A DNA stretch of 46,697 nt. It comes from an uncultured Clostridia bacterium. Lineage in GTDB: Bacteria; Bacillota; Clostridia; Oscillospirales; Ruminococcaceae. Shown piece after piece: positions 1 through 46,697 of this stretch; within the stretch, counting starts at the first letter, position 1, and each line of letters starts with the position of its first letter. A program made the position numbers and the translations under genes. The stretch is from NCBI GenBank assembly GCA_947625915.1, contig CANQPX010000013.1:1-46697 (forward strand), read 5' to 3'. The notes under the pieces are model-generated. The model had not been told where the DNA came from. It ran no database searches and saw nothing but the letters and a program-made list of their open reading frames with translations.

Positions 1-2
1 GA

Positions 3-191
3 TCAGACTGCTCTTGTTACCTTTCCGGAACGGAGACATCTTGTGCATACATAAATATGCTTAGGAGTTCCGTCAACAATAGCCTTTACACGCTTAACGT
101 TGGGTTTCCAAGTTCTGTTGGAACGGTGATGTGAATGGGAAACCTTTATACCAAAAGTAACGCCCTTTCCGCAAATATCGCATTTTGCCAT
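3..191 (-). CDS. rpmB: 50S ribosomal protein L28
   Basis: A 62-residue basic protein matching the L28 family of the large ribosomal subunit. It begins MAKCDICGKGV and carries two cysteine pairs (C4/C7 and C49/C52), the zinc-binding form of L28. The ATG is preceded on the minus strand by a strong AGGAGGTG ribosome binding site about 8 nt upstream. It is transcribed alone, away from the M50-scpAB cluster. In Bacillus rpmB lies beside spoVM; here spoVM is 24 kb away, so that adjacency is broken. Identification is secure. Confidence 0.97.
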   Translation of the reverse strand: MAKCDICGKGVTFGIKVSHSHHRSNRTWKPNVKRVKAIVDGTPKHIYVCTRCLRSGKVTRAV

Positions 192-238
192 GGGGTTACA
201 CCTCCTTTTCCATAGCTTTTTTAAAAATCAACGATAAT

Positions 239-267
239 ATTTTACCACATTCTTTTATAAATTGCAA
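239..267 (-). promoter_or_regulatory. Sigma-A-type promoter for rpmB
   Basis: On the minus strand, TTGCAA (262-267) and TAAAAT (239-244) are separated by 17 nt, about 50 nt upstream of the rpmB start. Seen by eye; no transcript data. Confidence 0.6.
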
Positions 268-336
268 GTGTTTTTTGAAAAAAAGTCGGACAAATTTAAA
301 ATTTTAAGAAAAATTCATTTAAAATTGGAAATAGTC

Positions 337-366
337 CTTGAAATTTCAAGTCAAATGCTGTATAAT
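337..366 (+). promoter_or_regulatory. Promoter with overlapping palindrome, M50-scpAB operon
   Basis: TTGAAA (338-343) and TATAAT (361-366) are spaced by exactly 17 nt, a near-consensus sigma-A promoter. The -35 hexamer is embedded in a perfect 14-bp palindrome, CTTGAAATTTCAAG (337-350). A repressor could bind there, but the A/T-rich palindrome may also be coincidental. Confidence 0.6.
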
Positions 367-412
367 AGTATTATTATTGTTTTTGAATATGGAATATATA
401 GGTTTTAGGAGG

Positions 413-431
413 CACTTTTGCAGCAAAAGTG
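413..431 (+). promoter_or_regulatory. Hairpin between ribosome binding site and start
   Basis: The strong SD (TAGGAGG, about 406-412) is immediately followed by a perfect inverted repeat, CACTTTTGC / GCAAAAGTG, with a one-base centre (in practice an 8-bp stem with a 3-nt loop). If folded, it removes 19 nt and places the SD about 12 nt from ATG 444. Unfolded, the SD lies 16 nt from GTG 429 and 31 nt from ATG 444, both too far for normal initiation. Confidence 0.5.
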
Positions 432-443
432 TATACATATTTT

Positions 444-1100
444 ATGAATACGAGAATAACTGAGATCATCATACACGCTCTGGTGCTGCTGACAGCGTTC
501 CCGATACATGAATCGGCACACGCCCTTGCGGCGCATTGGATGGGAGACGATACCGCCAAGGATCAGGGGCGCATCTCTATGAACCCCGCAAAGCACCTTG
601 ATCTGTTCGGTACTATATTTATGCTGATAGCAGGCTTCGGCTGGGCAAAGCCCGTTCCCATAAACCCAAACAATTTCAGGAACAGAAAGGTCGGCATGGC
701 TCTTTCGTCACTGGCGGGACCATGTTCAAACCTGCTGCTTGCCTATGTTTCTATGATATTATATAAAGCACTGGCATATTTTGCCTTTTTAAGACAGAGC
801 ACAGCGTTAGACACTGTTTCAACGGTGTTCCTTTACTCGGCCTTTCTGAACGTGGGACTTGCCGTGTTCAACCTGCTGCCGATACCGCCGCTGGACGGTT
901 CGAGGATATTCAACCTTGTGCTGCCAGAAAGGATATACTTTAAAGTAATGAAATACGAAAGAGTTATTTTCGGCATACTTTTTATATGTATTTTTCTGGG
1001 ACTTCTTGACAGACCGCTCAACTTTATGCAGTCCAAGGTGATAATGTTTATGGACTTGATAACACGTTGGGTGGATATCTTGTTTTTCAGATCATTTTGA
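444..1100 (+). CDS. Site-2 protease family (M50) membrane metallopeptidase
   Basis: A compact polytopic intramembrane zinc metalloprotease of about 218 residues. The HExxH zinc motif is HESAH at residues 22-26, inside the first membrane segment. A second family signature near the C-terminal third reads NLLPIPPLDGSR, the LDG motif supplying the third zinc ligand. This short form has no PDZ domain, unlike RseP. An in-frame GTG at 429 would add five residues; I prefer ATG 444 because of the hairpin after the SD. It heads a run followed by scpA, as in many Clostridia. Its substrate cannot be told from sequence. Confidence 0.88.
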   Translation: MNTRITEIIIHALVLLTAFPIHESAHALAAHWMGDDTAKDQGRISMNPAKHLDLFGTIFMLIAGFGWAKPVPINPNNFRNRKVGMALSSLAGPCSNLLLAYVSMILYKALAYFAFLRQSTALDTVSTVFLYSAFLNVGLAVFNLLPIPPLDGSRIFNLVLPERIYFKVMKYERVIFGILFICIFLGLLDRPLNFMQSKVIMFMDLITRWVDILFFRSF

Positions 1101-1117
1101 TTGTCGGAGAGTAATTA

Positions 1118-1861
1118 ATGGAAAAAATGTCTTTTAAATTAGAGGTGTTTGAAGGTCCTCTCGACCTGTTACTATACCTTATATCAAAACATAAGCTAAA
1201 CATAAACGATATTCCCATATTTACGCTCCTTGAACAGTATCTGGACTATATGGACAAGATGTCGGAGCAGAATATGGAAATAGCGGGCGAGTTCCTTGAA
1301 ATGGCTGCAAGGCTCGTGTATATCAAGACCGTGTCGCTGCTGCCGCATAAGGAAGAAGCCGAACAGCTGAAAAAAGAACTTCAGGGACGGCTGATAGAGT
1401 ATTCCTTGTGCAAAAAAGCTGCGGAACTTATGAAAATGCGTTATATCGGCAACGTTAACGCTGTCAGAAAACCCCTTGCGATAGAATTTGACAATACATA
1501 TTCACTTATACATGACCCGCAGGAACTGCTTGACGCATACCTTAAAGTTCAGCGGAAACCGCCCGAAGAACAGGTAAAAGCCGAATCTTTCAATACGCTT
1601 GTGAAGAAAAAGATAGTTTCCGTAACATCAAAGATCATCTACGTCCTGAGAAATCTTTACAAAACGGGAACTTGCCTTATGAGCGGGCTTTTTGACGGAA
1701 TGACCGACCGCTCCGAACGTGTGGCAACTTTCCTTGCAGTTCTTGAACTTACAAAGTCGGGAAGGATCTGGCTCAATGATGATAATACGGTCATAACGTT
1801 CAACCGTAACAGAAATACAAGTGCCGAACAGCCGAGCGAAACGGAGGTCTCCTATCAGTGA
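1118..1861 (+). CDS. scpA: Segregation and condensation protein A
   Basis: Kleisin subunit that bridges the SMC heads and recruits ScpB in the condensin complex. The 247-residue length is normal, and the N-terminus has the kleisin signature FEGPLDLLLYLI near residue 12, which contacts the SMC neck. A C-terminal winged helix follows. The stop overlaps the scpB start by four bases (GTGA), so the two are probably translationally coupled. The start is supported by CGGAGAG just upstream. Confidence 0.96.
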   Translation: MEKMSFKLEVFEGPLDLLLYLISKHKLNINDIPIFTLLEQYLDYMDKMSEQNMEIAGEFLEMAARLVYIKTVSLLPHKEEAEQLKKELQGRLIEYSLCKKAAELMKMRYIGNVNAVRKPLAIEFDNTYSLIHDPQELLDAYLKVQRKPPEEQVKAESFNTLVKKKIVSVTSKIIYVLRNLYKTGTCLMSGLFDGMTDRSERVATFLAVLELTKSGRIWLNDDNTVITFNRNRNTSAEQPSETEVSYQ

Positions 1862-2475
1862 AATTGAATGAAGGCGTTTCTGTAATAGAATCTATCCTCT
1901 TTGCCCACGGAGATCCGATAGAATCGGATAAACTCTGCGAAGCCGCGGGCATAGAACAGGATACGCTCGAAAAACTTATTAACCTGCTTTCGGACAGGTA
2001 CGAGTCAACATCAAGCTCTTTGCAGGTGATGAAACTCGGCAGCTGCTATCAGCTTGCGGTAAGAGCGGATTATTCCGAGTATGTGAGAGCCGCTCTGGAA
2101 ACAAAGAAAAATACGCCCCTTTCACCTGCGGCAATGGAAGTGCTTACCATAGTTGCTTACAATCAGCCCGTAACTAAGGGCTTTGTAGAACATATACGCG
2201 GAATAGACAGTTCAAGCGTTGTCAATTCTCTTGTTGAAAAAAATCTCCTTGAAGAAGCGGGAAGGCTCGATGTTCCGGGAAAACCCATAGCGTATAAAAC
2301 AACATCGGCGTTCCTGAGAAGTTTTCAGCTGTCGTCTCTGGACGATCTTCCGCCGCTGCCCGGCTCGGAAAGTCAGGTCAGCTTCGATGAGATACTTATT
2401 TCAAAAGATGAATTGCCAAGCAGTGGGGAACAGGAGCCTGCACCCGATGACAGCGAAGCTGCCGAAAATGTCTGA
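1858..2475 (+). CDS. scpB: Segregation and condensation protein B
   Basis: ScpB dimer with tandem winged helices that binds the ScpA linker. It is 205 residues with a GTG start overlapping scpA. The family core is visible: SIESILF-type opening (VIESILFAHGDPI), then LSPAAMEVLTIVAYNQPVT, and an RGIDSSSVVNSLVEKNLLEE recognition helix. The C-terminal 40 residues are acidic and probably disordered. Confidence 0.96.
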   Translation: MKLNEGVSVIESILFAHGDPIESDKLCEAAGIEQDTLEKLINLLSDRYESTSSSLQVMKLGSCYQLAVRADYSEYVRAALETKKNTPLSPAAMEVLTIVAYNQPVTKGFVEHIRGIDSSSVVNSLVEKNLLEEAGRLDVPGKPIAYKTTSAFLRSFQLSSLDDLPPLPGSESQVSFDEILISKDELPSSGEQEPAPDDSEAAENV

Positions 2476-2498
2476 TACTTCCGAAAGGCGGTGGTTAC

Positions 2499-3260
2499 TT
2501 GACGGCGTTGATTGTGATCGGGATAATTATCCTGATCTTTGCGGTCATACTTAATATCAAAATAAGGGCGGAAGTTAAATTTTACGGCGGTGTGCTTGAT
2601 CTGAAGGTGAAATATTTCCTGTTCACCGTTTTCCCTTTGAAAAAAAAGGAGAAAAAGGCAAAAAAGGATAAAAAGAAGAAAAGCAAAAAGCCGCCCGTAA
2701 CGGAGGAAACCGTTCCTGAAAGCACGGAAAAACCGACCGACAATACAGAGGAGAACGTTCCCGCAGCGGAGGAAAACGATACGGAGAGCGAGGAGGATAA
2801 CAAGTCACAAAAGGAAAAGAAAAGCTTTTCCGAAAGGTTCGGCAGCATTTCGGATATCCTTGAAAAGATAAAAGTTGTGTGGGAAGCTTCAAAAAAAGGT
2901 CTGAAAAAGCTTTTCCTGCATATTTACATCGACGGGCTTGTGATAGATCTCACCATAGCAGGCGAGGACGCATACAGCGCCGCATTGAATTACGGCAGGA
3001 TAAGCGCGGCAGTCTACAACGCACTTGCGGTGATCTCAACGCTTTTCAGGACAAATATCCGCTCGGTGGATATCGCCTGCGATTTTGACGGAAAAAAATC
3101 TGTTTTTGACGGCGAAGCAAAGATCACCGTAAGACCGTCAACTATCCTTTCGGCAGTGTTTATCATACTGTTCGGACTTCTGAAAAATATCAAAGTCCTG
3201 ACCAAAAAAAGTGAGAACGTTAAAGATCAGCCCGATAAAAACGCGGCTGTAACAGTATAA
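2499..3260 (+). CDS. DUF2953 domain membrane protein (YtfI-like)
   Basis: A 253-residue protein with one N-terminal membrane segment (residues 2-20), a highly charged Lys/Glu linker (about 48-115), and a C-terminal DUF2953-type domain. It uses a TTG start behind GGCGGTGG. The next gene is ytfJ; a DUF2953 protein (YtfI) beside YtfJ is also the Bacillus arrangement, where both are linked to sporulation. Molecular function is unknown. The linker gives spurious antisense reading frames. Confidence 0.8.
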   Translation: MTALIVIGIIILIFAVILNIKIRAEVKFYGGVLDLKVKYFLFTVFPLKKKEKKAKKDKKKKSKKPPVTEETVPESTEKPTDNTEENVPAAEENDTESEEDNKSQKEKKSFSERFGSISDILEKIKVVWEASKKGLKKLFLHIYIDGLVIDLTIAGEDAYSAALNYGRISAAVYNALAVISTLFRTNIRSVDIACDFDGKKSVFDGEAKITVRPSTILSAVFIILFGLLKNIKVLTKKSENVKDQPDKNAAVTV

Positions 3261-3266
3261 AGGAGA

Positions 3267-3752
3267 ATGAAAATGGATACAAAAGTAAAAGATCTTGTCG
3301 CTTCCGCTATCGGAAAGATACACGAACTTTCCGATGCAAATACCATCATCGGCGATCCGATAAAGGCTGACGGCGGCATAACTATCATTCCCGTATCAAA
3401 AGTCTCATACGGCTTTGCTGCGGGAGGTTCCGATCTTCCGTCCAAAAGCGATAAGGCGTTTTTCGGCGGCGGAAGCGGCGGCGGAGTTTCGATACAGCCT
3501 ATCGCATTCATAGTTATTGCAAACGATGATGTAAAGCTTCTTGAGCTCGGCACGGGAAATTCTTCCGCAAATGCCATAATCAGCGCTGTTCCCGACCTTA
3601 TCTCAAAGGTGCAGACAATGTTTTCCAAAAACAAGAAGGACGGCGCAGCAGAAACAACAGACGCTATTGTGAATGACGCTGCGGAAACGGCTCCCGGTGC
3701 GGGACCGGAAATTGAAAAGGTCGAAATAAACACAGACGGTTTTGATTTCTGA
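3267..3752 (+). CDS. ytfJ: Sporulation protein YtfJ (GerW family)
   Basis: A 161-residue GerW/YtfJ family protein. The core has the family pattern of a glycine-rich, all-beta segment: GDPIKADGGITIIPVSKVSYG, read here as GDPI...GGITIIPVSKV, then FGGGSGGGVSIQPIAFIVI. The last 40 residues are Ala/Glu-rich and variable. It follows the DUF2953 gene by 6 nt with an AAGGAG site. In Bacillus the family is needed for normal spore germination; the biochemical role is not known. Confidence 0.9.
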   Translation: MKMDTKVKDLVASAIGKIHELSDANTIIGDPIKADGGITIIPVSKVSYGFAAGGSDLPSKSDKAFFGGGSGGGVSIQPIAFIVIANDDVKLLELGTGNSSANAIISAVPDLISKVQTMFSKNKKDGAAETTDAIVNDAAETAPGAGPEIEKVEINTDGFDF

Positions 3753-3847
3753 TAAAATAATTTCGTTTTAAACCTCCATAATATATTTTGGGTAAATCCC
3801 CACAAATAAAAATATATTGCAGGCTGTGCGCCTGTACGGAGGTATTT

Positions 3848-4990
3848 ATGAAACGCGGGATCATATCATTTTTAACGGCAATGCTGCTGTTTGTAACGGC
3901 TTTGCCTTGTATCGATGCTTCGGCTTTTGACGTATCGGATATTTCGGCGGGAGCGGCGGTGCTTATCGACGCTCAGTCGGGAACGATCATAACGGGCAAA
4001 AATGAGTATTCTTCCATGCCTATGGCAAGTACCACAAAGATAATGTCGGCACTGCTGCTGATAGAAAGCGGCGATCTTGACAGAGAATTCAGGGTGGATA
4101 ATAATGCCATCATGGTGGAAGGTTCTTCAATGGGACTTTGTGAAAACGACATCGTAACAAAGCGGGCGCTTTGTTACGGTATGCTCCTTCCGTCGGGAAA
4201 TGACGCGGCAAACGAGACTGCCGTACTTCTTGCGGGAAGTGCGGAAAAGTTTGCGGATATGATGAACGAAAGAGCAAGGAGCATAGGGCTTTCCGGAACT
4301 CATTTTGTGACGCCTTCGGGTCTGCATGACAAGGATCATTATTCCACCGCTTACGATATGGCTCTGCTTACGAGGGAAGCTTTAAAAAACGAGACTTTCC
4401 GTGAGATATGCGGTACAAAGCAGATAAAACTCAAGTTCGGCGACCCGCCTTACGAAAGATGGCTCACTAACACGAATAAGCTGCTGTCACTTTATGACGG
4501 CTGCATAGGCGTAAAGACGGGATTTACGGACGAAGCTGGAAGATGTCTTGTTTCGGCGGCGGAAAAGAACGGTGTAACACTTATCTGCGTTACACTCAAC
4601 GACCGTGACGACTGGAACGACCATATGAAAATGTATGACTACGGTTTTTCACAGGTGAAATGTAAAAAAGCGGAATGTGACCTTTCGGGAATTTCCGTTT
4701 ATGTTGCAGGCGGCGATCGTGAAACACTTCCCGTAAAAGCGGAGGATATCCCGGAGTATACGGTCGTAGGCGGTTCCGGACCGCATATAACTTTTGAAAC
4801 GGAGACGGAAAGATTTCTCTATGCACCTGTAGAAAAAGGAAGAAAAGCAGGAACTATCCGCTTCTTTGCAGACGGAGAACCGATAGGAACATCAGACATT
4901 GTTACCGCGGAAGGCTGTGAAGCGGTCATCATCGAACGAAAACCGTCATTGTCGGAAAAGATCACAGATCTTATAAAAAAATTGTTTTAA
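3848..4990 (+). CDS. D-alanyl-D-alanine carboxypeptidase (serine type, DacF/DacB-like)
   Basis: Penicillin-binding D,D-carboxypeptidase that trims peptidoglycan stem peptides outside the membrane. From ATG 3848 (GGAGGT at 3838-3843) it has a signal peptide (residues 3-24, ending near ASA) and the three S11 motifs: S61-T-T-K64 (nucleophile), S116-G-N118 and K223-T-G. A C-terminal PBP5-type beta domain and an amphipathic tail (EKITDLIKKLF) follow, suiting membrane anchoring. The upstream in-frame start at 3788 would put extra residues before the signal peptide and is rejected. Context beside ytfJ suggests a DacF-like sporulation role, which is inference. Confidence 0.92.
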   Translation: MKRGIISFLTAMLLFVTALPCIDASAFDVSDISAGAAVLIDAQSGTIITGKNEYSSMPMASTTKIMSALLLIESGDLDREFRVDNNAIMVEGSSMGLCENDIVTKRALCYGMLLPSGNDAANETAVLLAGSAEKFADMMNERARSIGLSGTHFVTPSGLHDKDHYSTAYDMALLTREALKNETFREICGTKQIKLKFGDPPYERWLTNTNKLLSLYDGCIGVKTGFTDEAGRCLVSAAEKNGVTLICVTLNDRDDWNDHMKMYDYGFSQVKCKKAECDLSGISVYVAGGDRETLPVKAEDIPEYTVVGGSGPHITFETETERFLYAPVEKGRKAGTIRFFADGEPIGTSDIVTAEGCEAVIIERKPSLSEKITDLIKKLF

Positions 4991-5037
4991 ATGCGGCGTG
5001 AACAGTTTCCGCCGCTTGTCGGAAAAGGAGCATGGAC

Positions 5038-5772
5038 GTGGAAAAAATCAGACTTCAGAAGATACTTTCTCAGAGCGGGATATGTTCCCGCAGAAAAGCC
5101 GAGGAGATGATCTCCCAAGGCAGAGTAAAGGTCAACGGCAGAACTGCGGGACTCGGAGACGGAGCGACCGCAAGGGACGTTATAACCGTTGACGGGGAAA
5201 GAGTAAATTACTCCGAAAAACGTGAGAAATACTATATCATGCTCAATAAGCCCCGCGGCTATGTTACGACCATGTCCGATGAACTTGACAGAAAATGCGT
5301 TACAGAGCTGCTTTCGGACGTTCCTGCAAGAGTCTACCCGGTGGGCAGACTTGACAGGAACTCTGAAGGTCTGCTTTTGTTTACAAATGACGGAAAATTT
5401 GCCAATGACATCATGCATCCGAGCAGGCATATAACAAAAACATACCGTGTAACGGTCCATTCTTCCGTTAATGAGGAACAGCTTGCCGAACTGGCGGAAG
5501 GCGTAGTTATAGACGGCAGGAAAACTCTTCCCGCAACGGTGAACGTTCTCACCCAAGAAGCTGAAAGAGTAGTCCTGCAGATCGTTATCCGAGAGGGCAG
5601 GAACCGCCAGATACGCAAAATGTGTGAAGCTGTCGGACTTGACGTCGCGCGGCTCAAAAGAACGGCGATAGGTCCCGTTAAACTGGGAATGTTAAGACCC
5701 GGCGCATACCGCGAACTTACTTCCGAAGAACTGCGCGCTCTCAGAAATGCGGTGGGGGAAAGCAAAAAATAG
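5038..5772 (+). CDS. rluB: 23S rRNA pseudouridine synthase, RluB/RsuA family
   Basis: RsuA/RluB-type pseudouridine synthase. An N-terminal S4 domain (LQKILSQSGICSRRKAEEMI) is followed by the catalytic segment VYPVGRLDRNSEGLLLFTND, in which the Asp of GRLD is the nucleophile, and REGRNRQIRKMCEAVG near the C-terminus. AAAAGGAG (5023-5030) is only one base from ATG 5032 but 7 nt from GTG 5038, so I choose GTG, giving 244 residues. It ends the scp-ytfJ-dac run. Confidence 0.93.
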   Translation: MEKIRLQKILSQSGICSRRKAEEMISQGRVKVNGRTAGLGDGATARDVITVDGERVNYSEKREKYYIMLNKPRGYVTTMSDELDRKCVTELLSDVPARVYPVGRLDRNSEGLLLFTNDGKFANDIMHPSRHITKTYRVTVHSSVNEEQLAELAEGVVIDGRKTLPATVNVLTQEAERVVLQIVIREGRNRQIRKMCEAVGLDVARLKRTAIGPVKLGMLRPGAYRELTSEELRALRNAVGESKK

Positions 5773-5832
5773 CATTTCAATTGTATTAAATATGAATTTT
5801 TTGAAAAAACATATAAAATATTTGTTTTTATC

Positions 5833-5861
5833 TTGTGTTTACAAGAAAAATGTAGTATAAT
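5833..5861 (+). promoter_or_regulatory. Promoter for the carboxyltransferase operon
   Basis: TTGTGT (5833-5838) and TATAAT (5856-5861) are 17 nt apart, in a very AT-rich gap. CTTGT-GTTT-ACAAG (5832-5845) forms a small inverted repeat over the -35 region that could be an operator. Confidence 0.55.
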
Positions 5862-5901
5862 TATTCTGGTTTTATTTTTTTTATCGAACGGAGGAACCAT
5901 T

Positions 5902-7257
5902 ATGTTAACTGAAAGTCAGAGGGCTAAACTCGAAGCGTACAGATCCGCTTCCTCGGGCTCCGGAAAAACAAGACTTGCCAAACTGTTCGATGACGGTATT
6001 TTCACCGAAGTCGATGCCGGTATCAAGCACGGAGGTGAGCCTGCAGGCGTTACGGCAGCTTACGGCTATGTTGACGGAAGTCTCGTTTACGCTTTTTCTC
6101 AGGATAAAAATGTCAAAGGCGGCGCGGTAAGCGTTCACCATGCGGCAAAAATATGTAAAGTTCTTGAACTTGCATCAAGAACGGGCGCTCCGGTGGTGGG
6201 AATATACGATTCCAACGGCGCGTTCATAGATGACGGCGCAGAAGCTTTGAAAGCTTACAGCGATATACTTACTCAGATCAACAACCTGTCCGGCGTCGTT
6301 CCGCAGATCTCGGTGGTAGCGGGAACTTGCGCGGGCAGCGCGGCAATGGCGGCTTGCTCGGCGGATATCGTTGTTATAACGGACGACGGCGAACTTTACA
6401 CAGACCCTAACTGCGTAAAGAAAGGCAAAGAAGCCGTTGAGAACGGAACAGCAGCTGTTTCCGCAAAGGACGATGCCGCTGCAATGGAAGAGGTAAGAAA
6501 ACTAATTTCCATGCTCCCTCATAATAATATTTCCGCTGCGCCGATGTTTGAATTCGATGCGCCAAACGGTGCTGTAAGCGGTCTTGCGGAAGATATCGCA
6601 AAGGCTGCGGCAGACGCGGGAAGCATCGTTGAACTTTCCGACAGCTTCGGGACTTCCGCTTATACGGCTTTTGCGGCAATAGGCGGTTCTGTTGTGGGAA
6701 TTGCCGCAACAAACAAAAAGGAAGGAAAACTCTCTTCCGATGATTGCTCTAAGCTGGCAAGATTTGTAAGGACTTGCGACGCTTTCACCGTCCCTGTGGT
6801 AACTTTCATAGATACCGAAGGATTTTCTCCCGAAACAGGAGTCCGCGATATGGCTAAACTCGCAAACGCTTACGCCGAAGCTACAACGTTAAAGATCTCC
6901 GTTGTTACCGGCAAGGCTTACGGCGCGGCAATGTCCGCTCTCGGCTCCGGAAATGCGGACGTAACTTACGCATATCCCGATGCGGTGATATCGCCCCTTG
7001 CTCCGGAAACGGCTGTGGAGTTTTTATGGCATGACAAACTCAAAGGCGCAAAGGATCTCGCTGCCGAGAGAACTAAGCTTGCCGCTCAGTATGCCGAGGA
7101 AAACGCTTCCGCTTTCGACGCTGCGGAAAAAGGCTGTGTTGACGATATCATCACCGCCGAAGAAGCAAGAGAAAAGATCCTTGCTGCTCTTGAAGCAATG
7201 TCGGATAAGCGTTTGAATAAACGTTTGCCCAAGAAGCACAGCAATATGCCTTTCTAA
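5902..7257 (+). CDS. Acyl-CoA carboxyltransferase subunit (12S/MmdA/PccB-like), compact
   Basis: Member of the carboxyl transferase (crotonase-fold) family that moves CO2 between an acyl-CoA and biotin. The true start is ATG 5902 behind CGGAGGAAC. It is 451 residues, shorter than the roughly 510-530 of usual PccB/MmdA proteins. Family traces include GEPAGVTAAYGYVDG (N-half), VAGTCAGSAAMAAC, VVTFIDTEGFSPE, ITVVTGKAYGAAM-like ISVVTGKAYGAAMSALGSG, and a KKHSNMPF tail equivalent to KKHGNIPL. It is followed by a biotin carrier and a pyruvate-type carboxyltransferase, so it is probably one half-reaction of a transcarboxylase or decarboxylase. The acyl-CoA substrate (methylmalonyl, malonyl, other) cannot be read off. 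Confidence 0.82.
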   Translation: MLTESQRAKLEAYRSASSGSGKTRLAKLFDDGIFTEVDAGIKHGGEPAGVTAAYGYVDGSLVYAFSQDKNVKGGAVSVHHAAKICKVLELASRTGAPVVGIYDSNGAFIDDGAEALKAYSDILTQINNLSGVVPQISVVAGTCAGSAAMAACSADIVVITDDGELYTDPNCVKKGKEAVENGTAAVSAKDDAAAMEEVRKLISMLPHNNISAAPMFEFDAPNGAVSGLAEDIAKAAADAGSIVELSDSFGTSAYTAFAAIGGSVVGIAATNKKEGKLSSDDCSKLARFVRTCDAFTVPVVTFIDTEGFSPETGVRDMAKLANAYAEATTLKISVVTGKAYGAAMSALGSGNADVTYAYPDAVISPLAPETAVEFLWHDKLKGAKDLAAERTKLAAQYAEENASAFDAAEKGCVDDIITAEEAREKILAALEAMSDKRLNKRLPKKHSNMPF

Positions 7258-7299
7258 AATAAAACAAAAACAAAATTTAATGAATGGTGGTATAAAGTT

Positions 7300-7662
7300 A
7301 TGAAAAGATTCAATATTACCGTAAACGGCAAGGCTTATGACGTGGCTGTAGAAGAAGTTGACGGCGGAACAGCTCCCGCTTCTCCCGCTCCCGCCGCAGC
7401 ACCGGCACCCGCCGCCGCTCCCGCTCCCAAGGCTGCCGCTCCCGCAGGGGGAACAGCTGTTAACGCACCTATGCCCGGAACTATCCTCGATGTTAAAGCA
7501 AACGTTGGCGATACAGTCGCGGAAGGTCAGGTACTGATGGTACTGGAAGCTCTTAAAATGGAAAATGATATCGTTGCTCCGAAGGCGGGCAAAGTCGTTT
7601 CCATAAACGTTAAGAAAGGCGACACGGTCAATTCCAACGATCTCCTCGCTTCTATCCGGTAA
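7300..7662 (+). CDS. Biotin carboxyl carrier protein subunit
   Basis: A 120-residue biotinyl protein. A short N-terminal beta segment (MKRFNITVNGKAYDV) is followed by a Pro/Ala-rich flexible linker (about residues 26-52), then a biotinyl domain with APMPGTI and the biotinylation site EALKMEN, in which K86 is the acceptor lysine. The layout matches the 1.3S subunit of transcarboxylase and the gamma subunit of decarboxylase pumps. It lies between the two carboxyltransferase genes it would shuttle CO2 between. Confidence 0.93.
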   Translation: MKRFNITVNGKAYDVAVEEVDGGTAPASPAPAAAPAPAAAPAPKAAAPAGGTAVNAPMPGTILDVKANVGDTVAEGQVLMVLEALKMENDIVAPKAGKVVSINVKKGDTVNSNDLLASIR

Positions 7663-7683
7663 GCTAAGAAAGGGTTGGTTCAG

Positions 7684-9081
7684 ATGGCTAAGATCAAAGT
7701 TACCGAGACTGTTCTGCGTGATGCGCACCAGTCGCTTATTGCAACAAGAATGACTATGGACGATATGCGTCCTATACTGTCAACAATGGATAAAGTCGGT
7801 TTTTATTCCGCGGAAGTATGGGGTGGAGCAACATTTGACTCCTGTCTTAGATTCCTTAACGAAGATCCGTGGGAAAGACTCCGTATCATCAGGAAAGAAA
7901 TGCCCAATACCAAGCTGCAAATGCTGTTCAGAGGACAGAATATGCTCGGATACCGTCACTATGCGGACGATGTTCTGGAATATTTCGTTCAGAAATCCGT
8001 TGCAAACGGTATTGACATTATCCGTATCTTTGACGCTCTCAACGATATAAGGAACCTCAAGACCGCTATTTCCGCAGCTAAGAAGGAAGGCTCACACGCG
8101 CAGGTGGCTATATCCTATACGCTGGGTGAAGTCTTTACAACGGATTATTATGTAAATTATTGTAAGCAGATCGAGGAAGAAGGCGCGGATTCCATTTGTA
8201 TCAAGGATATGGCTGCGCTGCTCACACCGTACAGAACTGCGGAACTTGTTAAGGCTATAAAAGCAGCGGTAAAGATACCCGTTCAGCTGCATACGCACTA
8301 TACATCGGGACTTGCTTCAATGTGCCTGTTAAAGGGCATAGAAAACGGCGCGGACATGATAGACACGGCAATGTCCCCCCTCGCTCTGGGAACTTCCCAT
8401 GCACCTACGGAGTCAATGGTAGCAGCTTTACAGGGAACAGAGTATGACACAGGTCTTGATCTTGTCCTGCTGACGGAAATAAGAGATTATTTCATGAAAC
8501 TCAGGAAGAAATACATTGACAGCGGTCTGCTCGACCCGAAAATGCTTGCCGTTGACGCAAACGCGCTTATTTACCAAGTTCCGGGCGGAATGTTGTCAAA
8601 CCTGCTTTCACAGCTTAAACAGGCGGGCAAGGAAGATAAGTTCAATGACGTTCTGAAAGAAGTTCCTAACGTTCGTAAGGACGCGGGCTATCCGCCTCTT
8701 GTAACGCCTACTTCCCAGATCGTTGGAACGCAGGCTGTGTTCAACGTTATAAACGGCGAACGCTACAAGACCGTTACAAAGGAGTTCAAAGCACTTGTAA
8801 AGGGCGAATACGGAAAAACTCCGTCGCCCATCGATCCCGAATTCAGCAAGAAGATACTCAAAGACGAGCAGCCCATTACCTGCCGCCCCGCAGACCTTAT
8901 CGAGCCTGAACTTGAAAAGCTTAAAGAAGAAGCTTCCGAGTGGACGGAGCAGGAAGAGGACGTTCTCAGCTATGCAATGTTCCCGCAGGTAGCGCCTAAG
9001 TTCTTTGCAAAGAGACGCGACGCAAAATACGGCGTTGACAGCGCACACGCCGATGCGGAAAACAAAGTGCATCCCGTTTGA
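7684..9081 (+). CDS. Oxaloacetate/pyruvate carboxyltransferase subunit (OadA / 5S / PycB-like)
   Basis: HMGL-like TIM-barrel carboxyltransferase acting on oxaloacetate/pyruvate. It opens with ETVLRDAHQSLIATRM, containing the metal-binding Asp. CIKDMAALLTP carries the Lys that is carboxylated in this family, and HTHYTSGLASM with MIDTAMSPLALGTSHAPTE supply metal ligands. A conserved carboxylase domain follows. At 465 residues from ATG 7684 (SD AAGAAAGGG) it has no fused biotin domain; that part is the separate upstream gene. There is no biotin carboxylase and no OadB/MmdB membrane subunit here. Confidence 0.92.
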   Translation: MAKIKVTETVLRDAHQSLIATRMTMDDMRPILSTMDKVGFYSAEVWGGATFDSCLRFLNEDPWERLRIIRKEMPNTKLQMLFRGQNMLGYRHYADDVLEYFVQKSVANGIDIIRIFDALNDIRNLKTAISAAKKEGSHAQVAISYTLGEVFTTDYYVNYCKQIEEEGADSICIKDMAALLTPYRTAELVKAIKAAVKIPVQLHTHYTSGLASMCLLKGIENGADMIDTAMSPLALGTSHAPTESMVAALQGTEYDTGLDLVLLTEIRDYFMKLRKKYIDSGLLDPKMLAVDANALIYQVPGGMLSNLLSQLKQAGKEDKFNDVLKEVPNVRKDAGYPPLVTPTSQIVGTQAVFNVINGERYKTVTKEFKALVKGEYGKTPSPIDPEFSKKILKDEQPITCRPADLIEPELEKLKEEASEWTEQEEDVLSYAMFPQVAPKFFAKRRDAKYGVDSAHADAENKVHPV

Positions 9082-9099
9082 TATTTGAATTTAACATTA

Positions 9100-9154
9100 T
9101 TAACAATACAACAAACTCCCGAAGCATCGCTTCGGGAGTTTGTTGTATTGTTAA
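9100..9154 (+). terminator. Intrinsic terminator with 26-bp perfect stem
   Basis: Arms 9100-9125 and 9129-9154 are perfectly complementary around a 3-nt ATC loop; the core is ACTCCCGAAGC / GCTTCGGGAGT. The 3' arm is T-rich. A run of 16 A follows at 9164-9179, which would be a U-tract for the opposite strand. It ends the carboxyltransferase operon. Confidence 0.88.
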
Positions 9155-9207
9155 CGAATTAGTAAAAAAAAAAAAAAAAGTTTTTTCAACACTTTGGAAA
9201 AACTTTT

Positions 9208-9216
9208 TGATATAAT
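9208..9216 (+). promoter_or_regulatory. Extended -10 promoter for the DUF4190 pair
   Basis: TGATATAAT (9208-9216) is an extended -10 (TGn plus TATAAT). No convincing -35 hexamer at 16-18 nt is visible. It lies 52 nt upstream of the first DUF4190-like gene. Confidence 0.5.
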
Positions 9217-9267
9217 TGTTATGTCGTTCAAAATTCGACAATATTTTACTTTTGGAGGTATTTTATT

Positions 9268-9555
9268 ATGAACGGAAAACAATTTGCAATGACAAGTATG
9301 ATCTTAGGTATTGCTTCTGTAGCTTGGGATTTTTTAATGGATCTGTTATTAAGTGATGTCAGCAATGGAACTGTTATGGTAGCAGAACTTTTGGGTTTGG
9401 CTATGGGAATATTGGCGATCATATTTGCAAATAAAGCTAAAAAGCTGGATTATGTAGGCGGAATGAGAATGGCAGGCTTTGTTTGCGGAATAATCGGAGT
9501 TGCTATAGATGGTATAGTTGTTATGTTAGACTTGCAGTATTTGGCGAGTTATTAA
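9268..9555 (+). CDS. Small membrane protein, DUF4190-like (copy 1)
   Basis: A 95-residue protein with two or three hydrophobic segments: residues 8-28, a glycine-rich segment LGLAMGILAIIFANKAKK, and a C-terminal segment FVCGIIGVAIDGIVVM. The repeated G-I-L/A pattern resembles DUF4190. SD TTTGGAGG precedes ATG 9268. It is a close paralogue of the next gene; identical stretches include MNGKQFA.TSMILGIASV and YVGGMR.AGFVCGIIGV. Function unknown. Confidence 0.72.
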   Translation: MNGKQFAMTSMILGIASVAWDFLMDLLLSDVSNGTVMVAELLGLAMGILAIIFANKAKKLDYVGGMRMAGFVCGIIGVAIDGIVVMLDLQYLASY

Positions 9556-9626
9556 AAACACAGAAAGACAAATTAAAAGTATCAAGTTTGTGAAAAATCA
9601 AAATTTTGCGTATTGAGGTGCTTAAA

Positions 9627-9917
9627 ATGAATGGAAAACAATTTGCAACGACAAGTATGATCTTAGGTATTGCTTCTGTGCCTTGGATTTTTTTAATGCT
9701 ATTATTGATGGGTACCAACGCAGGTAATGAAGAAGGCGTTGGATTAGCACTTTTAGGCTTGGCTATGGGAATATTGGCGATCATATTTGCAAATAAAGCC
9801 CAAAAGAAAGATTATGTAGGCGGAATGAGAACGGCAGGCTTTGTTTGCGGAATAATAGGAGTTGTTATAAATGGTATGATGCTCATGTATACTCTGCAAT
9901 ATATGGCGAGTTATTAA
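9627..9917 (+). CDS. Small membrane protein, DUF4190-like (copy 2)
   Basis: A 96-residue tandem paralogue of the preceding gene, with the same three hydrophobic blocks and long identical nucleotide runs around LGLAMGILAIIFANKA. Start ATG 9627 follows TGAGGTGC; an earlier in-frame TTG at 9606 has no SD. The main divergence is in the first loop (NAGNEEGVG here, SDVSNGTVM in copy 1). The 71-nt gap and shared sequence indicate recent tandem duplication. Confidence 0.72.
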   Translation: MNGKQFATTSMILGIASVPWIFLMLLLMGTNAGNEEGVGLALLGLAMGILAIIFANKAQKKDYVGGMRTAGFVCGIIGVVINGMMLMYTLQYMASY

Positions 9918-9983
9918 AAACACAGTCAAACAGGCGAAAATTTGAAATATATGGAATATAAAGTAATTAATATAATGTTCATT

Positions 9984-10017
9984 ACTCCCGAAGCAGAAAT
10001 GTTTCGGGAGTTTGTTT
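9984..10017 (+). terminator. Intrinsic terminator after the DUF4190 pair
   Basis: ACTCCCGAAGC (9984-9994) pairs with GTTTCGGGAGT (10001-10011, one G-U) around AGAAAT, followed by TTGTTTT. The stem core is the same as in the terminator at 9100-9154. Confidence 0.85.
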
Positions 10018-10072
10018 TAGGATAATTTTGGCATTGTTACCATATTGTAACCTTTATTTCCCAACGTTATAC

Positions 10073-10101
10073 TTGATTTTTATGCAAAAAAATAGTATAA
10101 T
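10073..10101 (+). promoter_or_regulatory. Promoter for the orphan gene at 10130
   Basis: TTGATT (10073-10078) and TATAAT (10096-10101) with a 17-nt spacer, 28 nt upstream of the GTG start. Confidence 0.65.
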
Positions 10102-10129
10102 GTAAAAAGTCGTTTTGCGAGGTGATAGC

Positions 10130-10558
10130 GTGGCTTTGGATATGCAGCAGGCGGAAACTCTGAGATATGCTTTGATACAGAATATTTTGGATATTATACA
10201 GAATAATGCTGCGGAAGTGAGTGTTCCTCACGATTTCAATGTGGGGAAAAGGCTTTCCGTCAGCGGAAGCACCCTGCATATCGGCAAAAAAAGCTTTGAA
10301 GCATACGAAATAGGGAAGTTTACCGTAAATACCGAAGGTTCAATGGCTCTTTACGACCGTTATGGGAAAAAGATATGCGGAACGTTCGGTCTGAATGTTT
10401 CACTGAAAAATATTGACATATTCTGTAAATGGATAAAGAAAAACAATGTTTCAGCGGAAGTCGTTTCGGGAAAAGCCGAAAGGATCTTTCAGTATATTTT
10501 CATGTTCGTTGGAATTGCCGTTATCGTTCTTATAAAAGTTTTGGGAAAATTCGGATAA
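10130..10558 (+). CDS. Hypothetical protein with C-terminal membrane anchor
   Basis: A 142-residue protein that I do not recognise. Start GTG 10130 follows GAGGTGAT by about 4 nt. The N-terminal 115 residues look soluble, mixed alpha/beta, and the C-terminus is a single hydrophobic helix (IFQYIFMFVGIAVIVLIKVLG), suggesting a tail-anchored protein facing the cytoplasm. It has its own promoter upstream and another promoter after it, so it is probably a single-gene transcript. Base composition resembles its neighbours. Confidence 0.7.
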   Translation: MALDMQQAETLRYALIQNILDIIQNNAAEVSVPHDFNVGKRLSVSGSTLHIGKKSFEAYEIGKFTVNTEGSMALYDRYGKKICGTFGLNVSLKNIDIFCKWIKKNNVSAEVVSGKAERIFQYIFMFVGIAVIVLIKVLGKFG

Positions 10559-10593
10559 AACTTGCTCAAATGAGGATTTTTACGGAAAAACAC

Positions 10594-10622
10594 TTGATTT
10601 TCATACTGTAAAATGGTATAAT
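10594..10622 (+). promoter_or_regulatory. Promoter for the yicC-spoVM operon
   Basis: TTGATT (10594-10599) and TATAAT (10617-10622), 17-nt spacer, 39 nt before yicC. The hexamers and spacing are identical to the promoter at 10073. Confidence 0.65.
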
Positions 10623-10661
10623 AGAATGTAAATGTTATATGGCAGAAAGGACTGTGATCCA

Positions 10662-11540
10662 ATGATAAAAAGTATGACAGGCTACGGCAGAAGTCAGCAG
10701 ATCATCGACGGCAGAGATATTACCGTGGAAATAAGATCTGTAAATCACAGGTATTTTGAGTATTCTGCAAGGATCCCGAGAGCTTACGGCTACCTCGAGG
10801 AAAAAATGAAGACCTTTTTGCAGGGAAGTATCTCCCGCGGTAAAGTCGATGTGGGCGTTTCGGTCTTTAACATCGAGGGCAAGGACGCTCTTATAGAAGT
10901 GAATAAGTCTATGGCTAAGGGTTATGTTTCCGCTCTCAGAAGCGCCAACGAGGAACTCGGTCTGGAGGACGATATCACGCTTTCAAAACTTATGCGGCTC
11001 CCCGATATTTTCAATATCGTCAAGACCGAAGACGATGAAGAAGCCGTCTGGAACGATGTAAAGATCGTTGCGGAAGAAGCCGTGAAAAATTTTGTTTCAA
11101 TGCGAATCGCCGAGGGAAACAAAATGACCGAGGATATAAGTTCCCGCCTTGATTATATAGAAAAGTTAGTGGAGACTGTGGAGAAGCGTTCTCCCGAAAC
11201 TACAAGACTGTACAGGGAAAAGCTTTACAATAAGATAAAAGATATTCTTGAAGATAAAAACGTTGATGAACAGAGGATAATCACCGAAGCGGCTATCTTT
11301 TCCGAGAAAACTGCCGTTGACGAGGAGACCGTAAGACTCAGGAGCCATATCCACCAGTTTAGGGAACTCCTGAAAGCGGAAGAACCCGTCGGCAGAAAAC
11401 TGGATTTCCTTATTCAGGAATTTAACCGTGAGAGCAATACCATCGGTTCAAAAGCTCAGGACATCGAAGTTACGAAAACAGTCGTTGAACTGAAATCCGA
11501 AATAGAAAAGATCCGCGAACAGATACAGAATATTGAATAA
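10662..11540 (+). CDS. yicC: YicC/YloC family endoribonuclease
   Basis: A 292-residue YicC-type protein. It starts with the signature MIKSMTGYGR and continues with EIRSVNHRYFE and the C-terminal EAAIFSEKTAVDEE...LRSHIHQF block and KLDFLIQEFNRESNTIGSK. ATG 10662 is chosen over the in-frame ATG at 10632 because AGAAAGGA lies 10 nt before it and the family begins at MIKSMTG. E. coli YicC is a ribonuclease acting on small RNAs; the activity here is by homology. It heads the operon shared with remA and gmk, as in Bacillus. Confidence 0.94.
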   Translation: MIKSMTGYGRSQQIIDGRDITVEIRSVNHRYFEYSARIPRAYGYLEEKMKTFLQGSISRGKVDVGVSVFNIEGKDALIEVNKSMAKGYVSALRSANEELGLEDDITLSKLMRLPDIFNIVKTEDDEEAVWNDVKIVAEEAVKNFVSMRIAEGNKMTEDISSRLDYIEKLVETVEKRSPETTRLYREKLYNKIKDILEDKNVDEQRIITEAAIFSEKTAVDEETVRLRSHIHQFRELLKAEEPVGRKLDFLIQEFNRESNTIGSKAQDIEVTKTVVELKSEIEKIREQIQNIE

Positions 11541-11552
11541 CGGGAGCAGTTT

Positions 11553-11810
11553 ATGAAGCTTATAAATATAGGATTTGGAAATATGATAAACGCGGGACGG
11601 CTCATCGCAATAGTAAGCCCCGAGTCCGCGCCCATAAAGCGCATCATACAGGACGCTAAAGAAAAAGGCTCGCTTATAGACGCCACCTACGGCAGACGTA
11701 CAAGAGCGGTAATAATCATGGACAGCGACCATGTTATACTTTCAGCTGTCCAGCCGGAAACTGTCGCAGGCAGATTAAGCATTGACGAGGAGGAAACGGA
11801 AGATGAATAA
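11553..11810 (+). CDS. remA: RemA family DNA-binding regulator (DUF370)
   Basis: An 85-residue DUF370/RemA protein. Family residues include [19 protein letters not shown] and [22 protein letters not shown], with the Arg-rich segment implicated in DNA binding. Bacillus RemA forms rings that bind DNA and activate matrix and osmoprotection genes. Position between yicC and gmk is the conserved one. The stop lies within gmk (8-nt overlap). Confidence 0.95.
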
Positions 11811-12408
11811 AGGTTTGCTGATAGTCGTTTCGGGACCCTCCGGCTGCGGAAAGGGAACTGTCCTTGCGGAAATCTTAAAAAATGACAATATTTTCTATTC
11901 TGTTTCCGCAACTACAAGATCTCCCAGACCCGGGGAAGTTGACGGTGTAAACTATCGATTCCTTACAAAAGAAAAATTCGAGGAACTTATAGACAGCGAC
12001 GGTATGCTTGAGTATGCGGAATACTGCGGCAATTATTACGGAACTCCAAGAAAACCCGTTGAAGATATGCTTTCAGAGGGAAAACACGTTATCCTTGAGA
12101 TCGAAGTTCAGGGCGCAATGAAAATTATGGAAAAATGTCCGAACGCGGTGTTCGTGTTCATTCTTCCGCCGTCTCTTAAAGAACTCCGCAGACGGCTAAA
12201 TAAGCGGGGAACAGAGACCGAAGATGTTATCGAAAAACGCCTCGGTGAAGCCGCAGGCGAAATAAAACAAGCTTACAAATATGATTATACAGTTATAAAC
12301 GGCGAACTTTCCGATGCTGTTGACGACCTGAAAGCGATCATCAGAGCAGAGGAACTGAACGCGAAAAATTATCCAAATTATATTGATGAGGTGTTGGAAA
12401 ATGCTTAG
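11803..12408 (+). CDS. gmk: Guanylate kinase
   Basis: Phosphorylates GMP to GDP with ATP. From ATG 11803 (SD GAGGAGG) it is 201 residues with the P-loop GPSGCGKGT at about residues 10-18, the GMP-binding segment [17 protein letters not shown], and the lid [17 protein letters not shown]. The start at 11782 is too long by family comparison. It overlaps remA by 8 nt and rpoZ by 8 nt. Confidence 0.97.
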
Positions 12409-12610
12409 ACCATCTATTAACCAGATCGCAACAAAAAACGAAAGCTACTATTCGGTAGTCCTTGCAGTCGCAAAACGCGCAAGAGAGATCGCGGACGATC
12501 TTTACAACAATAATCAGGTGCTTGAAGAAAAGCCCGTTAAGACTGCTGTTGAGGAATTCGCAAGCAGAAAATATTCATTCGTTGAAGATCCCGGCGAAAA
12601 CAACGACTGA
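12401..12610 (+). CDS. rpoZ: DNA-directed RNA polymerase omega subunit
   Basis: A 69-residue omega subunit that promotes folding and assembly of beta'. It starts MLRPSINQI and has the central helix SVVLAVAKRAREIADD, the conserved AKRAR block. ATG 12401 follows GAGGTG and overlaps the gmk stop. The coaBC gene that commonly comes next in Firmicutes is not here; priA follows directly. Confidence 0.95.
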   Translation: MLRPSINQIATKNESYYSVVLAVAKRAREIADDLYNNNQVLEEKPVKTAVEEFASRKYSFVEDPGENND

Positions 12611-12628
12611 TCCGCGGGGTGATGGACT

Positions 12629-15064
12629 TTGCTTACGGTCAAGCATATTGCGGCAGTGGCAGTAAACGCCGCAGCATACGGCTATGACAGAAGATATAAG
12701 TATACCGTTCCCATAGAACTTGAAGGAAAGGTCTTTGCAGGCGCAAGGGTCCTCGTTCCTTTCGGCAAAGGCAACGGCAAACGGATAGGCATAGTTATTA
12801 TGGTAACTGACGCTGCGGGCGAAGATCTGAGCAAGTTCAAGCCCGTAAGATCGGTAATCGACAAAGAACCTTTGCTTAACGGCGAAATGCTCGAACTCGT
12901 AAGCTGGATCAGGAATACAACGCTCTGTACTTACTTTGAAGCGTTCAGAACTATTATACCGGTGGGCTTGGGCGTAAATTTTACGCAAAAATATTCTTTA
13001 TCCGACAGCCGCGGCACGACGGAAGATGTTTTGTCCGAAAAAGCCGCTGAACTTCTCCATATGGCTGAGGAGGATATTTCCGTTCTGAACGGAGCGGAAC
13101 ACCGACTGGTCAATGAACTTGTTGAAAACGGCTTTATCAGCGAGGACGACGATCTGAAAAGATGCGCCAAAGACGAAACGGCAAAAATGATAAGACTTTC
13201 TGACGCATTTGTTAGCGGCGAACTAAAAGCCGAACTGTCGGCAAAACAAAAAAGCGTTGCGGAACTTCTTGAAAGCAGCGGCGCGGCTACGAAAAATGAG
13301 ATCTGTTACCTTTGCGGCGTAACATATGCCGTTATAAAGAAAATGCTCGATAACGGCGTTCTGGAAAAATATGAGTATGAAATAGTACACGATCCCGGCG
13401 CACAAGCTGTGGACGACCCGAACGATATAGTTCTTTCCGAGCAGCAGCAAGCCGCTTATGACGGTATTTCACAGCTTATTGATGAGGAAAAGCCATGTGC
13501 CGCTTTGCTGTACGGAGTAACAGGCAGCGGAAAAACTCTCGTTTTCGCAAAGCTTATCCAGCATACTCTTGAACGCGGCAGGAACGTTATAATGCTGATA
13601 CCCGAAATATCCCTTACTCCGCAGGTGGTGGAACGTTTCCGCTCGCTTTTCGGGGATCTTGTGGCAATGATCCACAGCAGCTTGTCGATAAAAACAAGAC
13701 TAAACGAATATAAACGCATAAAAAACGGTTCCGCAAGGATAGTTGTCGGCACAAGGAGCGCGGTGTTCGCACCGCTTGAAAACATCGGGCTGATAATTAT
13801 TGACGAGGAAGGGGAAAGAACGTATAAATCCGAGTCCGCACCAAGATATAACGCAAAAGAGATAGCGAAGAAAAGATGCACCACTCATAATGCCGCAGTT
13901 CTTATGGCTTCGGCAACACCGTCTATAGAAAGTTATTATTACGCCAAAACAGGCAGATATAAACTTTTTGAAATGACAAAAAGATATTCAGCCGATAAGC
14001 TTCCCGACGTGGAGATAGTTGATCTTGCGGTGGAAGGCTTTTACGGCGATTCAACGATCTTTTCCGAAAGATTGGTAGAGGAAATAAATTACAACCTCGA
14101 AAAAAAAGAGCAGACCATTCTTCTTCTAAACAGAAGAGGTTATCATACATATGTAAGCTGTTCGGAATGCAGAGATCCTATCGTTTGTAAAAATTGCAGC
14201 ATACCGCTCACATATCATAAGGTAAATAACCGTTTGATATGCCATTACTGCGGTTACAGCATTGAAATGACAGATACCTGCCCGGAATGCGGTTCAAAAT
14301 ACCTTAAACTGACCGGAGCAGGTACGCAAAAGGTCGAAGACGAGGTGGAAAAACTGTTCCCGAACGCAAGAATACTCCGTATGGACGCAGATACGACCTG
14401 TTCAAGATATGCATATGAGAAAAATTTCCGCGCGTTTGAAAACGGAGAATATGACATCATGCTCGGTACACAAATGATCGCAAAGGGATTGGATTTCCCG
14501 AATGTTACGCTGGTGGGAGTGCTTTCAATAGACAAAAGCCTGTTTGCGGGTGATTTCAGAAGCTACGAAAGAACATTCTCACTTGTAACTCAGGTCGTCG
14601 GACGATGCGGCAGAGGCGACAAACAAGGCAGAGCAATAATACAGACTTATGTTCCGAACCATTATGTGCTTGAACTTGCCGCAGATCAGGATTACGCAGG
14701 ATTTTACGAGCAGGAGATAGCGTCAAGGAAGGCTTTGCTGTATCCGCCGTTCTGCGATACTTGTACTGTCGAATTTTCTTCAATAATAGAAAGCTGCGCG
14801 GACAAGGCGTCAAGAAAATTTCTCGATATGATAAAGGAAACCGTATCTTCGGGAAATATAAATGTTCCGATAAAAGTTCTCGGACCTTCAAAATGCAGCC
14901 ATGAAAAGATCAACGGAAGATACCGCTACAGAATGATAATAAAATGCAGAAATAACCAGATGTTCCGTGATTATATCGCCCGGATATACAAAAGCTCCTT
15001 TAAGTGCAGGGAGTTCGCAAATGTCAGGACGTATGTCGATATAAACGGAGATATAGGAGTTTAA
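12629..15064 (+). CDS. priA: Primosomal protein N' (replication restart helicase PriA)
   Basis: Superfamily 2 helicase that reloads the replisome at stalled forks. It has an N-terminal 3'-end binding domain, a winged helix, Walker A GVTGSGKT (residues 296-303), then motif II at D392-E-E-G395, where the family usually has DEEH. A zinc domain with CSECRDPIVCKNC (from C511), CHYCGY and CPECG binds two zincs. MLGTQMIAKGLDFPNVTLVGVL and the QVVGRCGRGD motif complete it. It is 811 residues with a TTG start 5 nt after GGGGTGAT. The Gly in motif II is the only oddity. Confidence 0.95.
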   Translation: MLTVKHIAAVAVNAAAYGYDRRYKYTVPIELEGKVFAGARVLVPFGKGNGKRIGIVIMVTDAAGEDLSKFKPVRSVIDKEPLLNGEMLELVSWIRNTTLCTYFEAFRTIIPVGLGVNFTQKYSLSDSRGTTEDVLSEKAAELLHMAEEDISVLNGAEHRLVNELVENGFISEDDDLKRCAKDETAKMIRLSDAFVSGELKAELSAKQKSVAELLESSGAATKNEICYLCGVTYAVIKKMLDNGVLEKYEYEIVHDPGAQAVDDPNDIVLSEQQQAAYDGISQLIDEEKPCAALLYGVTGSGKTLVFAKLIQHTLERGRNVIMLIPEISLTPQVVERFRSLFGDLVAMIHSSLSIKTRLNEYKRIKNGSARIVVGTRSAVFAPLENIGLIIIDEEGERTYKSESAPRYNAKEIAKKRCTTHNAAVLMASATPSIESYYYAKTGRYKLFEMTKRYSADKLPDVEIVDLAVEGFYGDSTIFSERLVEEINYNLEKKEQTILLLNRRGYHTYVSCSECRDPIVCKNCSIPLTYHKVNNRLICHYCGYSIEMTDTCPECGSKYLKLTGAGTQKVEDEVEKLFPNARILRMDADTTCSRYAYEKNFRAFENGEYDIMLGTQMIAKGLDFPNVTLVGVLSIDKSLFAGDFRSYERTFSLVTQVVGRCGRGDKQGRAIIQTYVPNHYVLELAADQDYAGFYEQEIASRKALLYPPFCDTCTVEFSSIIESCADKASRKFLDMIKETVSSGNINVPIKVLGPSKCSHEKINGRYRYRMIIKCRNNQMFRDYIARIYKSSFKCREFANVRTYVDINGDIGV

Positions 15065-15084
15065 ATGAAAGGCAGTGGTAACAC

Positions 15085-15594
15085 TTGGCACTAAGAAAGA
15101 TCGTTATAAAGACAGATGATGTTCTCAGAAAGAAGTGCAAGCCCGTGGAGATATTTGATGAGAAATTGGGAACACTTCTTGATGATATGGCGGAAACAAT
15201 GTATAAAGCTAACGGCGTAGGACTTGCGGCTCCGCAGGTAGGGATCCTGAGACGGGCGATAGTTGTTGACCCCGGCGATGGGCTGATAGAACTTGTAAAC
15301 CCGGAGATAATAAAGGAAAAAGGAAGTCAGAGGGATATAGAAGGCTGCCTTTCCTGTCCCGATGATTGGGGATATGTTGTACGTCCGATGGAGATAATCG
15401 TAAAAGCCATGGACAGAAACGGCGGTCATGTTCAATTGAAACTCAGGGATTTTTCTGCAAGAGCCGTTTGCCATGAGATAGACCATCTTGAAGGAAAACT
15501 TTTTATAGATATTGCCGATGAAATGGTAGACCCTGAGCAGGTCGAAGAGGAAAGAAAGAAAAGCGGCAGAAACAGGAAAAAAAAGAGAAGATAA
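15085..15594 (+). CDS. def: Peptide deformylase
   Basis: Removes the formyl group from nascent proteins. All three motifs are intact: GVGLAAPQVGI (about 44-54), EGCLSCP with metal ligand C88, and HEIDHLEG with H130/E131/H134. The basic tail RKKSGRNRKKKRR is an extension. The TTG start lies behind AAAGGCAGTGG with long spacing, so the start is the least certain part. It sits before fmt, the enzyme adding the formyl group. Confidence 0.95.
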   Translation: MALRKIVIKTDDVLRKKCKPVEIFDEKLGTLLDDMAETMYKANGVGLAAPQVGILRRAIVVDPGDGLIELVNPEIIKEKGSQRDIEGCLSCPDDWGYVVRPMEIIVKAMDRNGGHVQLKLRDFSARAVCHEIDHLEGKLFIDIADEMVDPEQVEEERKKSGRNRKKKRR

Positions 15595-15613
15595 TGAAAG
15601 GATACACTTTCCG

Positions 15614-16555
15614 ATGAATATAGTTTTTATGGGAACTCCCGATTTTGCCGTTCCGTGCTTACAGGCGCTTATAGACAGCGGTGAAAATGTGAAAGCCGTT
15701 TTTACACAGCCCGATAAGCCGAAGGGACGGGGTTATAAGCTTACTCCTCCGCCTGTAAAGGAATTGGCGGTAAAATATAACATACCGGTCTATCAGCCTT
15801 TAAGCCTTAAAAAAGGCGAGGACGCGGAAAATTCACTGAAAGTTTTGCAGGAAATTTCTCCCGATCTTATAGTTGTAACAGCATACGGGAAAATTCTCCC
15901 GAGGGAAATATTGGAACTTCCGAAGCATTTTTGCGTCAACGTTCACGCATCTCTGCTGCCGAAGTACAGGGGCGCAGGACCTATACAATGGAGCGTTCTC
16001 AACGGGGAAAAGGTCACAGGCGTTACAACTATGCTTATGGCGGACGGTGTTGACACAGGGGATATGCTTTTAAAGGCGGAGACCGCGATCGGAGAGAACG
16101 AGACCGCTTCAGAACTGCATGACAGGCTTGCCGTCATGGGAGCGGAACTGCTTTTGAAAACGATCGAAGCTGTAAAGAATGATACCATTACACCTATAAA
16201 ACAGGATGACAGCCTTTCCACATATGCACCTATGCTAACAAAGGATATGTGTCCAATAGATTTTTCAAAGCCTGCAAACGAAATACACAACAAAATACGC
16301 GGTTTGTCGGCATTTCCCTGCGCAACGGCAATGCTTGACGGAAAACGTTTGAAAATATACGGTTCCGAACTTTCAGACGGATCGGCAGGAAATGTTCAAT
16401 GCGGAACGGTTGTAAACGAAAAAGACTTTACAGTTGCCTGCGGCGACGGAAAATGTATCCGCTTTACGGAGATACAAGCCGAAGGCGGGAAAAGAATGAA
16501 AACTGCCGATTATCTTCGCGGAAGACCTGTCGCGAAAGGAACTGTTTTACAATAA
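15614..16555 (+). CDS. fmt: Methionyl-tRNA formyltransferase
   Basis: Formylates initiator Met-tRNA using 10-formyl-tetrahydrofolate. The 313-residue length is usual. It opens NIVFMGTPDFAVPCL; the catalytic region CVNVHASLLPKYRGAGPIQW holds the Asn/His pair, and the conserved Asp is in ADGVDTGDML. A C-terminal OB-type tRNA-binding domain ends in KTADYLRGRP. It is 20 nt after def, and the pair is conserved across bacteria. Confidence 0.97.
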   Translation: MNIVFMGTPDFAVPCLQALIDSGENVKAVFTQPDKPKGRGYKLTPPPVKELAVKYNIPVYQPLSLKKGEDAENSLKVLQEISPDLIVVTAYGKILPREILELPKHFCVNVHASLLPKYRGAGPIQWSVLNGEKVTGVTTMLMADGVDTGDMLLKAETAIGENETASELHDRLAVMGAELLLKTIEAVKNDTITPIKQDDSLSTYAPMLTKDMCPIDFSKPANEIHNKIRGLSAFPCATAMLDGKRLKIYGSELSDGSAGNVQCGTVVNEKDFTVACGDGKCIRFTEIQAEGGKRMKTADYLRGRPVAKGTVLQ

Positions 16556-16577
16556 ACAATAGAACGGAGGAAAAGGT

Positions 16578-17267
16578 ATGTTTTGGGATCCTACTTACAT
16601 TGTTGTGCTGCCTGCGGTGATATTTGCTATGATCGCACAGTTTATGGTAAACAGCACGTTCAATAAATATAAGACTGTCCGCAATGCCCGAGGCTATACA
16701 GCAAACGAAGTTGCGAGAATGATACTTGACGAGAACGGACTTTATAACATTCAGATCGAACACATCAGCGGGAACCTTACAGATCATTATGATCCTTCAG
16801 CAAATATAATAAGGCTCTCGGACTCGGTATACGGGAACACTTCCGTTGCGGCAATAGGCGTAGCGGCTCACGAAGTGGGACACGCGATACAGCACGCACA
16901 AGGTTATATGCCTATAAAGATCCGTCAGGCAATAATTCCCATAACGCAGATAGGCTCCAATCTTGCAGTGCCGCTTGTACTGATAGGGTTACTGTTCAGT
17001 GCGCTGGATTTTCTCATTCCTGTGGGGATATTCCTTTACGCGGGAGTCGTGCTGTTTCAGGCGGTAACGCTGCCGGTGGAATTCAATGCCAGCGGAAGAG
17101 CTCTGCGGACTCTTGACGAAAGAGCGATATTGCAGCCGGACGAAGTAAGAATGTCCAAAAAAGTCCTCGGCGCAGCTGCTATGACATATGTCGCAGCAAT
17201 GTTCTCGGCACTCATGAGTTTGTTAAGACTTATTCTGATAACAGGCGGAAGAAGGAGAAACAACTGA
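16578..17267 (+). CDS. Neutral zinc metallopeptidase, YugP family
   Basis: A 229-residue membrane protein with a zincin motif HEVGH (residues 98-102) following GVAAHEVGHAIQHAQGY. Hydrophobic segments lie at the N-terminus and at about 118-165 and 195-222. This matches YugP-type peptidases (Zn_peptidase_2). It is inserted between fmt and rsmB, an arrangement I associate with Clostridia rather than Bacillus. SD GGAGGAAAAG is strong. Substrate unknown. The stop shares one base with the rsmB start. Confidence 0.9.
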   Translation: MFWDPTYIVVLPAVIFAMIAQFMVNSTFNKYKTVRNARGYTANEVARMILDENGLYNIQIEHISGNLTDHYDPSANIIRLSDSVYGNTSVAAIGVAAHEVGHAIQHAQGYMPIKIRQAIIPITQIGSNLAVPLVLIGLLFSALDFLIPVGIFLYAGVVLFQAVTLPVEFNASGRALRTLDERAILQPDEVRMSKKVLGAAAMTYVAAMFSALMSLLRLILITGGRRRNN

Positions 17268-18571
17268 TGAGCGGCGGATCTGTTCGATGGAAAGTTGTGG
17301 AATTGCTTGACAGAATGGACGGGAACGCTTATTCAAATCTTGTCCTCGACGCGGGGATAAATGAGTTTTCACAGCGTGACAAAGCTTTCGCTTCAAGACT
17401 TTTTTACGGAGTCATCGAAAGAAAGCTGACGCTTGAATATATTATTTCAAAATACAGCAGCAGACCGCTTGAAAAGCTGGACGGTTCGGTGGCAAATATC
17501 CTTAAAACGGGTATATATCAGCTGCTTTATATGGATTCGGTCCCGGACAGTGCGGCGGTGAACGAGTCGGTGGCTCTGGCGGCAAAATGCGGGAAAAAAA
17601 GTGCGGCAGGCTTTATAAATGCTGTTTTGAGGAATTTCATAAGAGACGGCAAACGTTTTGAACTTCCGAAAGACAACATAGATCGCATTAGTGTGGAATA
17701 TTCCTGCTGTAAAGAACTGGTACAGCTTTTGTGCAATGACTATTCCGCCGAAAAAGCGGAAAGCTTCTTAAAGAATTCTCTTACGCCGCATAAGCTTTAC
17801 CTGAGAGTAAATCCGCTTAAAACAACTGCCGAAAAACTTTCGGACGATCTTGGCAAACTCGGCATAAGAGCCGAAATTTGCGAAACAGTCCCGAACTGTA
17901 TCGCGGTCGGAAATATCGGCAGTATGGAAGAACTTGACCTGTTCAGGAACGGAATGTTCCACGTTCAGGATCTTTCATCGCAGATGTGCTGCGCGGCACT
18001 TGCGCCAAAAGCAGGGGAAACGGTAATTGATCTTTGCGCCGCTCCCGGCGGAAAATCGTTTACCTTTGCGGAAGATATGGAAAACAAAGGAAAGATAATA
18101 TCTGCGGATCTCAGGGAAAAACGCGTCGGACTTATCCGAAAAGGTGCGGAAAGGCTCGGGATAACCGTTATAGAAGCCGTTCGGAATGACGCAAAAGTTT
18201 TCAATGAAAGTTTCCCGAAAGCCGATAAGGTGCTTTGCGATGTTCCGTGTTCGGGATATGGAGTGATCCGTTCAAAACCCGAGATAAAATACGGAGGTAC
18301 AGAACGGACAAAAGAACTTCCCGAAGTGCAGTATAAGATACTTTCCGCAGCTGCGTCTTACCTTAAAAACGGCGGAGAACTGGTATATTCTACCTGTACT
18401 CTCAGCAAGGCGGAAAATGATGATATAGTTGACAGATTTCTGGATGAGCATAACGATTTTGAAGCGGTGAAAGCATTTCCGCAGCAAGACGGAGAAAAAC
18501 TCACCATCTTCCCGGAAATGTTCGATTGCGAAGGTTTCTTTATCGCAAAAATAAGAAAGGTGATAACTTGA
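17267..18571 (+). CDS. rsmB: 16S rRNA (cytosine-967-C5)-methyltransferase RsmB
   Basis: m5C methyltransferase with an N-terminal NusB-like RNA-binding domain (residues 1-135) and a SAM-dependent catalytic domain. The SAM loop is DLCAAPGGKSFTFAE. The two catalytic cysteines are C328 in DVPCSGYGVIRSKPE and C377 in YSTCTLSKAEND. The 434-residue length is typical. It overlaps the preceding peptidase by 1 nt and rlmN by 4 nt (TTGA). Confidence 0.95.
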   Translation: MSGGSVRWKVVELLDRMDGNAYSNLVLDAGINEFSQRDKAFASRLFYGVIERKLTLEYIISKYSSRPLEKLDGSVANILKTGIYQLLYMDSVPDSAAVNESVALAAKCGKKSAAGFINAVLRNFIRDGKRFELPKDNIDRISVEYSCCKELVQLLCNDYSAEKAESFLKNSLTPHKLYLRVNPLKTTAEKLSDDLGKLGIRAEICETVPNCIAVGNIGSMEELDLFRNGMFHVQDLSSQMCCAALAPKAGETVIDLCAAPGGKSFTFAEDMENKGKIISADLREKRVGLIRKGAERLGITVIEAVRNDAKVFNESFPKADKVLCDVPCSGYGVIRSKPEIKYGGTERTKELPEVQYKILSAAASYLKNGGELVYSTCTLSKAENDDIVDRFLDEHNDFEAVKAFPQQDGEKLTIFPEMFDCEGFFIAKIRKVIT

Positions 18572-19593
18572 AAAAGGATATTTTATCCTATGATCTTGAT
18601 GAACTTTCAATGGAAATGGAACAGTTGGGCGAGAAAAAATTCCGCGCTCGGCAGATATATGAATGGTTACATATAAAAAGAGTTCATGAATTTTCCAATA
18701 TGAGTAATATTTCATCGTCTTTACGCACAAAATTAGATGAAATATATTGTATAGATCGTATAAAAATCGTCAGAAAGCTTGAATCTGTATCGGATAATAC
18801 GGTAAAATATTTATATGAGCTTCCGGACGGGAACCATATCGAATCGGTGCTTATGGAATATAAGCATGGGAACAGCCTTTGCATATCTACACAAGTCGGC
18901 TGCAAAATGGGCTGCAGCTTCTGTGCGTCTACTATAGCGGGCTTCAAAAGAAACTTGCTCCCATCGGAAATGCTGCTGCAAGTTTACACTGCCGAAGAAA
19001 ACAGCGGCAAACATATTGACAGCATCGTACTTATGGGCATAGGCGAACCGCTCGATAATTTTGATAATGTGGTGAAATTCCTTGAGATACTTTCCTTTGA
19101 AACGGGAAAGAACCTGAGTCTCAGACACGTTTCGCTTTCCACCTGCGGACTTGTGGACAGGATATATGACCTTGCGGAGTACAAATTCGGACTTACGCTG
19201 TCAATATCGCTTCATGCCGTGACTGACGAAAAGCGAAGCGGCATCATGCCGATAAACAAGCGATACAATATTTCTCAATTGATAAAAGCTTGTAAGGATT
19301 ATATGGATAAAACAGGCAGAAGGATCTCTTTTGAATACGCTGTGATACATGACGTAAACGATACTCATGCCGATGCGGACGGATTGATAAGGCTGCTGAA
19401 AGGCATGAACTGCCATGTCAACCTTATCCCGGTAAATGAAATAAAGGAGCGGGATTACCGTTCGGACAGAAATTCACTTAACGTTTTTAAAGCTGCTTTG
19501 GAAAAAGGCGGTCTGAATGTAACGGTAAGAAGAACTCTCGGCGCAGATATAAATGCAGCTTGCGGTCAGTTAAGACGTGAATATGAAATTTAA
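18568..19593 (+). CDS. rlmN: Dual-specificity 23S rRNA/tRNA adenine-C2 methyltransferase RlmN
   Basis: Radical SAM enzyme methylating A2503 of 23S rRNA (and A37 of some tRNAs). The iron-sulfur motif is C112-KMG-C116-SF-C119. GIGEPLDNFDNV follows, and a C-terminal Cys in ADINAACGQL is the methyl-carrying residue. Start TTG 18568 overlaps the rsmB stop with AGAAAGGTGAT 5 nt upstream, giving 341 residues; an upstream ATG at 18526 lies inside rsmB and lacks an SD. Confidence 0.95.
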   Translation: MKKDILSYDLDELSMEMEQLGEKKFRARQIYEWLHIKRVHEFSNMSNISSSLRTKLDEIYCIDRIKIVRKLESVSDNTVKYLYELPDGNHIESVLMEYKHGNSLCISTQVGCKMGCSFCASTIAGFKRNLLPSEMLLQVYTAEENSGKHIDSIVLMGIGEPLDNFDNVVKFLEILSFETGKNLSLRHVSLSTCGLVDRIYDLAEYKFGLTLSISLHAVTDEKRSGIMPINKRYNISQLIKACKDYMDKTGRRISFEYAVIHDVNDTHADADGLIRLLKGMNCHVNLIPVNEIKERDYRSDRNSLNVFKAALEKGGLNVTVRRTLGADINAACGQLRREYEI

Positions 19594-19610
19594 GGTAAGG
19601 AGTGAAGCAT

Positions 19611-20336
19611 ATGTATATCTTTTCGGAGACCGATATAGGTCTGGTAAGAACAGAAAATCAGGACAGAGTGCGTACAGCACTGCTGAGAGATGACATAGGC
19701 TTTGCTGTTATATGCGACGGAATGGGAGGGCAGAACGCCGGTAGCGAAGCAAGCGAGAGAGCGGTAAATGTTGTCTTTGAAAGGATAACAAAGGTATTCC
19801 GACCGGATTACAGCGGAAATTCTATAAGAAACCTTCTTATTTCATCAATAACTACAGCCAATTCGGTAGTTTACGATATGTCGGTCTCAAGTATGGATAT
19901 GAAAGGCATGGGTACTACCTGCGTTGCGGCTCTTGTATTCGGAAATAAACTTTATGCGGTAAGCGTGGGGGATTCCAGACTTTACCTGATAAGTCATGAA
20001 ATACGCCAGCTCACTAAGGATCATACGGTCGTTATGAAAATGTATGAGAACGGCGAGATAACAAAGGAACAATTAAAAAATCATCCTCAGAGGAATTATA
20101 TAACAAAAGCTGTCGGCGTTGCCGAAAAGGTGTCGCCTGACTACCTTGAAGCGGAACTTCCCGAACATTCGGCTATACTGCTTTGTACCGATGGATTGTC
20201 AAATTACTGCGATGAAGCGGATATGTTCAATATCATAAAAAAATGCGACCCCAAGGACGCACCTTCCGAACTTGTGAAAAAAGCTCTGGAAAACGGCGGC
20301 GGCGATAATGTTACCGCTGCGATCATGAAGATATGA
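19611..20336 (+). CDS. prpC: PP2C-type serine/threonine phosphatase
   Basis: Metal-dependent PPM/PP2C phosphatase that reverses PrkC phosphorylation. Metal-binding motifs are intact: RTENQDR, VICDGMGGQNAGSEAS, GDSRLYL, LLCTDGLSNY and GGGDNVTAAIM. It is 241 residues from ATG 19611 (AAGGAG 8 nt upstream). It is followed by its kinase after 65 nt, with a hairpin in the gap. Confidence 0.95.
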   Translation: MYIFSETDIGLVRTENQDRVRTALLRDDIGFAVICDGMGGQNAGSEASERAVNVVFERITKVFRPDYSGNSIRNLLISSITTANSVVYDMSVSSMDMKGMGTTCVAALVFGNKLYAVSVGDSRLYLISHEIRQLTKDHTVVMKMYENGEITKEQLKNHPQRNYITKAVGVAEKVSPDYLEAELPEHSAILLCTDGLSNYCDEADMFNIIKKCDPKDAPSELVKKALENGGGDNVTAAIMKI

Positions 20337-20345
20337 TCTTCAACA

Positions 20346-20377
20346 ATATACCTCAACATTGAGGTTTGATATATTAT
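20346..20377 (+). promoter_or_regulatory. Hairpin between phosphatase and kinase genes
   Basis: AATATACCTCA pairs with TGAGGT..ATATATT around ACAT, with a 3-nt bulge in the 3' arm. No T-run follows. It may reduce read-through or set the phosphatase/kinase ratio; the role is inferred only. Confidence 0.35.
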
Positions 20378-20401
20378 CTGTAAATTACAGGAGTGGATCT
20401 G

Positions 20402-22642
20402 ATGGATAAAAATATTGGAAAAAAGCTTGACGGACGTTATGAAATAACCGAACTTATAGGCATAGGCGGAATGGCGGACGTTTATAAAGCGAATGATATT
20501 CTGGAAGATAGAGTAGTGGCGGTAAAAATATTGAAAAATGAATTTGCCGACAACGAAGATTTTGTCAGAAGATTCAGAAATGAATCAAAGGCTATAGCCG
20601 TGCTTTCTCATCCGAATATCGTGAAAATATTTGATGTGGGATTTACCGACAAGATACAATTTATCGTTATGGAGTATATTGACGGCATAACTCTCAAGGA
20701 ATTCATCGAGCAGCAGGGCGTTTTAAAGTGGAAAGATACTATCCATTTTATAACCCAGATACTCCGTGCTTTGCAGCACGCTCATGACAGAGGGATAGTC
20801 CACAGAGACATCAAACCGCAGAATATCATGCTTTTCCCTGACGGAACGATAAAGGTCATGGACTTCGGCATAGCAAGATTTGCCCGTGAAGAAGGCAAGA
20901 CCATTTCCGATAAGGCAATAGGCAGCGTTCATTATATCAGCCCCGAACAGGCAAGGGGAGACGTTACCGATGAAAAGAGCGATATTTATTCCGTCGGTGT
21001 AATGATGTACGAAATGCTTACGGGAGTAAAGCCCTTTGACGGAGATAATCCCGTTTCTGTAGCGCTTATGCATATGCAGAACGATGCGGCTCCTCTGCGT
21101 TCGATAAACGATTCCGTTCCTGAAGGTCTGGAAGAAATAGTCATGCGGGCTATGCAGAAGGAAGCTTCAAAACGTTACCAGTCCGCTTCGGAAATGATAA
21201 AAGATATCGAGGAATTCAAAAAGAACCCGAGCATAGTTTTTGAGTATAAGTATCTTTCCGAAAAGACCCAGTATTTCAATGCCGGAGCAGTTTCAAGAGC
21301 TGCGGCTGAATCGGGGATAAAATCGGTTTCTTCCGGAGGTAATAAAGGCGATATGAGAAAAAGTTCAACACGTACCAAAACGAGAAACGATGCTGACGAT
21401 TATGATGATTACGACGACTACAGCGAGGACGATCAGCCTTCAAGATCATCATATTTTGTTGTAGTCCTTACGGCTATAGCTGCCGGAATAGTTATCATCG
21501 TTGTGGCATTTATTGCGATAATGCTTATAAATACGATAGGAGTCGGATCGGAACAAAATGAAATAGATAAAATGCCCGATCTTCTCGGCTGCAGCTATCA
21601 GGAAGCAAAGAACGTATATGCATCTTCTTTTGATGTTGTCGCAGAAAGACAGGAGTATTCCTCACAGTATCCGGAAGGCGCTATAATGGATCAGACCCCT
21701 TCCGCGGGTAAGGATTACATCATCGGTAAAACCACCGTAAAAGTAGTTGTCAGCAAAGGTACAAGAATGGTTACCGTTCCTAATGTGTATGACCTTGATT
21801 CCGCTACGGCAAAAAGTATGCTTGAAGATAATTCCAGCGGCTTCGTCGTAAAGATCAGCAACGTTTTCGATGACGAGATACAAAAGGGAAATGTCGTTAT
21901 GACAGATCCCGAAAGAAATTCAAAGATCCCTGCCGGTTCCACAATATGGATGTATGTGAGCCGCGGTCCCGAAGAACAGGATATCACTGTTCCCGAATGT
22001 GTGGGCTATACGCTTGAGGACGCACAAAAGCTCCTTGGGGATAAATTCACTATCCAGACTATGACAAAGGATTCCCTTGAACCCGAGGGTACCGTAATAG
22101 AGCAAAGTATCCCTCATATGACGGAAGATGGCCAGCCGAATATCGTTAAGATAAATTCTACGATAATACTTACGGTAAGTTCGGGCATAATGCCGGAAGC
22201 TGAATCTGTGATAACATTCCCCGTTCCCTCTGATATGAAAGGCTCAGCTACGTTCAATTGCTATGTAAACGGTCAGATAATAGGTACGGAAACAATAGAT
22301 AACCTTGCATATGCATCAACTGTTTCTGTGACCGTAAAAGGCACGGAAATGCAGAAAGTCATTCTTGAAGCTGTTAATAATGAGAAAAAGACAAGTGCTA
22401 CGATAGGAGAGTATTCCGTTGATTTTGTTGAAAATAAGGTCACCGAAGTACAGTTCGATAAAGACGCGCTCATAAGTCTGTTTACCGAGCCTGAACCTAC
22501 CGTGACAGAACCTGATGTTCCGCTCATCGGATCGGATATAACAACTACCTATGATGATTCGGAAATTTTTGCCGAAAGCAGCGGCGGAGTTTCGATAGAT
22601 GAAGCCGATGAGAGATTTTGGGACGAAGTTTTTGGAAGATAA
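20402..22642 (+). CDS. prkC: PASTA-domain serine/threonine kinase
   Basis: Membrane eukaryotic-type kinase that senses muropeptides/lipid II. Kinase domain residues 10-275: GIGGMADVYKA, VAVKIL, H134-RDIKPQN with catalytic D136, DFGIAR and GSVHYISPEQARGD. An acidic juxtamembrane stretch (DDYDDYDDYSEDD) is followed by one membrane helix (about 349-375). Outside are three PASTA repeats (roughly 387-450, 452-522, 524-600) and a C-terminal beta-like tail of about 150 residues. ATG 20402 is chosen (ACAGGAG 8 nt upstream) over the GTG at 20393. Confidence 0.96.
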   Translation: MDKNIGKKLDGRYEITELIGIGGMADVYKANDILEDRVVAVKILKNEFADNEDFVRRFRNESKAIAVLSHPNIVKIFDVGFTDKIQFIVMEYIDGITLKEFIEQQGVLKWKDTIHFITQILRALQHAHDRGIVHRDIKPQNIMLFPDGTIKVMDFGIARFAREEGKTISDKAIGSVHYISPEQARGDVTDEKSDIYSVGVMMYEMLTGVKPFDGDNPVSVALMHMQNDAAPLRSINDSVPEGLEEIVMRAMQKEASKRYQSASEMIKDIEEFKKNPSIVFEYKYLSEKTQYFNAGAVSRAAAESGIKSVSSGGNKGDMRKSSTRTKTRNDADDYDDYDDYSEDDQPSRSSYFVVVLTAIAAGIVIIVVAFIAIMLINTIGVGSEQNEIDKMPDLLGCSYQEAKNVYASSFDVVAERQEYSSQYPEGAIMDQTPSAGKDYIIGKTTVKVVVSKGTRMVTVPNVYDLDSATAKSMLEDNSSGFVVKISNVFDDEIQKGNVVMTDPERNSKIPAGSTIWMYVSRGPEEQDITVPECVGYTLEDAQKLLGDKFTIQTMTKDSLEPEGTVIEQSIPHMTEDGQPNIVKINSTIILTVSSGIMPEAESVITFPVPSDMKGSATFNCYVNGQIIGTETIDNLAYASTVSVTVKGTEMQKVILEAVNNEKKTSATIGEYSVDFVENKVTEVQFDKDALISLFTEPEPTVTEPDVPLIGSDITTTYDDSEIFAESSGGVSIDEADERFWDEVFGR

Positions 22643-22658
22643 CGATTTTGGGAGCGAT

Positions 22659-22673
22659 ATGTTCGGATATTGA
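22659..22673 (+). other. Four-codon leader ORF (MFGY) coupled to rsgA
   Basis: ATG TTC GGA TAT TGA, with GGGAG (22650-22654) 4 nt before its ATG. Its TGA shares the A with the rsgA ATG (TGATG), the classic stop-restart arrangement. rsgA itself lacks a well-spaced SD, so the mini-ORF may deliver ribosomes to it. Too short for any protein-level evidence. Confidence 0.4.
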
Positions 22674-23581
22674 TGGGTACTTTAAGAACTGTTGAAGGAA
22701 TAATTTTAAAAGCTGTCGGGGGTCTCTGTTATACAGAGACCCTTGAAGGCGTTTTTGAATGTAAGGTAAGGGGAATTTTCAGAAAAAGGAATATTTCTCC
22801 ATGCGCGGGAGATAGAGTTGTACTTACGGATATTTCAGAGAATACTGCTTTGGTAAGTGATATACTTCCGCGTAAGAACAGCCTGATACGTCCGCCGATG
22901 GCAAATATAGATAATTTGGTATTTGTGATCTCTACCTGCGAACCTGCGCCAAATCTGACGTTGTTGGATAAATTTCTTGCGATAGCGGAATATAAAAAAA
23001 TAAACAGTATTATTGCCGTGACAAAGGTCGATCTTCAAAAAGACGGAGAACTTTCGGAAATTTACAGGAATTCCGGTGCGGAACTGTTGGAGATAGATTA
23101 TGATGTGCCAAATTCTTACATGAAGCTGTATGACATGACTGCCGGAAAAATAACTGCTTTTACAGGCAACACAGGCGTAGGCAAATCCACTCTGCTTAAT
23201 CATATAGACAGCGAATTAGGCTTAAAAACAGGCGAGATAAGCAAAAAACTCGGCAGAGGACGGCATACTACCCGTACTGTTGAACTTTATAAGCTTGACA
23301 ACGGGGGATATATTGCCGATACGCCGGGATTTTCTACATTTGAAACGCAAAAGTATGATATTATCCTGAAAGAAGAACTTGCGGAATGTTTCCCCGAATT
23401 CAGACAGTATACGGGAAAATGCCGTTTTCAGGATTGCGCTCATATCAAAGAGAAAGGCTGCGCGGTCATTGAAGCTGTGAACAGCGGGGAGATCCCCGTT
23501 TCGCGGCACAACAGCTACCTTGAAATGTATGAAGAAGCTAAACAAATAAAAGAATGGGAAATAAGGAGAAAGGATCAATGA
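22673..23581 (+). CDS. rsgA: Ribosome small subunit-dependent GTPase RsgA
   Basis: Circularly permuted GTPase that checks late 30S assembly. An N-terminal OB fold is followed by the permuted G domain: TKVD (G4) comes before GNTGVGKSTLLNH (P-loop), KLGRGRHTTR (switch) and DTPGFSTFE (G3). The C-terminal zinc motif is CRFQDCAHIKEKGC. Start ATG 22673 gives 302 residues. The usual SD is poorly spaced (see the four-codon ORF just upstream). It follows prkC as in Bacillus. Confidence 0.95.
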   Translation: MGTLRTVEGIILKAVGGLCYTETLEGVFECKVRGIFRKRNISPCAGDRVVLTDISENTALVSDILPRKNSLIRPPMANIDNLVFVISTCEPAPNLTLLDKFLAIAEYKKINSIIAVTKVDLQKDGELSEIYRNSGAELLEIDYDVPNSYMKLYDMTAGKITAFTGNTGVGKSTLLNHIDSELGLKTGEISKKLGRGRHTTRTVELYKLDNGGYIADTPGFSTFETQKYDIILKEELAECFPEFRQYTGKCRFQDCAHIKEKGCAVIEAVNSGEIPVSRHNSYLEMYEEAKQIKEWEIRRKDQ

Positions 23582-24195
23582 GACCTTGTTGGATATTCGG
23601 CGGCGCACCTGTAAACGGAGATCTGCTTTTAAGACCGTCTGCGGACGCGTATATAATTGCCGCAGACAGCGGATATCTGACTGCGGTCAGATCGGGATAT
23701 TCTCCTGATCTGACGGTCGGTGATTTTGACAGTCTTACGGAAGAAAAGCCCTCCGTTGGTGAAATTTTTACCGTTGGTTCGGAAAAAGACGATACCGATA
23801 CGATGCTTGCGGTGAAAAAAGCTCTTGAAGCAGGATATAAGGATATTTTTATAGCAGGATCAATGGGCGGAAGGTTGGATCATACCATAGCAAACATACA
23901 GACTCTTGCTTACATAAAAAATCACGGCGGAAAAGGCAGGCTTATCGGCGAAAGCGATTATGCAGAACTTATAGGCGAGGGGACATATTCCTATAAAAGA
24001 ATAGACGGAATGTACCTCTCACTGTTTTCATATGGAAATTTTGCTGAAATATCGGTCTCCGGCGTAAAATATTGTCTGGATAAGCATATGCTTGACAACC
24101 GTTTTCCGCTTGGCGTCAGCAACGAGATAACGAGTCCCGAATGTTCGTTAACGGTCTCAGCAGGTGAAATACTGGTTATTTTTTCAAAAAAATAG
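23578..24195 (+). CDS. thiN: Thiamine pyrophosphokinase
   Basis: Converts thiamine to thiamine pyrophosphate. A 205-residue protein with the ThiN pattern: AADSGYLTAVRSGYSPDLTVGDFDS, EKDDTDTMLAVKKALE and GSMGGRLDHTIANI. ATG 23578 overlaps the rsgA stop (ATGA) with AAGGAG 9 nt upstream, so the ATG at 23554 is not needed. In Bacillus rpe lies between rsgA and thiN; here it is missing. Confidence 0.95.
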   Translation: MRPCWIFGGAPVNGDLLLRPSADAYIIAADSGYLTAVRSGYSPDLTVGDFDSLTEEKPSVGEIFTVGSEKDDTDTMLAVKKALEAGYKDIFIAGSMGGRLDHTIANIQTLAYIKNHGGKGRLIGESDYAELIGEGTYSYKRIDGMYLSLFSYGNFAEISVSGVKYCLDKHMLDNRFPLGVSNEITSPECSLTVSAGEILVIFSKK

Positions 24196-24255
24196 CACAT
24201 ATCCTTTCATTTGGAATAATATGTAATAAATAATTTCAAGAAAGGGTTGCTGAAA

Positions 24256-24345
24256 ATGAAGATCGTAGTAGTAAAAAGTCCGAAGATATTATCGGGATTA
24301 TTCAGGTTTATTTTTAAGATAAAGAAAGAACCGGAAGAGATATGA
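24256..24345 (+). CDS. spoVM: Stage V sporulation protein SpoVM (29 residues)
   Basis: A 29-codon ORF too short for routine gene callers. It begins MKIVVVKSPKILSGLFR and continues with FIFKIKK, matching SpoVM: an amphipathic helix with a conserved Pro and alternating hydrophobic/basic residues. SpoVM binds the convex membrane of the forespore and anchors the SpoIVA coat base. AAAGGG lies about 9 nt before the ATG. The position after thiN is exactly that of Bacillus spoVM. The acidic tail EPEEI extends slightly beyond the 26-residue Bacillus protein. Confidence 0.87.
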   Translation: MKIVVVKSPKILSGLFRFIFKIKKEPEEI

Positions 24346-24347
24346 AT

Positions 24348-24395
24348 AAAAAAGCAGAGCCAATAAAAGCTCTGCTTTCAGACTGTCGAAAAATT
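24348..24395 (+). repeat. Left 48-nt inverted repeat containing a terminator
   Basis: It contains AAAGCAGAGC / GCTCTGCTTT (24351-24360, 24369-24378) next to six A, i.e. a U-tract for the minus strand. The whole 48-nt block matches the reverse complement of 24687-24734 at 40 of 48 positions. It starts 3 nt after the spoVM stop. The block probably serves as the transcription terminator between the convergent spoVM and mcrC transcripts. Confidence 0.7.
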
Positions 24396-24452
24396 AAAAA
24401 CGGCGAGAACAAACTAAAAAACGAAAAACAAAACTTCGCCCGAAAAGCTGGT

Positions 24453-24666
24453 CCAGCGCAGCCGCGCTGGTGGGGTCAAGGGGTGAAACCCCTTGTCGCC
24501 ATCCGCAGATGGCGAAATCCCCTAATGCCTTTAGGAGCTCCGCAGGGGGTGAATTTACGCCGCAGGCGTAAAGAGGGGGAAGCCCTGCGATAGAGGGCTT
24601 CCCCCTTGAACTAACAAATTATTTCTATTTTTTCCTTGTCAAACAACCCGGTGAGTTGTTTGACAA
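24453..24666. repeat. 214-nt multi-hairpin repeat, copy 1 (candidate structured RNA)
   Basis: No gene occupies 24346-24737. This 214-nt block folds into consecutive stems: H1 24453-24470, H2 24477-24495, H3 24497-24514, H4 24521-24535, H5 24554-24572, H6 24574-24606 (13 bp) and H7 24636-24666 (12 bp, loop CCGGTGA). It aligns without gaps to 45966-46179 with 23 substitutions. Sixteen of these make eight complementary pair swaps, two in H3, four in H5 and two in H7. No coding potential is convincing. It could be a structured ncRNA, a MITE-like palindromic repeat, or a transposon-associated RNA; strand is unknown. Confidence 0.85.
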
Positions 24667-24686
24667 CGAACTATACATTATTTGTA

Positions 24687-24734
24687 AATTTTTCTACAAA
24701 TTGAAAGCAGAGCCTTTATCGACTCTGCTTTTTG
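24687..24734 (+). repeat. Right 48-nt inverted repeat containing a terminator
   Basis: GAAAGCAGAG / CTCTGCTTTTT (arms about 24703-24731) with a plus-strand T-run. It is the inverted partner of 24348-24395 (40/48 identical) and ends 4 nt from the mcrC stop. Together the pair brackets the multi-hairpin repeat. Confidence 0.7.
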
Positions 24735-24737
24735 CTG

Positions 24738-25946
24738 TTATATGAAAAATGTTTCCGTAAGAACAGATACGCTCATGTCAATATCATTTAAGTCGATAAG
24801 ATACATCGTTTTTCCGATACCGCTGAATTCCGTGTTCAGCACTTGAGTCACGGGGAATACAAGAACAGTGTTTTCTTTTTCAACACCGTTATAATCCTTG
24901 AAGTTTTTGAACTTGAAACGTACATTGATAGTGTTATCGGTGATGCGGTTCTTGATGTAAAAATCCGAGATCGGTCTCATTTCCTTGTCCATACCGGTGT
25001 TGCTTATGGAATTGCTTATTTTTTCGGGCGTAAGGAAATAGTAGTTTGTGCGGTCGATCTGTTTTCTCAGACTGGAAGCGATACACGCACTGAAAAGCTT
25101 ATCCATATGAAAAAGCATTGCATATTTTACCTTTCCGCCTGTAAAGAATGTAGTTCCCTTATTCAGAAGGAAAAATCTGCTCCATTTCATTGCATTGAAG
25201 TATTTGTTCATACTTCTGTCCTCAATGCTGTTTTTGAAATCGTCTCTTATATTTGTCGAAGATTCCACATTGTCGAGGGATAACAAAAGCATACGGATCT
25301 TTTTCTTATTCAGTGTATTTGAAGAAAGTTTATCAAGGACTTCCAGAGTTTTTTTCAATAAGCGGTTTTCCGCACGATTGACACTGAACACATCATATTC
25401 CACAAAGAATTTTTCTTTATGGGCATAGTTCTTTTTTGCGTGTTCCGCGTATATTGTTTTGCCTTTTACGAAAGTTTCATTTCCGCGGTATGGTACATAT
25501 GTCTGTTTCAGACCGTTCCGAACAACGTTAAGGACTTCATCTGTGAACATTCTTACGCAGATCTCAAACAAATTGAGCTGTTCTTTTTTAAAATAGAGTT
25601 CATCGAATTTTCTTATGGGAACTTCTCTTATAGCTTCCAGCATATGCAATATCAGCATTTTGGAAACGATGATATTTTCTTCGCTGTTTGTGCGGATCTG
25701 AGGAAGTATTTCGATCTGTGTACCGTCTTTGAGCATAATTATCCCCACATAACGTGACGGCGTCAAAGCTTCTCTGCCGTCGGGAAGGGTAATTTTATGC
25801 ATTACCGAATATTTTTTGCTTGCGGCAAAATCATCGAGTCTTTCGTAATTATGTTCGGAAAGGAGTATTTTATGCGGTTCATTTCCGTTACCGGCTTTAA
25901 CGAAGCAGTCGGCTTCCGTTACCACATAGCGTTTAAGTTTTTTCAT
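24738..25946 (-). CDS. mcrC: McrC-family protein (McrBC restriction subunit)
   Basis: A 402-residue McrC-like protein. The N-terminal domain shows the family's YVGIIMLKDGTQIEILPQI (about 66-85), and FFVEYDVFSVNRAENRLLKKT (180-200) is the central NR-L motif. In McrC the C-terminal PD-(D/E)xK nuclease reads about PD...iDaKYK. Here RPISDFYIKN has D328 but the second motif is NVRFKFK (341-347), with Arg in place of the acidic residue. It follows the mcrB-like gene by 12 nt. Nuclease loss is an inference from a by-eye alignment. Confidence 0.85.
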   Translation of the reverse strand: MKKLKRYVVTEADCFVKAGNGNEPHKILLSEHNYERLDDFAASKKYSVMHKITLPDGREALTPSRYVGIIMLKDGTQIEILPQIRTNSEENIIVSKMLILHMLEAIREVPIRKFDELYFKKEQLNLFEICVRMFTDEVLNVVRNGLKQTYVPYRGNETFVKGKTIYAEHAKKNYAHKEKFFVEYDVFSVNRAENRLLKKTLEVLDKLSSNTLNKKKIRMLLLSLDNVESSTNIRDDFKNSIEDRSMNKYFNAMKWSRFFLLNKGTTFFTGGKVKYAMLFHMDKLFSACIASSLRKQIDRTNYYFLTPEKISNSISNTGMDKEMRPISDFYIKNRITDNTINVRFKFKNFKDYNGVEKENTVLVFPVTQVLNTEFSGIGKTMYLIDLNDIDMSVSVLTETFFI

Positions 25947-25958
25947 AAATTGGCACCA

Positions 25959-26966
25959 TCAGATCTTAAGGTAAGCGTTTATATTTGCGAAAGCGGCGTT
26001 GTTTATTGAGTAAACTTCATCGTTTTCGAGGTAAAGTTCGGCATTTGAGCCGAAGATCTGCGCATAGTCAACAGCCGTAGAACGTACGAACTGTTCGTTT
26101 TCCTCTTTGTTGGCGTCACCGAGAACAAGTCTGATCTTCTCATAATCATCGTAAAAATATTCCTGCAAAAGGGGAACGATGGCGTTTTTGAAGATATGTG
26201 CGAGCGTAGCAAGAGTAGGTTTGTTTTTAAGCTGCATGAAGTACGCATGACCTATGGTATGATCGCGGTCGCAAAGTATCTCGATGCGCTTATTGATCTT
26301 TATCATGAGCTGGCGTATATCGACGCCTTCAACAACGACTCCCGCCAGAAGATCGGGGTTCGGCATCATTTCTATGAAGTCGAAACGGCGGCGCAGAGCC
26401 GAGTCGAGCATTGCAATAGAACGGTCGGCGGTATTCATCGTACCGATTATGTAGATATTTTCGGGAACACCAAAAGCTTCCTGAGAATAAGCAAGTTTTA
26501 CCGTAGCGGATTCAGGCTGACCGATACGTTTAGTAGGTTCTATAAGAGTTATCATTTCACCGAAGATCTTTGAGACGTTGCCGCGGTTGATCTCGTCAAT
26601 GATAAACACATATTTTTCATCGGGATTTTTGGAGGCTTCTTCACAAAATCTGCGGAAAACGCCCTGATCGACGCGATAGACCATTTCTTCCTTACGGGAA
26701 CGTTCGCCGCGTTCGTTCATTACCTGAATAAATACGGGTTTTATACCTTCAACGAATTCCTCGTAGCCGAAAGATTGGTGGAAAGTGGTAAATTCGATCT
26801 GTCCGTAAAGAGTTTTGAGGGCGTGATATTTTTCGAGGAGTTCGTTGTAATCGTCCTTCATAACTTCACGCACCGGACGTCCATAGATGATAGAGATCGC
26901 GTAAGCGACAGTGTTATAAGTTTTACCTGTTCCCGGAGGACCGTACAAAATAATATTTGCGCCCAT
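25959..26966 (-). CDS. mcrB: McrB-like AAA+ GTPase lacking an N-terminal specificity domain
   Basis: A 335-residue AAA+ motor of the McrB type. Walker A GPPGTGKT is at residues 9-16, Walker B FIIDEINRGN at 121-130, and the McrB signature GTMNTADRSIA at 176-186, then DSALRRRFDF. Known McrB proteins carry a DNA-recognition domain before the motor; here the protein starts 8 residues before Walker A. The start is well supported: GAGGTGA lies about 8 nt upstream and the region beyond is AT-rich without an ORF. DNA recognition would need another partner, which is not in the window. Confidence 0.9.
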   Translation of the reverse strand: MGANIILYGPPGTGKTYNTVAYAISIIYGRPVREVMKDDYNELLEKYHALKTLYGQIEFTTFHQSFGYEEFVEGIKPVFIQVMNERGERSRKEEMVYRVDQGVFRRFCEEASKNPDEKYVFIIDEINRGNVSKIFGEMITLIEPTKRIGQPESATVKLAYSQEAFGVPENIYIIGTMNTADRSIAMLDSALRRRFDFIEMMPNPDLLAGVVVEGVDIRQLMIKINKRIEILCDRDHTIGHAYFMQLKNKPTLATLAHIFKNAIVPLLQEYFYDDYEKIRLVLGDANKEENEQFVRSTAVDYAQIFGSNAELYLENDEVYSINNAAFANINAYLKI

Positions 26967-27159
26967 CAGATGTTCACCTCATAAAAGAATTTTTGCAAAA
27001 ATGCTTCTAATATATTCCAAATTTAAGAAATACATTTTCAACACCTAATATTAATTTTAATACATTTTAACAATAATTTCAATAGCAAATCAAATTTTTT
27101 TATGCTATTCTACAGTTTTTATAAAATATTTCTCAATTAATTGTTGATTTGTACAAAAA
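26967..27159. other. AT-rich gap upstream of mcrB
   Basis: About 190 nt of very AT-rich sequence with no ORF. On the minus strand TTGATT-18-TAAAAT is a possible mcrB promoter; no palindrome or methyl-type target is evident. Confidence 0.3.
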
Positions 27160-27199
27160 GCAAAAGACTTCCGACAGATAACGGCAGAAGTCTTTTGTA
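27160..27199 (-). terminator. Terminator for the lrp-aminotransferase-ispE operon
   Basis: AAAAGACTTC and GAAGTCTTTT pair, with an inner CCG/CGG, followed on the minus strand by a T-rich stretch. It lies 33 nt beyond the ispE stop. Confidence 0.75.
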
Positions 27200-27231
27200 A
27201 TAAACTGTAAATTACGCTTTCTATAAAGCGA

Positions 27232-28095
27232 TCACATCACATAATTGTATGCGCCCTCGCTTGCGGGGAAACATACTGTGGAGAAATATCCCTTGTCGCG
27301 TATAGCGCGTGAAGTGAGTTCAGCGGTGGGTTTGTCATTAAAAAGTCCGAAAACTGCCGAGCCGCTTCCTGTCATTGCGGAATATCCCGAACCGCTTTGA
27401 TCGAGCAGTTCCTTTATTTCGGCAGCGCTTGCCGAGGCGGAAACTTTTTCAAAAACGTTCATTCCCACAGCAGAAAGAGAACGAATAGTACCATTATAAG
27501 ATGATGGGAAAGGATTTTCTGTTAAACCTGCCGCGTCTATCTTTGCATAAGCTTCTTCTGTGGAAACTCCGTCATTTCCTTTGCCTATAACGATAAAGCA
27601 ATCTTCAAGCGGTGGAGCAGCCGACATAACATCGCCTATCCCTCTGCAAAGCTGAGTTCCGCCCACAATGCAGAACGGAACGTCCGCACCTATCGAAGCA
27701 CCCATTTGGCAAAGTTCTTCCAAGGAATAATTTTTTTCAAAAAGTTGGTTCAATCCGCAAAGCACAGCCGCAGCGTCCGCACTTCCGCCGCCGAGACCCG
27801 CCTGTATGGGGATCTCTTTGTTTATGTAAATGTTCAGCCCTTGAAAGATCATTCCTGATTTTTCAAGGAATATTTCCGCCGCACGGTATGCGGTATTTTT
27901 CCTGCTTTTGGGAACATCTTCAACATTGCATTTTATAGAGATCTTTTCAATATTGCTTTTCTCTATGGAGATCTTATCCGAAAGCGAGATGCTCTGCATG
28001 ATATTAACGACCTCATGATAGCCGTCGCTGCGTTTACCCTTGACATCAAGATAAAGATTTATCTTTGCAGGAGCCGTTATCAATACCCTATCCAT
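27232..28095 (-). CDS. ispE: 4-diphosphocytidyl-2-C-methyl-D-erythritol kinase
   Basis: GHMP kinase of the non-mevalonate isoprenoid pathway, phosphorylating CDP-ME. It opens APAKINLYLDVKGKRSDGYHE; the ATP-binding loop is PIQAGLGGGSADAAAVL, and MTGSGSAVFGLF is the C-terminal GHMP motif. The 287-residue length is normal. It is 5 nt downstream of the aminotransferase gene, so both share a transcript. The ATG follows TAGGAGGTAAAT on the minus strand. Confidence 0.96.
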   Translation of the reverse strand: MDRVLITAPAKINLYLDVKGKRSDGYHEVVNIMQSISLSDKISIEKSNIEKISIKCNVEDVPKSRKNTAYRAAEIFLEKSGMIFQGLNIYINKEIPIQAGLGGGSADAAAVLCGLNQLFEKNYSLEELCQMGASIGADVPFCIVGGTQLCRGIGDVMSAAPPLEDCFIVIGKGNDGVSTEEAYAKIDAAGLTENPFPSSYNGTIRSLSAVGMNVFEKVSASASAAEIKELLDQSGSGYSAMTGSGSAVFGLFNDKPTAELTSRAIRDKGYFSTVCFPASEGAYNYVM

Positions 28096-28100
28096 AATAT

Positions 28101-29273
28101 TTACCTCCTAAGTTCGTCCATAAATTCCGAAATACGTTCTACCGCTTCCATAAGATGTTTCAGAGAGTAAGCGTAGGAGATCCTTATATATCCCTCTCCG
28201 CATTCCCCGAAAGCGTCTCCCGGAACAACGGCAACGCGGTGTTTTTCAAGAAGCTGTTCGCAGAACTGCTGGCTTGTAAGACCGCTTGTTTTTATTGACG
28301 GGAAAACATAGAACGCGCCCTGCGGGTCAAAACATTTCAGACCGATCTCATTCAGAGCGTTAACGAGCCATCTTCGGCGGATATTGTATTCGTTCATCAT
28401 ATTTTCCACTTCGTGACCGCAGGATCTTAACGCTTCCACAGCCGCATACTGTGAAACCGTTGGTGAACACATCACCGCGTACTGGTGTATTTTCAGCATC
28501 TGTTTTACAAGCGGCTTCGGACCTGCAATATACCCGAGTCTCCAGCCCGTCATAGCGAATGCTTTTGAGAAGCCGTTTACAAGGAGCGTTCTTTCCTGCA
28601 TACCCTCAAGCTGAGTTATGGAAAAGTGTTTTCCCTCGAAAGTAAGTTCAGCGTATATCTCATCGGAAAGAACGATGATATCCGTTCCCCGCAGGACTTC
28701 CGCTATAGGTTCGATATCTTCTTTTGTCATGATAGCCCCTGTGGGGTTATTTGGAAAGGGGAAAATAAGAAGTTTTGTCTTATCGGTAATTTTTTCCCTG
28801 AGTGCATCGGCTTTCAGCTTGAAACCGTCCTCTTCCTTTGTTTCCACTATCACGGGAACTCCGCCCGTAAGTTCAACTATGGGAGCATAGCACACAAAGC
28901 AAGGTTCAACTATTATAACTTCGTCTCCCGGATCCACAAGAGCGCGTATTCCAAGATCGATAGCTTCCGAGCCGCCTACCGTAACGATGATCTCGCCGTC
29001 CGGGTCATAGGTAACGCCGAGTTTATCGTTGATATATCCGCAAATGGACTTTCTGAGTTCCATAAGTCCCGAATTTGCGGTATAAACGGTCTTACGCTTT
29101 TCAAGAGTAGTTATCGCCGCCTGTCTTATTGCCCACGGTGTGGTAAAATCGGGTTCGCCCACGCCGAGGGAGATAACATTGTCCATAGTAGCGGCAATAT
29201 CAAAGAATTTCCTTATTCCCGACGGCTTTAACTTAGCACATTTTTTGGAAATAAGTTTATCATAGTCCATCAT
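28101..29273 (-). CDS. Class I/II PLP-dependent aminotransferase (PatA/aspartate type)
   Basis: Fold type I aminotransferase of 390 residues. The PLP Schiff-base lysine is in VNGFSKAFAMTGWRLGYIAGP; FPFPNNPTGAIM holds the Asn/Pro motif, SDEIYAELTF the PLP-pyridine Asp, and EGYIRISYAYS the carboxylate-binding Arg. It resembles the PatA/aspartate/aromatic group; the substrate is undetermined. The SD is unusually far (AAGGGG, about 12 nt), and the sequence before the start is a partial duplication (see 29177-29368). It sits behind an Lrp/AsnC regulator that may control it. Confidence 0.9.
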   Translation of the reverse strand: MMDYDKLISKKCAKLKPSGIRKFFDIAATMDNVISLGVGEPDFTTPWAIRQAAITTLEKRKTVYTANSGLMELRKSICGYINDKLGVTYDPDGEIIVTVGGSEAIDLGIRALVDPGDEVIIVEPCFVCYAPIVELTGGVPVIVETKEEDGFKLKADALREKITDKTKLLIFPFPNNPTGAIMTKEDIEPIAEVLRGTDIIVLSDEIYAELTFEGKHFSITQLEGMQERTLLVNGFSKAFAMTGWRLGYIAGPKPLVKQMLKIHQYAVMCSPTVSQYAAVEALRSCGHEVENMMNEYNIRRRWLVNALNEIGLKCFDPQGAFYVFPSIKTSGLTSQQFCEQLLEKHRVAVVPGDAFGECGEGYIRISYAYSLKHLMEAVERISEFMDELRR

Positions 29274-29368
29274 GGAGAAACAGATCCCCTTTCATTGTCC
29301 ATATTGGCGGCAACATCAAAGAATTTTTTGCAGTCCGTCATGGAGAAACAAATCCCCTTTCATCGTCC
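29177..29368. repeat. Interleaved direct repeats at the aminotransferase start
   Basis: Two short direct repeats interleave. 29177-29210 is repeated at 29293-29326 (34 nt, 3 mismatches), and 29271-29300 at 29339-29368 (30 nt, 2 mismatches, 68-nt offset). On the minus strand the extra copy reads KKFFDVAANMDN joined to ERGSVSP-stop, a fusion of aminotransferase N-terminal codons with the regulator's C-terminal codons. Looks like a small local duplication. Confidence 0.75.
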
Positions 29369-29817
29369 GCTTCGTTTTCAATGAAAATGCCTTTTTCCTT
29401 GTAGCGTTTCAGGACGAAATGCGTTGCGGTGGAGATAACTCCGTCAATGGTGGAGAGCCGCTGTGCAACGAACAGAGCCACTTCTTTGTAATTTGTTCCG
29501 CTTATTGTCACCGCAAGGTCAAAAGCGCCCGACATAAGAGTAAGACTTTCGACTTCATCATACATCATGATGGTCTTGGCGATATCGTCAAATCCGCAGT
29601 CTGCCTTAGGAGTTACCTTTACTTCGATAAACGCTGTAACGGTGTTCTTATCGGCGACCTCATCATTGACGATGGCGGAATAACCTTTTATAACGCCTTC
29701 ATGTTCGAGAGCCTTTATTTTTTCCTCGACGGCGTTTTCTGTCATTCCCGTCATAGCGGCAAGTTCCTTGCAGGAAAGGCGGGCGTTCTGTTTAAGAAGT
29801 TTGATAAGAGTATCCAT
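29338..29817 (-). CDS. Lrp/AsnC family transcriptional regulator
   Basis: A 159-residue regulator with an N-terminal winged helix (LIKLLKQNARLSCKELAAMTGM...VEEKIKALEHEGVIKGY) and a C-terminal RAM ligand-sensing domain (TAFIEVKVTPKADCGFD... and SGAFDLAVTISG). Such proteins usually sense amino acids. It precedes the aminotransferase on the same strand. The last residues DDERGFVSP are in the duplicated segment. SD GGGAGGAAACG is good. Confidence 0.92.
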   Translation of the reverse strand: MDTLIKLLKQNARLSCKELAAMTGMTENAVEEKIKALEHEGVIKGYSAIVNDEVADKNTVTAFIEVKVTPKADCGFDDIAKTIMMYDEVESLTLMSGAFDLAVTISGTNYKEVALFVAQRLSTIDGVISTATHFVLKRYKEKGIFIENEADDERGFVSP

Positions 29818-29849
29818 AAATCGTTTCCTCCCTGATATCAGCTTATTTG

Positions 29850-29878
29850 ATTATACCATAAAATTTTGCGTTTGTCTA
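29850..29878 (-). promoter_or_regulatory. Promoter for the lrp-aminotransferase-ispE operon
   Basis: On the minus strand TAGACA (29873-29878) and TATAAT (29850-29855) are 17 nt apart. The -35 overlaps the stop end of the PHP phosphatase gene. Confidence 0.6.
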
Positions 29879-30715
29879 TATTTTTATAAAATTAGGTTTA
29901 CGTTCTTTGAAGTAACAAAGATGTTCAAATCCCGCTTCAAGAGCGATCTCCGCGCCTTCTTTAACGCCTTTTCCGAGGTCTGCGGCGCAGTGAGCGTCCG
30001 AACCCACGGAAAGTATCTCGCCGCCCATTTCGCGGAACATTTTCACCCAATAGAGGTTAGGGAACGTCTGACCGTAAGCCTGACGCAGACCGCTGGTGTT
30101 TATCTCTATGCCCTTGCCGTTTTCTATAAGCACTTTGAACGACTCACGGATAATTTCTTCATACTTTGACATATCGACTTTTATCCCATTGTCGCCTTCG
30201 ATATATCGCAGGGGATATGTCAGATGCCCCAGAACATCGAACTTGTTCCATTTGCAAAGCTTGTAAACATTTTCATAGTACAGTTCCAGAAGCGGTTCAA
30301 CGGAGTTTTTTGAATAGTCTATGAACGCAAAATCGTCATAGGGCATTACCTGATGTATCGAACCGATAACAAGATCAAGGCGCTTGTCGGCAGCTATGGA
30401 CTCCGCAAGTCCGAAGTCGGCGGGAGCCTGTCCGAGTTCCAGACCGCAGATGAAATTAATTTTTTTGCCGTATTTTTCCTTTAATTCGGTATTTTCAGCC
30501 ATAGAATTCTCAAAGTCAACGCCGAAGTCATATGTATCATAGTCATTTGGCTCTGCACCGTAATGCTCAATGGAGAACCACCTGTTGACTTCACAGTGAT
30601 CGGTAAGAGCATATGCGGAAAGTCCCTGTTTTATGGCTGTTTTCAGCATTTCTTCCGCGGTGGAATTTCCGTCGGGACTGTTTACGGAATGAGTGTGGCA
30701 ATCAATAAGGTTCAT
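29876..30715 (-). CDS. PHP-domain phosphatase, histidinol-phosphatase (HisJ) family
   Basis: A 279-residue PHP-fold metallohydrolase. Metal-binding motifs are CHTHSVNSPDG at the N-terminus, ALTDHCEVN, ICGLELGQ, VIGSIHQV and GSDAHCAADLGKG near the C-terminus. HisJ-type enzymes dephosphorylate histidinol phosphate; without his genes nearby the substrate is not certain. GAAAGGAATG precedes the start on the minus strand. Confidence 0.88.
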   Translation of the reverse strand: MNLIDCHTHSVNSPDGNSTAEEMLKTAIKQGLSAYALTDHCEVNRWFSIEHYGAEPNDYDTYDFGVDFENSMAENTELKEKYGKKINFICGLELGQAPADFGLAESIAADKRLDLVIGSIHQVMPYDDFAFIDYSKNSVEPLLELYYENVYKLCKWNKFDVLGHLTYPLRYIEGDNGIKVDMSKYEEIIRESFKVLIENGKGIEINTSGLRQAYGQTFPNLYWVKMFREMGGEILSVGSDAHCAADLGKGVKEGAEIALEAGFEHLCYFKERKPNFIKI

Positions 30716-30808
30716 TTTTTACATTCCTTTCAAATATATTTGTAAAATTTGTATGATCTGACGAAAAAGACAAGCGGCATTTCCTAAAAAATTGAAACTT
30801 TTTCCCAC

Positions 30809-30837
30809 TTGACGCAAATTTTGATCTGTGTTAAAAT
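30809..30837 (+). promoter_or_regulatory. Promoter for the DUF2798 gene
   Basis: TTGACG (30809-30814) and TAAAAT (30832-30837), 17-nt spacer. It leaves a leader of about 150 nt before the ATG at 30992. Confidence 0.65.
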
Positions 30838-30884
30838 AAAACACGTTGATAAAATTCAATAATAATTTTAGTTATCGTAAAACG

Positions 30885-30968
30885 ACACACGTTGCGCATC
30901 TGCGCGTAAATCTGATCACGGAACAAAACGATCTGTATTTGCGCCGCACTGCTGGCGTGTGTTTTTTT
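30885..30968 (+). promoter_or_regulatory. Structured leader ending in a terminator-like U-run
   Basis: ACACACG (30885-30891) can pair with CGTGTGT (30956-30962), enclosing GCGTAAAT / ATTTGCGC (30904-30911 / 30937-30944, one G-U) and GATC / GATC. A competing hairpin, CGCC (30942-30945) / GGCG (30954-30957), leads into seven T at 30962-30968. Mutually exclusive folds before a U-run look like an attenuator or riboswitch. It matches no class I recognise. Confidence 0.45.
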
Positions 30969-30991
30969 GCGCGGAAAGGAAGTTTTTTACT

Positions 30992-31567
30992 ATGCCGAGA
31001 AATCAGTTACAGAGAATGATTTTCGCCCTTATAACGGTGATCGTTACAGTCCACGCCTATGTCTTTTACAGTCTTTACGTTGTAAACGGCAGCACACTTA
31101 TGGAGGTGAACGGCGCTTCGAGCGTTCTGTCCGCCATCAACAAACAGGGCGGAGTACTTATGTGCGGTTCTTTTGTGCCGATATGGGCGGTAGTGCTTAC
31201 GGAGTTCGTACTTGCGTATCTTCTGGAAAATCTTCTGGGAAGTCCGCTTTCGTTCAGACTTGCCTGTAAGGTATTCGATTCTGCCAACACTCACCCCGTA
31301 ATTTTTGAGACGGCGATAATCTGCGCCACAGTGGGCATCATGTGTCCCGCAATGAGTTTTATAGCAGCATTTTTGTATTATCCGTACTATGCGGGATTTG
31401 ATCCTATGACGCTCCTTGCGAACTGGATAAAGCTCGTCTGCTATAACTTCCCGTTTGCGTTCTTTTCGCAGCTGTTCTTCATTCAGCCTTTTGTAAGAAC
31501 GGTATTCAAGCTTATATTTGCCAAGGATATCAAGGCAAGAACCGCGGAAGAGGGAAGTGCAGCATAA
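30992..31567 (+). CDS. DUF2798 family membrane protein
   Basis: A 191-residue protein with four hydrophobic segments arranged as two related halves, as in two-repeat DUF2798 proteins. The N-terminus MPRNQLQRMIFALITVIVTV is typical. Later halves contain PIWAVVLTEFVLAYLLENLL and FPFAFFSQLFFIQPFVR. ATG 30992 follows AAAGGAAG; the longer frame from 30959 runs into the leader hairpin and is rejected. Function is unknown. Confidence 0.82.
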   Translation: MPRNQLQRMIFALITVIVTVHAYVFYSLYVVNGSTLMEVNGASSVLSAINKQGGVLMCGSFVPIWAVVLTEFVLAYLLENLLGSPLSFRLACKVFDSANTHPVIFETAIICATVGIMCPAMSFIAAFLYYPYYAGFDPMTLLANWIKLVCYNFPFAFFSQLFFIQPFVRTVFKLIFAKDIKARTAEEGSAA

Positions 31568-31730
31568 GTCGTTCCGAACATCTCTCTTATTTATTATAAC
31601 ACATTTTCCAAAAAATCAACATATATTTTGTGAAAAAAACATACAAAATTGTATGATTTTCGCCTTTTATTTTTTGTAAAAATGTGATATTATAATATAT
31701 GTATTTTTATTGTTTCGGAGGGAATACAGT

Positions 31731-32000
31731 ATGAGAGCTGTTATTACGGTCATCGGAAAGGACACGGTGGGTATACTTACTAAGGTCAGCGGTATATGCA
31801 CCGAATATAACGCAAATGTCATCGAAGTTACGCAAAGCGTTCTTCAGGATATGTTCGCAATGATAATGCTTGTGGATATCTCAAGATTGAATAAGGATTT
31901 CACCGAACTCGTCGGCAGGATGAATGAGCTCGGAAGCGAACTGGGGCTCCGGATCCATACCATGCATGAGGAAATTTTTGAGTCCATGCACAGGATATGA
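31731..32000 (+). CDS. ACT domain-containing protein (UPF0237)
   Basis: An 89-residue single ACT domain: [32 protein letters not shown] and then [16 protein letters not shown] 31731 follows CGGAGGGA. Such stand-alone ACT proteins bind small ligands, often amino acids. The gene is 37 nt upstream of the UPF0210 gene, a pairing seen across bacteria and archaea, so the two probably work together. Confidence 0.92.
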
Positions 32001-32037
32001 AAACAGCCGAACATCACAGAAGGAGTTTTGCACTGCT

Positions 32038-33393
32038 ATGATCAACGTTCACGATATACTTGAAACTATCCGTATGATACAGGACGAATGTCTTGACATA
32101 CGAACAATAACTATGGGAGTCTCGCTCCTTGACTGCATCGACAGCGATATCGACAAGGCTTGCACAAAGGTCTACGATAAGATAACCAAACGCGCCGAGA
32201 ACCTTGTTAAAGTCGGAGAGGACATAGAAAAAGAATACGGTATCCCCATTATAAATAAGAGACTTTCGGTAACGCCTATTGCAATTGTTTCGGCAGCTTG
32301 TTCGGAAAGTCCGGTAAAGTTTGCTCTCGCTATGGAAAAAGCCGCTAAGACCTGCGGCGTGAACCTTATCGGAGGTTATTCCGCACTTGTACAAAAAGGC
32401 TTTTCGGCAGGCGATGAAAGACTCATAGAGTCGATACCGGAAGCCCTTGCTTCAACTTCCTGCGTTTGCTCATCGGTAAATGTGGGCTCTACCAAAACAG
32501 GCATAAACCTTGACGCCTGCGGAATGATGGGCAGGATCGTCAAGAAAAGCGCGGAACTTACTGTTGGCGATCAATGTTTCGGCGCGGCAAAACTTGTGGT
32601 ATTCTGCAATGCCGTTGAAGATAACCCGTTCATGGCAGGTGCTTTCCACGGCGTCGGAGAACCGGACTGCATAATAAATGTAGGCGTTTCAGGTCCGGGA
32701 GTCGTTCGCTCGGCTCTCAGAAAATATCCCGATGCGGATATAACGGAAATTTCCGACATAATAAAGAAAACTTCCTACAAGATCACCCGCGTGGGACAGC
32801 TTGTGGGCGTTACAGCTTCGGAAAGGCTGGGCGTTCCGTTCGGGATAGTGGATCTTTCCCTTGCACCTACTCCCGCGGTAGGCGACAGCGTTGCCTATAT
32901 CCTTGAAGAGATAGGTCTTGAAAAATGCGGTGCCTGCGGAACTACCGCCGCGCTCGCACTCCTCAACGACGCCGTTAAGAAAGGCGGAGTAATGGCTTGT
33001 TCAAGGATCGGCGGACTTTCGGGAGCGTTCATACCTGTTTCCGAGGACGCGGGAATGATAGCAGCTGCCGAATGCGGAGCGCTTGCAATTGAAAAGCTTG
33101 AAGCTATGACTGCGGTATGCTCTGTCGGTCTGGATATGATATGTATCCCGGGAGATACCACGGAGGACGTTATTTCCGCAATAATCGCCGACGAAGCCGC
33201 TATCGGTATGGTAAACAGCAAGACCACCGCTGTGAGAATAATTCCCGCAATAGGTATGAAAGAGGGAGATGTTCTCAACTGGGGCGGACTTTTCGGAAAA
33301 GGTCCCGTTATGAGAGTCAATACTTACTCGCCGTCCAAGTTCATAAGCAGAGGCGGACAGATACCCGCTCCGCTCCACAGCCTTAAAAACTGA
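32038..33393 (+). CDS. UPF0210 / PFL family protein (DUF711)
   Basis: A 451-residue protein, the usual length for UPF0210. Family stretches include [29 protein letters not shown]-like [34 protein letters not shown] and [18 protein letters not shown] 32038 lies 11 nt after AGAAGGAGT. The fold relates to pyruvate formate-lyase-like proteins but lacks an obvious glycyl radical loop. Biochemical role unknown; partnership with the ACT protein is suggested by adjacency. Confidence 0.92.
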
Positions 33394-33400
33394 TATTTTC

Positions 33401-33446
33401 TGCGGCTCCCGTGCTTACGTCTTTGCCGGGGTATGGGATCGCCGCA
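33401..33446 (+). other. Hairpin ahead of the V-ATPase operon
   Basis: TGCGGC-TCCC (33401-33410) pairs with GGGA-(TC)-GCCGCA (33435-33446), a 10-bp stem with a 2-nt bulge. There is no T-run, so a pure terminator is unlikely; it may be a leader structure. The V-ATPase promoter was not located. Confidence 0.35.
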
Positions 33447-33473
33447 TAGTATGATAGAAAGTACGGTGATATT

Positions 33474-33785
33474 ATGGAAAATATTATTTTAGGCATACTT
33501 GATATAGAAAAAAATGCAAAGGTACGCCTTGAAGAAGCCGAGAAGGAAAGAAACAAGATAATTGCCGATGCAAGAAACGAACGTGAACGCCTTATAAAAG
33601 AAAAGGTGAAGAACGCCGAGGACGAACTTAAAAAGAAAGAATCCGAAGAGCAGAAAAAAGCCGAGGAAAAGCTTGCGGAGATAGAAAACCGCAAGAATGA
33701 CGAGCTGGATCGTCTCAATAAAGCATTTGAGGAACACAGGGAAAAGTGGGAGAACGATATTTTTAACGCCATAGTCAATGGTTGA
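33474..33785 (+). CDS. ntpF: V-type ATPase peripheral stalk subunit (G/H type)
   Basis: A 103-residue, almost wholly charged coiled coil (KNAKVRLEEAEKERNKIIADARNERERLI...). This matches the small stalk subunit (A-type H, eukaryotic G, Enterococcus NtpF) that pairs with subunit E. First gene of the ATPase operon; the identity rests on coiled-coil character and position. The SD is weak (ACGGTGAT). Confidence 0.8.
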   Translation: MENIILGILDIEKNAKVRLEEAEKERNKIIADARNERERLIKEKVKNAEDELKKKESEEQKKAEEKLAEIENRKNDELDRLNKAFEEHREKWENDIFNAIVNG

Positions 33786-33816
33786 GCCCGCTTTTTGAAG
33801 GGAAGTGAACGCCTTA

Positions 33817-34854
33817 ATGTTCAAACGCAGAAACTATAATGCCACTGTCGCAAAGATAATGGCTATCTACGGCAAACGCCTTACACAGCAGGATTATCTG
33901 GAAATGATGAGCAAGCAGAGCGTTCAGGAAGCTGCCGAGTATCTGAAAAAAAATACCCACTACAGTGAATTGCTCTCATCTATCGATACAAACACTATCC
34001 ACAGAGGAATGCTCGAAAATTTGCTGAGAAGAAGCGTTTATGACACTTATGTCAGGATAACGGGCTTTGAACATATTTCCAAGGAAGAATTTTACAACTA
34101 CAAGATACTGCAGACCGAGATAGATGAGATCTTACGATGCATAAGGTTCCTTAATGCGGGTTCGGAAAAACTTATTTCTGATGTGCCGATATATCTGAAA
34201 GGTCTTACTTCATTTGACCTGATCGACCTTGCAAGAGTTACGGATTTCAAAGAACTGTTAGTATTCCTGAAAAAAACTCCTTACTATGACGTCCTGAAAA
34301 GCGTAAAGACCAACGAGGACGGAAAAGTGGACGTTACGGAATGTGAGACTTTGCTGAGAACTTACTATATCAAGAGACTTAAAAGTTCTCTCGATTTTAA
34401 AAAGAACGATGTGAAACAGTTCGTTTCTTTCCTTGAAACGGATATTGACCTTATAAATGTTATAAACTCTTATCGGCTCACCGCGTTTTTCGGCGCAACG
34501 GGTGATGAGATAGAAAAGGATATGCTGCCTTTCGGCGGACGGCTTTCTCCCGCAAAGCAGAAGGAGATCTATGACGCGGACAGTTCGGAAGAGTTTATAA
34601 AACGATTCTCAAAGACAAATTACGGCAGACAGATGATAGAAAACGGCTACGACATAAATAACCTTGAACAGAGCGCAAATCAGCTCCGCTATAAATATGC
34701 AAAGCTTATGCTGAAACGTTCACAGTCTGCGCCGCTGAGTGTTTATTCCTTTATTTTCCTGCTGGAAATAGAGGTAAAGAACATCATCAGTATCATTGAG
34801 GGAATAAGATACGGTGTCGAATCAAGCAAGATCGCGCCGCTTATTATAATGTAA
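33817..34854 (+). CDS. ntpC: V-type ATPase subunit C (AC39/d type)
   Basis: A 345-residue mostly helical subunit that links the central stalk to the membrane rotor. Typical traits are YNATVAKIMAIYGKRLTQQDYLEMM at the N-terminus and EIEVKNIISIIEGIRYG near the C-terminus, the segment contacting the c-ring. ATG 33817 is preferred to GTG 33805 because GGAAGTGA then acts as the SD. A MITE-like element separates it from ntpI. Confidence 0.9.
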   Translation: MFKRRNYNATVAKIMAIYGKRLTQQDYLEMMSKQSVQEAAEYLKKNTHYSELLSSIDTNTIHRGMLENLLRRSVYDTYVRITGFEHISKEEFYNYKILQTEIDEILRCIRFLNAGSEKLISDVPIYLKGLTSFDLIDLARVTDFKELLVFLKKTPYYDVLKSVKTNEDGKVDVTECETLLRTYYIKRLKSSLDFKKNDVKQFVSFLETDIDLINVINSYRLTAFFGATGDEIEKDMLPFGGRLSPAKQKEIYDADSSEEFIKRFSKTNYGRQMIENGYDINNLEQSANQLRYKYAKLMLKRSQSAPLSVYSFIFLLEIEVKNIISIIEGIRYGVESSKIAPLIIM

Positions 34855-34857
34855 ACA

Positions 34858-35034
34858 AAGGCAATACCGCGCAAAGACCGCCTTACGGCTTTGCCGCACA
34901 TCTGCTTGCATATTTTCCGTCATATTGCCCGAAAATCCCTTGACATACGACAAGTATGCCTGCGGAATTTTCAGCCAATCTGACAAAAAATCTGACGGCG
35001 CATCTGCACGACAATCTTTGTGCGGTATTGCCTT
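34858..35034. mobile_element. MITE-like palindromic element inside the V-ATPase operon
   Basis: A 177-nt insert bounded by 20-nt terminal inverted repeats, 34858-34877 and 35015-35034, with one mismatch. The left end reads AAGGCAATACCGCGCAAAGA. Interior arms also pair imperfectly: GTCATATTGCCCGAAAAT with ATTTTCAGCCAATCTGAC, and a central CATAC-GACAA-GTATG hairpin. The whole element can fold as one long interrupted hairpin. No ORF of its own. It begins 3 nt after the ntpC stop and ends 24 nt before ntpI, leaving the ntpI SD (AGAGGTGAT) intact. A clear target duplication was not found. Confidence 0.75.
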
Positions 35035-35058
35035 AACATTTAAAGAGGTGATCGTAAA

Positions 35059-36996
35059 GTGTCGATAGAGAAAATGGAACTTGTCAATATCGCGGGGCTT
35101 ACAAAGGATCTTGACGCTGTACTTGTAAAACTCAGCGACTGCGGCTGTTTCCATATCGAATCCGCAGCCAAAGTGGCAGGCAAAAAAAGCGGGTTCACCG
35201 TCCTTAAAGAGGACAACCCGTTTACTCCGCTGTTAAAACAGATAAGCGAGATATCCAACCAATCGGGAAGAAAATTCCGCAGCGATGATTTTTCCGATGT
35301 GGAAGGGGAAAGCCTTGCAGGACTGGGAGAGTATATCCTGAATGTAAGGAAAAAGCTTGACGAGTTCAAAACAGCAGAAAAACTTGCCGACGAAAAGCTT
35401 TCCGTTCATGAGCAGGCGATGTATCAGGTGGATCACCTGAAAGGAATGACGGTAGATTTCCAGCAGATCTTTTCCTGCGAGAATATCAAAGTCCGTCTGG
35501 GACGGCTCCCCGTGGACAGCTACGGAAAACTTGAATATTATGATGACAAGCCTTTTTACTTTACACATTTCAGTGAGGAAAAAGAATACTACTGGGGAAT
35601 GTATTTCGTTCCCGCTTCGTGCAGTGAGGAAGTGGACGAAATATTTGAAAGCCTTTATTTTGAAAGGACGCATATCCCCGATTTTGTAAAGGGCGACTCT
35701 TCGGAAGCTTCCGCCGAACTCCACAAAATGGTGGAAGAAGATAAAAAACTTATCGAGGACAGCCGCAAACAGTACAATGAATACCTTGATAAAGAAGCCG
35801 ACAGGCTCGGAAAGATATTTTCCCGCTTGAAATCGAGCCATGATAACTTTGATCTGAGGAACAAGGCGGCTATAGTAAATGACAAATTCTATATCGTTGG
35901 ATTTATCCCCAAAAGCGAAACAGACAGATTTATGGCACTTTTTGATGATATGGAAAGCGTTTCGTTGGTTCTCCAGCCTGCCGATGCCAACGGTAAGCTT
36001 GAACCGCCCATAAAACTTAAAAACAATAAGTTTTCACAGCCGTTCTCAATGTTTGTGGAAATGTACGGGCTCCCGTCATATAACGGCATAAATCCCACCG
36101 GTTTCGTTGCGGTGACATACACGCTGCTGTTCGGTATAATGTTCGGGGATCTGGGGCAAGGTATCGTACTGGCGATAGCGGGCGCTCTGCTCTGGAAATT
36201 CAAGAAATTCGCGCTCGGTCCGATACTCACGCGGGTAGGCATATCGGGAGCGGTGTTCGGACTGCTTTACGGAAGCATTTTCGGCTATGAAGAACTGCTC
36301 GACCCGGTCTATGAGGCTCTGGGAATAACTTTCCTGCCGTTCAAGGTAATGAAGAACGTTACAACGATCTTGATCGGTGCGATAGTTCTGGGCGTACTGA
36401 TAATGTTTATCTCGATACTTATAAACATTGTCACGGGAATAAAAAACAAGAAATTTGAAGAATCATTGTTCGGAAACAACGGTATCGCTGGACTGGTATT
36501 CTTCGGTTCGATACTTGTGGGAGCGGTCGCGGAACTGTTCGGCGTTCACCTTATGAACGCGGTATATGTGATAGTTCTGATAATCCTGCCGCTTATTGCG
36601 ATGTTTATGCGGGAACCGCTTTCTTATTGGGTGAAAGGCAAAAAGTACCACATGGAAGGCGGCATAGGCGACTTTATAGCTTCAAACTTCTTTGAAGTGT
36701 TCGAGTTTTTGCTGGGTTATGCCACAAATACCCTTTCTTTCATCCGTATAGGCGGATTTGTTCTTTCCCACGCGTCAATGATGCTGGTGGTCATGGCACT
36801 TTCGGAACAGGTCTCAGCGGCGGCTTCGCCGATAGTTGTCATTCTGGGAAATGCTTTCGTAATGGGCATAGAAGGACTGCTGGTGGGCATACAGACGCTG
36901 CGTCTGGAATTTTACGAAATATTCTCACGTTTTTATTCGGGCGACGGCAAACCGTTTGAACCCGTTAAGATCAATTACGATGAAAACATCGAATAA
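35059..36996 (+). CDS. ntpI: V-type ATPase subunit I (membrane stator a subunit)
   Basis: A 645-residue stator subunit forming the ion half-channels. The N-terminal half (1-335) is cytosolic with coiled-coil segments; the C-terminal half has about eight membrane helices, from YTLLFGIMFGDLGQGIVLAIAGALL to the end. The essential Arg region appears as LVGIQTLRLEFYEIFSRFYSGDG. GTG start after AGAGGTGAT. Transcription from upstream genes must pass the inserted palindromic element. Confidence 0.95.
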   Translation: MSIEKMELVNIAGLTKDLDAVLVKLSDCGCFHIESAAKVAGKKSGFTVLKEDNPFTPLLKQISEISNQSGRKFRSDDFSDVEGESLAGLGEYILNVRKKLDEFKTAEKLADEKLSVHEQAMYQVDHLKGMTVDFQQIFSCENIKVRLGRLPVDSYGKLEYYDDKPFYFTHFSEEKEYYWGMYFVPASCSEEVDEIFESLYFERTHIPDFVKGDSSEASAELHKMVEEDKKLIEDSRKQYNEYLDKEADRLGKIFSRLKSSHDNFDLRNKAAIVNDKFYIVGFIPKSETDRFMALFDDMESVSLVLQPADANGKLEPPIKLKNNKFSQPFSMFVEMYGLPSYNGINPTGFVAVTYTLLFGIMFGDLGQGIVLAIAGALLWKFKKFALGPILTRVGISGAVFGLLYGSIFGYEELLDPVYEALGITFLPFKVMKNVTTILIGAIVLGVLIMFISILINIVTGIKNKKFEESLFGNNGIAGLVFFGSILVGAVAELFGVHLMNAVYVIVLIILPLIAMFMREPLSYWVKGKKYHMEGGIGDFIASNFFEVFEFLLGYATNTLSFIRIGGFVLSHASMMLVVMALSEQVSAAASPIVVILGNAFVMGIEGLLVGIQTLRLEFYEIFSRFYSGDGKPFEPVKINYDENIE

Positions 36997-37014
36997 TTTT
37001 TTGGAGGAATTTTT

Positions 37015-37470
37015 ATGCTGTACATTTTTCTGCTTCCCATTGTTGTGATAGGACTTCTTGCACTTCCCGCAATTATCGCCATTAAGGGCAAACGCGGTGC
37101 AAAGTCTTTCAAGAACGCTATTATCGGCAACCTTTGCGCTTTCTTCGGTGTAATGGTGATCTGCGCGGCTGTTCCTGCGGGAATTTACGCTTCTGCAGAG
37201 GAAGCTCCTTCTGCTGATACTTCCGCTTCAGAAGAAGCGGACGAGCCTTCCGGCATTTCCGACGGGGGAATAGGCTACCTTGCTGCGGCACTTGCGGTAG
37301 GACTTGGTTCCATAGGCGGCGGTATCGCTGTTGCGGCGGCTGCTCCTGCGGCTATCGGAGCTGTAAGCGAAGATCCGAAATCTTTCTCAAAAGCACTTAT
37401 CTTCGTTGCTCTCGGTGAAGGCTGCGCACTGTACGGATTTGTTGTTGCTCTCCTGATGCTGTTTGTATAA
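37015..37470 (+). CDS. ntpK: V-type ATPase subunit K (rotor c subunit)
   Basis: A 151-residue proteolipid with four hydrophobic segments. The second half is a canonical c-hairpin: ALAVGLGSIGGGIAVAAAAP, the loop AVSEDPKSFSKA, and the ion-binding Glu in ALGEGCALYGFVVALLM. The first half (IFLLPIVVIGLLALPAIIAI ... NLCAFFGVMVICAAVPAGIYA) lacks the glycine repeats and carboxylate, and the halves are joined by a Ser/Ala/Glu linker (about 61-84). So only one hairpin per subunit looks ion-binding. SD TTGGAGGAA. Confidence 0.92.
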   Translation: MLYIFLLPIVVIGLLALPAIIAIKGKRGAKSFKNAIIGNLCAFFGVMVICAAVPAGIYASAEEAPSADTSASEEADEPSGISDGGIGYLAAALAVGLGSIGGGIAVAAAAPAAIGAVSEDPKSFSKALIFVALGEGCALYGFVVALLMLFV

Positions 37471-37482
37471 TAGGAGGCGGCT

Positions 37483-37791
37483 ATGCGCTTTTATTTGATA
37501 AGCGATAATGTTGATACGCAGATGGGAATGCGGCTTGCGGGTATCGAGGGCGTTGTTGTCCACGGATCCGATGAGGTAAAAAAGGCTCTTGCCGCTGCTA
37601 TGGACGATAAGGATATTGCCGTTATACTTATGACTGAAAAGCTGATAAAGCTTTGCAGCGAAATGGTCTACGAATACAAGCTCGAAAGACGTCAGCCGCT
37701 TATCGTAGAGATACCCGACCGCCATGCTACGTCGGATATTACGGGAATGATCTCAAAATATATCGAATCTGCTATCGGGCTGAAGCTTTAA
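37483..37791 (+). CDS. ntpG: V-type ATPase subunit F (central stalk)
   Basis: A 102-residue Rossmann-like subunit of the central axis, partner of subunit D (NtpG in Enterococcus). It opens FYLISDNVDTQMGMRLAGIEG and has DIAVILMTEKL and LIVEIPDRH, matching the ATP-synt_F family. Strong SD TAGGAGGCGG. Confidence 0.92.
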   Translation: MRFYLISDNVDTQMGMRLAGIEGVVVHGSDEVKKALAAAMDDKDIAVILMTEKLIKLCSEMVYEYKLERRQPLIVEIPDRHATSDITGMISKYIESAIGLKL

Positions 37792-37804
37792 AGGAGTAAT
37801 TCTT

Positions 37805-38392
37805 ATGGATAAGAACAATGAAAAACTGCAAAGGTTCATAGACGCCGTAAACGGCGAGACAGAGCGCAAAGTCAGCGAAATGCTCGGTGAAGCCGAGGAG
37901 GAAAAGAAAGCGATACTTTCCGAAGCCGAACGTGAGTCGGAAGAGTTTGCAGAAAGATACTTTAATAACGGGAACAAAAAGACCGGCAACCGCTATGTCC
38001 GCGATATCTCTAAGGCGGAACTCGAAATGAAAAAAGAAGTTCTCCGCCGCCGTGAGGAACTTACGGACGAAATATTTGACGTTGTAAAGAAACGTCTCGT
38101 AAGCTACAGGAGCGATCCGAAATACATTGATATGCTGATAAAAGATCTGCTGCTCGTCCGTATCTCAAACGGAGCGGAAGTTTTCCTTGCTCCGGAGGAT
38201 ATGAAGTATGCCGATACGCTGAAAAAAGCTATACGCTCGGAAAATGTTGTTTTTTCACCCGATGAAAAGATAAAACTCGGCGGTGTTTCGGTATATAACA
38301 AGGACAGCGAGACGATCTCCGACAAGACATTCGATATGGCAGTTGAGGAACAGCGCCGGCTTTTTGCAAACAGCAATGTTTTTGCACAATGA
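37805..38392 (+). CDS. ntpE: V-type ATPase subunit E (peripheral stalk)
   Basis: A 195-residue stalk subunit: N-terminal long helix (about 1-90, rich in E/K, EAEEEKKAILSEAERE) and a C-terminal globular domain with GGVSVYNKDSETISDKTFD. Partner of the ntpF product. SD AAAGGAGT. Confidence 0.92.
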   Translation: MDKNNEKLQRFIDAVNGETERKVSEMLGEAEEEKKAILSEAERESEEFAERYFNNGNKKTGNRYVRDISKAELEMKKEVLRRREELTDEIFDVVKKRLVSYRSDPKYIDMLIKDLLLVRISNGAEVFLAPEDMKYADTLKKAIRSENVVFSPDEKIKLGGVSVYNKDSETISDKTFDMAVEEQRRLFANSNVFAQ

Positions 38393-38414
38393 ATCCCGAA
38401 CGGAGGTATAAGCC

Positions 38415-40169
38415 TTGAATACGATTTTTTCCATAAACGGTCCTGTTGTAAAGGTCAGGGATACAAAGGATTTTTCCATGCTTGAAATGGTCTATGTTGG
38501 CGTAAAGCGTCTTATAGGCGAAGTCATCGGTATAACCTCCGACGAGACTACTATTCAGGTGTATGAATCCACAACGGGACTCAGACCCGGAGAGCCTGTA
38601 GAGGGCAGCGGTATGCCTATGTCGGCAACTCTCGGTCCGGGGATACTTTCAAATATCTTTGACGGCATCGAACGTCCGCTGAAACAGATTGAAGCGTTAA
38701 GCGGTGCATTCATTTCCGAAGGCGCAAACGTTTCTGCTCTCGATACCGCTAAGAAGTATGACGTGAAGATAACTGTTTCCGTGGGGGATCAGCTTTGCGG
38801 CGGAGACATTTATGCCACCTGCCCCGAAACTCCCGTTATCGAACATCGCTGCATGGTCCATCCGAACCTTTCGGGGGAAGTTGTCTGGACTGCGGAAAAC
38901 GGTCATTATACCATAAATGACTGCGTTGTAAAACTTAAAACTGACAGCGGGGAAGTCAAGGAACTTACCCTTTGCCAGAAATGGCCTATAAAGAGAAGCA
39001 GACCTTTTAAGGAACGCTTGCCAATAAGCAGACCGCTTATAACCGGTCAGAGAGTCATTGATACGATACTTCCTATTGCAAAGGGCGGAACTGCCGCAGT
39101 TCCGGGAGGTTTCGGAACGGGCAAGACCATGACTCAGCATCAGCTTGCAAAATGGTGCGATGCGGATATAATAGTTTATATAGGCTGCGGCGAACGCGGA
39201 AACGAAATGACGCAAGTTCTTGAAGAATTTTCCGAACTTGTCGATCCGAGAACGGGAAAAGCATTGACAGACAGAACTGTGCTTATCGCAAACACTTCAA
39301 ATATGCCTGTTGCTGCGCGTGAAGCTTCGATCTATACGGGAATAACACTTGCGGAATATTACCGTGATATGGGTTATCATATCGCGATAATGGCGGACTC
39401 AACGTCACGTTGGGCGGAGGCGCTCCGTGAAATAAGCGGACGTCTTGAAGAAATGCCCGCGGAGGAAGGTTTTCCCGCATATCTGCCGTCGAGGATCTCA
39501 GAGTTCTATGAACGTGCGGGTTATGTTCAGTCGCTTAACGGTGCGGAAGGTTCGGTAACTATAATCGGAGCTGTTTCTCCGCAGGGTTCGGACTTTTCAG
39601 AACCTGTAACACAGAATACAAAGCGTTTTGTACGCTGTTTCTGGGCACTGGATAAATCCCTTGCGTATGCCCGTCACTATCCTGCCATAAACTGGAACGA
39701 CAGCTACTCCGAATATATCGACGATCTTTCCAATTACTACGATGAAAACGTAAGTATAGACTTCCTTAAATACCGCCAGAACATTTCCAACATTCTCCTT
39801 GAAGAAAATAAACTTATGGAGATCGTAAAACTTATCGGTTCGGACGTTCTTCCGGAGGATCAGAAACTTGTAATTGAGATAGCAAGAGTCGTAAGAGTAG
39901 GATTTTTGCAGCAGAACGCATACCATAAAGATGATACTTATGTTCCGCTTGACAAGCAGTTCAGAATGATGGAAATTATCCTGACGCTTTATGACAGCTG
40001 CAAAAAAGTTGTTGCGGCGGGAACTCCCGTAAGCGCGATAGTTGAAACGGGAGTGTTTGAAAAAGTAATAAAAATGAAATACGATATCCCCAACGATAAG
40101 CCCGAAATGTTCAATATGCTTACGGTGGAGATCGGTCAGCTGCTTAAAAAGATAAGTACGGAAACTTGA
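38415..40169 (+). CDS. ntpA: V-type ATPase catalytic subunit A
   Basis: Catalytic subunit of 584 residues. Walker A is GGFGTGKT (231-238). CGERGNEM follows, as does SRWAEALREISGRLEEMPAEEG, and the non-homologous region specific to A subunits lies at about 110-200. TTG start with CGGAGGT 7 nt upstream. Confidence 0.97.
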   Translation: MNTIFSINGPVVKVRDTKDFSMLEMVYVGVKRLIGEVIGITSDETTIQVYESTTGLRPGEPVEGSGMPMSATLGPGILSNIFDGIERPLKQIEALSGAFISEGANVSALDTAKKYDVKITVSVGDQLCGGDIYATCPETPVIEHRCMVHPNLSGEVVWTAENGHYTINDCVVKLKTDSGEVKELTLCQKWPIKRSRPFKERLPISRPLITGQRVIDTILPIAKGGTAAVPGGFGTGKTMTQHQLAKWCDADIIVYIGCGERGNEMTQVLEEFSELVDPRTGKALTDRTVLIANTSNMPVAAREASIYTGITLAEYYRDMGYHIAIMADSTSRWAEALREISGRLEEMPAEEGFPAYLPSRISEFYERAGYVQSLNGAEGSVTIIGAVSPQGSDFSEPVTQNTKRFVRCFWALDKSLAYARHYPAINWNDSYSEYIDDLSNYYDENVSIDFLKYRQNISNILLEENKLMEIVKLIGSDVLPEDQKLVIEIARVVRVGFLQQNAYHKDDTYVPLDKQFRMMEIILTLYDSCKKVVAAGTPVSAIVETGVFEKVIKMKYDIPNDKPEMFNMLTVEIGQLLKKISTET

Positions 40170-40184
40170 AAGGAGGTCATATGA

Positions 40185-41579
40185 ATGAGCTTACAATATA
40201 TAGGATTAAGCGAAATAAACGGACCTCTTGTTGTTCTTGACAATGTGGAAGGCGTTTCTTACGATGAGGTAACGGAGATCCGCCTTGATGACGGAACGAA
40301 AAGGATAGGCAGAGTCGTTGAAATTTCAGGCAAAAAAGCCGTTTTGCAGGTCTTTGAGGGAACTAACGGGCTTTCGTTAAAAAATACAAAGACACGCTTT
40401 ATGGGAAAACCTATGGAAATGCCCCTTTCTCCGGAAATACTCGGAAGGATCTTCAACGGCGCAGGACGTCCTGTTGACGGTCTGGGAGAAATATTTGCCG
40501 AAAAGACCGCCGACATAAACGGAAAACCGCTGAACCCTGTTTCCAGAGCGTATCCGAGAAACTATATCCATACGGGGATATCTTCCATAGACGCGCTTAT
40601 GACCCTTATCAGAGGACAGAAACTTCCCATATTTTCAGGCTCGGGACTTTCACACAATAAACTTGCGGTGCAGATAGTCCGTCAGGCAAAGATCGCCGAG
40701 AACAGCGGACAGGATTTTGCCGTTGTTTTCGCGGCAATGGGCGTTAAGAATGACGTTGCGGACTACTTCCGAAGGAGTTTTGAGGAAAGCGGCGTTCTTC
40801 AGAAAGTCGTAATGTTCCTGAATCTTTCAAACGATCCGATAATCGAGCGTATACTTACTCCGAGATGTGCGCTTACGGCAGCGGAATATCTTGCGTTCGA
40901 GAAGAATATGCATATTCTGGTAATTCTTACGGATATGACTTCCTACGCGGAAGCGGTTCGTGAATTTTCTTCGTCAAAGGGAGAGATCCCCGGACGTAAG
41001 GGATTTCCCGGATATCTTTATTCGGATCTGGCTTCGCTTTATGAGCGTGCGGGAATTATAAACGGATCGGAAGGTTCGGTAACACAGATACCGATACTTA
41101 CGATGCCTAACGATGATATTACACACCCTGTTCCCGACCTTACGGGATATATAACGGAAGGACAGATAGTTCTTGACAGAGGACTCGATCAGACGGGAGT
41201 TTATCCGCCGATATCGGTGCTGCCGTCACTTTCGCGTCTGATGAAGGACGGCATAGGCGAGGGATATACGCGTTCCGACCATGCAGATGTTTCCAATCAG
41301 CTTTTTGCCTGCTATGCGAAAGTTATGGACGCGCGCGCACTTGCTTCGGTAATAGGTGAAGATGAACTTTCCGAACTTGACAAAGCATATATGAATTTCG
41401 GCAAAATGTTTGAGAAATACTTTATCACTCAGCGTCCTGATGAGAACCGTTCAATAGACGAAACTCTCGATCTGGGCTGGAAACTTCTTTCTCTGCTGCC
41501 GAAATCCGCACTTGACCGTGTAAATGAAAAGCTTCTTGAAGAAAAATACGATCCTCACGCGGCTGAAATGTTTGAATAA
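40185..41579 (+). CDS. ntpB: V-type ATPase regulatory subunit B
   Basis: Non-catalytic nucleotide-binding subunit, 464 residues. The P-loop position is degenerate, as expected for [14 protein letters not shown]. Other family blocks are [43 protein letters not shown], and [31 protein letters not shown]. Confidence 0.97.
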
Positions 41580-41600
41580 TTACGAAAGGAGACGTCTTAT

Positions 41601-42248
41601 ATGGCTGAACAGGTATTTCCCACCAAGGGAAATCTGCTCAACGCGCAGAAATCGCTTTCTCTGGCGAAAGTTGGATATGAACTTCTTGACAAAAAGCGGA
41701 ATATTCTTGTAAGAGAGCTTATGTCGCTTGTTGATAAGGCAAAATCCATGCGCGGAACTATTGAGGAGACCTATATAAAGGCGTATTCCGCGCTTCAATT
41801 GGCAAATATTTCGAGAGGCGTTATAGAAAATATCGCTTATGCCGTTCCGGAGGAAAATTCTCTTTCAATTTCGTACAGAAGCGTAATGGGCTGCGAACTC
41901 CCGAAAATTTCTATTGAGGAAAAGAAACCCGATCTGAATTACGGGCTGCAATATACAGATTCAAACGTTGACCTTGCATATATTTGTTTTGAAAAGGCAA
42001 AATATATATCGGTGACGCTTGCGGAGATGGAAAACAGCATTTACCGCCTTACAAATTCCATACGGAAAACTCAGACAAGGGCAAACGCTTTACAGAATAT
42101 CGTTATCCCGCGCTATGAGGGAATAGTGAAATTCATCACGAACAGCCTTGAAGAAAAGGAACGTGAAGAATTTTCACGAATGAAGGTAATAAAAGCCCAG
42201 AAACTTAACAGAAAAAAGTACATCATAAAAGATAAAGCAAGAATATAG
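41601..42248 (+). CDS. ntpD: V-type ATPase subunit D (central rotor shaft)
   Basis: A 215-residue antiparallel coiled-coil rotor shaft. The N-terminus has PTKGNLLNAQKSLSLAKVGYELLDKKRNILVREL and the C-terminal helix has RTQTRANALQNIVIPRYEGIV-like TRANALQNIVIPRYEGIVKFI. Last gene of the operon, followed by a terminator. Confidence 0.96.
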   Translation: MAEQVFPTKGNLLNAQKSLSLAKVGYELLDKKRNILVRELMSLVDKAKSMRGTIEETYIKAYSALQLANISRGVIENIAYAVPEENSLSISYRSVMGCELPKISIEEKKPDLNYGLQYTDSNVDLAYICFEKAKYISVTLAEMENSIYRLTNSIRKTQTRANALQNIVIPRYEGIVKFITNSLEEKEREEFSRMKVIKAQKLNRKKYIIKDKARI

Positions 42249-42252
42249 TATG

Positions 42253-42279
42253 TAAGGGGTGTGAACTTCACACCCCTTA
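42253..42279. terminator. Bidirectional terminator between ntpD and the minus-strand gene
   Basis: TAAGGGGTGTG and CACACCCCTTA pair around AACTT, followed by TTTTA. It sits between convergent genes, 4 nt after the ntpD stop and 2 nt before the end of the opposite gene. Confidence 0.85.
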
Positions 42280-42281
42280 TT

Positions 42282-42473
42282 TTATGACAATCGTATGTTG
42301 TCAACTTCTTTACGGGCGATAGCGGCGTTTTCTTCATGAGCGTTTACAACGCTCCCGTCGGGAAGGGTAATGTTATCGGTAATAATGTTCGTATAGTATT
42401 TCCCGTTTATCTGCTGAGGATTGTTAACATCTATCTGCGCGTAATTCCCGTGCTTTATAAGATCTTTATACAT
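42282..42473 (-). CDS. Small hypothetical protein
   Basis: A 63-residue soluble protein, not recognised (central NGKYYTNIITDNITLPDG, acidic C-terminus). GGTGGAAA lies 5-6 nt before the ATG on the minus strand. It follows the 142-residue gene after 21 nt, so the two are likely co-transcribed. Confidence 0.65.
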   Translation of the reverse strand: MYKDLIKHGNYAQIDVNNPQQINGKYYTNIITDNITLPDGSVVNAHEENAAIARKEVDNIRLS

Positions 42474-42494
42474 GAGTTTCCACCCGCTTTCCGA

Positions 42495-42923
42495 TCAAAG
42501 ATAACTTTTCAGATCATCGATATAACGCTGTTCCTTGGAAAGCATTTCCTTTGCTTCCTGTACCAGTTCGGGTTCGGCTGTAACGGAACGGTTCAGTGCC
42601 TTATTTATCTTGATAACGCCCATATTTGTTCCCTGAATGAGCATTTCCGCAATGTGCTGAGTGGAATTGTCCCGCGCACAATTCAGGGTAATTCCCATTG
42701 AGGTCATGACTTTTGCCATTTTAGAAACGGGTTTGGGAGTTATATTCCGTGATATCATACGGTTAGTGAGCATATTTGTCTGGTCATTGTAGTTTGAAAG
42801 CTGCATTCTCAGTTCACCGCGGAGCCTGTTATCGTGTACCTTCGGGAAAATATGCTTTATAGAATTTGTTCCCATTTCGGCGTTCTGATAAAGAGCATTA
42901 TAAAGTTTGCTCTGGTCTGCCAT
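42495..42923 (-). CDS. Hypothetical helical protein
   Basis: A 142-residue, predicted all-helical protein without membrane segments. I do not recognise the family. The pattern of four amphipathic helices (for example LYNALYQNAEMGTNSIKHIF and ELRMQLSNYNDQTNMLTNRM) suggests a ferritin-like or coat-associated four-helix bundle, but no metal-ligand motif is obvious. AAAGGAATGA precedes the ATG. A hairpin with a T-run lies 26 nt upstream of the start. Confidence 0.72.
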   Translation of the reverse strand: MADQSKLYNALYQNAEMGTNSIKHIFPKVHDNRLRGELRMQLSNYNDQTNMLTNRMISRNITPKPVSKMAKVMTSMGITLNCARDNSTQHIAEMLIQGTNMGVIKINKALNRSVTAEPELVQEAKEMLSKEQRYIDDLKSYL

Positions 42924-42949
42924 AATTTATCATTCCTTTCTGAAAAATA

Positions 42950-42966
42950 GGACGTTCTGAACGTCC
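42950..42966 (-). promoter_or_regulatory. Leader hairpin with T-run upstream of the helical protein gene
   Basis: GGACGTT-CTG-AACGTCC, followed on the minus strand by TATTTTT and then the SD. It could be an attenuator or an operator. The rest of the divergent 42924-43158 gap is AT-rich, with the plus-strand promoter at 43098. Confidence 0.4.
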
Positions 42967-43097
42967 CGATATTTATTATTGCATCATGCGGATAATTTAT
43001 TTGAGGGATTTATAATGAAAATAAACAGGATATAACTTATTTTTCAGCATATGCGCAAACTTACATGACCGATCGGGCATAAGTTTTGCAGAAAATG

Positions 43098-43126
43098 TTG
43101 AAATCTTCATGGAAATATTGTATAAT
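43098..43126 (+). promoter_or_regulatory. Promoter for the membrane protein-cwlD-radA run
   Basis: TTGAAA (43098-43103) and TATAAT (43121-43126) with a 17-nt spacer, 32 nt before the ATG. Confidence 0.7.
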
Positions 43127-43158
43127 ATGAAAAGAATACCGGAAAGGAAATGAACGGA

Positions 43159-43725
43159 ATGTCCGAAAGATATATCTCAAATAAAAAGGAAAATTTTGCA
43201 TCAAGATGCCTTAAAGGCATCGGATATTGGTTCCTTGGGAATTTTATGTGCTTTTTCATATGTTCGTCAACAGCGCTTTTCATGAGAAGATTTATGTTTA
43301 TAAGAATTTTCATAGCGGTCTGCACGTTGACGGTAACCCTTGGGCTTTACTTCAACTGGGCGCATTACGCTGCAAAACGTGATAAGAATGTTGTAAAATT
43401 CCACGGAACGGAATATGACAGATATATGCCGCTTAAAATGGCGGTCGCCGCACCGATATTCAGCTATGGGATGCTGATATGCCTTTATCTGAGCAAAGCA
43501 GGCGTTCTGCCTGATATCTTCAACTATTATCTGCTGCTGAATATGTGGCTCAGACCGTTTGTAACGCTTTTTACGGGAGAATTTGTGATAGACGCGATAT
43601 CATGGCTCGGGATCATCGGGATAACGTTTATGGTGCTTCTCCAGCCGCTGACGATAGTGTTGACTTATATCCTTACCTACAACGATATAGATATCACAAA
43701 GATAATTTTCTATAAAAAACAGTAA
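43159..43725 (+). CDS. Hypothetical polytopic membrane protein
   Basis: A 188-residue protein with four likely membrane helices (about 24-44, 50-72, 95-115, 150-180), basic at both ends. ATG 43159 is chosen because GAAAGGA is one base from the ATG at 43150 but about 10 nt from this one. Not recognised. Downstream genes are cwlD and radA, with which it may share a transcript. Confidence 0.72.
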   Translation: MSERYISNKKENFASRCLKGIGYWFLGNFMCFFICSSTALFMRRFMFIRIFIAVCTLTVTLGLYFNWAHYAAKRDKNVVKFHGTEYDRYMPLKMAVAAPIFSYGMLICLYLSKAGVLPDIFNYYLLLNMWLRPFVTLFTGEFVIDAISWLGIIGITFMVLLQPLTIVLTYILTYNDIDITKIIFYKKQ

Positions 43726-43781
43726 TACAAGCTTTTATTTTCTCATAATATACAGTAAAACAAGCTGTTTGGAGGTATTTT

Positions 43782-44495
43782 ATGAGAAAGATAAGATGGA
43801 ACGCCGCATTTGTCGTGCTGACGTTTATTGCCTGTATCGGAGTGATCTGCTATGCAGCCGCTCAGATCGACGAAGTTGTAACGGTAGAAAATGTTGTCGA
43901 AGAAAGTGACTGCGTTGTGGTGCTCGATGCGGGACACGGCGGCATAGACGGCGGCTGTTCGACGGCTGACGGAAAGACCGAAAAAGGCATAAACCTCAAT
44001 ATCCTGCTTTCGGTAAGGGATATGAGCCGACTTTTCGGCTATGATGTGGAAGTTACCCGCGATAAGGATATGTCTATACATGACAAAGGCGTTACGGGCA
44101 TCAGGAACCAGAAAATTTCCGACATGGAAAACAGACTGGAAATTTTTAATAAATATCCTAACGCCGTGTGCGTTTCGATACATCAGAATACTTTTGAAGA
44201 TCCTGTTTATAACGGCGCGCAGATGTTCTACAGCGACGCGAACCCCGCAAGTGAAGACCTTGCATACATAATGCAGCAGAAATTTGTCGCAAATCTCCAG
44301 CCTGACAATCAGCGGGAGATAAAACTTTGCGGCGATGAACTTTACCTTTGTTACTACTGCAATAATCCCACGGTGATGATAGAGTGCGGATTTCTCTCAA
44401 ATCCCGAAGAAGCCGCAAAGCTTACCGATAAAAATTATCAGCAAAAAGTCGCGTTCACGGTATTTTCGGGGATAAACGAATTTGCCGAAGCGTAA
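43782..44495 (+). CDS. cwlD: N-acetylmuramoyl-L-alanine amidase, CwlD-like
   Basis: Amidase_3 zinc amidase of 237 residues with an N-terminal membrane anchor (5-27). Zinc and catalytic motifs are intact: VVVLDAGHGGIDGG, the Glu of TEKGINLNI, CVSIHQNTF, and MIECGFLSNPEEA with the catalytic Glu. Length and domain content match CwlD, which removes peptides so that muramic-delta-lactam can form in the spore cortex. Assignment to CwlD rather than another amidase rests on size and on the sporulation genes elsewhere in the window. Confidence 0.9.
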   Translation: MRKIRWNAAFVVLTFIACIGVICYAAAQIDEVVTVENVVEESDCVVVLDAGHGGIDGGCSTADGKTEKGINLNILLSVRDMSRLFGYDVEVTRDKDMSIHDKGVTGIRNQKISDMENRLEIFNKYPNAVCVSIHQNTFEDPVYNGAQMFYSDANPASEDLAYIMQQKFVANLQPDNQREIKLCGDELYLCYYCNNPTVMIECGFLSNPEEAAKLTDKNYQQKVAFTVFSGINEFAEA

Positions 44496-44512
44496 AAAAT
44501 AAGGAGCGTAAA

Positions 44513-45925
44513 ATGGCAGGAAAGTTAAAAACAGTCTACATATGCAGCCAATGCGGCTACGAAAGCTCAAAATGGAACGGAAAATGCCCCTCTTGCGGCG
44601 AATGGAACACTCTTGAAGAGGATATCGTGGAGACCGCTCCCGCAAGATCTTCTTTGGGAAAGTCAGGGTCATCGATAAAGATCGTCGATCTTTCCTCGGA
44701 AATAAGGACTCTTTCAGGGATAGATACGGAAGAAGATGTAAGATATTCAACAGGCATAAACGAACTTAACAGAGTCCTCGGCGGAGGGCTTGTGAAGGGT
44801 TCCCTTGTGCTGATAGGCGGAGAACCGGGCATAGGAAAATCTACCATACTTTTACAGATATGTAAATTTCTCGGTGAGGAACATACGATATTGTATGTTT
44901 CGGGAGAGGAAAGTATCAGGCAGATAAAGATACGCGCCCAGCGGCTCGGAGTTGATACGGAAAATCTTTATCTTCTTTCAACAAATGACGCAAGAGCCGC
45001 GGCTAATACGATATGCACACATAAACCGGATATTGCTATAATCGACTCGATACAAACTATGTCTTTGAGCGAACTCCCGTCAAGCGCGGGAAGCATAACT
45101 CAGGTCAGAGAGTGTACCAACCTTTTTATGAAAACGGCCAAATCCGAGGAGATACCGATATTTATTGTAGGTCATGTCAATAAAGACGGTGCCATCGCGG
45201 GTCCTAAAGTAATGGAGCATATCGTAGATACCGTGCTTTACTTTGAGGGCGAACGCCACCTGAGTTACAGGATACTTCGGGCGGTAAAGAACCGTTTCGG
45301 TTCAACAAATGAGATAGGCGTTTTTGAGATGTGCGACAACGGTCTTGAAGAAGTGGAAAATCCTTCGATGATGCTCCTTAACGGCAGACCTGTTGGGATA
45401 TCGGGAACCTGCGTCGCCTGTATAATGGAAGGCAGCCGTCCGATACTTGCGGAAGTGCAGGCGCTGGTCACGAAAACGACTTTTCCGTCTCCAAAGCGCA
45501 CTGCAACGGGATTTGACTATAACAGGCTTGCGATAATAATTGCCGTACTGGAAAAGCGAATGGGAATGTTTTTCGGAACGCTTGACGTTTACCTTAACAT
45601 TGTGGGAGGTTTTCGGCTTGACGAGCCGGCAGGGGATCTTCCGGTGGCGCTGGCGGTGTACAGCGGATATTTTGACATTGCGATAAGTGAAAAGCTTATT
45701 GCATTTGGTGAGATCGGACTTGGCGGCGAAGTGCGCAGCACATCGAATATCCCGCAAAGGATAATGGAAGCCCAGAGATTGGGATTTACCGAATGTATCA
45801 TACCGAAGCAGGCTTTGCGGAACATTGATCCCAACAAATACAATATGCATATTTACGGTGTATCAAATTTACGGCAGGCGTTTGCGGTAGTAAAAAAGAC
45901 AGCGGAAGAGAGCAAAAAAAGTTAA
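44513..45925 (+). CDS. radA: DNA repair protein RadA
   Basis: RecA-like branch-migration ATPase with a C4 zinc finger (C11, C14, C25, C28: CSQCGYESSKWNGKCPSCG), Walker A GGEPGIGKST, the RadA-specific KNRFGSTNEIGVFEM, and a C-terminal Lon-like domain (DLPVALAVYSGYFD, FGEIGLGGEVR). The 470-residue length is normal. SD AAGGAGCG. It is the last intact gene before the second structured repeat. Confidence 0.97.
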   Translation: MAGKLKTVYICSQCGYESSKWNGKCPSCGEWNTLEEDIVETAPARSSLGKSGSSIKIVDLSSEIRTLSGIDTEEDVRYSTGINELNRVLGGGLVKGSLVLIGGEPGIGKSTILLQICKFLGEEHTILYVSGEESIRQIKIRAQRLGVDTENLYLLSTNDARAAANTICTHKPDIAIIDSIQTMSLSELPSSAGSITQVRECTNLFMKTAKSEEIPIFIVGHVNKDGAIAGPKVMEHIVDTVLYFEGERHLSYRILRAVKNRFGSTNEIGVFEMCDNGLEEVENPSMMLLNGRPVGISGTCVACIMEGSRPILAEVQALVTKTTFPSPKRTATGFDYNRLAIIIAVLEKRMGMFFGTLDVYLNIVGGFRLDEPAGDLPVALAVYSGYFDIAISEKLIAFGEIGLGGEVRSTSNIPQRIMEAQRLGFTECIIPKQALRNIDPNKYNMHIYGVSNLRQAFAVVKKTAEESKKS

Positions 45926-45930
45926 AATAA

Positions 45931-45955
45931 CAATTTTGCGCGCAGCGCAAAATTG
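45931..45955. terminator. Hairpin after radA
   Basis: CAATTTTGCGC and GCGCAAAATTG form a perfect 11-bp stem with a GCA triloop, 6 nt after the radA stop. There is no clear plus-strand T-run, so terminator strength is uncertain. Confidence 0.5.
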
Positions 45956-45965
45956 AATAGCTGAT

Positions 45966-46179
45966 CCAGCGCAGCCGCGCTGGTGGGGTCAAGGGGTGAA
46001 ACCCCTTGTCGTCGTCCGCAGACGACGAAATCTCCTAATGCCTTTAGGAGCTCCGCAAGGGGTGAATTGCTGTCGCAGACAGCAAGAGGGGGAAGCCCTG
46101 CGATAGAGGGCTTCCCCCTTGAACTAACGAATTTTTTCAAATTTTCCCTTGCCAAACAGCCCGGTGAGCTGTTTGGCAA
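45966..46179. repeat. 214-nt multi-hairpin repeat, copy 2 (candidate structured RNA)
   Basis: Gap-free homologue of 24453-24666. Stems: H1 45966-45983, H2 45990-46008, H3 46010-46027, H4 46034-46048, H5 46067-46085, H6 46087-46119 and H7 46149-46179. H1, H2, H4 and H6 are identical to copy 1. H3, H5 and H7 differ only by paired changes, for example CGTCGTC/GACGACG here for CGCCATC/GATGGCG. Similarity begins about 11 nt before H1 and stops right after H7. It fills much of the gene-free stretch 45926-46337. No coding potential. Confidence 0.85.
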
Positions 46180-46206
46180 TACAGAGCAGTTAAATTTTAT
46201 CTAAAA

Positions 46207-46253
46207 ATAGTCCGTTGTCAAGCATTTTAAACCATCGTTTGGCAGCGGACTAT
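46207..46253 (+). terminator. Hairpin downstream of repeat copy 2
   Basis: ATAGTCCGTTGTCAA (46207-46221) pairs with TTGGCAGCGGACTAT (46239-46253), 15 bp with two G-U pairs, followed by ATTATTTTTAT. Possible terminator; the remainder to 46337 is AT-rich without other features. Confidence 0.5.
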
Positions 46254-46337
46254 ATTATTTTTATAAATATTTTTTGTAGAAATATCTAAAATTCCCATAT
46301 ATTTACTTTGTTAACAAAATTTACGCATTTTTATTAA

Positions 46338-46697
46338 CGGATAGTAAAAAATGTCAACAATCAAGAAAAAACAGATGTATTTGTAGGGCACATTGGTGGA
46401 GACGATTTCGTTGCAATTCTGGGAGAAGATGTTGAATATGAAAAAATTTGTCAACAAATAATATCTGAATTTGATTTAGGTGTAAAAAGCTTTTTTACAG
46501 AAGAAGATGCAAATAAAGGATATTTGAAAATACAAAATAGAAGAGGTAAAATGGAACATTTCCCATTAACTTCAATATCTATAGGAGTAGTAATTGTTGA
46601 AGAAGATCAATTTGCAAATGTGCTAGAAATAGGAGAAATAGGAGCACAAGTAAAACATTTAGCAAAAAAATATAAGGGAAGTTGTTATGCAACAGAT
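46338..46697 (+). pseudogene. 5'-truncated GGDEF-domain fragment, running off the window
   Basis: An open frame of 120 codons with no usable start, preceded in frame by TAA (46335-46337). It reads VFVGHIGGDDFVAILGED, the active-site region of a diguanylate cyclase (GGDD in place of GGDEF/GGEEF), then SISIGVVIVEEDQF and GAQVKHLAKKYKGSCYATD, matching the end of a GGDEF domain. The first half of the domain and all upstream domains are absent. It is visibly more AT-rich than all neighbours, suggesting a different origin. A frameshift or a rare start upstream could rescue it, but I see none. Confidence 0.65.

Follow-up and report, generated by a model that had tools for sequence, protein, structure and literature searches.

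A mosaic hairpin element with IS1182-type ends, often found between duplicated terminator-like hairpins in Clostridia

Results

The window, the whole 46,697-nt stretch of clostridial DNA analysed here, contains two copies of a 214-nt repeat at 24453-24666 and 45966-46179, which a preliminary description had presented as a candidate family of structured RNA or structured DNA. A re-count bore out that the copies align without gaps and with 23 substitutions, and no ORF of at least 90 aa overlaps 24453-24666. Directly 3' of copy 1 lies a gene for a McrBC-type restriction component (24738-25946, minus strand). Copy 2 (45930-46179, plus strand) comprises a type-B 5' palindrome (45930-45956) and the repeat itself, and its 5' side borders on the 3' end of a radA-like gene (44513-45925).

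Alignment of 43 copies and reading of their flanks revealed that conservation extends well past 24453-24666. The whole mobile element around copy 1 spans 325 bp on the plus strand (24379-24703), from one terminal inverted repeat (TIR) to the other. The element ends are inverted repeats, CAGTCTGTCGAAAAA and variants; in copy 1 the left TIR (24379-24393, plus strand), CAGACTGTCGAAAAA, has one mismatch to CAGTCTGTCGAAAAA, and the right TIR (24689-24703, plus strand), TTTTTCTACAAATTG, has three mismatches to the reverse complement. For copy 2, neither TIR was detected at the threshold applied. The 40 elements in which both ends were recognized measure 303-431 bp. On this sequence evidence, the repeat at 24453-24666 is the core of a non-autonomous mobile element of 300-430 bp; the interval itself was confirmed as a repeat and is the portion that both window copies have in common. 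Outside the TIRs of copy 1 stand two terminator-like hairpins, at 24351-24378 (AAAGCAGAGC...GCTCTGCTTT) and 24704-24731 (AAAGCAGAGC...CTCTGCTTT), with the same stem and different loops.

The core of copy 1 reads on the plus strand as a series of hairpin modules. H1 (24453-24470) is present as allele a, one of three alleles among 70 copies, and is followed by H2 (24477-24495) with a T-GAA-A loop allele, H3 (24496-24515) with the loop CCGCAG, and the H4 region (24519-24550; CCCCTAATGCCTTTAGGAGCTCCGCAGGGG), whose pairing is less certain and which was left out of the 30-copy pair test described below. H5 (24554-24572) carries a C-GCA-G loop; H6 occupies 24574-24606, and H7 (24636-24666) closes the core. 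Sixteen of the 23 substitutions between the window copies form eight pairs, each changing from one Watson-Crick pair to another: 24499/24512 and 24501/24510 in H3, 24556/24570, 24557/24569, 24558/24568 and 24560/24566 in H5, and 24639/24663 and 24646/24656 in H7. The other seven lie elsewhere.

The host draft genome (2.10 Mb in 73 contigs, 89.5% complete) gave matches to copy 1 in at least 45 places with 40 of 145 candidates scored, some of these places being pieces of one copy. Distinct elements read in the draft numbered 72, of which 70 came from one pass and two (L076 and L082) were added; this is a lower bound. The extra stretches had been picked by end-motif matches. A TIR pair with at most four mismatches was recognized in 40 of the 72, and the 32 others, in which both ends were not found, were left out of the flank tests. 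The end motif matched the host draft 139 + 107 times with at most three mismatches, and since the reversed pattern gave 81 + 69 matches, many of the weak ones are due to chance. Four TIR matches without a core (L083, L096, L104 and L114) look by eye like coding sequence, so that no autonomous copy was found in the host among those of the listed matches that were retrieved.

A single DNA query with the element matched 18 of 21 genomes of the genus, the host's own included, and none of 20 genomes of other genera. The core pattern matched no fewer than 105 stretches from species genomes in GTDB; nearly all of the 80 titles listed belong to Oscillospiraceae, Ruminococcus, Clostridia or similar MAGs, and one is labelled Alistipes. 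The match in Shimia aestuarii (L159) has no array around the core and looks like chance. A distant blastn search of phages and plasmids gave no match. One contig of a viral collection, L232 (IMGVR_UViG_3300021431_004013), has the core at its extreme end and may be bacterial DNA filed there by mistake.

Compared with its dinucleotide shuffles, the stretch that holds copy 1 and short flanks (24440-24676) has a much stronger predicted fold, with z-scores of -7.5 for the plus and -8.4 for the minus strand; for copy 2 the fold was computed with no shuffles for comparison. Among 30 aligned copies, 99.3% of 1626 pair cells were paired and 25 of 55 pairs had changed on both sides, values that none of 500 shuffles reached. 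Structures slid by 1-3 columns retained 41-52% paired cells and 0-3 two-sided pairs, a control that favours the true structure, as this was taken from one of the same sequences. The proposal that the repeats vary in keeping with their pairing beyond chance was thus upheld, and the copies, though many, do not ignore it. Two-sided changes were counted in 180 cells and one-sided changes in three, all G-U; the 11 unpaired cells comprised five A-C, five A-G and one C-T, so that G-U (3) and A-C (5) were similarly scarce among the 1626 cells.

The modules were then compared across the 70 elements of the one pass, with n between 44 and 69 of 70 as nested or unreadable hairpins drop out. H1 to H7 each occur as a few discrete alleles, and over much of the element these are combined nearly freely. 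The two arms of a hairpin are tightly linked, with a normalised MI of 0.96 for H3, 1.00 for H5 and 0.89 for H7 (n = 61 each). Fourteen of 21 module pairs did not rise above the permuted level (e.g. H3-H5, 0.09 vs 0.11), and seven were linked: 5p-H1 (0.41), H5-H6 (0.91), H2-H3 (0.20), H5-H7 and H6-H7 (about 0.22 each), H1-H2 (0.16) and H3-H7 (0.16). The adjacent H2 and H3 are weakly linked, and the arms of H3, with a six-base loop between them, almost fully.

This pattern bears on the origin of the paired changes. Ordinary compensatory mutation, pair by pair, could connect stem alleles that are one or two pairs apart, as are some of H3 (GCCGT, GCCAT, GTCGT, GTTGT). Against this, the same stem alleles recur in new combinations, with 39 distinct haplotypes among the 41 readable at all modules; unmatched arms are confined to 1/61 for H3, 1/61 for H5 and 2/61 for H7, and one-sided intermediates are nearly missing. 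We therefore regard stepwise mutation as distinctly unlikely. Given linked arms and mostly free modules, the eight pairs of the window, all confirmed as such, are to be read as swaps at H3, H5 and H7: they are differences between alleles whose stems recur in other copies and do not count as eight independent events. The compensatory changes, as far as can be told from the copies compared, are swaps of whole hairpin alleles between copies.

Further arrangements of hairpins were seen in some arrays. Loci L048 and L144 carry tandem H2 hairpins with differing stems and a similar GGGGTC spacer, a hairpin duplication inside the array. Extra hairpins are nested in the loops of H1, H2, H3 or H6 in L029, L031, L038, L039, L076, L078 and L107; in several of them A dominates one side and T the other, as in a small terminator.

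Selection acting on a transcript would be another way of keeping the fold. The element would then be a family of structured non-coding RNA genes, with the transposon ends merely as their vehicle. The strong folding of copy 1, a variation that respects pairing, and a core kept in order with its linkers across many Oscillospiraceae despite differing ends around it are all in line with this reading, and RNA under selection normally tolerates G-U pairs. Wobble pairs were counted in unique stems from all sources, for pairs within the continuous stem only. In H3 (30 unique arm pairs, some of which fit the loop motif by chance; 150 base pairs), 118 Watson-Crick, seven G-T, two A-C and 23 other pairs were found, an excess of G-T over A-C that hints slightly at RNA. 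The 104 unique H5 sequences gave 1167 Watson-Crick, five G-T, three A-C and seven other pairs, with neither strand clearly favoured; the host count for H6 (28 G-T) was disregarded, as a shift in the alignment inflates it. That G-U is roughly as rare as A-C in the host and in H5 suggests a DNA fold or very recent exchange; it seems to favour folded DNA over RNA, and could also reflect the recent spread of few alleles.

Other observations likewise speak against an RNA family. Both strands fold about equally, one-sided changes are nearly missing in the host, and stems and entire modules have been replaced between species. At gathering thresholds Rfam gave no match in the window, and eight relative loci yielded five tRNA matches only; a permissive search returned 17 matches, all far below their gathering scores. 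The pairing-respecting changes together with the lack of Rfam matches agree with the proposal that the family is real and structured. GNA triloops, which are very stable in DNA, dominate H5 (53/61) and H2 (48/59) of the host, but were not leaned on as evidence because C-NGN-G loops prevail in H5 of relatives. On balance, an RNA gene family appears rather unlikely to us, and we prefer the reading that DNA-level processes keep the hairpin core folded.

The flanks of the 40 elements with both ends were compared with each other. The left-right flank score averaged 12.4 vs 5.5 in permuted pairs, where the highest of 200 means was 6.1, and 19 of the 40 flank pairs exceeded the 99th percentile of mismatched pairs. 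Read by eye, 17 of these 19 repeats are hairpins, one (L018) is a partial hairpin and one (L076) is an 11-bp AT-rich repeat. Whole-hairpin repeats mostly adjoin the element ends; in L091 the repeat is exact over 30 bp, in L086 over 27 bp. No significant flank repeat was present in 21 of the 40, some having 7-9 bp AT-rich repeats and several nothing clear; at least two right ends, those of L027 and L036, are probably mis-called. Hairpins with a score of at least 8 adjoin a TIR in 19 of the 40 elements, on both sides in 11, compared with 0.3-0.4% for shuffled flanks. In L103 and L110 and in the IS1182-type copy L284, the duplicated hairpins have their loops inverted between left and right, as though the hairpin had been copied or resolved the other way round.

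The locus of copy 1 was compared with 13 loci of congeners (L259-L271). In the window two hairpins enclose the element; eight congeners (L259, L260, L261, L263, L264, L266, L268 and L271) lack the element and have one hairpin followed by the same downstream sequence. L265 and L269 also have one hairpin, but their downstream sequence differs or is cut; L262 and L270 carry other arrays, and L267 is cut short. In the congeners L259-L261, L263 and L264, one TGA was reported within the match to thiamin pyrophosphokinase; it may be a stop lying upstream, close to the start codon, or may truly interrupt the gene. At 14 radA loci of congeners (L248 not included), no element was seen within 420 nt after the match. 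Altogether, the flank comparisons indicate that the elements are often inserted beside hairpins resembling intrinsic terminators, and that the entire hairpin is directly duplicated, one being left on each flank. A role of these hairpins in termination is predicted from their sequence.

Candidate autonomous partners were found in the same order. Judged by sequence comparison, the 15-bp element ends are shared with 1.5 kb transposons of the IS1182 family. The IS1182 model NF033551 matched in six of 21 genomes of the genus, in two over the cut-off, and had no match in the host draft at its 89.5% completeness. The one good IS1182-type copy within the genus, L115, scores over the cut-off and has the ends CAGCCTGTAGAAAAA / CAGCTTGTCGAAAAA; its left end adjoins a hairpin and its right end coincides with the contig end. 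L117 scores below the cut-off and is truncated by the start of its contig; the one end that it shows is similar and lies beside a hairpin. L120 is a decayed remnant with similar ends beside hairpins. Another family member, L116, was set aside as a partner for its different ends. The remnant in L120 (831-1211, genome G016) measures 381 bp and has kept both ends; an early stage in the conversion of a transposon to a MITE could look like this.

Of 394 genomes from the order, 18 carry close relatives of the L115 transposase, in 24 rows that represent 22 distinct loci. Seventeen of these loci have the end pair and five do not (L289-L292 and L295). A direct hairpin duplication of 20-39 bp, more alike than any mismatched flank pair, is carried by 13 of the 17 copies with both ends; hairpins stand on both sides in 16, and those at the two ends are unlike in four (L277, L279, L282 and L285), which could result from recombination between copies or from insertion between two terminators.

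Alternatively, each hairpin of the pair might be the separate terminator of one of two convergent genes. Under a simple ORF rule, 18 of the 40 elements lie between convergent ORFs, and the four IS copies with unlike hairpins would fit as well. However, the repeats are exact over up to 30 bp in MITEs and 39 bp in IS copies, loops included, a single hairpin occupies the empty site in eight congeners, and non-convergent sites exist too (e.g. L025 and L088); we consider this explanation extremely improbable. The earlier remark that both window copies follow the last gene of an operon fits a targeting of terminator-like hairpins, given the 18 elements between convergent ORFs.

Among cores in GTDB genomes with enough flank, seven of 69 have both TIRs at no more than three mismatches, which leaves 62 in which this was not shown. 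In all seven, the flank pair scores above the 99th percentile of mismatched pairs, of which there were only 42, and four are hairpin duplications of at least 20 bp. A tblastn search of 105 loci detected no IS1182 relative near the GTDB cores. The same core is bounded by a different end pair, approximately TAAATGATAATTTGC / GCAAATTATCATTTA, in L044 (G014) and L045 (G013), and this left end recurs in L140 and L149. These other ends, together with the 62 cores, argue that the core is not tied to IS1182.

A mobile element of the BIME/REP type, moved by a single-strand REP-associated (Y1) transposase, would likewise be mosaic, palindromic, extragenic and multi-copy. To our knowledge, BIMEs and REPs have no TIRs, and as far as we know, TIRs with long target duplications do not fit Y1 chemistry. 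BIMEs and REPs are associated with Y1 transposases, whereas Y1_Tnp (PF01797) was not found in the present host draft and occurs in four of 21 genomes of the genus, against 18 of 21 for the element. A Y1-moved element is thus very unlikely here; what is shared with BIMEs, according to the available part of the source, is the mosaic of palindromic units outside genes (PMC2817692).

Discussion

The preliminary description was supported in part. Its headline of a new structured RNA is disfavoured, as the copies are mobile DNA bounded by TIRs and flanked by target duplications, and these same features lend support to the transposon-type DNA fold that it had named as an alternative. The elements are short and multi-copy, the window copies lack a transposase gene (no ORF of at least 90 aa), and TIRs, target-site duplications and ends matching those of autonomous transposons are present. 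All this, and presumably mobilization in trans, they have in common with MITEs; they differ in duplicating a whole folded signal and in their combinatorial hairpin interior. While the element is thus MITE-like, no description of it was found in the literature searched.

With high confidence, we explain the observations jointly by a MITE with IS1182-type ends whose insertion duplicates a hairpin and whose interior hairpins are exchanged between copies. The transposase would recognize its target as a folded hairpin or cruciform and join the element at the stem's 5' feet on both strands; gap repair after joining would then copy the hairpin. Inside the element, recombination or gene conversion between copies would exchange entire hairpins. 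Half-exchanged hairpins may be corrected or lost, probably since the fold forms in DNA, by hairpin-templated correction or through binding by the transposase or host proteins. Whole-hairpin exchange and the loss of half-exchanged forms would produce paired changes without one-sided intermediates.

The closest precedent is IS1272/TnSha1 of the IS1182 family in Staphylococcus, whose target, in the portions of the reports available to us, is a hairpin, in several cases a confirmed terminator, with no primary-sequence target motif (PMC4923244, PMC5678879). An IS1182-family transposase and a hairpin target are common to both systems. In IS1272 the hairpin is deleted or replaced, and those portions report no target duplication (PMC4923244, PMC5678879); the present elements, in contrast, duplicate the entire hairpin, as in 13 of the 17 IS copies. 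Hairpin duplication corresponds to pathway b of the model in PMC5678879 (Fig. 13 in the available part of that paper), and the present elements appear to bear the sequence signature of this pathway. Apart from that hypothetical pathway, neither a hairpin-duplicating IS1182 insertion nor the present array was described in the open literature searched, which comprised partial texts and did not extend to subscription papers or ISfinder pages.

Other bacterial repeats share some of these traits. BOX elements are modular. We know of no duplication of host terminators and of no freely recombining hairpin alleles in BOX, RUP or SPRITE. These elements of Streptococcus pneumoniae are, like ours, short, extragenic and multi-copy, and SPRITE is terminator-like, going by the accessible portions of the sources (PMC10969869, PMC3049150). 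IS1182-type ends, terminator duplication and exchangeable hairpins, with IS1272 as a known relative, lead us to regard the element as a MITE with a new combination of features.

More speculatively, the hairpins themselves could be a pool of DNA cassettes that are defined by structure and recombine with one another. An IS1182-type transposase that reads hairpins would place the element at terminators and also duplicate or exchange the inner hairpins, and arrays would grow and shuffle hairpin by hairpin, built by repeated insertion and loss (H to H-element-H to H-H). This extension is tentative and in our estimate probably incorrect; if true, what is inherited as a unit would be the fold and not the sequence.

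The present mosaic, with its hairpins intact, warns that compensatory covariation of the textbook sort can be produced by the swapping of DNA palindromes, and covariation between repeat copies alone is therefore no proof of a functional RNA. Under the preferred explanation by transposition and hairpin exchange, the elements would represent a natural case in which transposition copies a folded target whole, as proposed in PMC5678879 and reported in the available portions of neither PMC4923244 nor PMC5678879. This mode of insertion also suggests how a mobile element may sit in gene-dense genomes without removing termination, a terminator-like hairpin being left for each neighbour.
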